Source: Chloracidobacterium sp. (GTDB lineage: Bacteria > Acidobacteriota > Blastocatellia > Pyrinomonadales > Pyrinomonadaceae). From it: a DNA stretch of 38,091 nucleotides. This document shows, piece after piece, positions 1 through 38,091 of the stretch. Position numbers and translations under genes: made by a program. The notes under the pieces are model-generated. The model was not told where the DNA came from, searched no databases, and saw only the letters and a program-made list of their open reading frames with translations. The stretch lies in assembly GCA_025362075.1 (NCBI GenBank), contig JANYIL010000195.1, positions 1-38,091 on the forward strand. Direction: 5' to 3'. Position 1 is the stretch's first letter, and each line of letters opens with the position of its first letter.

Positions 1-676
1 TCGTATCCACCGTCATTGTTCCAGTGAGGCTGCCCTCGTCAAACGGCACGCGGGCGATGACGGCGACATCCATTTCGTGGCAGGCAGGGAACAGCTCGTC
101 CTCGGGATTTTGGTCAAAAATATTGTAAACGACCTGAACGGAGTCGATCTTACCGCTCCTGACGGCTTTGACTCCGTTCCACGGTTCCCATCGATTGATC
201 GATATACCGCAAGCATTGATGAGGCCCTGGCGTTTCAAATCGTCGAGCATGTCCGACCAGCGGTCGTCCGTCGTCCAAGCGTCCTGCCACGTGTGAATTT
301 GCAGGAGGTCAAAGCTCTCGACACCGGCATTTTTCAAACTTTTATGCAGAAACTCCTCGATATGATCCGGCGGATAGCATTCGTCGAGCGTATATTCGGG
401 TGCCGTCGGATACTGCATGTTCTTCGGCGGAACCTTGGTTGCCGTGTATAGTTTTTTGCCGGGATTGGCCCGAAGAAGCTCGCCCAGAAGGTGTTCGCTG
501 TGGCCGTTGCCATAAACCCACGCGGTGTCGAAGAAGTTACAGCCGAGATCGACCGACCTTTGCAGCGATTTGAGCGACTCTTCGTCGTCCGAACCCGTCC
601 AGCCGCCCATGCCCCACATTCCATATCCGATGTCGCTCACCTGCCAGCCTGTTCTGCCAAATTTTCTGTATTGCAT
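1..676 (-). CDS. aldo/keto reductase (3' end cut by window edge)
   Basis: NAD(P)H-dependent oxidoreductase of the aldo/keto reductase superfamily. The first 225 codons are present and the C-terminus lies outside the window. The start ATG gives MQYRKFGRTGWQVSDIGYG, a typical AKR opening. The catalytic tetrad is visible: Asp50 and Tyr55 in FFDTAWVYGNGHSE, Lys81 in TATKVP, His128 in LLQIHTW. It is the most distal gene seen in the leftward polysaccharide operon, about 120 bp after the SGNH esterase and separated from it by a palindromic repeat. That position suggests oxidation or reduction of a sugar released by the locus, possibly galactose, fucose or rhamnose, but the substrate cannot be read from sequence. 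No strong ribosome binding site precedes the start. Confidence 0.9.
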   Translation of the reverse strand, partial: MQYRKFGRTGWQVSDIGYGMWGMGGWTGSDDEESLKSLQRSVDLGCNFFDTAWVYGNGHSEHLLGELLRANPGKKLYTATKVPPKNMQYPTAPEYTLDECYPPDHIEEFLHKSLKNAGVESFDLLQIHTWQDAWTTDDRWSDMLDDLKRQGLINACGISINRWEPWNGVKAVRSGKIDSVQVVYNIFDQNPEDELFPACHEMDVAVIARVPFDEGSLTGTMTVDT

Positions 677-719
677 AATTTACTAAACCATTCTAAATGA
701 AAATTCAAAGCCAAGAGAA

Positions 720-785
720 AAACCGCAGATGAACACAGATAAAGAAATTTTTTGATCTGTGTTTATCCGTGTCTATCTGTGGTTT
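720..785. repeat. palindromic repeat, CAGATGAACACAGAT type
   Basis: Imperfect inverted repeat with a short spacer. The left arm (720-743) reads AAACCGCAGATGAACACAG and continues with ATAAA; the right arm (755-784) is its degenerate reverse complement. Each arm is built from repeats of an 8-9 bp unit (CAGATGAA, CACAGATA). It lies between the AKR and SGNH genes and shares unit structure with the copy inside hemW (11509-11581) and the half copy at 21960-21994. Confidence 0.8.
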
Positions 786-796
786 CAATCCTCTGC

Positions 797-1573
797 TCAC
801 TTCTGCTTCATTTTCAGAGCCTTGTTGATCGCTTCCGAAGCCAGTGGTTTGATCAGCTCGTAGCCTTTTGCATTCGGGTGCAGGCCGTCGCCCGCGATGT
901 CGGTTTTTAGCAACCCCTTTTCGTCGGCCATCGGCGTAAAATAGTCGAGATAAACAAGACCACGCTCGGCGCAGAGTTTCTTTATCCAGGCGTTTAGCTC
1001 CTTGATCTGTGCGGGTGGCCGGGTCACGGTCCGAATGGTCGGTACGCCAGCGGCGTTCTTGTTGTAATCGCTGACCGGCATGACGGTGGCGAGCACGACG
1101 TTGATGCCGTTGGCATGGGCCAGATCGACCATAGAGGCAAGATTTTTCTCAGTGTTTTCGACCACGTTTGGCCCCGGATAGCTCGAAATGTCGTTTGTTC
1201 CCCCGAGTATGACGACGACCTTTGGCTTGAGGTCGATTACGTCCGGGCGGAAACGCAGGACCATTTGCGGAGTCGTCTGCCCACTGATGCCGCGATTGAC
1301 GTATGGCTGACCTGGAAAATACTGATCCAATTTCCAGCCGTCGGTGATCGAATCGCCCATAAAAACCACTCGTTTTTCGTCTTTTGCCGGCGGAGCTAAT
1401 TTGCTGTTAGCGTCGCGGTAACGCGCCAGGTTGGCAAAATCATTTAGCCGAGCCTGCAAGCGGTCGGCCCGCGTTTTATCTGGATTTGGATCGGGAGTGG
1501 GTGAAGGTGTCTGAGCTATGGCAGACGCAGCCAAAGCCACAAAAAACAGACCAAATGCAATAATTTTCTTCAT
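797..1573 (-). CDS. secreted SGNH/GDSL hydrolase (acetylesterase-like)
   Basis: Predicted exported esterase of the SGNH hydrolase superfamily, 258 residues. A signal peptide (MKKIIAFGLFFVALAASAIA, cut near QTPSP) is followed by a proline-rich linker. Block I is FMGDSITDGW with nucleophile Ser75, block III is GGTNDI (residues 124-129), and block V is DGLHPN with Asp229 and His232, so the catalytic set is complete. The start at 1573 is chosen because AGAGGA sits just upstream and a signal peptide follows directly; longer in-frame starts exist but add a non-signal N-terminus. It sits in the leftward pectin operon, where removal of acetyl groups from pectin or its oligosaccharides is the natural job. 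Actual substrate is unproven. Confidence 0.9.
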   Translation of the reverse strand: MKKIIAFGLFFVALAASAIAQTPSPTPDPNPDKTRADRLQARLNDFANLARYRDANSKLAPPAKDEKRVVFMGDSITDGWKLDQYFPGQPYVNRGISGQTTPQMVLRFRPDVIDLKPKVVVILGGTNDISSYPGPNVVENTEKNLASMVDLAHANGINVVLATVMPVSDYNKNAAGVPTIRTVTRPPAQIKELNAWIKKLCAERGLVYLDYFTPMADEKGLLKTDIAGDGLHPNAKGYELIKPLASEAINKALKMKQK

Positions 1574-1654
1574 AAAATCCTCTTTTTTATTTATTCTTCT
1601 ATGATCTTTTACCAAAATAAACTCCATCGACCAGCTTGAGATCATCGTTAGTGA

Positions 1655-3370
1655 TCAACCCGCCAGCGAAACGTGGCGGTTCGGTAAACTGAAGTTTGCA
1701 ATCTGAGCGATATTCCATTTCGGTTGGTCTTTGGCTACGACGATCTTCCCATCCTTGGCGAATTCGACGCGGACGATGCCCGGTTTTTCACGCCAATTGA
1801 CCTGATCGTCGTTGCCAAAAAAGGCACACCACCAATTACCCTGTTTGTCCTTGAAATAATCCGTCCCGCCACCCGATGGAACTGCCTCGTGACGCATCCG
1901 GTAAGGGCCGTAAATGCTTTCGGAGATGGCGACGACGCTCGAATAACGGCCCTCGTACTCGTCGGCTGCGCCGAGATAGTATTTGCCGTTTGCTTTGAAA
2001 AGCGTTGCTCCTTCGTGGCCGATGTCGTTTGCCCCGCGTGTGCTGCATTTGGCCGAATGGTGTTTCGGGTCACGGTCGGGGCTGTCCAGCTTTACCTGAT
2101 GATTCCCCAACGGCTTTACATCAGTGACCGCTGGGCTTGCCGGGACCGGAAATGTCGCGAGCGAATCCGGCTTTTTCGGGTCGAATTTTGGCAGATCTTT
2201 TATCAAATATTTCGCAAGCGGCAGTTTTTGATCGCGGATCGCCTGAACGATACATTTTGCCAGCTCATATGCACCATAATTTGTGTGATGCGTCGCGTCA
2301 CCTGGTTTAAAGAGTGCCCCGGATTTGTCGGGCCCTAGAGCTTCGTATAGGTCTTTGCTCATCGCGGTCAGATCGATCAGCGGGACATTTTCCTCCTTTG
2401 CGGCTTGCCGGACGGCCTCGGGATAATCGCCGTGCGAATTTGTGACCTTACCCGCAGCGTCAAATGTCCTGCGGTGCATAGGCGTGACGAGTATTGGAAT
2501 TCCGCCCTTTTTACGGGCCGCCTCAACGAACTGTTTGAGGCTCGTTTTGAAACTCGTAAATGCTCCGATGCTGTCGCCTTTTTCTTTTTCGTCGTTGTGG
2601 GCGTATTGGATCAAGAGATAGTCGCCCGGTTTCATCTGGCTCAAAACTTTGTCGAGGCGTTTGGCACCAAATGAGCTTTTGAGTGATTCGCCGGATTCGG
2701 CGTTATTGGCTATGGCGATCTTGTTATCAAAAAAACGTGTCAGCATCTGTCCCCAGCTTGCATACGGCTCGGTTGGCTGATCGGTGATGGTCGAATCGCC
2801 GAGCAGGAAGATTGTTGGCACGTTGACTGGCTCGATCTCAATTGCGCTGACCGACGGATGAGCGCCGTTAAATTCGAGCGTCAATTTCTCATCCCACGCC
2901 CATTTTTCAGAAGCCTTTTCGCGATCCTTCAGCTTCACCTCGCCGCCGGTCGAGATCTGCGGCGTGCGGATGTTTACGATAAAGCTTTTGGTCACAAACT
3001 TTCCTTTTTGCGTGTCAACGCTTTCGAGCATCAGACGGCGAAGCTCGGCTTTGACGACGGTCGAGGTTGCTGCCGTTTTATCGCCAAATGTCACCGTCAC
3101 CTTATAATTGCCCTCGGGTACTGCAACGCTGAAATAGAACGGTTTATCATTCGAACAACTGTCTGCCCCCAGCTTGCAGGTGATCTCGATCCCGGTCTCA
3201 AATCCGAAACCCTTCTGCATGCTGTAAGAGCTCTGGGCATCGACCTGGACCGCCTTTGAAGCCACCCTGCCGACGCCGAAGTCGAATTTCCTCGAAACGG
3301 ATTGGCCCGATACAGCCGCCGCGAAAAGTGTTGCCGCCACGGCGATCGATAGCAACGATTTATTTAACAT
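1655..3370 (-). CDS. rhamnogalacturonan acetylesterase-like SGNH enzyme with GH43-like C-terminal fragment
   Basis: Exported 571-residue multidomain enzyme. Residues 1-23 are a signal peptide. Residues 25-180 look like the beta-sandwich module that precedes SGNH domains in RhgT/YesT-type rhamnogalacturonan acetylesterases. Residues 185-385 form the SGNH domain, with Ser193 in LLGDSTITDQP, the YAHND motif (256-260), and the Asp358/His361 pair in GDATHHTNYG. Residues about 449-550 (DIGHEGATLFKANGKYYLGA, SIYGPY, FFGNDDQ) resemble the C-terminal blades of a GH43-type five-bladed propeller, but the N-terminal blades carrying the first catalytic acids are absent. The fragment is therefore probably a non-catalytic remnant or binding module. 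The gene lies 9 bp after the GH29 gene, consistent with co-transcription. The GH43 assignment rests on motif memory and is less certain than the SGNH call. Confidence 0.85.
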   Translation of the reverse strand: MLNKSLLSIAVAATLFAAAVSGQSVSRKFDFGVGRVASKAVQVDAQSSYSMQKGFGFETGIEITCKLGADSCSNDKPFYFSVAVPEGNYKVTVTFGDKTAATSTVVKAELRRLMLESVDTQKGKFVTKSFIVNIRTPQISTGGEVKLKDREKASEKWAWDEKLTLEFNGAHPSVSAIEIEPVNVPTIFLLGDSTITDQPTEPYASWGQMLTRFFDNKIAIANNAESGESLKSSFGAKRLDKVLSQMKPGDYLLIQYAHNDEKEKGDSIGAFTSFKTSLKQFVEAARKKGGIPILVTPMHRRTFDAAGKVTNSHGDYPEAVRQAAKEENVPLIDLTAMSKDLYEALGPDKSGALFKPGDATHHTNYGAYELAKCIVQAIRDQKLPLAKYLIKDLPKFDPKKPDSLATFPVPASPAVTDVKPLGNHQVKLDSPDRDPKHHSAKCSTRGANDIGHEGATLFKANGKYYLGAADEYEGRYSSVVAISESIYGPYRMRHEAVPSGGGTDYFKDKQGNWWCAFFGNDDQVNWREKPGIVRVEFAKDGKIVVAKDQPKWNIAQIANFSLPNRHVSLAG

Positions 3371-3379
3371 AACTATTAC

Positions 3380-4900
3380 CTATAATTTCAGACCTTTGAT
3401 CTTTAGTACAAACGGCAGATCGCCATGCGACTCGGCCGGCATACTTACCTTTAGCCCGGTCGCGTCCTGAATGAACAGGATTTTGCTGTTGCTGCCGAGT
3501 AGTTCGACGTTCTGAATTTTGGCATTCGGCGAGAGGGCAAGCGATTTGACTAAAGCCTGCGTGTCCGGCCATTTCAGTCCGAAGACGTAAAGTGCATCGC
3601 CCTTTACCGAAAAACGATATTGCTGTTCGTCCTTTTCGCCTTCGCTCCACTTTGTCCAGGCGTGCGTGCCGTATATCGCCTCGCCGTTTACATCTAGCCA
3701 TTTACCGATCTGTAACAGCAGCTGCTGCTGGTCGTCCGGGATCGTGCCGTCGGCTTTTGGCGAGATGTTGAGCAGCAGGCCGCCGTTTTTGCTGACGTTT
3801 TCGATCAGGCGGCCGACGACCGTTTTGACATTTGTGATTGAGGATCCCTCAGTGTAACCAAAGCGGTTGAGGACCGGATCGTCAACCTCCCAGAGATAAT
3901 TGGTTATTTCTTTAGGAGCCCGCGATTGACGCTCATAATCTTTTACAGTGCCAAAGAGATAGGCGTCACCTTTGGTGCTAAGCGAGACCTCTTTTTTCCA
4001 TTTACGGGCACTGTTGTAATAGTACGCCGCAAGCCGCAGCTTGATCGGGTCGAGCAAACGGTCGTTGACGCCGTTGTCGAACCAGAGGATGTCGGGCTGA
4101 TATTTGTCGATCAGCTCCTGGTTGCGCGCGAGCCATTCTTCGAGAAACTCTTTGCTTTGCGGAGCACCTTTGCCGGACATGTGGTCCTGCCCTGGCTGCA
4201 GCGGCTGAGGCGGGCCGTAAAAATCTGCGTAGGCCGGATCGAAAAGGTCGGTCTTTACATCCGCGTTTTTGGGATACATAAAGGACCAGTTTTCCATCCG
4301 GTGATTTGAAACGCCGAATTTCAGCCCCTGTTTGCGGGCGGCCTTTGCCAGATCGCCGATCAGGTCGCGGTGCGGACCCATGTCCATCGCGTCCCATTTG
4401 GTGAGTTTGCTGTCCCACAGAGCGAACCCATCGTGATGCTCGGCGGTTGGGATAATATATTTTGCACCGGAAGCTTTGAACAGAGTAGCCCAAGCATCGG
4501 GGTCGAATTTCGCCGCCGTAAACAGCGGGATGAAATCCTTGTAACCAAATTTACCCGGCGGCCCGAAATGCTCCGTATGCCATTTAATGATCTCCGGATT
4601 GTTATACATATGCGTCGCGTACCACTCGCTCTGATGAGCTGGGACGGCGTACAAACCCCAGTGCAACATGATCCCGAATTTGGCGTCGACGAACCACTGC
4701 GGCACTTTGTAATTCTCTTTTATCGATTCCCATGTCGGCTCGAACGGGCCCTTCGGTAAAGGGTTTGCTCCGTTTGGCAAATTGATCGTCTTGCGCGGCG
4801 GAGTCTGGCCAACTGAGGGAAGCGCGGCATTGAAAGCGGCCAAGGCAAGAACTATCCCAGCAAGAGGTTTGATAAATCGGTTTTTTTTGTCCATTCCCAT
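3380..4900 (-). CDS. exported alpha-L-fucosidase, GH29
   Basis: Retaining alpha-L-fucosidase, 506 residues. An N-terminal signal peptide (to about residue 31, ending SVGQTPP) is followed by the GH29 barrel: FGIMLHWGLYAVPAHQSEWY (75-94), the EHHDGFALWDS motif (154-164, His155/His156), and ILWFDNGVND, where Asp275 is the expected nucleophile. A C-terminal beta-sandwich follows after about residue 400. It would remove terminal L-fucose from xyloglucan or RG-I side chains. It begins 2 bp after the GH2 stop codon, so the two are co-transcribed. A second in-frame ATG at 4894 is an equally plausible start. The acid/base Glu of GH29 is poorly conserved and was not assigned. Confidence 0.93.
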   Translation of the reverse strand: MGMDKKNRFIKPLAGIVLALAAFNAALPSVGQTPPRKTINLPNGANPLPKGPFEPTWESIKENYKVPQWFVDAKFGIMLHWGLYAVPAHQSEWYATHMYNNPEIIKWHTEHFGPPGKFGYKDFIPLFTAAKFDPDAWATLFKASGAKYIIPTAEHHDGFALWDSKLTKWDAMDMGPHRDLIGDLAKAARKQGLKFGVSNHRMENWSFMYPKNADVKTDLFDPAYADFYGPPQPLQPGQDHMSGKGAPQSKEFLEEWLARNQELIDKYQPDILWFDNGVNDRLLDPIKLRLAAYYYNSARKWKKEVSLSTKGDAYLFGTVKDYERQSRAPKEITNYLWEVDDPVLNRFGYTEGSSITNVKTVVGRLIENVSKNGGLLLNISPKADGTIPDDQQQLLLQIGKWLDVNGEAIYGTHAWTKWSEGEKDEQQYRFSVKGDALYVFGLKWPDTQALVKSLALSPNAKIQNVELLGSNSKILFIQDATGLKVSMPAESHGDLPFVLKIKGLKL

Positions 4901-4902
4901 AT

Positions 4903-7554
4903 TTAACGGCCGGAAATCGCTGAAACAAGAATGACCGAGCCCTCTAATCCATCCGACGATGCTTTTAGTGATATTTTTCCGGATTTGCCTTTGATAGAAC
5001 GGACAATAACCAGAGCCATTCCGTTATATGCACGCCGGTTGGTCGCCTGAAACGAATCATGGTCGGTTGCGTCGCCGTTATCGACGGCAATGATCTCGCC
5101 CGGGCCGGAGATTTCAAATTTGATCCGGTTATTCGAACGCGGGACCATAAGGCCATTTTTATCGGTGACCTTTACAGTAATAAACGAAAGATCGGAGCCG
5201 TCAGCTTTTATACCAGAGTGGTCGGCTCCCATTGAGATCATCGAAACCGCGTCGGTCGTTTTCACCGTGTCCTCGGCCCATTTTTTACCATTCTTGTATG
5301 CAACGACCCTTAGTTCGCCGGGCTGATAGACGACATCGTCCCATCGAAGCCGGTATTCAAACGCCCCGCGTTTTTTACGTCCAAGTGATTTGCCATTCAG
5401 GAAAAGCTCGGCCTTGTCGCCCGATGTATAGATGTGCACCGGCGTAATTTGGCCGACGCGGTCGGGCCAGTTCCAGTGCGGCAGAATATGGGCCATCGGC
5501 AGATCGGGCCGCCAGCGGGCCTGATAGATGTAGAAGCGATCCTTCGGAAAACCGCATAGATCGACAATGCCGAAATACGAACTGCGCGACGGTGATTTGA
5601 TCTTGCCGCCCGCCTTTATTGTCGCGGCGGCGGCGGCTTGTTCCGCCGGGTCGGTAAAATTGAGCAGCGTTGCGGTGTCGTTGTCGTACGGAGTCGGCTC
5701 GCCCAGATAGTCAAAACCCGTCCAGACAAATTCGCCGGAGACGTTCGGATTTTTGTCCTGACCGGTAAATTCCATATCAGGCGGCATCGCCCAACGCGGA
5801 GCGTAGAGATCGTATGAGCTGACCTGATGATCCCAACCGCCTTTCGCCTTGTCATCGGAAACGGGGAAGTAATATTCGCCGCGCGAGCTTACGGTCGAAG
5901 CCGTTTCGGTCGAGATAAACGGCTGAGTTGGATTCGTCAGATGTGTTTTTGCGTATTCCTCAGGGTGGTAATTCGATCCGAATACATCGACGGTTTTTTG
6001 AAAGCCGTTGTAGGCTGACGTGCCGCCGTTAGCCGCAGCGGTTACGAGCCGCGTCGGATCCTCTTCATGGACGATCTTTCGCAGCATCTCGGCGACCGGA
6101 TGGCCTTCGGGCCGCTGTTCGCGGATCTCGTTTCCTATGCTCCATAAGATGACTGACGGGTGATTGCGGTCGCGTCGGATAAATGAGCGCATGTCCTTTT
6201 CATGCCAATCTTTGAAGAGCGTCGAGTAGTCATTTTTGCGTTTCGAACCTGTCCAGGCGTCAAACGCTTCGTCGAGTATTAGGATGCCCATTTTGTCCGC
6301 AAGATCGAGCAGCTCGGGTGCCGGCGGATTATGACTCGTGCGGATGGCGTTAACGCCGAACGACTTTAATATCTCAAGCTGTCGCTCAAGTGCTCTCACA
6401 TTGATCGCCGAACCCAATGCACCCAGATCGTGGTGGTCGCATACGCCTTGTACATAAACGTGTTCGCCGTTTACGAGCAGGCCTTTGTCGGGGTCGAATT
6501 TGATCGTGCGGACGCCGAATGTCGTCTCGTATGTGTCGACCACTTTCCCGTTTTGAGTTATTTGAGTTACGGCGACGTAGAGTTTCGCCGATGTCGGGCT
6601 CCAGAGATCGGGGTTCGCGATCTTCAGGGCCGATTCGGATTCCTTACTTCCTTTGGCAGGAACATCAACGGCAGAAGATGTGGTCGTTGCGACGGGCGAG
6701 CCGGAGCGCAGTCCATTTACGCTCCGATAGACCGATGTTTTTACATCCGCGTGAACCGGCACCGCCAGCTCATCATCAACCGCGACCCGAATGGTAACGC
6801 TCGCCGACCCCTTGCTCACCTCCGGTGTCGTGATGTAAGTACCATTGCTCCCGACGTGAAGAGTCGCGGTTTTCACAAGCCACACGTTGCGATAGATGCC
6901 ACTGCCCGGATACCAGCGGGACGAATCAGGTGGATTATCAAGGCGGACGGCGATGACATTGTCCTTTCCGTATTCCAGATACGGCGTCAGATCGAGCCGA
7001 AACGACGCGTAGCCAAAAGGCCATCCGCCGACGAATTTGCCATTCAGCCAAACGGCCGAGTGCGACATAGCTCCATCGAAGTCGATAAAGATCTGTTTGT
7101 CCTTCTCGGATTCGGTGACCTTAAAATGCTTGCGGTACCAGCCGATGCCCGCCCACGGCAGCTTTCCCGTCTCGCCCGGCAGTTCCTGCTTAAAATCGCC
7201 CTCAATGCCCCAGTCGTGCGGTAAATTCAGGCTTCGCCATGCCGAATCGTCGAAGTTCCTTTTCGTATAAGATACGTTTTCACCTAAAACGGTCACCGGC
7301 AATGCGGGCTTAATAAAGTTCGGGGTAATAAACTCATTTCCAGTCGCGGCAACCCAATCCTTGACCTTGTCCCAAGCCAAAACGCCTTCCGCGCCAACCG
7401 GATCGTTTTTCTGGAAACGCCAGTTGTCATTGAATGACGCACGACGCCTATTTGCATCCTGAGCGCTCGCCCAAGACACACAGATGAGAAGGGCAGCCAG
7501 GACCAAAATACCAGCCGGCGAGTTTGAGCGAAGAAAGGCTTCTATTTTTTTCAT
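4903..7554 (-). CDS. exported beta-galactosidase-like glycoside hydrolase, GH2
   Basis: Large GH2 glycosidase (883 residues), most likely a beta-galactosidase. A signal peptide ends near VSWASAQ. The sugar-binding jelly roll contains NLPHDWGIEGDF and RWYPGSGIYRNVW; an Ig-like domain leads into the TIM barrel with IRTSHNPPAPELLDLADK. Glu476 in WSIGNEIRE is the acid/base and Glu550 in FISTETAST the nucleophile. The C-terminus has a DUF4982-type module (HIYTSGDKAELFLNGKSLGR) and a final bacterial Ig-like domain. The ATG at 7554 is preferred; an in-frame TTG lies 11 codons upstream, but the signal peptide begins at the ATG (MKKIEAFLRS). This is the first gene of the leftward operon and lies next to the GATTACAA operator region. 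It would trim galactan side chains of RG-I; anomeric and linkage specificity are inferred. Confidence 0.93.
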   Translation of the reverse strand: MKKIEAFLRSNSPAGILVLAALLICVSWASAQDANRRRASFNDNWRFQKNDPVGAEGVLAWDKVKDWVAATGNEFITPNFIKPALPVTVLGENVSYTKRNFDDSAWRSLNLPHDWGIEGDFKQELPGETGKLPWAGIGWYRKHFKVTESEKDKQIFIDFDGAMSHSAVWLNGKFVGGWPFGYASFRLDLTPYLEYGKDNVIAVRLDNPPDSSRWYPGSGIYRNVWLVKTATLHVGSNGTYITTPEVSKGSASVTIRVAVDDELAVPVHADVKTSVYRSVNGLRSGSPVATTTSSAVDVPAKGSKESESALKIANPDLWSPTSAKLYVAVTQITQNGKVVDTYETTFGVRTIKFDPDKGLLVNGEHVYVQGVCDHHDLGALGSAINVRALERQLEILKSFGVNAIRTSHNPPAPELLDLADKMGILILDEAFDAWTGSKRKNDYSTLFKDWHEKDMRSFIRRDRNHPSVILWSIGNEIREQRPEGHPVAEMLRKIVHEEDPTRLVTAAANGGTSAYNGFQKTVDVFGSNYHPEEYAKTHLTNPTQPFISTETASTVSSRGEYYFPVSDDKAKGGWDHQVSSYDLYAPRWAMPPDMEFTGQDKNPNVSGEFVWTGFDYLGEPTPYDNDTATLLNFTDPAEQAAAAATIKAGGKIKSPSRSSYFGIVDLCGFPKDRFYIYQARWRPDLPMAHILPHWNWPDRVGQITPVHIYTSGDKAELFLNGKSLGRKKRGAFEYRLRWDDVVYQPGELRVVAYKNGKKWAEDTVKTTDAVSMISMGADHSGIKADGSDLSFITVKVTDKNGLMVPRSNNRIKFEISGPGEIIAVDNGDATDHDSFQATNRRAYNGMALVIVRSIKGKSGKISLKASSDGLEGSVILVSAISGR

Positions 7555-7645
7555 AGTTAACTTAGCGTTTAATGTTTCCGGAGCCAAAAATAGCTTGGGG
7601 CCAATTTATGCGAATGCAGAACGATCTTATCCAATGGCCTGTAAC

Positions 7646-7710
7646 TTGTAATCTGCGGTAAAATATTATAGAAAAAGATTACAATAACGGTTCGGCAAGA
7701 TATTGTAATC
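7646..7710. promoter_or_regulatory. candidate operator: three TTGTAATC/GATTACAA boxes
   Basis: GATTACAATA at 7677-7686 and TATTGTAATC at 7701-7710 form a perfect 10-bp inverted repeat separated by 14 bp. A third TTGTAATC lies at 7646-7653. The boxes are in the roughly 280-bp gap between the divergent GH2 and GH51 genes, where a shared regulator of both operons would bind. No regulator gene adjoins, so the binding protein is unknown. The repeat could also form a stem in RNA. Confidence 0.55.
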
Positions 7711-7773
7711 CTTTGTCCATGTCTAAAAATTAAGGTTAATTGTTTGTCTATCGGCAATATACCAGTTAGCCGT

Positions 7774-7798
7774 GAAAAACGCTAGTTAAGCGGTTTTC
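7774..7798. repeat. short inverted repeat upstream of GH51
   Basis: GAAAAACGCT (7774-7783) and AGCGGTTTTC (7789-7798) pair with one mismatch around a 5-nt loop, 36 bp before the GH51 start. It could be an operator or a leader hairpin. There is no U-run, so it is not a terminator for either strand. Confidence 0.35.
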
Positions 7799-7834
7799 TA
7801 AGGTTCGGGGGGAAAGTATAGGAGCCTCAAATAA

Positions 7835-9496
7835 ATGAGTATTGGGAGACGAGAGTTTTTGGGCCGCACGGCGCTGGCCGGGGCGGCGGCCTTGATCGCT
7901 CCGCGGGCGATGTATTCGCAGGCGGCGGAGTCGCGGGTCGAGATCCTCATCAATGAGCCGATCGGCACCATAAACCGGAATCTCTACAGCCACTTTGTCG
8001 AGCATCTCGGCGGCGTGGTTTACGACGGCATCTGGGTGGGCGAAAAATCGAAGATACCGAACGTGGGCGGCATCCGAAAGGCGCTCATCGACAGCCTGGC
8101 AAAGATCAAGCCGGGCGTGATCCGTTACCCGGGCGGCTGCTTTGCCGACCAATACGACTGGAAAGACGGTATCGGGCCGCGGGATAAACGCCCATCGCGC
8201 GTCAATTTTTGGGCTGATACGAAATATAAGACCTCTAAAGAGTATGAGGCGCTAAATTCCGGCCCTCAGAAATATGAGCCGAACCAGTTCGGAACGGACG
8301 ATTTTATCAACCTGTGCAAACTGACTGGCGCCAGGCCTTATTTAGCGGCCAATCTTCGCAGTCTGCCCGTGCGGTCGTATCTCGAATGGCTCGAATACTG
8401 CAACGCCCCGGTCGGGCTGACAACGCTTTCATCGGCGCGTGCCGTCAACAACAGCAAAGAGCCGTATAACGTCCAGTATTGGGGCATTGGGAACGAATCG
8501 TGGGGCTGCGGCGGTGATTTTCTGCCGGAGGAATATGCAGAGGAGTTTCGTAAATTTACGGCGTGGCTCCCGACCTACGGCGTCAAATTACAGCTCGTCG
8601 GTTCCGGCCCGAATGGTGGCGACCTGAGCTGGACGCGGCGGTTTTTTACAAAATTGACCGAGAAAGGTTCCGGGCAGCTAAACAAACTATACGGCTGGGC
8701 CCTGCACTACTACTGCGGTACAACGGGCAAAGGTATTTCGAACGAATACACCGAAAACGAATGGTACGACCTGCTGATGCGATCCGACCGGATGGAGAAT
8801 TTGATAAAAGATCACTGGACCGTAATGGGCGAGACCGACCGCGACCACCGCATCAAACTAATTGTCGACGAATGGGGAGCCTGGCACAATCAAGACGCAA
8901 ATGTGCCGGCCGCATATCTTTACGATTATGCCGCGACACTGCGTGACGCTCTGATCTCGGGTATTAATCTCGATACATTCCAACGCCACGCCGACAAGGT
9001 CGCGATGGCAAACCCGGCACAGCTTATTAATACTATCCACTCGATATTTCAGGCGCAGGAGGACAAATTTGTCGAGACGGCGAACTATCACGTTTTCGAG
9101 ATGTACATGCCGCACGCCGGTGCGACCGCCGTCAGGACCGAGTTTGTCTCGCCGCAGGTCGGTTTTTCGCGTTTTGATGCACAGAGGAAAGAGATACCGA
9201 CGAATTTCTGGGGCCTAAATGGCTCGGCGTCCATAAATGGAAAAACAGTCACGCTGACCGCCGTAAATCCCGCCGTCAGCGCGGCGCGTGAGACCGAGAT
9301 AAATATCGGCGGAGCAAAGATCGTCTCGGCGACGGCGCGTGTGTTGTCATCGACCGACATCCACGCTCGAAATACATTCGACGCTCCGCACGCTCTTGAA
9401 CCGCGTAACGAGAGTGTCACAGTCAGTGCGGGCGGAAGACTGGTCTATAAATTTGCTCCAGCGTCGGTGACGCGGCTGACACTGACGATCGTCTGA
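7835..9496 (+). CDS. Tat-exported alpha-L-arabinofuranosidase, GH51
   Basis: Retaining alpha-L-arabinofuranosidase, 553 residues. The N-terminus MSIGRREFLGRTALAGAAAL is a twin-arginine signal (R5R6, F8L9), so the enzyme is probably exported folded. The GH51 barrel opens with TINRNLYSHFVEHLGGVVYD and IRYPGGCFADQYDW; Glu221 in GIGNESWGCGG is the acid/base and Glu346 in LIVDEWGAWH the nucleophile. A C-terminal beta-sandwich domain (about 430-553) completes the family layout. AGGAG at 7820-7824 sits 10 nt before the ATG. It is the first gene of the rightward operon with GH105 and RhaM and would release arabinose from RG-I arabinan side chains. Confidence 0.95.
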   Translation: MSIGRREFLGRTALAGAAALIAPRAMYSQAAESRVEILINEPIGTINRNLYSHFVEHLGGVVYDGIWVGEKSKIPNVGGIRKALIDSLAKIKPGVIRYPGGCFADQYDWKDGIGPRDKRPSRVNFWADTKYKTSKEYEALNSGPQKYEPNQFGTDDFINLCKLTGARPYLAANLRSLPVRSYLEWLEYCNAPVGLTTLSSARAVNNSKEPYNVQYWGIGNESWGCGGDFLPEEYAEEFRKFTAWLPTYGVKLQLVGSGPNGGDLSWTRRFFTKLTEKGSGQLNKLYGWALHYYCGTTGKGISNEYTENEWYDLLMRSDRMENLIKDHWTVMGETDRDHRIKLIVDEWGAWHNQDANVPAAYLYDYAATLRDALISGINLDTFQRHADKVAMANPAQLINTIHSIFQAQEDKFVETANYHVFEMYMPHAGATAVRTEFVSPQVGFSRFDAQRKEIPTNFWGLNGSASINGKTVTLTAVNPAVSAARETEINIGGAKIVSATARVLSSTDIHARNTFDAPHALEPRNESVTVSAGGRLVYKFAPASVTRLTLTIV

Positions 9497-9497
9497 G

Positions 9498-9597
9498 TTG
9501 AACCGCGAAAAACGCGAAATAAACTAAAAACTGAAACCCAGCATGAAAAAGCACCTTTTATTATTTTTGGTATGTTTCGCGTGTTTCGCGGTTAACT
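9498..9597. repeat. inverted repeat spanning the GH105 start and signal peptide
   Basis: The left arm AACCGCGAAAAACGCGAAA (9501-9519) and the right arm TTTCGCGTGTTTCGCGGTT (9575-9593) are reverse complements with a single mismatch, spaced by about 55 bp. The right arm is translated as residues 10-18 of the GH105 signal peptide. The unit, AACGCGAAA, is of the same short-period palindromic kind as other repeats in the window. Confidence 0.75.
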
Positions 9598-10901
9598 ACT
9601 CCTCGTTTGCCCAGACCGACGCAACAACGCCGCTGCATCTTCTAAAACCGGATTATCCGATGCCGTATGGCATCCCGAAGCAGGAAGACGTCACCTCCGT
9701 GCTCGACCGCATTCACGGATACCTCAACTTAGTCACGCCGCCCGGATTTATCAACGGAAAAACCGAAGCACCGGTCACGGATCTTACAAAGATCGACGCT
9801 GACACGGTACTTGCACGCGGTGATTTCCGGATCGTTTCTTACGAATGGGGCGTGACCTACGCCGGTATGCTGCTGGCGAGCGAGGCGACTGGCGATCCGC
9901 GTTTTCGCGACTATACTGAAAAGCGATTGTCGTTCATCGCCGACGCTGCGGGCGGATTTAAGAAACCGGTGGCCGGTTATTCGGATTGGGAAGCAAAAAT
10001 GCCGCTTCGAAATCTGCTTTTTCCGCGGGCCCTGGATGACACAGGAGCGATGACAGCCGCGATGATCAAGGCGAAACGGGCGGGCAGCAAGGCCAACATA
10101 CAGCCGATCATCGACAACGGGATCGGCCATATAATGAACAAGCAGTATCGCCTCGCGGACGGAACATTGGCCCGTAACAGGCCGCAGCCGAACACGCTCT
10201 GGCTCGACGACATGTTTATGGGCGTTCCGGCGATCGCCCAGATGGGCAAGATGACGGGCGACACGAAATATTATGACGAGGCCGCCAAACAGGTATTGAG
10301 CTTTGCCAAAAAGATGTTCAACAAGGAAAAGGGCATCTACATGCACGGCTGGGTAGAGGGCATGACCGAGCATCCCGAGTTTCACTGGGCGAGGGCAAAC
10401 GGCTGGGCGTTTATGACGGAGGCCGAAATTCTGGAGGTCCTGCCTGAAAATCACCCTCTCCGCCCGCAGATCCTGGCTTTGTACAGGGCCCATGCAAAGG
10501 GGCTCGCTTCGTACCAATCAGGTTCGGGCTTTTGGCATCAGCTGCTCGACCACGAAGATTCTTATCTCGAAACATCGGCCACGGCGATCTATGCCTTCGC
10601 CTACGCTCGCGGCGTCAATCGCGGCTGGCTCGACGCCAAAGCCTACGCACCGATGACATTGCTCGCATGGAACGCGGTCAGCACCAAGGTCAACGCAAAA
10701 GGCCAGGTCGAAGGCACGTGTGTCGGGACGGGTATGGCCTTTGACCCGGCGTTTTATTACCACCGCCCGACGAGCATGTTTGCGGCCCACGGTTACGGGC
10801 CGACGCTGCTGGCGGGGGCCGAAGTGTTTTCGATGTTGAAAAATTTCAAATTTGAGATCAACGACAGCTCGGTGCAGCTAGTCGAACCCATTAAGAAATG
10901 A
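9543..10901 (+). CDS. exported unsaturated rhamnogalacturonyl hydrolase, GH105 (GH88/105 clan)
   Basis: Removes the unsaturated galacturonic acid left at the non-reducing end by rhamnogalacturonan lyases, as YteR/YesR do. The 452-residue protein has a signal peptide ([19 protein letters not shown], cut near SFAQ) and an (alpha/alpha)6 barrel. Family motifs are LDDTGAM (164-170), [18 protein letters not shown] (218-235), [19 protein letters not shown] (280-291) and [18 protein letters not shown]. Its signal peptide overlaps one arm of an inverted repeat. It starts 46 bp after the GH51 stop and overlaps rhaM by 4 bp (ATGA), so translation with RhaM is coupled. No RG lyase is visible in the window, though its action is implied. 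Confidence 0.93.
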
Positions 10902-11212
10902 TCCGGAAAGCATTTTTAATGAGCGTTAACCCTGACGCGCATGAGGAATACGAGCGTCGGCATCGGCCGATATGGGGAGATTTGGAAGCGGTATTGAGAG
11001 AGCACGGCGTTTCAAATTATTCGATCTTTCTCGACGCGGAAACAAGTCAGCTTTTCGGTTATGCCGAGATCAAATCCGAGGAACGTTGGGCAGCGATCGC
11101 CGAGACAGATGAATGCCGGCGTTGGTGGGCGTTTATGAAAGACATCATGCAGTCGAATGCCGACAACATCCCGGTTTCAATAGATCTTCGCCAAGTTTTT
11201 CATCTTGACTAG
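10898..11212 (+). CDS. rhaM: L-rhamnose mutarotase
   Basis: Interconverts alpha- and beta-L-rhamnopyranose so that released rhamnose can enter catabolism. At 104 residues it is full length for the RhaM family. Hallmarks are a dimeric alpha/beta barrel pattern with YERRHRPIW near residue 18, [17 protein letters not shown] and [12 protein letters not shown], including the conserved Trp-Trp pair. It has no signal peptide, so it acts in the cytoplasm. Its start codon overlaps the GH105 stop (ATGA). Its presence ties the locus to rhamnose-containing pectin (RG-I). Confidence 0.93.
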
Positions 11213-11273
11213 GCGGGCGGACACTTGAGAATGGCCACGCACTTTAGCTAAAGCCTGTTTGGGGAAATTTCGA

Positions 11274-11293
11274 CCACCAGCTAACGCTATTGG
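11274..11293. repeat. degenerate palindrome between rhaM and hemW
   Basis: CCACCAGC-taac-GCTATTGG pairs at 6 of 8 positions. The octamer GCTAACGC recurs at 11319-11326 and a perfect palindrome CTTTAGCTAAAG lies at 11242-11253. This looks like decayed intergenic palindromic repeat material; nothing else was found in this 156-bp gap apart from the hemW promoter box. Confidence 0.3.
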
Positions 11294-11368
11294 CAATTGA
11301 TTTTCTAAAACGGACGACGCTAACGCCCGGGTTTTGTTCCGCCTCGGTATGGCCCTAGAATAGAACTA

Positions 11369-12559
11369 ATGGCCGCCGGTATCTATCTCCACATCCCGTT
11401 TTGCAAATCGCGTTGCTCATACTGCGATTTTGCGACCGACGTTTATCGCGATTCGGGTGCGGTCGAGCGCTACGTTGATGCATTGTGCAAAGAGATCACG
11501 GAGTTTTCGCCGCAGATGAGCGCAGATGACGCAGATAGAGTTATTCATTCCGATCCGCATCATCTGCGTTCATCTGCGGCCTTGTCATCGTTTAGTCCTG
11601 ATACCGTTTATTTCGGCGGCGGCACGCCATCGCTGTTGTCACCCGGTCAGATCGAGCGCATTTTGAAAGTCGTGCATGATAAATTCGTTGTAATCGCCGA
11701 CGTCGAGATCACGATGGAGATGAACCCGGCGACCGTCACGCCGGAAACGCTGCAAAGCTATCGATTGCTCGGCGTCAACCGGGCAAGCTTTGGCGTTCAG
11801 ACCTTCGACGACCGGGCTCTCAAGCTCCTTGCTCGCGGACACGACGCAAATGATGCTCGTACGACATTTGCGCTGCTGCGCGCTGCCGGTTTCGATAATG
11901 TCAGCTTTGACCTGATCGCGGGCTTGCCGGGGCAGACGCTCTCGGATTGGGAAAAGAATCTTGATGAGGCTGTCGCTCTCTCACCTGAGCACCTTTCACT
12001 CTATTTGCTTGAAATCCACAGCGGTACACCGCTTGCGGAACAACTCCGCAGCAAACGTCAGCCGACGCCCGACCCTGAACTCGCCGCCGAAATGTACGAG
12101 ATGATGCTCGACCGTCTCGCCGCCGCCGGTTATGACCAATACGAGATCTCAAATTTCTCGAGGCGAGGCTTCGAATCACGTCATAATTCGAAATACTGGA
12201 AGCTCGACCCCGTTTTCGCGTTCGGCGTCTCGGCCCATTCGTTCGACGGTAGACAGCGCTACGCGAACGAGCGCGATACGGCAAAATATGTCGACCTTAT
12301 CGAAAGCGCAGATTCGGCCGAGGTCATGCGAGAAGATATTGATATTGCGTCGGAGTTTGTATTTCTCGGCCTCAGACTGGAAAAGGGCGTCGATCTTGGC
12401 GAATACGCTCGTCGTTTTGGCATTGATCTGATGAAAAAATACGAAGCCGAACTGAGCGAAATGCGTAACGGCGGTTTGGTCGAGACAGTCTGTGGTCACC
12501 TGCGTCTAACGCGGAAGGGCAAGCTTTTCTCGAACGAGGTTTTCGCGATATTTGTTTAA
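11369..12559 (+). CDS. hemW: radical SAM heme chaperone HemW
   Basis: HemW-type radical SAM protein (formerly annotated as oxygen-independent coproporphyrinogen III oxidase), thought to deliver heme to target proteins. The 396 residues begin IYLHIPFCKSRCSYCDF with the cluster cysteines Cys12, Cys16 and Cys19. The single Tyr-Cys and the absence of the HemN-specific N-terminal extension favour HemW over HemN. Further motifs are YFGGGTPSLL (81-90), EITMEMNPATVTPE, FGVQTFDD, FDLIAGLPGQT and YEISNFSR. Residues about 47-75 are an extra segment encoded by a palindromic repeat (11509-11581), making the protein longer than usual. TAGAAT at 11356-11361 ends 7 nt before the ATG and there is no Shine-Dalgarno, so the mRNA may be leaderless. 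The stop is 1 bp from the convergent tryptophan dioxygenase stop. Confidence 0.93.
   Translation: MAAGIYLHIPFCKSRCSYCDFATDVYRDSGAVERYVDALCKEITEFSPQMSADDADRVIHSDPHHLRSSAALSSFSPDTVYFGGGTPSLLSPGQIERILKVVHDKFVVIADVEITMEMNPATVTPETLQSYRLLGVNRASFGVQTFDDRALKLLARGHDANDARTTFALLRAAGFDNVSFDLIAGLPGQTLSDWEKNLDEAVALSPEHLSLYLLEIHSGTPLAEQLRSKRQPTPDPELAAEMYEMMLDRLAAAGYDQYEISNFSRRGFESRHNSKYWKLDPVFAFGVSAHSFDGRQRYANERDTAKYVDLIESADSAEVMREDIDIASEFVFLGLRLEKGVDLGEYARRFGIDLMKKYEAELSEMRNGGLVETVCGHLRLTRKGKLFSNEVFAIFV
11509..11581. repeat. palindromic repeat inserted in frame in hemW
   Basis: The left arm (11509-11536) starts GCCGCAGATGAGCGCAGATG and the right arm (11559-11581) reads ATCATCTGCGTTCATCTGCG and continues GCC. 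CCGCAGATGARCGCAGATGA is shared by both arms in opposite orientation with one mismatch, around a loop of about 22 bp. The element stays in frame and encodes about 25 residues lying between the N-terminal helices and the GGGTPS motif of HemW. Confidence 0.8.
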
Positions 12560-12560
12560 T

Positions 12561-13346
12561 TCAGACTACTTTCAGATGCGTTCTGGCTTCCCAGATCTCG
12601 GGAAAGAATTTCTTGGTCAGCGTCGTCATCAGATAGCCGACGCCATCGGATCCGCCGGTGCCGCGTTTCATTCCCATCATTCGCTCGACCATCAGCACGT
12701 GGTGATATCGCCACAACGAGATATTCTCGTCATGCTCGATCAGCAGGTCCTGCATGTTGAATAGATCGGCGTGCTCTTCGGGATGGGTCAAAATTACCAC
12801 TATTGCGGCAACCCTTTCATCGTAATTTTCGACGGCAAATCCCAGTCGGCCAAGCATCGCCCAAAAAGCATCGCCGAGACTTGGATCGGCGTATCTTTTT
12901 TTTAACCGGTCGTATGCAAACTCATCGGTTTTAAAAATTTCAAGTATCTTCTCGTCCTTCTGTCCCGAGACAAATTCGAGTTCGCGAAACTGCATCGATT
13001 GAAAACCGCTGGCCGGATTGAGTTTATCGCGAAATTCGAGAAAGCCGATCTGCGCCATCGTCTCAAGAATATGTATCTGCGAGACCATTATTTTTTCAAT
13101 GCCGGTAACGGCCCGCAAACTGTGATTGACGCGAAAAGCACGTCCCTCATCGAGCCACTTTATCGTTGCGTCGATCTCGTGCAGGATCTGCTTGAACCAC
13201 AGCTCATACGTCTGATGGATCGTGATAAAGAGCAGCTCGTCGTGGCTCGCGGGTTCTGACAGCCGTTCCTGTAGCTCGAGCAGTTCCGGAACTTTCAGAT
13301 ACTTGTTATAAGAAAGCGGTGCATTTTTGCCGTAGTCATTCGACAT
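12561..13346 (-). CDS. kynA: tryptophan 2,3-dioxygenase
   Basis: Heme enzyme that opens the indole ring of L-tryptophan to N-formylkynurenine, the first step of the kynurenine pathway. At 261 residues it is a typical short bacterial form. It begins LSYNKYLKVPELLELQERLS and has HDELLFITIHQTYELWFKQI (substrate pocket His and the QTYELWFKQ signature), MQFRELEF, and HDENISLWRYHHVLMVERMM with the axial heme His in the RYHH stretch, followed by MKRGTGGSDGVGYL. No kynurenine formamidase or kynureninase gene lies nearby. It is convergent with hemW and divergent from the cold-shock gene, with a 334-bp gap between starts. Confidence 0.95.
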   Translation of the reverse strand: MSNDYGKNAPLSYNKYLKVPELLELQERLSEPASHDELLFITIHQTYELWFKQILHEIDATIKWLDEGRAFRVNHSLRAVTGIEKIMVSQIHILETMAQIGFLEFRDKLNPASGFQSMQFRELEFVSGQKDEKILEIFKTDEFAYDRLKKRYADPSLGDAFWAMLGRLGFAVENYDERVAAIVVILTHPEEHADLFNMQDLLIEHDENISLWRYHHVLMVERMMGMKRGTGGSDGVGYLMTTLTKKFFPEIWEARTHLKVV

Positions 13347-13446
13347 AAGAAGGGGTGTATTTATCCAAAAATATTGACTTTATCTTCCGTTATTGGCTGT
13401 TTTATGTCAATTTTGAGTCAAATTGGAGAAATAAGCGAAAAACCTC

Positions 13447-13475
13447 TTGACACGCGATGCAGATTTGGTTAAATT
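13447..13475 (+). promoter_or_regulatory. sigma70-type promoter of the cold-shock gene
   Basis: TTGACA (13447-13452), a 17-bp spacer and TAAATT (13470-13475). Transcription would start near 13482, giving a leader of roughly 200 nt before the cold-shock gene. The -35 hexamer is a perfect match and the -10 matches 4 of 6. Confidence 0.6.
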
Positions 13476-13680
13476 TCGTTTCGTCTATCAACACAAAAAT
13501 AAGGGAAAGCGAAGATCTTGTAGTTTAAGATTTGGTTACTTTTGGTTAACTTGAGTGCGACATAGATTTTGACTGCACCGGAGTGCCGCATGTAGATGTG
13601 GGGGGCTTACGGTGTGGTGTTGTTTTCCACTCAAATGGGTGGAAGAATTTTGAGGATTTAAGCTTTAGGAGGATTTAGAA
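13476..13680 (+). other. long structured 5' leader of the cold-shock gene
   Basis: The 334-bp gap between the dioxygenase and cold-shock starts has no gene that I can support. Downstream of the promoter it holds a G-rich stretch (13585-13620) and a hairpin TTCCAC/GTGGAA (13625-13644), then AGGAGG at 13667-13672. Known cspA mRNAs carry comparable long, structured leaders that act as temperature sensors; such a role here is inferred from size and position only. Confidence 0.45.
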
Positions 13681-13683
13681 GTG

Positions 13684-13893
13684 ATGTCAAAAACTGTCGG
13701 CAAGGTCAAATGGTTTAACAATGCGAAGGGCTACGGATTTATCGAGCAGCCCGGCGAACAGGATATTTTCGTGCATTACAGCGCGATTGATGGAGACGGC
13801 TATAAAACCTTGCTCCAGGGACAAGAGGTCGAATTCGAGGTCACGAACGGCCCCAAAGGCCCGCAGGCGGAAAATGTGATGAAAGTGGCTTAA
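13684..13893 (+). CDS. cold-shock domain protein (CspA family)
   Basis: Single cold-shock-domain (OB-fold) RNA/DNA-binding protein of 69 residues. It has [19 protein letters not shown] (RNP1, KGYGFI) and DIFVHYSAI (RNP2, VHY). Such proteins melt RNA secondary structure and assist translation or transcription antitermination. AGGAGG ends 11 nt before this ATG; an immediately preceding in-frame GTG (13681) is also possible and is nearer the usual spacing. A strong terminator follows at 13915-13946, making it a monocistronic unit. Confidence 0.95.
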
Positions 13894-13914
13894 TTCCAAA
13901 TCTCACAGAAATAA

Positions 13915-13946
13915 AAAAGAGGCTGTCTGAAAATGCGGCCTCTTTT
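13915..13946 (+). terminator. rho-independent terminator, probably bidirectional
   Basis: AAAAGAGGC (13915-13923) pairs with GCCTCTTTT (13938-13946). The stem is flanked by A-rich and T-rich tracts, so it can end the cold-shock transcript on the plus strand and the small membrane protein transcript on the minus strand. Confidence 0.8.
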
Positions 13947-13969
13947 CAAATTATGTGACGTCATAACAA

Positions 13970-14191
13970 TCAAACGCTTACAAATCTCCCCCGCAAATCG
14001 CGCAGGATACATTTCAAACCAAACACGCACGCCCCGAGTCCTGCTAACATCATTGCGGCGATCACCCAAATTCTCGGAAACGTTAAATAATGCTCAGTGA
14101 CCCCATAATAGATAGTCCAGGAAAGGCTCAAACCGAACGTAAGACCCAGTACCGCGAGAATCAGTAGTGCGATATAAAAAAAGGTTTTCAT
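13970..14191 (-). CDS. small two-helix membrane protein, unknown function
   Basis: 73-residue protein that I do not recognise. It has two clear hydrophobic segments, about residues 4-27 and 42-63, separated by a short polar loop, and a basic tail (RDLRGRF). Convergent with the cold-shock gene and sharing its terminator. Codon usage and length are consistent with a real small membrane protein; no homologue is claimed. Confidence 0.6.
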   Translation of the reverse strand: MKTFFYIALLILAVLGLTFGLSLSWTIYYGVTEHYLTFPRIWVIAAMMLAGLGACVFGLKCILRDLRGRFVSV

Positions 14192-14242
14192 TTGGGTTTG
14201 GATTCCGGGGACAAGATTAGCTGAACGCGAAACGCACTTTAT

Positions 14243-14563
14243 TTATACAAGCTCTTCGCCCTTTGCCTTCATCATTCGCCGCCATAGCTCGCGGTAAGAC
14301 GTAAATCTCGCAACCAACGTGTTGAAGTAATATCGCTGTGAGAACGACAGGTTGCGGTTATCGGCGAGCCGTTTAATATACGAATCCAGCCGTGCCCGTG
14401 CCTCAAGCGGCGCGCGCTTGACCGCACCATTGAAATAAATGTCAAAATCTATCTTGAGCTTGCGAATATCGTCCTCAAGCCGCTTTAGCTTCTGATCGAT
14501 CTCGGCTACCTCGTCGCCTTTTGACTGAAGATCTCTGTATAATTTATTTCCGATTAAAGCCAT
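14243..14563 (-). CDS. conserved coiled-coil hypothetical protein
   Basis: 106 residues, cytoplasmic, function unknown. Residues about 12-45 have a heptad-like pattern (EIDQKLKRLEDDIRKLKIDF) predicting a coiled coil. The C-terminal half is basic and aromatic (SFSQRYYFNTLVARFTSYRE), possibly nucleic-acid or protein binding. TATATT (14569-14574 on the opposite strand) ends 5 nt before the ATG and no Shine-Dalgarno is seen, suggesting a leaderless mRNA. It lies divergent from selA. Confidence 0.65.
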   Translation of the reverse strand: MALIGNKLYRDLQSKGDEVAEIDQKLKRLEDDIRKLKIDFDIYFNGAVKRAPLEARARLDSYIKRLADNRNLSFSQRYYFNTLVARFTSYRELWRRMMKAKGEELV

Positions 14564-14667
14564 GTTGGAATATAGACCAAGGTGGGTGCGGGACGAGCCC
14601 TAGTTAAAATATACCGCTAAAAGCAATGTATTTCCACGTTTTTTTCATTTTCGGTTAAGATATTCAG

Positions 14668-16083
14668 ATGCGATCCGCAAAAGCGACCCCTCAAAACTCC
14701 GCAATGCGCAATTTGCCGTCAGTCGACGAACTCCTCCGTTCCGACGCGGCCCGCGAGATCGCCGCCACGGTGGGCGAGAGGCATTGCGCTGAGATCGCAC
14801 GCGGGGCCATTGATTCTCTTCGGCAGGAGATCGGAAAACTTGAGGGTGAACGTTCGCAAGAGAGCCTGTTTGGGGAGGCTCAGGAGAGGTTGAGCGCTAT
14901 CTGGCAGTCAGAACAACTGACGGGCACCCGCCGCCTAATAAACGCTACGGGCGTCATTATCCACACAAATCTCGGGCGTGCTCCGCTGTCCGAAAACGCG
15001 CGGCGGGCGATCGAAAACGCCGCCGGCTATTGCACGCTGGAATACGATCTCGAAACCGGCAAACGCGGCCGACGAGGGCTCCGGGCTGAGGAGTTGATCG
15101 TCGAACTGACAGGCGCCGAAAGTGCACTGATCGTCAACAACTGCGCGGCGGCGGCGTTCTTTATCCTTACAGTTTTTGCCTCCGGCGGCGAAGTCGTTAT
15201 TTCGCGGGGCGAACTGGTCGAAATCGGCGGCGATTTTCGCGTGCCCGATGTGCTGTCACAATCCGGCGGAACATTGCGTGAGGTCGGTACTACAAACCGG
15301 ACAAAGCTTGCCGATTACGAAAAGGCCATCGGTCAGGACACGCGGATGATCCTCCGCGTTCATCCGTCAAATTACCGCATCGTCGGTTTTACCGCGATGC
15401 CGACGCTGTCGGATCTTACCACTCTCGCACATAAGCATGGCATTTTGCTTTACGAAGATCTGGGGTCGGGTGCCCTGATCAATCTTGGCGAATTTGGCCT
15501 TACGGACGAGCCGGTCGTGAGCGATTCGATAACTGCGGGGGCCGATGTAGTATCGTTTAGCGGCGACAAACTCCTCGGCGGCCCGCAAGCCGGCATCATC
15601 GCCGGACGGCGCGAGATCATCGACCAGCTCCGCTCGCACCCTCTGTACCGGGCCCTGCGTGTCGATAAGATCGCCTACGCGGCCCTGGAGGCTACGCTCG
15701 AGGCCTACCGCCGCGGCACTGCCACGAGTGAGGTACCAGTACTGCAAATGTTGTCGTCGGGTCCACAGAACATCGAAGACCGAGTCGTCCGTTTTAGCCA
15801 TCTGCTGCGCGAAAAACTACGCGACGATAGCGATCTGCAATTTGAGATCATCGACGGAGCCTCCGCGATCGGCGGCGGTGCGGCCCCGGCTGTCGAGTTA
15901 AAAACAAAGCTGATCGCTCTGAAACATCGAAAACTGACAGCCCTGAGGCTCGAACACGCCTTCAGAAATTCTTCGACGCCGGTTATCGCACGCATTTTCG
16001 ATAATCAAGTCTTGATTGACCTGCGAACCGTCTCCGTCGCTGATGAATCGGAGCTCATCGAAATTACTGCAACCCTGGAGTAA
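14668..16083 (+). CDS. selA: L-seryl-tRNA(Sec) selenium transferase
   Basis: PLP enzyme that converts Ser-tRNA(Sec) to Sec-tRNA(Sec) using selenophosphate, 471 residues. Family motifs are INATGVIIHTNLGRAPLS (91-108), ALIVNNCAAA, EVGTTNRT, VHPSNYRIVGF and LYEDLGSGAL; Lys301 in VSFSGDKLLGGPQAG is the PLP lysine. Its presence implies selenocysteine use by this organism, but selB, selC, selD and any selenoprotein are not in the window. TAAGAT at 14656-14661 ends 6 nt before the ATG, with no Shine-Dalgarno, which fits a leaderless start; an alternative Met lies 12 codons in, nearer the usual family N-terminus. A response regulator follows 43 bp later in the same orientation. Confidence 0.95.
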   Translation: MRSAKATPQNSAMRNLPSVDELLRSDAAREIAATVGERHCAEIARGAIDSLRQEIGKLEGERSQESLFGEAQERLSAIWQSEQLTGTRRLINATGVIIHTNLGRAPLSENARRAIENAAGYCTLEYDLETGKRGRRGLRAEELIVELTGAESALIVNNCAAAAFFILTVFASGGEVVISRGELVEIGGDFRVPDVLSQSGGTLREVGTTNRTKLADYEKAIGQDTRMILRVHPSNYRIVGFTAMPTLSDLTTLAHKHGILLYEDLGSGALINLGEFGLTDEPVVSDSITAGADVVSFSGDKLLGGPQAGIIAGRREIIDQLRSHPLYRALRVDKIAYAALEATLEAYRRGTATSEVPVLQMLSSGPQNIEDRVVRFSHLLREKLRDDSDLQFEIIDGASAIGGGAAPAVELKTKLIALKHRKLTALRLEHAFRNSSTPVIARIFDNQVLIDLRTVSVADESELIEITATLE

Positions 16084-16126
16084 AGGGAAATGCGCTGCCG
16101 TAAACAGAAATCGCCTACCATTCACT

Positions 16127-16825
16127 ATGAAAATCCTTATTGTCGAAGACGAACAGCACTTGGCAGACGGTCTGCGATTTAATCTCGAGGCCGAGGGGTA
16201 CGAGGCGGTGATCGCGGGCGACGGGCTCGTCGCGCTCGAAACGCTCGAATCGAAAAAATTCGACGCGGTTGTTCTCGACGTGATGCTGCCTGGTGCGGAT
16301 GGTTTTGAGGTTGCCCGGACGATGCGTGAGCGGGCGGATTACACTCCGATATTGATGCTTACGGCCAGGGGCCACGCTGAGGATGTATTGAATGGTTTTG
16401 CCGCCGGAGCGGACGATTACCTGCCAAAGCCGTTCGAGCTTGAGATATTTCTTGCCCGCCTCAACGGCCTCCTGCGCCGCCGCCAATGGCTCGAAACCGA
16501 GAGCAAAACGCCAAGCGTGGTCATGGTCAATGGCCGTGAGATCGATCTCGAAAACCTCGAGATGCGAAACGGCGACGAACACGTTCGCCTGACCCTGATG
16601 GAGGCAAAGCTGCTCGGATATCTGATCGAGAACGAAGGCCGGGCCGTCTCAAGAAAAGTGATCCTCGAAGAGGTCTGGCACCTTCAGGAAGACACCGATA
16701 CGCGGGCGATCGACAATTTTATTGTCCGTCTGCGCCGGATGCTCGAGGACGAGCCGGACAACCCGAAGATCGTCCAGACCGTTCGGGGTGTCGGTTACCG
16801 ATACATAAATCAGGCGGTGGAATGA
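16127..16825 (+). CDS. OmpR/PhoB-family response regulator
   Basis: DNA-binding two-component response regulator, 232 residues. The receiver domain (1-115) has MKILIVEDE (acidic pocket around residues 7-9), phospho-acceptor Asp51 in VVLDVMLPG, Thr79 in MLTARG and Lys101 in LPKPFE. The C-terminal winged helix (about 135-230) has LTLMEAKLLGYLIENEGRAV and RRMLEDEPDNPKIVQTVRGV. The start at 16127 gives the canonical N-terminus. It lies close after selA but has no adjacent histidine kinase: the ATGA at its stop opens only a 41-codon reading frame that runs into the convergent beta-helix gene. Its partner kinase must be elsewhere or was lost. Confidence 0.94.
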   Translation: MKILIVEDEQHLADGLRFNLEAEGYEAVIAGDGLVALETLESKKFDAVVLDVMLPGADGFEVARTMRERADYTPILMLTARGHAEDVLNGFAAGADDYLPKPFELEIFLARLNGLLRRRQWLETESKTPSVVMVNGREIDLENLEMRNGDEHVRLTLMEAKLLGYLIENEGRAVSRKVILEEVWHLQEDTDTRAIDNFIVRLRRMLEDEPDNPKIVQTVRGVGYRYINQAVE

Positions 16826-16880
16826 TCTCGACATTTCGCAGCTTTCCCATCACTGATGCCCCGGCGCGCAAAAATATGCT

Positions 16881-18455
16881 TCAAGATAGTCGCTCTATAT
16901 TTCTTTTGGCGATAGGTCCGAGCCGATCTTCGATCTGCTTTAAATAAAGACTCGTCGGGTCGACATGGCGGCCTCGAGATTCCCAGTAGCCGTCCGGACG
17001 AGGGGCAAACGCACCGGGTTGTTTTTCGCCGATCTGCCCGATCGCCCAGTTTTGTGCCGTTGGCGGCCGTTGACAAACGAGCGGACCTTCGCAGTTCCAC
17101 GCGACATAGTTCGCCCCCGCCCAGCCGTGGCCGCTACCCATCCATTGGCGGTCTTGTATTGCTATCTGGGCTGAAACATTGTCAAATAGGCCGCCGACCG
17201 ACCAGCGATGGTGCGGCTCGCTGGAGTTGTACGAGTTTGTCGCCTTGCAGTTCAGAAAGACATTGGGTCCGCAAACGTGGCTGCCGAGAACAAAAGCATG
17301 TCGTGCAGTCTCGGTCTCGCACCGCTGAACCAGGCACATCTGACCGTTAATATTAAATGAATACCGGCGGCTGCCGGTGATCTCCGAAACCATATCGAGA
17401 CACTTGCTGTCCTCAACGGTTACCCATTTCGCCTGTCTGATATTGACGGCCGAGTAGCCAAAGTGGATCGCAGTAATGTTTTTGACCCAGACGTTCTCGG
17501 CAAAGTTTACATTGATAAGATCCCACCCGTGTTCCTCGTCCGAGAAATACTTATCCTTTTTCTCTTCGTCGTAAACTTCCGTTTTCTTTCGGTCAAATTC
17601 GGAATCACCCCGTAAATTCTCGATCCCGATCTTGCTGATCCTTCCGGTATCATCAAATAGCACAACCTCGCCGCCGCCCCATCGCTGTTCGATGGCACAC
17701 ATGATCGGGGCGTCGATAGTGATCCGATCGCCATTGATGCCGGTAATAAAACGGTCGAATTCGAGATTGAACGGCGTCCATTGTACTGTGCCGGTTGGAT
17801 CTTCCGGTCGGACTTTGATCTGGTCCATTGCGATCTCATGGATCCATTCTTTATTTCCGATCCGTTTGACGACAATATGGTCGCCTACGCTCAGACCTTT
17901 GGTTGAGTCAAGTATTAAAGAGCGAGATCCGACAGGCACATATCTATCAACAACCCGGCGGGTTGTCCCAACCGGCTTGCCAAAACTTTGTCCCGCGATC
18001 TCGATCAGGGAGTGCTGCTTTTTCTGCGTTGCGACCAGAACCGTACCATTTTCGTCCTGTCCCTCGCCGCGAAGGACGACACCGCTCGTTCTGATTCTCA
18101 GCGGCGCACCTATCTTATAAATGCCCTTTTTTACCACTACGGCGCCGCGAAAACCACTTGTATCGGGCGGCAGGGCCGAAACTTTGTCGATCGCAGCCTG
18201 TATTTGCGGCCCTGCGTCGCCATTTCCTGGCTCTATGGTCACCCGGACTGGAACATCAGGCAATTTCACGCCGCCGCCCATGTAGCCGCAATTTGAGAAA
18301 TCGGGAATGGTGTTGCCGTTCTCGCCGGGGACGTAGATGAGCTTGCCGTCTTTTCCCGGATACACAATTTTGCTGTGATCGGCTCTCGAAGAGCCGAAGG
18401 CCTTCGCCGCAAAGGGCAACGCTCCCGCCAGATAGATAAATTCTCGACGTTTCAT
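16881..18455 (-). CDS. Tat-exported right-handed beta-helix protein (pectate-lyase-like superfamily)
   Basis: 524 residues starting MKRREFIYLAGALPFAAKAF, a twin-arginine signal, which is why the start at 18455 is chosen over a longer frame. Residues about 70-150 (QIQAAIDKVSALPPD, GAVVVKKGIYKIGAPLRI, GVVLRGEGQDENGTVL) are typical of the N-terminal coils of pectate-lyase-superfamily beta-helices. Later segments (VEDSKCLDMVSEITGSRRYS, VFLNCKATNSYNSSEPHHRW) continue the helix pattern. Catalytic residues could not be assigned, so lyase, hydrolase or binding function is open. The Tat signal matches that of the GH51 enzyme, and a role in pectin breakdown is plausible but inferred. Confidence 0.8.
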   Translation of the reverse strand: MKRREFIYLAGALPFAAKAFGSSRADHSKIVYPGKDGKLIYVPGENGNTIPDFSNCGYMGGGVKLPDVPVRVTIEPGNGDAGPQIQAAIDKVSALPPDTSGFRGAVVVKKGIYKIGAPLRIRTSGVVLRGEGQDENGTVLVATQKKQHSLIEIAGQSFGKPVGTTRRVVDRYVPVGSRSLILDSTKGLSVGDHIVVKRIGNKEWIHEIAMDQIKVRPEDPTGTVQWTPFNLEFDRFITGINGDRITIDAPIMCAIEQRWGGGEVVLFDDTGRISKIGIENLRGDSEFDRKKTEVYDEEKKDKYFSDEEHGWDLINVNFAENVWVKNITAIHFGYSAVNIRQAKWVTVEDSKCLDMVSEITGSRRYSFNINGQMCLVQRCETETARHAFVLGSHVCGPNVFLNCKATNSYNSSEPHHRWSVGGLFDNVSAQIAIQDRQWMGSGHGWAGANYVAWNCEGPLVCQRPPTAQNWAIGQIGEKQPGAFAPRPDGYWESRGRHVDPTSLYLKQIEDRLGPIAKRNIERLS

Positions 18456-18602
18456 GCTACGGGTATTTTCCCACACGCAAACATACAACGCCATGCGACG
18501 GTTGTCTTGTATTCGGGGCCGATCATAAAGAACGATTCGAGGGACAACAGCGTCCACTCAAATTTTCGCCTTTGCCGCTTGGCTCTGGCTCAATTCCCCC
18601 CC

Positions 18603-19706
18603 CTAAACATTAAACCGAAAATCCACCACGTCGCCATCCTGCATGATGTACTCTTTGCCTTCGAGGCGGGCGAGGCCTTTTTCGCTGGCGGCCTTTCTTG
18701 AGCCGCAGGTGACGAGGTCGTCGTAGCCGATGATCTCGGCGCGGATAAAGCCGCGTTCGATGTCGGTGTGTATCTCGCCGGCGGCTTGTGGGGCTTTGGT
18801 GCCGATCGGGATGGTCCAGGCACGGACCTCTTTTTCGCCGGCGGTGAGAAAACTCATCAGGCCGAGCATGTGATAGGCAGCTTTGATAAGCTTATCGACG
18901 CCGCTGGATGTGAGGCCGAGGTCTTTGAGATATTCGTCACGTTCGGCTGGGTCGAGGGCGACGAGCTCGGCTTCGAGCTTGGCGCAGATGACTACGACAT
19001 CGGCGTTTTCGGCCTCGGCGTGTTTCATGACCGCAGCGACGTGTGGATTTGACGACGGATCGGAAAGTGTTTCTTCGTCGACGTTGGCGGCGTAGATCGT
19101 CGGTTTGGTCGAGAGAAAGAACCACGTTTTCAGTATCGTGCGTTCGTCATCGGTGAGGTCGGCGGCACGTGCCGGGCGGCCCTCTTCAAGAAATGGCTGT
19201 ATCTTATCAAGGATCTCAAGCTCAAGTTTTGCCGCCTTATCGCCCGAGGCTTTTATTGCTCGTGTGGCCTTGTCGCGGCGTTTTGCCGCGGACGCGAGAT
19301 CGGCGAGAGCGAGCTCGATCTGGATCGTCTCGATGTCGCGGATCGGGTTGACGGAACCTTCGACGTGGATGATATTGTCGTCGTCAAAGCAGCGTACGAC
19401 CTGGATGATAGCGTGGGTCTCGCGGATATTCGCGAGAAACTGGTTGCCCAAACCCTCGCCTTTAGAAGCTCCGCGAACGAGGCCGGCAATATCCAGAAAC
19501 TCAACCATCGCCGGCACGACCTTTTGGGCCTTGTTAAGCTTTTCGAGGACGGCCAGACGGTCGTCAGGGACGGCGACCATGCCGACATTCGGCTCGATGG
19601 TCGCGAACGGATAATTTGCCGCCAGCGCCGATTCCTGCGCGGTCAGGGCGTTAAAAAGAGTAGATTTTCCGACGTTGGGCAAGCCAACAATTCCTGCTTG
19701 TAACAT
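18603..19706 (-). CDS. ychF: ribosome-binding GTPase/ATPase YchF (OLA1 family)
   Basis: Universal Obg-related P-loop NTPase that prefers ATP and binds ribosomes; 367 residues, full length. It starts MLQAGIVGLPNVGKSTLFNA with the G1 loop (8-16), then FDIEGV-class G3 as FLDIAGLVRGASKGEGLGN, and the YchF-specific NVDEE in place of NKxD. The C-terminal TGS domain is seen in TIPIGTKAPQAAGEIHTDIE and YIMQDGDVVDFRFNV. Encoded alone on the minus strand; only short intergenic sequence separates it from its neighbours. Confidence 0.96.
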   Translation of the reverse strand: MLQAGIVGLPNVGKSTLFNALTAQESALAANYPFATIEPNVGMVAVPDDRLAVLEKLNKAQKVVPAMVEFLDIAGLVRGASKGEGLGNQFLANIRETHAIIQVVRCFDDDNIIHVEGSVNPIRDIETIQIELALADLASAAKRRDKATRAIKASGDKAAKLELEILDKIQPFLEEGRPARAADLTDDERTILKTWFFLSTKPTIYAANVDEETLSDPSSNPHVAAVMKHAEAENADVVVICAKLEAELVALDPAERDEYLKDLGLTSSGVDKLIKAAYHMLGLMSFLTAGEKEVRAWTIPIGTKAPQAAGEIHTDIERGFIRAEIIGYDDLVTCGSRKAASEKGLARLEGKEYIMQDGDVVDFRFNV

Positions 19707-19807
19707 AAAGACACGTATTCCCGGCCGATGCCAAAACCCTTATTTTACAATCGAATCGCGATTTTGAGAAAGTCGCTAGTTACTTATATCGTTTACTAGG
19801 ACTTTAA

Positions 19808-19892
19808 TTCGGAATAGGTGATAGGTAGGATGTTATAAGTTAAAAGTTCAAAACCTTGTACTTCGCACTTATCACGTCTTACTTATTCCGAA
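19808..19892. repeat. imperfect palindromic repeat upstream of a membrane protein gene
   Basis: TTCGGAATA (19808-19816) is the perfect reverse complement of TATTCCGAA (19884-19892). Inner segments rich in ATAAGT/ACTTAT pair imperfectly. It occupies most of the 211-bp gap between ychF and the downstream gene and ends about 25 bp before that gene's ATG. Confidence 0.55.
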
Positions 19893-19917
19893 GCGACAGG
19901 AGTTCACTTCGTCATAT

Positions 19918-21960
19918 ATGTTGATCTCACTTCTTTTAATAACGCTCATTGCCCTCGGTGGAATGTCGCTCACATACCTCGTCGCTGACGATGAGCCGCT
20001 TATGTGGCGGCTTGCGACGGGGAATATCGTCGGATCGGCAATTTTCGGCCTGGTTGCTTTTGCCGCGGCCTGCATTTTTGGTTTTGGAGCGGTGACGATC
20101 ATCCTGTCGCTGGTGGTAACGATGCTGCCGCTGATCTTGTTTCGGCAGCGGGAGAAGCGGGTCAAGCTGCGGCATGATTGGGCAAAGGCAAAAGGGAGAT
20201 TTCAGGGCGGAAACGTGAAACGGTTTCGCAGTTTTGCTTACTACGCGTTCTTTTTTCTGCTTTTCTGGTTCTTTTTTGACCAGACGATGTACGAGACCAA
20301 GGATGGTATCTTTACCGGGGGATCGCAAAACCTGGGCGATTTGCCGTTCCACCTCGGAGCGATATTTAGCTTTACGGACGGCAATAATTTTCCGCCGCAA
20401 AATCCGTCATGGGCCGGAGCGCGATTTTCGTACCCGTTCATCGCGGATTTTTTGACTGCGGCTTTTGCGAAACTCGGTGCAGATGTCAGGTCGGCGATGG
20501 TATTGCAGAATTTTTCGTGGGCGTTTTCGCTGCTGATAATTCTCGAACGCTTTGGGGCAAAGGTTACTGGCAGCAAACTCGCCGGGCGGATCGTTCCGTT
20601 TTTGCTCTTTTTGAGCGGCGGGCTCGGCTTTTTGTGGTTCTTCAACGATTACTGGAGTTCTGGCAAGGGAATATTCGATCTGCTCTGGCATCTGCCTAAG
20701 GACTACACTATCAACGATCAGTTTCGATGGGGCAATTCGATGGTTGTCCTGTTCATCACCCAGCGCAGTCTGCTGCTCGGGATGCCACTGACAGTGCTCG
20801 TCCTTGGGTATCTTTGGAAGATCTTTAACTCGGACCCAGAAAAAGAAATTAACAGGGATGGACAGGATAAACAGGATAAGAAGTCGTTACCGTTGTTTGC
20901 CATACCTCTGCTTGTTGGATTGCTTGCGGGTACATTGGTGCTTATTCATCTGCACAGCCTAGCGGTACTTTTTGTCGTCACGGCGTTTTTGTTTGCGATG
21001 CGCCCAGCGCAGTGGAAGATTTGGGTCACGTTCGGCATCGGCGTCGCTGTTGTTGCCGTACCCGAACTGCTGTGGTCGATGTCGGGAAGCGCGACCGAGA
21101 CATCAAAATTCTTTGGCTGGCATTTCGGCTGGGACAAGGGCGAGAGCAATGTGCTTTGGTTTTGGCTGAAAAACACCGGTTTGGTAATTCCGGTGATTAT
21201 TGCGGGGATCTATCTGCTATTTTCGCCGCAAAGCCGCAAAGCCACTAACGGCGTTGACACTGAGACGCAGCGACGCAGTGACGCAGCGAAAAGGAATAAA
21301 TCCGAAGTTCAAATCACGGCGTCACGGCGTCATGGCGTCACTTTGGTCTATTTCTACGTTCCTTTCGCAATTCTCTTTCTCATCTCTAACGTTGCCAAGG
21401 TCGCGCCGTGGGAATGGGACAACATCAAAATCCTGATCTACTGGTATGTCGGTTCTCTGCCGCTGATCGCGTACGCGATCGCCTGGGCGTGGGCACGCAA
21501 TTTAGCGGCGAAGATCGCGGGTGGCGTTTGCTTTGCCGTACTTATATTTGCGGGGTCGCTGGACGTTTGGCGGACGGCATCGGGACAGCTCAAGACGCGT
21601 GTCTTTGACGCCGACGCGGTTAAGGTTGCTGAGATCATAAAGAGGAATACCGAGCCAAATGCGTTGTTCCTAAATGCTCCGACCTACAATTCGGCGGTGG
21701 TCCTGTCCGGTCGGCAATCGCTGATGAGATACAGCGGCCATTTGTCGTCTCACGGCATCGACTACGCAACGCGCGAGGCTGAGGTCAAACAAATTTACAA
21801 CGGTGGCGGTGTGGCGGATATTCTCCTAAAAAAATACAATATTCAATATGTACTCGTCTCACCCGAAGAGCGAAATACGCTGAAGGCGAACGAGGAATTT
21901 TTTAAGAAATATTCGATCATCGCGGAAGCCGGACAATTTAAAGTCTACAAAATAAATTAG
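19918..21960 (+). CDS. large polytopic membrane protein, GT-C glycosyltransferase-like
   Basis: 680 residues with about a dozen hydrophobic segments. The layout resembles GT-C membrane glycosyltransferases (PMT/ArnT-like): N-terminal helices, then a loop with QNLGDLPFHLGAIFSFTDGN (138-157) whose Asp141 could be the luminal acid, and SWAGARFSYPFIADFLTAAF. A C-terminal soluble part (about 575-680) contains SYSTEM-like features such as NALFLNAPTYNSAVVLSGRQ and ends FKVYKIN. Two hydrophilic loops, residues about 309-322 and 434-475, are encoded by repeat sequence (20842-20884; 21221-21343) and are probably not ancestral. AGGAG at 19898-19902 is 15 nt from the ATG, rather far. The stop is 6 bp before another GT-C-like gene. 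Substrate unknown; a polyprenyl-phosphate-sugar donor is the family expectation. Confidence 0.7.
   Translation: MLISLLLITLIALGGMSLTYLVADDEPLMWRLATGNIVGSAIFGLVAFAAACIFGFGAVTIILSLVVTMLPLILFRQREKRVKLRHDWAKAKGRFQGGNVKRFRSFAYYAFFFLLFWFFFDQTMYETKDGIFTGGSQNLGDLPFHLGAIFSFTDGNNFPPQNPSWAGARFSYPFIADFLTAAFAKLGADVRSAMVLQNFSWAFSLLIILERFGAKVTGSKLAGRIVPFLLFLSGGLGFLWFFNDYWSSGKGIFDLLWHLPKDYTINDQFRWGNSMVVLFITQRSLLLGMPLTVLVLGYLWKIFNSDPEKEINRDGQDKQDKKSLPLFAIPLLVGLLAGTLVLIHLHSLAVLFVVTAFLFAMRPAQWKIWVTFGIGVAVVAVPELLWSMSGSATETSKFFGWHFGWDKGESNVLWFWLKNTGLVIPVIIAGIYLLFSPQSRKATNGVDTETQRRSDAAKRNKSEVQITASRRHGVTLVYFYVPFAILFLISNVAKVAPWEWDNIKILIYWYVGSLPLIAYAIAWAWARNLAAKIAGGVCFAVLIFAGSLDVWRTASGQLKTRVFDADAVKVAEIIKRNTEPNALFLNAPTYNSAVVLSGRQSLMRYSGHLSSHGIDYATREAEVKQIYNGGGVADILLKKYNIQYVLVSPEERNTLKANEEFFKKYSIIAEAGQFKVYKIN
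20842..20884. repeat. tandem-unit repeat in frame inside the 680-residue membrane protein
   Basis: AACAGGGATGGACAGGATAA (20851-20870) followed by ACAGGATAAGAAG: three copies of an ACAGGATR-type unit. It encodes a charged loop (EKEINRDGQDKQDKKS) between two hydrophobic helices. The same short-unit style is seen in other repeats here, but only one arm is present. Confidence 0.6.
21221..21343. repeat. second repeat cluster in frame inside the same membrane protein
   Basis: Direct units GCCGCAAA (21226-21240), then GACGCAGCGACGCAGTGACG (21263-21282), then TCACGGCGTCACGGCGTCAT (21314-21333), the last being roughly the reverse complement of the second. The 123 bp stay in frame and encode a basic, Thr/Arg-rich loop between hydrophobic segments. 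Confidence 0.65.
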
Positions 21961-21994
21961 CCACAGATGGATACGGACAAAAACGGATCAGAAG
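21960..21994. repeat. half palindrome (CCACAGATGGATACGGACAA) at a gene start
   Basis: The sequence beginning at 21960 matches one arm of the CAGATGAACACAGAT family seen at 720-785. The ATG of the next gene (21967) is inside it, so the first nine or so residues (MDTDKNGSE) are repeat-derived. Confidence 0.6.
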
Positions 21995-23997
21995 TAGAGA
22001 TTGTTAATGCAGAGGGGCCTCAAAAAGATCGTGTGTGGCTGATCGGCTGCGCCCTTGTAACCCTGATCGCGACGTTCATGCGGTTTGCATGGCTCTCGCT
22101 CAAACCGCTGCATCACGACGAGGGCGTCAACGGATTTTTCCTTACAAACCTGGTCAGGGACGGCGTCTATAAATACGACCCGGCCAACTACCACGGGCCG
22201 ACACTGTATTACCTGGCATATCCCTTTGTGAAATTGTTCGGGCTTGAGACCTACGCGATCCGGGCGAGCGTGGCCATCTTCGGCGTGCTAACGGTCGTTT
22301 TGGCCCTGTTTCTTAAGCGATACCTTGGCCGCAACGGCACTTTGCTGGGGGCGCTGTTTCTCGCTTTGTCGCCGGGTATGGTGTTTATCTCGCGGTATTT
22401 TATCCACGAGATCTTTTTCGTTTTTCTGAGCCTTGCGATCGTTGTTTCGGTGCTGTTTTTTATCGAAAAGCGACGGGCCGGTTATTTTGCGACCGGTTGG
22501 ATGGTTTTGATCCTGCTGGTCTGCTTTTTGCCGTCCGGGCTGCGCCTTGCAGAATTTATCGGGGGCGACAACACCACAGCCCTGTGGTCAATGCGGATCG
22601 CGTTTTTTATTGTTGAATCGGTCCTGGTCTATTTTGTCGTCCGGATGATCCTGACGTGGGACGAGGGCCGGCCGGTCTATCTCCTACTGGCGTCAGCCTC
22701 GGCGGCGCTGATGTTTGCGACCAAGGAAACGGCGTTCATTACGCTCGGCACGATGGCGATCGCCTGTTTCAGTATCTGGATATGGCGGGCGATAAGGCAG
22801 AGCGAGGTGTTCGAAAAGAATTGGTTTAAAATCGTGGTCGCCGTTCACGCGCTGGTGATCGCGATTCTAATTTATTCCTATTCGGTGTTTGGTGACATGT
22901 GGAAATGGATGAACGACTATTTCTACGGCCCCTACCGGGCGCCCGAGAATTTTGTTTTTTATTCGATAATCTTCATGATGGTCGCGGCGGTCGCGGCCTG
23001 GGTATTATTCGTCGTCGACCTTCGCCGGGCAAACGAAACGGAGGTTGTCGAGCCCGTTGCCGCAACCTGGACGAATTTTCGTCAGGGTCTCGGCCAGCGC
23101 TCCGATATGATCCTCGCTATCGCGGCGGTGGCAACGGTTTTCGTTTATCTGAGCATCCTGTTTTTCACGTCATTTTTTACGTATGCCGAGGGTGTCAGCA
23201 AAGCCTTTGAGGCGTACGCGATTTGGACCAAAACGGGCAACAAGGATCACACGCAAAACGGCCTTTACGCCTATCTGAAGTGGGGAATGCGGGTCGAGTC
23301 GCCGATCCTGATCTTTTCGGCTCTCGGTGCCCTTGTGGCTTTGATAAAGGGCAAAAATCGCGTTGCGATGTTTGTGGCGCTGTGGGCTATCGGACTTTTT
23401 GCGGCGTACAGCATCATTCCCTATAAGACCCCGTGGCTCGCTCTCAGCTATCTCCTGCCGATGTGTATCATTGCCGGCTACGGCCTCGGTGAGCTGATCT
23501 CGTCGAAAAACCTTCCGCTCAAATGGGTTGCGACCGTGATGACCGCCGTCGGAATCGCCGTGCTTTCCTATCAGTCGTATCAGATCGCCTTTGTCCGTTA
23601 CGACGACGAAGAAATGGGCTATGTTTATGCCCACACAAAGCGGCAAGTTCTCGAGATGGTTGCTCAAATCGATCATTACGCCGAAAAAAGCGGCAAGGGC
23701 AAGGACGCGACCGTCGAGTATGTTACGCCCGATTACTGGCCCCTGACGTGGTACATGCTCAAGTATTCGCACGCCAATTTCAACGGAGCGCTGGTCGATG
23801 CGTCAACATCGGAAATGATAGTCGCCAAAAAGAACGATCAGGACGCCGCGGTTATCCAGCGTTACTCGGCCCACTATAAATACGTCGGCGTTTATCAGCT
23901 TCGTCCCGGGGTCGACCTGGTCCTGCTTGTTCGCAAGGATCTTGCCGAACCGCAGGACCAGGAACTGTATAAGATCACCGAATACAAGACGAAATAA
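21967..23997 (+). CDS. TIGR03663-type membrane protein, GT-C/PMT_2 superfamily
   Basis: 676-residue polytopic membrane protein of the dolichyl-phosphate-mannose-protein-mannosyltransferase-like class. The diagnostic first loop is LKPLHHDEGVNGFFLTNLV, with Asp51-Glu52 in the position of the GT-C catalytic acid. It continues YDPANYHGPTLYYLAYPFVK, ALSPGMVFISRYFIHEIFFV and FATKETAFI. About 12 hydrophobic helices are followed by a soluble C-terminal region after about residue 560 (YVTPDYWPLTWYMLKYS). The annotated start lies in a repeat and has no Shine-Dalgarno; a GTG near 22031 just before the first helix is an alternative. It directly follows another GT-C-like gene, suggesting a shared cell-envelope glycosylation role. 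Confidence 0.8.
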   Translation: MDTDKNGSEVEIVNAEGPQKDRVWLIGCALVTLIATFMRFAWLSLKPLHHDEGVNGFFLTNLVRDGVYKYDPANYHGPTLYYLAYPFVKLFGLETYAIRASVAIFGVLTVVLALFLKRYLGRNGTLLGALFLALSPGMVFISRYFIHEIFFVFLSLAIVVSVLFFIEKRRAGYFATGWMVLILLVCFLPSGLRLAEFIGGDNTTALWSMRIAFFIVESVLVYFVVRMILTWDEGRPVYLLLASASAALMFATKETAFITLGTMAIACFSIWIWRAIRQSEVFEKNWFKIVVAVHALVIAILIYSYSVFGDMWKWMNDYFYGPYRAPENFVFYSIIFMMVAAVAAWVLFVVDLRRANETEVVEPVAATWTNFRQGLGQRSDMILAIAAVATVFVYLSILFFTSFFTYAEGVSKAFEAYAIWTKTGNKDHTQNGLYAYLKWGMRVESPILIFSALGALVALIKGKNRVAMFVALWAIGLFAAYSIIPYKTPWLALSYLLPMCIIAGYGLGELISSKNLPLKWVATVMTAVGIAVLSYQSYQIAFVRYDDEEMGYVYAHTKRQVLEMVAQIDHYAEKSGKGKDATVEYVTPDYWPLTWYMLKYSHANFNGALVDASTSEMIVAKKNDQDAAVIQRYSAHYKYVGVYQLRPGVDLVLLVRKDLAEPQDQELYKITEYKTK

Positions 23998-23998
23998 A

Positions 23999-24346
23999 CT
24001 ACGGAGTCGACCCGAAGATTCCGATCAAAACCAGAGCAAGGCCGATGACCACGTGCAAAACGTCATCGGCCTTTTTCCATCTAAATTGCTTTTCGGGAAA
24101 AATATGCAGATGGCTGGCCGCCGCCTGATACAAATCGATCACGCCAAAGCCGATATTGAATAACCGGATTTGATCATAGTGGTGCGTCACGACCATTATC
24201 CCGGCGAAACCGAAGATGATGTGAAACACGTTGTACGCCGGAGCGCCGCTCGTCAGCCCCTTTTCCTTCGGAATAATAAAGCCCAGAACACCGGTCAGGA
24301 CCAGCAGCGGGGCAAAAATCAGCAGTGCGTAATAGTTAAGACCCAT
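23999..24346 (-). CDS. small four-helix membrane protein (possibly DUF4383-like)
   Basis: 115 residues, starting MGLNYYALLIFAPLLVLTGV. The start is chosen because GGAGGT stands 5 nt upstream; a longer frame lacks such a site. Hydrophobic segments lie near residues 5-24, 37-57, 65-80 and 93-112, with conserved-looking NVFHIIFG, RLFNIGFGVIDLYQA and ADDVLHVVIGLAL. The alternation of His-containing helices resembles DUF4383-type proteins, but this is from pattern only. It is convergent with the TIGR03663-type gene. Confidence 0.7.
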   Translation of the reverse strand: MGLNYYALLIFAPLLVLTGVLGFIIPKEKGLTSGAPAYNVFHIIFGFAGIMVVTHHYDQIRLFNIGFGVIDLYQAAASHLHIFPEKQFRWKKADDVLHVVIGLALVLIGIFGSTP

Positions 24347-24399
24347 CGGCAACCTCCGGACGAGGCCATCATACACCCCTTTTGAATTGATTCCCAACT

Positions 24400-24439
24400 C
24401 GACTGGAGCCGCAAGCATCCTTGCTTGCCGCTCCAGTCG
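24400..24439. repeat. near-perfect 18-bp palindrome (REP-like)
   Basis: CGACTGGAGCCGCAAGCA (24400-24417) pairs with TGCTTGCCGCTCCAGTCG (24422-24439) with one mismatch around a 4-nt loop. There is no U-tract. It lies between divergent genes, so terminator function is unlikely; a REP-like mobile palindrome is the better reading. Confidence 0.75.
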
Positions 24440-24517
24440 GATGAGCGGAAACCTTTTTCTGACGGTATCGTACTAACCCCAGGTTTTTTCAGTGCATAAG
24501 TTACGGGAGACGGAGAA

Positions 24518-25279
24518 ATGACATCTATCAAACTATTGTGTTTTTTGCTTTTAATGGCGATGCCGATCCTCGCGGCGGACATAAAAACGGGTGACGAGGT
24601 AATCGCCGCTATGCACGCAAAATATCTTGGCAAGTGGTATCAAACTCTCACTTTCAAACAGGTCACGACCACCTACAAACCCGACGGGACCTCCACGGAT
24701 GAGATCTGGCATGAGGCCCTGAATGCACCGGGAAAACTCCGCATCGATTTTGATCCCGCGGACAAGGGAAACGGGATACTATTTGCTGATGGCATGCTGT
24801 ACTCGTTCAAAGACGGCAAACAAACCGGAAAGCGCCCGTTTGTTCACCCGCTGCTTGTTCTTGGTTTCGATGTTTACATGCAGCCGGTTGAGACGACCCT
24901 TTCTCAGATAAAAGGAATGGGTATCGACATGGGGACCGTACATATGGAAAAGTGGCAGGGAAATGACGTTTACGTCGTTGGAGCAAAGCAGGGTGATCTA
25001 ACGACACCGCAGTTTTGGGTCACTAAAAAAGATCTCCTCTTCGTGAGGCTCATCCAGCTCGGCGGCCGCGACAAGAAGAGCGTGCAGGAAACCCAGTTCA
25101 ACAAGTACGTCAAATCCGGCAAAGGCTGGGTCTCGGCCGAGGTCAAATTCTTCACCGATGGCAAGCCCGCTACGACCGAGCAATACTCCGAAATTCAGAC
25201 CGGTATAAAGCTAGATATGCGGCTCTGGGACGCCGATAAATGGATGGTGGCCGACCGGACGTATTTCAAGAAAAAGTAA
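24518..25279 (+). CDS. secreted LolA-like-fold protein, unknown function
   Basis: 253 residues with a signal peptide (about 1-19, cut after ILAAD). The mature part has the order seen in LolA/LolB-like beta barrels: an N-terminal helix (TGDEVIAAMHAKYLGKW), then strands YQTLTFKQVTTTYK, GKLRIDFDPADKGNGILFAD, MLYSFKDGK, and PQFWVTKKDLLFVRLIQLGG. It may be periplasmic and bind lipid or lipoprotein. No lipobox Cys is present. GGGAGACGGAGAA precedes the ATG and gives a usable Shine-Dalgarno. No neighbour clarifies its role. Confidence 0.65.
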   Translation: MTSIKLLCFLLLMAMPILAADIKTGDEVIAAMHAKYLGKWYQTLTFKQVTTTYKPDGTSTDEIWHEALNAPGKLRIDFDPADKGNGILFADGMLYSFKDGKQTGKRPFVHPLLVLGFDVYMQPVETTLSQIKGMGIDMGTVHMEKWQGNDVYVVGAKQGDLTTPQFWVTKKDLLFVRLIQLGGRDKKSVQETQFNKYVKSGKGWVSAEVKFFTDGKPATTEQYSEIQTGIKLDMRLWDADKWMVADRTYFKKK

Positions 25280-25377
25280 CGGCCTCTGTGAAAGCCAGAA
25301 CGAAATCAGCTTTCAATTTGTCTTATTCACCGTTCGGTATACAATTACAAACATTCCAGTATCTCGGAGATAATCCT

Positions 25378-26667
25378 ATGAAAAGAATGTTTGCCGTATG
25401 CCTTGTCGGTTTTTGTTTATTTAATTCGATACTTGCTGTCGATATGAGCGCCGAGATCAACGCCGCGACGGCCAAGATCATGCCTCAGGTCATTGAATGG
25501 CGACGGTTTATCCACCAGCATCCTGAGCTTGGGAACCGTGAATTTAACACCTCAAAGCTCGTTGCCGATCAATTGCGAAAACTTGGCATCGAGGTTAAAA
25601 CCGGCGTCGCCAAGACGGGCGTAGTCGGCATTTTGAAGGGTGGGCAGCCCGGACCCGTGATCGGCCTGCGGGCTGATATGGACGGGTTGCCGGTCACTGA
25701 GCGGACGGATGTGCCGTTCAAATCTACGGTGACCAGCGAATACAACGGTCAAAAGGTCGGTGTAATGCACGCCTGCGGCCATGATACGCATATTGCCATG
25801 CTTCTGGGAACGGCCTCAGTGCTAGCCGGGATGAAGGAAAAGATCAAGGGAACGGTCGTCTTTATCTTTCAGCCCGCCGAAGAAGGAGCTCCCGCAGGCG
25901 AGACCGGCGGTGCGTCCGACATGGTCAAGGAAGGCGTGATGGACAATCCGAAGATCGACGCCGTTTTTGGCATTCACATTAACGCTCAGAAAGAGATCGG
26001 CACGATCACATACAAGTCAGGAGCTTTTATGGCCGCGAGCGACTGGTTTTCGATCAAGATCCACGGCAAGCAGACGCACGGTGCATACCCGTGGCTCGGC
26101 ACCGATCCGATAGCGGTTGCGACGCAGATCTACACCGGATTGCAGATGATCGTCGCCCGCGAGTCCGATCTACCTAAGGCCCCGGTCGTCATCACAGTCG
26201 GCAAAATGTCAGCCGGCATACGCGAAAATATAATCCCCGAAGAGGTCATAATGGCTGGCACTATCCGCACGCTCGATTCGGAAATGCAGAAAGATGTGCA
26301 CAACAAGATCAGGCTGACCGCGACCAAGATCGCCGAAAGCATGGGTGCGACCGCCGAGGTCACGATCGACACAAAAGCGCCGGTTACCTACAACACCCCG
26401 GCCCTCGTCAAGCAAATGCTTCCCTCGCTCGAAAAGGCCGCCGGCAAGGCAAATGTGATCGATACGGAATGGGTAACCGGAGCGGAAGATTTTGCGTACT
26501 ATGGATCAAAAGCCCCTGCGTTCTTTTTTAATGTCGGCGGAATGCCGAAGGGGAAAGACGTGAAAACCACCGCCGCTCACCACACGCCCGATTTCTACAT
26601 CGACGACAGCCGCCTCGATATTGGCGTCAAGGCGTTTTGTAACATTGTTTTTGATTTTACGAAGTAG
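25378..26667 (+). CDS. exported M20 family amidohydrolase/peptidase
   Basis: Metal-dependent amidohydrolase of the M20D type (N-acyl amino acid amidohydrolase, hippurate hydrolase, IAA-amino acid hydrolase), 429 residues. The ATG at 25378 follows GGAGATAATCCT and opens a signal peptide (MKRMFAVCLVGFCLFNSILA); longer frames lack both. Family motifs are WRRFIHQHPELGNREF (41-56), GLRADMDGLPV (97-107), HACGHDTHIAMLLG (131-144, Cys133/His135 metal ligands), FQPAEEGAP (165-173, Glu168/169), and HGAYPW near the dimerisation domain. Unlike most M20D enzymes it is exported. The substrate cannot be specified from sequence. Confidence 0.93.
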   Translation: MKRMFAVCLVGFCLFNSILAVDMSAEINAATAKIMPQVIEWRRFIHQHPELGNREFNTSKLVADQLRKLGIEVKTGVAKTGVVGILKGGQPGPVIGLRADMDGLPVTERTDVPFKSTVTSEYNGQKVGVMHACGHDTHIAMLLGTASVLAGMKEKIKGTVVFIFQPAEEGAPAGETGGASDMVKEGVMDNPKIDAVFGIHINAQKEIGTITYKSGAFMAASDWFSIKIHGKQTHGAYPWLGTDPIAVATQIYTGLQMIVARESDLPKAPVVITVGKMSAGIRENIIPEEVIMAGTIRTLDSEMQKDVHNKIRLTATKIAESMGATAEVTIDTKAPVTYNTPALVKQMLPSLEKAAGKANVIDTEWVTGAEDFAYYGSKAPAFFFNVGGMPKGKDVKTTAAHHTPDFYIDDSRLDIGVKAFCNIVFDFTK

Positions 26668-26690
26668 GAGCTAGCCGCCCCGAACCTGCT

Positions 26691-27413
26691 TTAACGGCCA
26701 GGGCGATTGCCCACTGGGCGGTTACCGCCGCCCGGAGGCTGCGGCGTGATGGTCCGGAAGGTGTTGCCCCGGCCGGTGCCGCGAAAGAGGGGCGTAAATA
26801 CCCAATTCGAAGTATTTTCTATCCCATAATAGGCGATAACGGATTTGCCCTTTCGTTGGCTGGCGACGCCGATAAAAGGCGTGTTGTCCGTCACATCTTC
26901 CTGCACCCCGGCGTCGTCCAGGTCTCCGTTATCGGCGTCCGTGCCCGTATTGATCGAATTGACGACGACTATCGCGTAGCGGTCGAATGTCGGGCTGGGG
27001 TTTGGCGGCAGCGTCCCGCCGTTATAATTGAGCACCCGCTTTGCAAACGGGCCGAGAGTCTGGATATCCGCCCGGATCAGTCGCCATTTCCCGTCCTCAC
27101 TCAGCGGGTCGATCGCGGCTGAGGCTCGTAAGATCTGGCGTTTTTGCGTGCCTCGCGGCAGGCCCTCGAGCAGGTCGTCTATCGAATTCGGCAGCTTAGT
27201 ACCCCGATAAAACTCGACATATTGGCGGATCGCCTCGGCGACCTCTTCGCCGCGGGCTATAGCCTCGATCTCCTTTTGACGCTCGACTTCCTGTTGGATG
27301 GATGGGGCGACGGCGAGCAAACCAACGGCAAAGACGGCCATTATCGCCATAATGGCGAATAGCGTCATACCGCTTTCTTCTGATTTCGTTTTATGGTCGG
27401 CCATCACCGTCAT
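26691..27413 (-). CDS. type IV pilin-like / pseudopilin protein lacking Glu5
   Basis: 240 residues with a prepilin-type N-terminus: a short charged leader, then SGMTLFAIMA and a hydrophobic helix to about residue 36. Cleavage would follow Gly15. Position +5 is Ala instead of the usual Glu, a feature of tip-type minor pseudopilins such as GspK. The soluble part has a long helix (IARGEEVAEAIRQYVEFYRG) and a Gly/Pro/Asn-rich tail. AGGGGG stands 6 nt before the ATG at 27413, which lies 23 nt inside the upstream gene. It is the last gene of the pilN-pilO-pilP-like operon, so a role in a type IV pilus or type II secretion machine is likely. Confidence 0.8.
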   Translation of the reverse strand: MTVMADHKTKSEESGMTLFAIMAIMAVFAVGLLAVAPSIQQEVERQKEIEAIARGEEVAEAIRQYVEFYRGTKLPNSIDDLLEGLPRGTQKRQILRASAAIDPLSEDGKWRLIRADIQTLGPFAKRVLNYNGGTLPPNPSPTFDRYAIVVVNSINTGTDADNGDLDDAGVQEDVTDNTPFIGVASQRKGKSVIAYYGIENTSNWVFTPLFRGTGRGNTFRTITPQPPGGGNRPVGNRPGR

Positions 27414-28434
27414 CTACGTCCCCCTTATCGCCCGGACTTCGCCTTGGCACGGCCTGTACCGGGTTATATGGTTGAATATTTCCCGGAATTCCCGGTATCG
27501 TGCCTCGTGTGGGATCGAACGGCTGAGGGCCACCAGGTGAGCCGCCTGCAGTGGCCTTGGTAATCGGTACCCGGTGCCTGAAACCAAGATTGATGTCCTC
27601 AAAAACAACCTCCTGAGGAGAAATATCGATCAGCCTGAATTGCCCCTTGATAACGTCGTTCAATCTTGCCGCAAACGGGTCCGTTCTGCCCAGCTCGACC
27701 AAATATGCGGTGTCGTTGTTATAACGTTTTCGCCCGATCATACCGATGTATTGAAACATTGGTTTCGGCTGGGGCATGACGGTCATTATTAACTGGTTCG
27801 AATACACGACACCGTTCGCGGTCTGGACGATGACCTGCCGCGCCCCCTCGGATGCGACCAGATTGGTTGGAATGTCCGTGACCAATTTCTGAGGGCTGAC
27901 AAACGTCGTCGGCATCTGAGTTTGATTGAAATAAACATGCGAATCAGGCGTAAAATAGTCGCCGTTGACCTCAAGCTTGAATGGTTTTACGCCCGCATAT
28001 ACAAGACCCGGATTTAGGCCCGCGATCAGCATTACGGGTGTCGGGGCCGGAGTTGGCGGTATCGGGGTAGGCGTCGGTTTCGGGGTTGGCGGCGGCGGGC
28101 AATCCTTACCCGGCGTACACGGCTCGAAAAAAGCAAATATATTGCGGCCCGGATCGGGTGCGTAGCTGCTGCCCGGCCGATAATCGACCGCAGTCGTTTG
28201 ATATTCAAAGTCCTGCTGACTGGTCGTCGGCATCTTGGCGGCGGTGCCCGTGTTTGCGGGCGGCACAACGCTCGGGCGGGGCGTCGGTGAGCTTTTTGTT
28301 GCGGCGGACGAGCTGCTGCCAAAAAGTCCCCGGCCAAACGCCATGTAAAGCGCGATCAGCGCGACAAGGCCGAGCACGCCGGCGGCGATGATCTTATTTC
28401 TTTCGGTTGCTGTTTTCCCTTCGAACAATCCCAT
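27391..28434 (-). CDS. PilP/GspC-like inner-membrane protein with an IPT/TIG-like domain
   Basis: 347 residues. A cytoplasmic N-terminus leads to one membrane helix (about 14-34), a Ser/Pro/Thr-rich linker, and DPGRNIFAFFEP (94-105), the junction motif seen in PilP-type proteins. Residues 112-133 are proline-rich, about 135-220 look like an IPT/TIG Ig-like fold (GLNPGLVYAGVKPFKLEVNG), and 226-292 (FQYIGMIGRKRYNNDTAYLV, VIKGQFRLIDISPQEVVFED) match the PilP/GspC homology region. It would link the inner-membrane PilN/PilO platform to the outer-membrane secretin. The IPT insertion is unusual for PilP. The start is the ATG 13 bp after the PilO stop. Confidence 0.75.
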   Translation of the reverse strand: MGLFEGKTATERNKIIAAGVLGLVALIALYMAFGRGLFGSSSSAATKSSPTPRPSVVPPANTGTAAKMPTTSQQDFEYQTTAVDYRPGSSYAPDPGRNIFAFFEPCTPGKDCPPPPTPKPTPTPIPPTPAPTPVMLIAGLNPGLVYAGVKPFKLEVNGDYFTPDSHVYFNQTQMPTTFVSPQKLVTDIPTNLVASEGARQVIVQTANGVVYSNQLIMTVMPQPKPMFQYIGMIGRKRYNNDTAYLVELGRTDPFAARLNDVIKGQFRLIDISPQEVVFEDINLGFRHRVPITKATAGGSPGGPQPFDPTRGTIPGIPGNIQPYNPVQAVPRRSPGDKGDVDDGDGRP

Positions 28435-28447
28435 TGCTTCGCTGATA

Positions 28448-29392
28448 CTACTGTTGAGCCGATCCCGGTGCCGTCGACATCGGCACAAAACCCGTTCGCC
28501 TGAAATAGGCCGCCAGTTCGATATGCAGGCTCACGACTTCGCCGTGCATTTTCCCCTTCTTCGCCAACGCCTGCTGGGCCGGCGTCTGCACAAGCGGTGG
28601 AGCAGGCCCGACCGGTATACCTTTAGGCATCGGCTGGCCGTTTGTTGGGTTAAAGAGAGGCGGACCTCCCGGGAACACCGGTTTCGCGGCTGTTGTGTTT
28701 GGCTGCGACTGATCTTTTTTCCCCTCGCTGTCGGAGGGGGCGAGTTCGACCGTGCTCACCACAATAAATTCGCGTCCCGTCTCGATCTCGCGGATAAAGC
28801 GACGTAAATTCTGGTACGAGCCTTCGAGCGTCACGGTGACATACACACCCGGAAACAGGCTGCGAAATTTTGCACGGCCCTTTTCTTCTTCGTTTTGCTG
28901 GCCGGGTGTAAGGTCGGCGGTCGCCAGCGGAGCATAATCGGGGCCCGATGTATTTATCAGGTCATAGGCCGCCATCAATCCATTAAGCCGCTGATACAAC
29001 GCCGCCTGGCCGGTCGTCGCGACGGGCAGAAATCGCGTCTGAAAATCGTCAACGCTCGTTACGAGCTTTGTGACTTGGTCCTGAGTATTCGTAATCTCGC
29101 CATATTTTGATTTAGCGGAAATCTGCTCGGCATCGAGACGGTCTGCGTCCGATCTTTTTTGAGCAAGCTCACGATTAGACGGGATCACAACCAGAAAATA
29201 GACGATGAGGGCCGCCAGCATTGTAAGAGTACCCGCAGCAACGGCACTGATCTCTAACGGGCCCCACATACCCGCATAGACCTTACGAGGCCTGTTCGGC
29301 GGGATCAAGTGAGACGAGGTTTCGATGATGATGGTCTCAACCGGCTCAACGCTTTCGACCGGTTCGACCGGCATTGGTTCCTGTTCGGCCAT
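28448..29392 (-). CDS. pilO: PilO-like type IV pilus assembly protein
   Basis: 314 residues: an acidic cytoplasmic N-terminus (rich in VEPVE), one membrane helix at about 48-70, a coiled-coil stretch (NRELAQKRSDADRLDAEQIS) and a PilO-like ferredoxin-type domain (GVYVTVTLEGSYQNLRRFIR, ETGREFIVVSTVELAP). PilO dimerises with PilN in the alignment subcomplex. Residues after about 215 (SEGKKDQSQPNT onward) form a Pro-rich insertion before a final strand (HGEVVSLHIELAAYFRR). Its ATG overlaps the pilN stop by one base (TAATG), showing translational coupling. Confidence 0.85.
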   Translation of the reverse strand: MAEQEPMPVEPVESVEPVETIIIETSSHLIPPNRPRKVYAGMWGPLEISAVAAGTLTMLAALIVYFLVVIPSNRELAQKRSDADRLDAEQISAKSKYGEITNTQDQVTKLVTSVDDFQTRFLPVATTGQAALYQRLNGLMAAYDLINTSGPDYAPLATADLTPGQQNEEEKGRAKFRSLFPGVYVTVTLEGSYQNLRRFIREIETGREFIVVSTVELAPSDSEGKKDQSQPNTTAAKPVFPGGPPLFNPTNGQPMPKGIPVGPAPPLVQTPAQQALAKKGKMHGEVVSLHIELAAYFRRTGFVPMSTAPGSAQQ

Positions 29393-30015
29393 TATTGCCC
29401 ACCTCCCTGCTGGTTTTGAGCAATGTCGGTCGTCGGGGCCGAGGCGTAACTGGTCGTCGGGCTGTAAATGATCCGAAAGGTATATTCCGAATACGTGACC
29501 CGCTCATTCTTCTGCAGGTCCTGACTTCTAAGCTCGGCCTGGAAAAGCCCCGAATTATTCATATTCTCGATCATCGACATCACCGAGGGATAATCGCGGC
29601 TTATAACACCCAGCTCGAGTTCGGCCTTGATGCGGTTGCCGTCCTGATATATGTTATTGACGGATATGCGCGAGGCGCTAACGCTGCCCGGAAGGACAGA
29701 TTCCAGATCCGAAAACAGTCGCGACCAGCCGAACGTTTTGTTAGCAACAAGCTTATGCGAGGCCGTGAGCATTGCCTTTTGTTCGGGCGACAGCAGTTGC
29801 TGGACCTTTTCACCCTCGCCTTTTAATCGCTGTATCTCGATTTGACGTTCCTCGATCGCCTTTGCCAGGAGTTCGTTCTGCTTTCGATTGTCGTTCAAAC
29901 GCGTCAGACAATATATGCCGACTATCGCGCTCAAAAGCAGCAGAAAGGCCGCCGTCAGGTACGGCAATAGCCGATTGCGAAACGGGCTGGTAGCTAAATT
30001 TAACTTAGTGATCAC
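29392..30015 (-). CDS. pilN: PilN-like type IV pilus assembly protein
   Basis: 207 residues starting at GTG: MITKLNLATSPFRNRLLPYL, where INLA near the N-terminus is the PilN motif that docks onto PilM. A membrane helix (about 17-38), a coiled coil (about 42-75) and a ferredoxin-like domain with FGWSRLFSDLESVLPGSVSA and DYPSVMSMIENMNNSGLF follow. First gene of the leftward operon pilN-pilO-pilP-like-pseudopilin. PilM is normally just upstream but the 320 bp before this start hold no such gene. Confidence 0.85.
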   Translation of the reverse strand: MITKLNLATSPFRNRLLPYLTAAFLLLLSAIVGIYCLTRLNDNRKQNELLAKAIEERQIEIQRLKGEGEKVQQLLSPEQKAMLTASHKLVANKTFGWSRLFSDLESVLPGSVSASRISVNNIYQDGNRIKAELELGVISRDYPSVMSMIENMNNSGLFQAELRSQDLQKNERVTYSEYTFRIIYSPTTSYASAPTTDIAQNQQGGGQ

Positions 30016-30335
30016 CTTAAAATATACTAACTAAAACAACGGAAACACGCTTGAGTTCGCGATTCAAAATCTTATCACGAAAAATAGCGCAAGTCTTTCA
30101 CGTCCTTAGCGCCGGAAATGTTGCAAATTTTCGATGCCGTGTGAAGGAAAGTCTCGGCATCATTTCTATTTTAAATAGATAAGCAAAAATATTAGATTAT
30201 TTTGAGTTGACGGATGAAAACGGGATTTGTTTGCGCTAGTATAAACGGTTGCAAATGGAATCTTTATGTGGTAATTTGACAGACTTAGCCGCATTCATTA
30301 AATAGATTAGAATTAATTAGATTAGAGAGGTACGT
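30016..30335. other. intergenic region between divergent pilN and radical SAM genes
   Basis: No convincing gene. The left half (30016-30180) is where the pilN promoter should be, though no clear -35/-10 pair was recognised. The right half has the radical SAM promoter (30276-30304), two direct copies of TAGATTAGA (30303-30311, 30318-30326), and a 21-codon frame at 30214-30279 with two Cys residues but no good ribosome binding site. Confidence 0.5.
30276..30304 (+). promoter_or_regulatory. promoter of the radical SAM gene
   Basis: TTGACA (30276-30281), a 17-bp spacer, then TAAATA (30299-30304), or TTAAAT with a 16-bp spacer. GAGAGG at 30325-30330 is 5 nt before the ATG at 30336, giving a short leader. 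The -35 is perfect and resembles the cold-shock gene promoter. Confidence 0.5.
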
Positions 30336-31592
30336 ATGATAGACGCTCCAGAAAAAGTTCACACCGGTACTGATGCACCTGCTTATCGCATCGATCAGAA
30401 GCTGCACCAGATCCTTTATAAGGAACCGGCCCGGCCCGTATTCGAACCGGGGGAAGAAGTGCTCCCGGAACCTGTGTATCCGCAACACATAGATCCCGTC
30501 GAAAAGACGATGAAGGAGTACCGGAAGGAAAACGCTAAACGCGCCTGGAAAACGTGGGGCGCCCCGTATTTCAGATCACGCTGGCATTCGAAGGACCTGC
30601 GACCGATCATTCCATACCTTTTTACGGACTGGAAATGTAATTACGACTGCCACTATTGCTGGTCGTACAACAATCGCGTGAAGGGAATGACCGAGGATAC
30701 AGCCAAGCGTTCGATCGACTGGCTCCACTCGATCGGTTCACGTGTGCTTGCCCTGATGGGCGGCGAACCGCTGCTCCGGCCAAACTTTATCCATAAGATC
30801 GTTGATTACAGTGCGAAGCGCGATATTTTTGTGTACCTGCCGACCAACGGCCGCCTGATGACGCCCGAGATCATCGACAAGCTCGGCGACGCCGGTATTG
30901 CGACGTTCAACCTCGCGGTCGATTCCGTGCAGCACCGCAAATCGCTGCCTAAGGCTTTTGAGCCGATCAAATCGCAGTTTGAGTACCTGATCAAACGTCA
31001 GCGTTACTATGGATATTCGGTGATGTTCAACATCAACATCTGTCATAACAATATGGACGATGTTAAGGAACTGACCCAGATCGCCCGCGACAACGGCATC
31101 GCGACCGATTATCACGTCAACGAAACGCCGATGACCGAGCAGGACCATTTCAAACATCTAACCGAAAACGAAACCTACCTGACGAAGGAAGATTGGCCGA
31201 AGGTAGATGCTCTACTCGACTACCTGCAGGATCTGCGTCTCAATCAGGGTTACCAGATGGCTAATCCTGTCCAGCACATGGAAGACATGAAACTGCTGGT
31301 ACGCGGTGAAGTGCCTGACTGGCGTTGCGAAGCGGGCGAGCACAGCTTAATCATCCGCACAGACGGTACACTGGCCCCGTGCTTCCCGATGTACTCGGCG
31401 ACACACGATTGGGGCGTAGTAGGTGCTCACAAATTTGACCGCAACCAGCTCAACGAGATGAAGACGGAATGCACCAAGCATTGCCTCTCAACTTGCAACT
31501 ACATCCTCGGGTATTGCTACAATACGAGACGCGTGGTTACATGGGGATTGAAACAGGCAATGAAGGGCTTTAAGGGCGCGAACAGCTTCTAA
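30336..31592 (+). CDS. radical SAM / SPASM-like protein, substrate unknown
   Basis: 418-residue cytoplasmic radical SAM enzyme. The cluster motif is KCNYDCHYCW (Cys101, Cys105, Cys108), followed by MGGEPLLRPNF (the GGEP motif, 141-151) and LPTNGRLM. The C-terminal part has Cys331, Cys349, Cys379, Cys383, Cys387 and Cys394 in a SPASM-like arrangement (CEAG, GTLAPCF, CTKHCLSTC, GYC), which would bind one or two auxiliary clusters. SPASM enzymes modify peptides, proteins or cofactors. About 90 residues precede the radical SAM core, more than in simple family members. It has its own promoter and terminator, so it is monocistronic, and no precursor-peptide gene is clearly next to it. Confidence 0.85.
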   Translation: MIDAPEKVHTGTDAPAYRIDQKLHQILYKEPARPVFEPGEEVLPEPVYPQHIDPVEKTMKEYRKENAKRAWKTWGAPYFRSRWHSKDLRPIIPYLFTDWKCNYDCHYCWSYNNRVKGMTEDTAKRSIDWLHSIGSRVLALMGGEPLLRPNFIHKIVDYSAKRDIFVYLPTNGRLMTPEIIDKLGDAGIATFNLAVDSVQHRKSLPKAFEPIKSQFEYLIKRQRYYGYSVMFNINICHNNMDDVKELTQIARDNGIATDYHVNETPMTEQDHFKHLTENETYLTKEDWPKVDALLDYLQDLRLNQGYQMANPVQHMEDMKLLVRGEVPDWRCEAGEHSLIIRTDGTLAPCFPMYSATHDWGVVGAHKFDRNQLNEMKTECTKHCLSTCNYILGYCYNTRRVVTWGLKQAMKGFKGANSF

Positions 31593-31617
31593 CTTTTGCG
31601 TGGAACCAATCAAAAAA

Positions 31618-31648
31618 GGGTGCTTTCCAAACGGAAAGCACCCTTTTT
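31618..31648 (+). terminator. rho-independent terminator after the radical SAM gene
   Basis: GGGTGCTTTCC (31618-31628) pairs perfectly with GGAAAGCACCC (31633-31643) across a 4-nt loop and runs into TTTTT. The A-run on the other side allows it to end the convergent HXXEE gene as well. Confidence 0.95.
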
Positions 31649-31665
31649 CTAATTGAAATCTAAAT

Positions 31666-32148
31666 CTACTTTCCGCCGCGCATCGTGAATATCATAATAA
31701 ATGCAATTATCCCCACGCCACAGAGAACGGCGGCAACAAACGTCACGAGTGCCATATGCGGAAATATGAATATCAACGTCAGGAGGCCGAGCGGAATCCA
31801 CGTCAGAACACACGAAACTAACCCTGGTCCGTAACCGCGATGCCTGATTGCCGTGATCGAATGGGTGATGCCATTGAGCATGGTCACCGTTCCGAGCATC
31901 GCAAGGACAAATTCGCGAAAATTTAGTAATTGGCTGATAATGACAAGCCCAGTCATCCAGCCAAAACCCAGCAATTGCAGTATCAGAAATCGCTTCGGCG
32001 TTATGGTAACGCCACGCAGCCGATACAAGTACGCAACGTATCCCTCACCGCCCCAGTATTCCTCGGCAATGTGTATAACGTAAGTGATCGGAAACAGCCA
32101 CAACCAAGTCGACAGCGAGATAAGAGGCGAAGCCTGCGAAGGATCCAT
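31666..32148 (-). CDS. HXXEE domain membrane protein
   Basis: 160 residues with about five hydrophobic helices. The name-giving motif is VIHIAEEYWGGEG (His26, Glu29, Glu30), and a second family signature is NGITHSITAIRHRGYGPGLV, with further His residues that could make a metal site within the membrane. Biochemical function of the HXXEE family is unknown. It is convergent with the radical SAM gene and shares its terminator. Confidence 0.85.
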   Translation of the reverse strand: MDPSQASPLISLSTWLWLFPITYVIHIAEEYWGGEGYVAYLYRLRGVTITPKRFLILQLLGFGWMTGLVIISQLLNFREFVLAMLGTVTMLNGITHSITAIRHRGYGPGLVSCVLTWIPLGLLTLIFIFPHMALVTFVAAVLCGVGIIAFIMIFTMRGGK

Positions 32149-32362
32149 AAGCTAGTAAGTTTCGCCGTCAGGCAAAAGTAAGTCAACCCCGACCGTCAAA
32201 GATGTTAGAACGCCATGAAAAGGTCCTGTAAAGCACCCCGATAGCCGATGTGTTTGTAGAAGAAGGCATTGTCTCGTCCGGATAGTTTTCAAATATTGCC
32301 CGTCGATCGCTCAACGCAAAACAGGAGTACGCCGTGGGCCGTAACCAACGTATTATTGTAGC
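32149..32362. other. intergenic region without recognised gene
   Basis: 214 bp between divergent genes. I see no RNA gene or repeat here. TATTAT at 32351-32356 is a -10-like box immediately before the downstream gene. Confidence 0.4.
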
Positions 32363-33466
32363 GTGGCATCAATTATAGAGATGAAAAGATACGTTTTTGT
32401 ATTCATAATATTTTGTTTTGTTCAATCTATACTTGGGCAGGGGGCGCCGTTGACGCAGGCGGAGTATGTCAAGATGCTCTATGCCCTGCAAAAGGATCCG
32501 GGCGGGAAGGCAGACATTATTGAGGCATTGCGAAGGCGGGGGATCGATTTTGTCGTTACTGACGGGCTTCGCGACCTGACGCGCTCTAAGGGGGCGAACA
32601 ACGACGAGCTAAAGCGGGCCTTAGACGAGGCGGGCCGCCGAAAAGAGAATCCGGTCGCGACAAAACCGCCATCGGCGAAAGAAGCGACCGAGGCTCTGGA
32701 AAAGACGCGGCAAAATACGCTTGATGCGGTCGGCGAAATGCCTGATTTTGTGGTCAAGCAGCAGATCCAGCGGTCGGCGGCATATGCGGGGACCGGGAAT
32801 TTTCGTAATCTTGACCGGCTTGTCGTCGCAGTGAGCTACCGCTCGTCGGGCGAGGAAGATTACAAGCTGCTCTCGATGAATGGCGTTCTGCAAAATAACG
32901 TTCAGTCAAAGCAGTCTTACGAAGAGGCCGGGGGGACGAGTTCGACCGGGGAATTCGTGACCGTGCTTGCCACGATCTTTAAGCCGGAGAGCGAGACCAA
33001 ATTTGCGGTTGTCGACACCGATGTGATCCGCGAGCGAAAAGCGATCGTGTTTGATTTTTCGGTGACGAAAGACCGTGCCCGCCAGGTGATCTCGGCAACG
33101 GGGTACACGACAGATTCGACGATCGCGGGCATGAAAGGGCGGATCTGGATCGACCGCGAAAATTTTCGCGTTCTGCGGATCGAGAGCGAGGCGACCGAGA
33201 TACCGGCCGGATTTCCGATCACGACGGCCAAGCGAAACATCGATTACGACTGGGTAAAAATAACCGACGGAAAATATCTGCTGCCCTCGATCTCGGACGT
33301 GCGGCTGTCATTTCGCGAAAAGAGCAACGTCTTTGAAACGCGCAACCTGATCAAATTTAGGGATTATCAGAAGTATGGCAGTGAGGTTGTGATCCTCGAC
33401 GACGACGTTAAACCGGATGCATCGCCAGCCCCAACTCCGTCACCGACGCCGAAGAAACCGAATTAA
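32363..33466 (+). CDS. secreted protein of unknown function
   Basis: 367 residues that I do not recognise. A signal peptide ends near SILGQ. Residues about 30-70 look like a small helical domain (LTQAEYVKMLYALQKDPGGK, LRRRGIDF). The central part from about 115 to 330 is beta-rich (FRNLDRLVVAVSYRSSGEED, GRIWIDRENFRVLRIESEAT, ITDGKYLLPSISDVRLSFRE) and recalls outer-membrane-associated LolA-like folds. The C-terminus is a Pro/Thr/Ser tail. The start given is a GTG 6 nt after TATTAT, fitting a leaderless transcript; the ATG at 32381 gives a shorter signal peptide (MKRYVFVFIIF) and is the conservative alternative. Its stop overlaps a tiny convergent gene. Confidence 0.7.
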   Translation: MASIIEMKRYVFVFIIFCFVQSILGQGAPLTQAEYVKMLYALQKDPGGKADIIEALRRRGIDFVVTDGLRDLTRSKGANNDELKRALDEAGRRKENPVATKPPSAKEATEALEKTRQNTLDAVGEMPDFVVKQQIQRSAAYAGTGNFRNLDRLVVAVSYRSSGEEDYKLLSMNGVLQNNVQSKQSYEEAGGTSSTGEFVTVLATIFKPESETKFAVVDTDVIRERKAIVFDFSVTKDRARQVISATGYTTDSTIAGMKGRIWIDRENFRVLRIESEATEIPAGFPITTAKRNIDYDWVKITDGKYLLPSISDVRLSFREKSNVFETRNLIKFRDYQKYGSEVVILDDDVKPDASPAPTPSPTPKKPN

Positions 33467-33609
33467 TTGCCTAGCGTATAATATGCCCCGGCGGCAGCGA
33501 TGCCGAGCCAAAGCAGTCCTTTTGCGAGGAAAAAGAGCGATGCGACGAGGCCGACGCGTTTCGTCCATTTGCGGGCGGGGCAAGTTTTCTTTTGCGGCTC
33601 TTCCTGCAT
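33463..33609 (-). CDS. small single-helix membrane protein (48 residues)
   Basis: A 48-codon gene. It begins MQEEPQKKTCPARKWTKRVG, a basic cytoplasmic segment, and continues with a hydrophobic helix (LVASLFFLAKGLLWLGIAAA) ending AYYTLGN. The positive-inside charge pattern and the FFLxKGLLWL core resemble short conserved membrane proteins in several phyla, sometimes misnamed alanyl-tRNA synthetase; that match is from memory. Its last 3 bases overlap the stop of the preceding convergent gene. No clear Shine-Dalgarno. Confidence 0.6.
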   Translation of the reverse strand: MQEEPQKKTCPARKWTKRVGLVASLFFLAKGLLWLGIAAAGAYYTLGN

Positions 33610-33669
33610 TAACTAAAAAATAGCGTTTTTGCGAGCCCTTTTCAATTCCGCGGCGGTTAAAATTACTAG

Positions 33670-34356
33670 ATGAGGCGAAAATATTTTCCAGGATTTGCGG
33701 TCGCGGCTCTTTGTTTTATCCTCTTTTCTTATGCGTCGGCTCAAATCGGGCCGCCGAAGGAAGACAATAAACGAGAGGCCGATTTGATAGAACTCAAAAA
33801 GCTCGACAAGACAATAAAGCTCGACATTCGTTACGCCACAGCCAACAATTTCGTCGGCCGGGCGGTTTACCCCGAGGCACGGGCGTTCTTACAGCGGCCG
33901 GCGGCCGAGGCGTTGGTTCATGTCCATAAATTACTGAAAAAAGAGGGCTTGGGCATCGTGATCTTTGACGGTTACCGGCCGTGGGCGATCACCAAGCTGT
34001 TTTGGGAAATCGTCTCCGGAGACAAGCGAAAATATGTCGCCGACCCAACTAAAGGCTCAAAGCACAACCGCGGGTGCGCGGTCGATATGAGCATCTACGA
34101 TCTCAAAACCGGAAAACTTGTCCCGATGCCATCCGATTTTGACGAATTCACCGACCGGGCCGCGCCCGATTATAAAGGCGGTACCGACGATGAGCGGGCG
34201 AACCGCGACAAACTTCGCCGGATGATGGAAGCCGAGGGCTTTACCGTCAACGTCAACGAATGGTGGCACTTTGATTACAACGATTGGGAGCAGTATGCGA
34301 TATACGACATCTCATTCGCAGATGCCGCGAAACCAAAAGTAAAAAGCAAAAAATAA
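33670..34356 (+). CDS. exported D-alanyl-D-alanine dipeptidase (VanX/M15D family)
   Basis: Zinc dipeptidase that cleaves D-Ala-D-Ala, 228 residues. A signal peptide (1-24, cut after SYASA) targets it to the periplasm. Zinc ligands are His132 and Asp139 in KGSKHNRGCAVDMS, and His200 in NEWWHFDY, with catalytic Glu197. Arg103 in FDGYRPW matches the transition-state Arg of VanX. There is no vanHA or sensor pair nearby, so peptidoglycan recycling or D-Ala-D-Ala scavenging is more likely than vancomycin resistance. TAAAAT (33658-33663) ends 6 nt before the ATG without a Shine-Dalgarno. The last codons (KPKVKSKK) coincide with an A-rich repeat. Confidence 0.93.
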   Translation: MRRKYFPGFAVAALCFILFSYASAQIGPPKEDNKREADLIELKKLDKTIKLDIRYATANNFVGRAVYPEARAFLQRPAAEALVHVHKLLKKEGLGIVIFDGYRPWAITKLFWEIVSGDKRKYVADPTKGSKHNRGCAVDMSIYDLKTGKLVPMPSDFDEFTDRAAPDYKGGTDDERANRDKLRRMMEAEGFTVNVNEWWHFDYNDWEQYAIYDISFADAAKPKVKSKK

Positions 34357-34401
34357 AAAGGTAAAAAAGAAGGCAGAGTCCGTATTTTCCCTTTACTTTC
34401 G
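34335..34401. repeat. A-rich AAAAGTAAAAAGC-type repeat with partial inverted arm
   Basis: 34335-34373 is a run of AAAAG/AAAAGT-like units. TTTTCCCTTTACTTTC (34386-34401) is a partial reverse complement. The left arm encodes the lysine-rich tail and stop of the dipeptidase gene. It might also serve as a weak terminator between convergent genes. Confidence 0.45.
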
Positions 34402-34412
34402 TTATTACAGGC

Positions 34413-34805
34413 TTACTTGATCGCGAAAGTTATTGAGAATTTCGCACTGCGAGTGCCTGGGCTTGACCGCCGGACGAACAGCATATAATCGCCGGTTGCA
34501 GGAACAACAAATTTCATCGTTGGGGTAGCGAGATCGGTGCTTTCCTGGCTCACATCGTCGTTGAATAGACGGTAAGCGAACTTATCGGAATCGGAATTTG
34601 TCACATAAACGGTCTGGCCTTTTTTTGCTCCAAATACAAACTCCTGTTCCTCGTCGCCCTTGAGTGTACCGGTGAGCGTCGTCATCGATTTGCCCTTTGC
34701 AAACTTGATCCGGCCTGCCTCGGCCTTGCCGCCGCCTTGAGCAAATGTTGAAACTGCCGCAAATGCGAAAAATGCGGCCACCAAAAGAAACGAAACTTTT
34801 TTCAT
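34413..34805 (-). CDS. secreted PPC-like beta-sandwich protein (paralogue 1)
   Basis: 130 residues with a clear signal peptide (MKKVSFLLVAAFFAFAAVST, cut after FAQ). The mature part is one beta-sandwich resembling the bacterial pre-peptidase C-terminal (PPC) domain: GRIKFAKGKSMTTLTGTLKG, EFVFGAKKGQTVYVT, and ATGDYMLFVRRSS. Free-standing PPC-like proteins probably bind the cell surface or ligands; function unknown. The next gene on the same strand is a clear paralogue, 66 bp upstream. An AGGAG-like motif precedes the ATG (TAGGAGTTTCCCT). Confidence 0.75.
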   Translation of the reverse strand: MKKVSFLLVAAFFAFAAVSTFAQGGGKAEAGRIKFAKGKSMTTLTGTLKGDEEQEFVFGAKKGQTVYVTNSDSDKFAYRLFNDDVSQESTDLATPTMKFVVPATGDYMLFVRRSSPGTRSAKFSITFAIK

Positions 34806-34871
34806 TAGGGAAACTCCTATTTTTATAAACTTTACACTGACCGACGTTTGATGCGCACTATCTAAACCGGT

Positions 34872-35261
34872 TTATTTTAAAGTAACAGTCATCGAAAATT
34901 TTGCTGCGTGGGGCGACGCCATTTTTTTGCGGACAAAGAAAAGGTAATTGCCGGTCTCAGGGATCTCAAAGGTATAGGACGGCGAACTATCGAAATCACC
35001 GTCCGGAAAATTTTCTTCACTATACACGCGAAAATCAAACATGGTCCATCGCGGGTTGCGGATCGTTACTTCCTGACCTTTTTGCGCTTTAAATAAAAAG
35101 TTAGCTTCCTTACCGCTCGACAGTATGCCGACCACCCTCGCAGTAGATTGGCCGGCACCAAATTTGATCTCTTTTGGTTCTGCTTTGCCGCCACGTTGGC
35201 CGATCACCGAGTGAGCGGACAGAGCCAAAGCAATCGTCAAAAACAATAAGATCGTTCTCAT
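34872..35261 (-). CDS. secreted PPC-like beta-sandwich protein (paralogue 2)
   Basis: 129 residues with a signal peptide (MRTILLFLTIALALSAHSVI, cut after GQ). It aligns end to end with the neighbouring gene: GGKAEPKEIKFGAGQST, LFKAQKGQEVTIRN, PETGNYLFFVRKK and AAKFSMTVTLK match GGKAEAGRIKFAKGKS, VFGAKKGQTVYVTN, PATGDYMLFVRR and SAKFSITFAIK. The two arose by tandem duplication. AGGGA near the start codon could serve as ribosome binding site. Confidence 0.75.
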   Translation of the reverse strand: MRTILLFLTIALALSAHSVIGQRGGKAEPKEIKFGAGQSTARVVGILSSGKEANFLFKAQKGQEVTIRNPRWTMFDFRVYSEENFPDGDFDSSPSYTFEIPETGNYLFFVRKKMASPHAAKFSMTVTLK

Positions 35262-35313
35262 AACTTTGCATTCTCAGGGAACTTTTTAGATGACTTTGAT
35301 ACTATACCGCATT

Positions 35314-35826
35314 ATGCAACGACCCCAAACAAACGAATTTGCTCCATATTACAGGACATACATCTCGCTGATCGAAGGCGACAATGTGCTCCCCGTTTTG
35401 GATGCACAAACGGCTGAGCTACGCGCGATATTTTCTCAAATGCCTGAAGAAAAAGGCACATACGCATACGCCGAGGGCAAATGGACCCTGAAAGAAATGC
35501 TCAGCCATATTATCGACGGCGAACGGATCTTTGCGTATCGAATCTTGCGGATTTCACGCGGCGACGAGACGCCGATCGAGGGATTTGAGCAGGACGACTA
35601 CATAGCGACGTCGAACGCTAAAAACCGGTCGTTCGCCGATCTGCTGGAAGAATTCGACCTTCAGCGGCGTTCGAATTTGCTGATGGTCAACAATCTTTCG
35701 GACGAAAACGCGAGCCGGATGGGCACCGCCAGCGGCGTGGGAATCTCGTCACGGGCGCTGACATATATCATGGCGGGCCATGTGACGCATCATGTTGGAG
35801 TGCTGAAAGAACGGTATTTGGTATAA
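35314..35826 (+). CDS. DinB-like four-helix-bundle protein
   Basis: 170 residues of the DinB/YfiT-like metal-binding superfamily. It starts MQRPQTNEFAPYYRTYISLI, a common opening in the family. Putative metal ligands are His in EMLSHIIDGERIFAYR and the two in AGHVTHHVGVLKERY, the classic three-His site. Members act as thiol-dependent transferases or have unknown roles. An upstream in-frame ATG at 35290 with AGGGA is an alternative start. An extended -10-like TGATACTAT (35297-35305) ends 8 nt before 35314 and would give a nearly leaderless message. Confidence 0.85.
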   Translation: MQRPQTNEFAPYYRTYISLIEGDNVLPVLDAQTAELRAIFSQMPEEKGTYAYAEGKWTLKEMLSHIIDGERIFAYRILRISRGDETPIEGFEQDDYIATSNAKNRSFADLLEEFDLQRRSNLLMVNNLSDENASRMGTASGVGISSRALTYIMAGHVTHHVGVLKERYLV

Positions 35827-35833
35827 TAGTCCG

Positions 35834-36058
35834 GTGAGAAACACATCTCAAGATTTGGCTAAATGGGTCGCCGGTTGGAAGAGCGCGGAAACGGATCTTC
35901 TGGAATTCAGCCGAAAAGAATTGCGGGCCACAGACACTCATCGTTCGATGCTTGCTCTTGCCGACGCCTTTGAGGCCGCTCTGCCATTTCGGGGTTCGTC
36001 TCTGACTACAGGACTCGTAGAACAACAGCGATACTTCAAACTAATGAAGTTAAAATGA
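35834..36058 (+). CDS. small protein paired with a nucleotidyltransferase
   Basis: 74-residue helical protein starting at GTG; I do not recognise a named domain. It has SQDLAKWVAGWKSAETDLLE and LADAFEAALPFRGSSLTTGL, then VEQQRYFKLMK. A perfect TATAAT (35822-35827) ends 6 nt before the GTG and no Shine-Dalgarno is visible, so the transcript may be leaderless. Its stop overlaps the next gene's start (ATGA). Size and position suit an antitoxin or partner subunit of the nucleotidyltransferase. Confidence 0.6.
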   Translation: MRNTSQDLAKWVAGWKSAETDLLEFSRKELRATDTHRSMLALADAFEAALPFRGSSLTTGLVEQQRYFKLMKLK

Positions 36059-36618
36059 TACCACTGCTGGCGTTAGCCCAAGATGTCCAAGACTTTATGG
36101 CGTCTCGGAATTGGCGTTTCTGCATTATTGGCGGCATTGCTCTGCAGCGATGGGGTCAGCCGAGGGTCACCACTGACATTGACATCACTCTCTTCACAGG
36201 TTTTTTCGAAGAAGGTCCCTACATTGAAGAGGTCTTGAAACATTATAAACCGAGACGCGAGGACGCGGCCCAATTTGCTCTCAGCAGTCGAGTGCTTCTT
36301 GTGAGCGGCGGTGAAATTGGGATTGACATCTCGCTTGGAGCGATCCCTTTTGAAGAATCTGCAATCCAACGTGCAACTTATCATTCCTACGCTCCAAACA
36401 TTAATCTAAAAACTTGTTCAGCTGAAGATCTAATCGTGTTTAAAGCTTTTGCCGATCGAACGAAAGATTGGGCCGATGTCGAGTCGGTTGTAATGCGCCA
36501 GTCCGTTTTGGAATGGGAATATATTTTTGAGCAGCTTAAACCGCTTGCGGAACTGAAAGATGAGCCTGAGATCGTTGATAGGCTAATAACAGTCAAGAAG
36601 AAATTGTATCGCCCATGA
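36055..36618 (+). CDS. nucleotidyltransferase of the AbiEii/MNT-like superfamily
   Basis: 187 residues. The nucleotidyltransferase signature is FCIIGGIALQRWG (Gly26-Gly27) followed by VTTDIDI (Asp41, Asp43) and a third acid in GIDISLGAIPF (Asp91), so the metal-binding triad is intact. SAEDLIVFKAFADRTKDWAD is typical of the AbiEii/AbiGii-type C-terminal part. Such proteins modify RNA or protein in toxin-antitoxin and abortive-infection modules or act on small molecules. Its start overlaps the 74-residue gene by 4 bp and its stop overlaps the flavoprotein gene by 4 bp, so the three are translationally coupled. Toxin activity is an inference. Confidence 0.8.
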   Translation: MIPLLALAQDVQDFMASRNWRFCIIGGIALQRWGQPRVTTDIDITLFTGFFEEGPYIEEVLKHYKPRREDAAQFALSSRVLLVSGGEIGIDISLGAIPFEESAIQRATYHSYAPNINLKTCSAEDLIVFKAFADRTKDWADVESVVMRQSVLEWEYIFEQLKPLAELKDEPEIVDRLITVKKKLYRP

Positions 36619-37772
36619 TCTATGATGCCATCATCATCGGCGGCGGTGCGGCTGGGCTATTTTGCGCGATCGAGGCCGGCAAACGGCGTAAAAAGGTGCT
36701 GGTCATTGAGCATAACGCCGAGGTTGGCCGCAAGATCATTATCTCGGGTGGTGGGCGGTGTAATTTTACAAATATTCACACGCGGGCTGAGAATTTCCTC
36801 TCGCAAAACGCTCATTTCTGCAAGTCGGCTCTCGCCGGATACACTCCCCAGGATTTTGTCGAGCTGGTCACGAAACACAAGATCGCGTTTTATGAGAAGA
36901 AGCTGGGGCAACTGTTTTGCCGCGACAGCTCGAGGCAGATCGTTGACATGCTGGTTACCGAATGCCGCAAAGCGAGGGTTGCTGTCATGACAGGTTGCCG
37001 CGTGCATGACGTGTGGTGGCGGGACGGGTTTGAGGTCGAGACGGACCACGGCGTATTCGCCGCCGAGAAGCTGGTCGTTGCCTGCGGCGGGCTCTCATTC
37101 CCAAAGATCGGTGCGAGCGACCTGGGTTATCGGATAGCGACGCAATTCGGGCTAAAAATTGTCGAGACCAGGGCCTCGCTGGTCGCACTGGTTCTGGCCG
37201 GGGAAAAATTTGGTGAGCTGGCGGGAGTTTCGATCGATTCGCGGGTTACGGCCGGAAAGCAGAGCTTTCGCGAAAATATTTTGTTCACACATCGTGGCCT
37301 TTCCGGCCCGGCGATCCTACAAACCTCGAATTATTGGCGGCGGGACGAGCCTGTGACGATAAATCTGCTGCCCGACGCGGACGTACGCGCCCTGATCGCC
37401 GCTAAACGCGACAGCCGTCAAACGCTCGCAAATTTTCTCGGCAACCTGTTGCCACAGCGTTTTGCCGATGCGATAACTGAAAAGAAATTTGCCAATAAGC
37501 CGCTCAACCAACTTTCAAACCTTGAAATCGAGAAGATCGAGCAGACGATCAGCGCCTGGCGGGTCCGTTTTAGCGAAACTGAGGGCTACGACCGGGCCGA
37601 GGTCACGCTGGGCGGTGTCTCGACCGCCGAACTCTCGTCAAAAACAATGGAGTCGAAGAAGCGGCCGCACCTTTATTTTATCGGTGAGGTGGTCGATGTG
37701 ACCGGGTGGCTCGGTGGTTACAATTTCCAATGGGCTTGGTCGTCAGGGCACGCGGCGGGAAATGCTCTTTAA
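36615..37772 (+). CDS. NAD(P)/FAD-dependent oxidoreductase, HI0933/YhiN family
   Basis: 385-residue flavoprotein. The Rossmann dinucleotide motif is DAIIIGGGAAGLFCAIEAG (4-22), followed by GRKIIISGGGRCNFTNI, the HI0933 signature, and LVVACGGLSFPKIGASDLGY. The C-terminal part has TLGGVSTAELSSKTMESKK, LYFIGEVVDVTGWLGGYNFQ (family hallmark GE-x-x-D-x-x-G-x-x-GGYN) and WAWSSGHAAG. Physiological function of YhiN-type proteins is not settled; some are annotated as aminoacetone oxidase-like. It overlaps the nucleotidyltransferase gene by 4 bp, and a strong terminator follows 7 bp after its stop. Confidence 0.93.
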   Translation: MIYDAIIIGGGAAGLFCAIEAGKRRKKVLVIEHNAEVGRKIIISGGGRCNFTNIHTRAENFLSQNAHFCKSALAGYTPQDFVELVTKHKIAFYEKKLGQLFCRDSSRQIVDMLVTECRKARVAVMTGCRVHDVWWRDGFEVETDHGVFAAEKLVVACGGLSFPKIGASDLGYRIATQFGLKIVETRASLVALVLAGEKFGELAGVSIDSRVTAGKQSFRENILFTHRGLSGPAILQTSNYWRRDEPVTINLLPDADVRALIAAKRDSRQTLANFLGNLLPQRFADAITEKKFANKPLNQLSNLEIEKIEQTISAWRVRFSETEGYDRAEVTLGGVSTAELSSKTMESKKRPHLYFIGEVVDVTGWLGGYNFQWAWSSGHAAGNAL

Positions 37773-37779
37773 AAAGGGC

Positions 37780-37815
37780 GAGGGAGACGTCTCCCACACC
37801 GTCTCCCTCTATTTT
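37780..37815 (+). terminator. rho-independent terminator after the flavoprotein gene
   Basis: GAGGGAGACG (37780-37789) pairs perfectly with CGTCTCCCTC (37800-37809) around a 10-nt loop, followed by TATTTT. It closes the DinB / nucleotidyltransferase / flavoprotein run. Confidence 0.85.
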
Positions 37816-37848
37816 CGCGTCGCACACGGGGTGTGTGCAGCCGCGAAA
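37813..37848. repeat. long interrupted hairpin downstream of the terminator
   Basis: TTTCGCG (37813-37819) pairs with CGCGAAA (37842-37848), and the inner GCACAC (37822-37827) with GTGTGC (37833-37838). The outer arms resemble the TTTCGCG/CGCGAAA units of the repeat at the GH105 start, so this may be another palindromic element. Confidence 0.5.
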
Positions 37849-37882
37849 GTCGATAAATTGTTTGAATCATCATTACAGCACT

Positions 37883-37910
37883 TTGAACTAAGCGTCACGT
37901 TCGCTATAAT
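37883..37910 (+). promoter_or_regulatory. promoter of the terminal HTH gene
   Basis: TTGAAC (37883-37888), a 16-bp spacer and a perfect TATAAT (37905-37910). Transcription would begin near 37917, giving a leader of about 60 nt before the ATG at 37978. Confidence 0.6.
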
Positions 37911-37977
37911 CAAAATGTTAATGATTGTATAAAATATTACACGATCATATAATTCTGTCAAGTAGGGAATGGAAGGT

Positions 37978-38091
37978 ATGTACAAAAACCCGGATTATGT
38001 AGCCAGATTCATCGAGGCGTGCGGCACAGACGAGCCGGCTAAAATTCAACGACTGTTGAATATAACCTATCAGACCGCAAAGAATTACCTC
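37978..38091 (+). CDS. HTH regulator, phage CI-repressor-like (5' part only)
   Basis: The first 38 codons are present; the rest lies beyond the window. MYKNPDYVARFIEACGTDEP continues with AKIQRLLNITYQTAKNYL, a helix-turn-helix like the N-terminal domain of CI-type repressors. AGTAGGGA at 37961-37968 is 9 nt before this ATG, which favours it over the in-frame ATG at 37969. A clear promoter lies upstream. Whether it belongs to a prophage or is a host regulator cannot be seen. Confidence 0.6.
   Translation, partial: MYKNPDYVARFIEACGTDEPAKIQRLLNITYQTAKNYL

Follow-up and report, generated by a model that had tools for sequence, protein, structure and literature searches.

Repeat-derived signal peptides have already been proposed: in Yersinia, the RU-2/YPAL repeat supplies a portion of the YPO1552 signal peptide, and the signal peptides of the YPO1552 homologues are unrelated to the repeat (Delihas 2007, PMC2759123; review PMC2229807). 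Rickettsia palindromic elements (RPEs) are palindromic repeats that lie in frame within conserved protein genes, in many open reading frames (ORFs) (PMC2229807). Dispersed palindromes are also represented by REPINs (PMC3116915), and REPs of the GTAG and CGTC superfamilies usually follow coding regions, with some reaching the stop codon or falling within genes (Di Nocera 2013, PMC3733652). The locus described here is a variation on the Yersinia kind. Our analysis of a 38,091-nt stretch of Chloracidobacterium sp. (the window) and of related genomes suggests, with a probability of about 0.8, that a REP/MITE-like hairpin of a soil Acidobacterium was exapted as the signal peptide, a putative export signal, of a GH105-like enzyme.

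The features of the locus, together with those of a second case discussed below, are collected in Table 1. The assignment of the enzyme to GH105 in the original prediction was borne out by its Pfam domain and by solved structures, with a close match to PDB 3k11 (E=1e-150) and further matches to GH105 3qwt and YteR 1nc5. Its gene lies in an operon context, overlapping rhaM on the same strand by 4 nt, and the stop codon of the upstream araF-like gene (TGA, 9494-9496) is the landmark that precedes the element. The near-perfect 19-bp inverted repeat reported earlier was recovered, with arms AACCGCGAAAAACGCGAAA (9501-9519) and TTTCGCGTGTTTCGCGGTT (9575-9593) complementary at 18/19 positions, and proved to be larger, extending to 30-nt arms with 26/30 complementary positions (87%). 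At up to 3 mismatches, the 19-mer matched only these two arms in the window, against a chance expectation of 0.07. As originally described, the left arm lies in the untranslated gap and the right arm is coding; its extent had been misjudged as residues 10-18, since the 19-nt arm runs from the last base of codon 11 to codon 17, the 30-nt arm begins at residue 8, and Asn18 is outside both.

Table 1. Coordinates of the hairpin elements and neighboring genes; positions refer to the window except in the last line.
Feature	Position	Strand	Remark
alpha-L-arabinofuranosidase-like (araF-like) gene, upstream	7835..9496	+	Pfam PF06964
Palindromic hairpin element, CGCGAAA-unit family	9501..9593	+	apical loop about 9538-9555
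Left arm, A-rich, non-coding	9501..9530	+	starts 4 nt past araF-like stop codon
Right arm, T-rich	9564..9593	+	translated in frame as residues 8-17 of GH105 precursor
Putative signal peptide	9543..9614	+	start codon in hairpin loop; peak 9-residue hydropathy 3.26
GH105-like unsaturated rhamnogalacturonyl hydrolase precursor, 452 aa	9543..10901	+	Pfam PF07470, E=1e-84
L-rhamnose mutarotase gene (rhaM), downstream	10898..11212	+	Pfam PF05336
rnhA-YCF48 element	L344 (G000:C18:700-4500), locus positions 1876-1984		hairpin encodes putative signal peptide MQFDIRKIPILIFVLFALFCGNSVFAQ

The RNA hairpin predicted for these arms had a folding energy of -41.6 kcal/mol, compared with -21.4 +/- 3.2 kcal/mol in shuffled sequences (z -6.4), and matched no Rfam family. 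The ATG of the GH105 gene at 9543 was located inside its apical loop, in agreement with the earlier view that the stem encloses the start codon. Among 444 sampled genes of the source genome, no inverted repeat across a start codon scored as high as that of the GH105 gene (40, against 26 for the runner-up and 26 for the best permutation); the YCF48 gene described below was left out of this count, as its sequence stretch ends before the stop codon. The GH105 gene was the sole case above the permutation maximum, and start-codon hairpins are therefore an occasional capture rather than a general habit.

The arm sequence recurs throughout the source genome, where CGCGAAANNCGCGAAA has 11 exact sites, mostly in inverted pairs. 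A covariance model (R1) built from 41 copies, with the GH105 site left out, matched this held-out site at 9492-9602 with 56.9 bits (window E=5e-14; genome E=5e-12). R1 identified about 60 copies in the source genome, at least 50 of them besides GH105; the underlying figure of about 63 places at E<=0.1 is a lower bound, as part of the candidates were scored. Genome-wide statements of this kind draw on pattern searches, model searches and sampled stretches. The genomes are mostly metagenome assemblies, and that of the source is fragmented into 299 contigs. Inverted pairs with 20-50-nt loops were present in 13/41 genomes of the genus (34 in G012), and exact pairs of the CGCGAAA unit numbered 52+52 in one congeneric genome; a reversed control pattern gave almost none.

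Each arm of the family comprises two or three 9-10-nt CGCGAAA-type units around an AT-rich loop, with the rough consensus TTGCCCGCGAAAyACGCGAAArGACGCGAAA-AAGAA/TTCTT-TTTCGCGTCCTTTCGCGTrTTTCGCGGGCAA. The GH105 copy belongs to a subtype with AACCGCG...CGCGGTT ends, of which a species outside the genus had 13 copies, a third genus two and G061, a congeneric species, one; exact pairs of this subtype turned up in just three further Pyrinomonadaceae genomes, a scarcity that counts against the exaptation proposed here. Many near-identical palindromic copies in one genome, located mostly outside genes and downstream of coding regions, mark the elements as MITE/REP-like.

The placement of the copies was examined for 52 elements of the source genome, with surrounding genes called by a hexamer model and gene starts by a simple codon-usage caller. 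The 3′ end of the nearest gene was a median of 8 nt from the copy (within 17 nt in 39 of the 49 scoreable cases) and the 5′ end of the nearest gene a median of 49 nt; 48/52 copies overlapped no predicted gene by more than 12 nt, and a single copy lay between divergent genes. Likewise, 56/61 clusters in G012 were intergenic. The GH105 copy follows this stop-codon rule relative to the araF-like gene, and its oddity is that the start codon of the next gene is inside the element. Most other ORFs starting in elements were set aside, being short or having a likelier start further downstream.

Further observations were made at gene borders. Two of the source-genome copies (L324, 1817-1885; L339, 1904-1969) appear to provide their neighbors with C-terminal tails and stop codons, the tails ending in ...KSTKNAK and ...SRKKAQKTQK, respectively. 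An intergenic hairpin of CAGATGAACACAGATAAA units at 720-785 of the window obeys the stop-codon rule with another unit family, lying about 12 nt past the stop codon of the minus-strand gene 797-1627. Near position 16134 (minus strand) of locus L376 in G012:C6, a 17-bp perfect inverted repeat from outside the CGCGAAA-unit family links an upstream region with the start of the lipoprotein-like signal peptide MQAGMPAVQSAPACLLLLMFLLSGCSS.

Comparison with other copies indicated that the coding arm is itself element sequence. Codons 2-17 of the GH105 gene aligned without gaps to the G061 copy at 39/48 positions (score 56), compared with 27 for the best of 200 shuffles and 14-22 for the signal peptide sequences of seven orthologues. 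A copy from another genus (G093:C247), TATTTTTAGTATGTTTCGCGTGTTTCGCGGTT, agreed with the GH105 sequence TATTTTTGGTATGTTTCGCGTGTTTCGCGGTT at 31/32 positions, and the right arm agreed with the source-genome copy C273 at 27/30. These ungapped matches to the G061 and G093:C247 copies imply that the degenerate third unit, beyond the 19-nt arm, is also family-derived, and on the strength of the same two alignments the proposal that a repeat was used as an export signal holds at the sequence level.

The right arm specifies the greater part of the putative signal peptide's hydrophobic core, in whose frame the repeat unit reads Cys-Phe-Ala, and the element leaves out only the final 6 or so codons (YSSFAQ) of that peptide. 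Such coding capacity was a property of the family: across 55 copies, hydrophobic 9-residue windows free of stop codons and with a mean Kyte-Doolittle value of at least 1.8 occurred in 0.65 frames per strand in right halves versus 0.06 in dinucleotide-shuffled sequences, and left halves had 0. ORFs resembling signal peptides and starting within the element were found on 5.5% of strands versus 0.6% in shuffles, and the A-rich loop readily yields Met-Lys-Lys. All signal-peptide calls were based on composition and hydropathy.

Twelve GH105 orthologues from Pyrinomonadaceae (73-80% identical) kept the start of the mature enzyme, mostly TDATTPLH.L, and had different signal peptides (e.g., MKISALFLIVACLAQSIVAQ, MKIVSAILLMAVLFSTVLSQ and MTKFITFCLISILFCQTLLAQ); the paired repeat was found in none of the 12. 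The repeat is thus in frame in the N-terminal h-region of a protein whose orthologues have unrelated signal peptides, as in a repeat-derived signal peptide. Neither outcome named beforehand as speaking against the original prediction, namely, arms unique in the genome or repeat-free orthologues with the same signal peptide, was observed.

The orthologues, most of which had no hairpin, also bear on how the element arrived. G092 and G097 carried hairpins of other units after the araF stop codon and ahead of the start codon. G006 carried a left-arm-like array, AACCGCTAAAAACGCTAAAAACGCGAAG, ahead of its start codon, with no clear right arm and with a weak partner to the array inside its signal peptide (inverted-repeat score 16). 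The distance from the araF stop codon to the mature enzyme was 118 nt in the source genome, 119 nt in G006 and 122 nt in G016, and 67-72 nt in G095 and G094. As this distance is unchanged relative to G006 and G016, there was no clean 93-nt insertion, and the arrival of an entire element by insertion was rejected as a full explanation. The element probably arrived by insertion or replacement; judging from these distances, an insertion account also needs either replacement or loss of the old N-terminus. The branch order of the GH105 tree favored neither replacement nor an insertion accompanied by such a loss. Sites lacking the element occur at the orthologous position in relatives that are about 75% identical, a divergence at which a target site duplication is not readable.

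A second case was found in the source genome, where the gene behind a presumed rnhA (so named from the sequence of the upstream reading frame) encodes a YCF48/BNR protein that begins with MQFDIRKIPILIFVLFALFCGNSVFAQ (inverted-repeat score 36). Here, the left arm runs from the rnhA stop codon, the start codon is in the loop, and the right arm encodes FVLFALFCG. In 9/20 relatives, inverted repeats at this position were beyond all 60 shuffles, with left arms at -2 to +16 nt relative to the stop codon and at least five unit types (GCCGCAAAAA; GCCCACGAAA; CCACAGATGAAC; CAGAGACG/CGGAGACG; ATAATGGATA). The right arm lay within the signal peptide in several genomes (G000, G024 and G105), and at its beginning or just ahead of the hydrophobic core in others. 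Among six species with the GCCGCAAAAA type, the coding (right) arms were on average 85% alike and the non-coding (left) arms 72%, with the right arm at least as similar as the left in 15/15 pairs, and pairing had decayed in several species. Selection acting on the peptide rather than on pairing would leave such an asymmetry. The stem may affect translation, as suggested earlier, and the lower similarity of the non-coding arms gives no support for selection on it.

We propose that one copy of a dispersed REP/MITE-like hairpin, whose family settles right behind stop codons, came to lie behind the araF-like gene and took over the start of the GH105 gene. The gap between the two genes is only about 50 nt, so the copy would have overrun the GH105 start. 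The A-rich loop gives ATG-AAA-AAG, and the T-rich right arm, in its one strongly hydrophobic frame, gives the hydrophobic core; with about the last 6 codons ahead of the mature enzyme retained, the arm could work as a signal peptide and direct export. A signal peptide of this origin may be tolerated because selection sees hydrophobicity only. Whether the process is general in Pyrinomonadaceae is, in our estimation, evenly poised: hairpins trailing stop codons may recurrently yield signal peptides, as an A-rich loop and a T-rich arm supply Met-Lys-Lys and a hydrophobic core when the start codon falls in the loop, with repeated capture at rnhA-YCF48 and araF-GH105 by different families, after which selection would keep the coding arm and the other would decay.

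A very stable hairpin with a start codon in its apical loop could also be a regulatory structure, its stem kept to control GH105 translation or transcript processing and its coding of a signal peptide incidental, and the recurrence of hairpins with different sequences at one position behind rnhA would suit this explanation. We consider it unlikely, because most GH105 orthologues have no hairpin, Rfam offered no matching family, and at rnhA-YCF48 it is the coding arm that is better conserved, pairing having decayed in several species. Rather improbable, too, is quasi-palindrome correction, in which a replication template switch would have copied the complement of a pre-existing left arm over part of the signal peptide. 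The array of G006 with its weak signal-peptide partner, the unchanged overall stop-to-mature distance and a signal peptide of 24 codons compared with 20-22 are consistent with such an event, but the right arm, degenerate third unit included, agrees with G093:C247 (31/32) and C273 (27/30) no less closely than with the left arm of its own hairpin (26/30), and a family copy can be aligned to the loop codons too.

Chance complementarity between a signal peptide rich in Phe and Ala codons and an unrelated upstream repeat might be suspected from single arm-like stretches in the signal peptides of a beta-lactamase-family protein (G071, L251) and a VWA protein (G025, L258). Both lack a left arm and were left uncounted because coincidence is possible there. 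At GH105, where the inverted repeat was the best of 444 genes and above all permutations, and where the loop and third unit match other copies without gaps, the held-out model match (E=5e-14) and the permutations refute chance at the level of sequence, and we give it almost no weight. It is hardly credible that an assembly or amplification chimera created the inverted duplication in a metagenome bin: the source genome is fragmented into 299 contigs, but the arms are imperfect, the family is present in many independent genomes, and the same position rule is obeyed. Exaptation of a dispersed hairpin thus remains our preferred reading.

Signal peptides are barely conserved in sequence, and the birth of new ones is seldom directly seen. 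In the present case, we know the sequence of origin, the base composition of the arm accounts for the frame, and element-free orthologues are at hand, which makes it testable how repeat DNA gave rise to an export signal. Our findings also mean that short repeats at gene borders in these genomes cannot be treated as purely non-coding.

Like REPs and REPINs, the CGCGAAA-unit family consists of dispersed palindromes downstream of coding regions. Unlike REPs, its arms are tandem 9-10-nt units with no obvious GTAG or CGTC tag, such a terminal tag being absent from the family consensus (TTGCCCGCGAA... or AACCGCGAA...). The source genome has 12 genes with a Y1 transposase domain (Y1_Tnp, RAYT-type), and R1 gave no match at E<=1 at the 8 of these loci that were examined. 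Because the tag was absent and no copy was found at these 8 loci, we did not assign the family to the RAYT-associated REPs. Other palindromic families, e.g., GTGGACAAACGTCCAC and CCACTAGCTAAAGCTAGTGG, surround Y1_Tnp loci (L031, L032 and L033); several RAYT-like genes, each type accompanied by repeats of its own, are present in the source genome.

The presence of in-frame palindromes in genes is reminiscent of RPEs, although RPEs occur inside many ORFs and the CGCGAAA-unit family is almost always between genes. The same likeness of arrangement applies to HemW in this window, where a second strong hairpin with 28-nt arms (GCCGCAGATGAGCGCAGATGACGCAGAT, score 41) lies at 11509-11580, in frame inside the HemW-like ORF 11369-12559. 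The HemW linker from YVDALCxEI to DTIYFGGGTPS varied from 34 to 70 residues across the genus, and many longer linkers carried in-frame inverted repeats of different families, as in RPEs. A literature search for the other unit sequences returned nothing relevant. The nearest precedent is the Yersinia RU-2 case, which the GH105 signal peptide varies in several respects. In Yersinia, a 168-bp repeat resides in a 144-amino-acid putative exported protein; here, in Acidobacteriota, a hairpin of 9-10-nt units is hosted by the gene of a conserved enzyme and has the start codon in its loop, and a second locus shows the arrangement again, with other repeat families.
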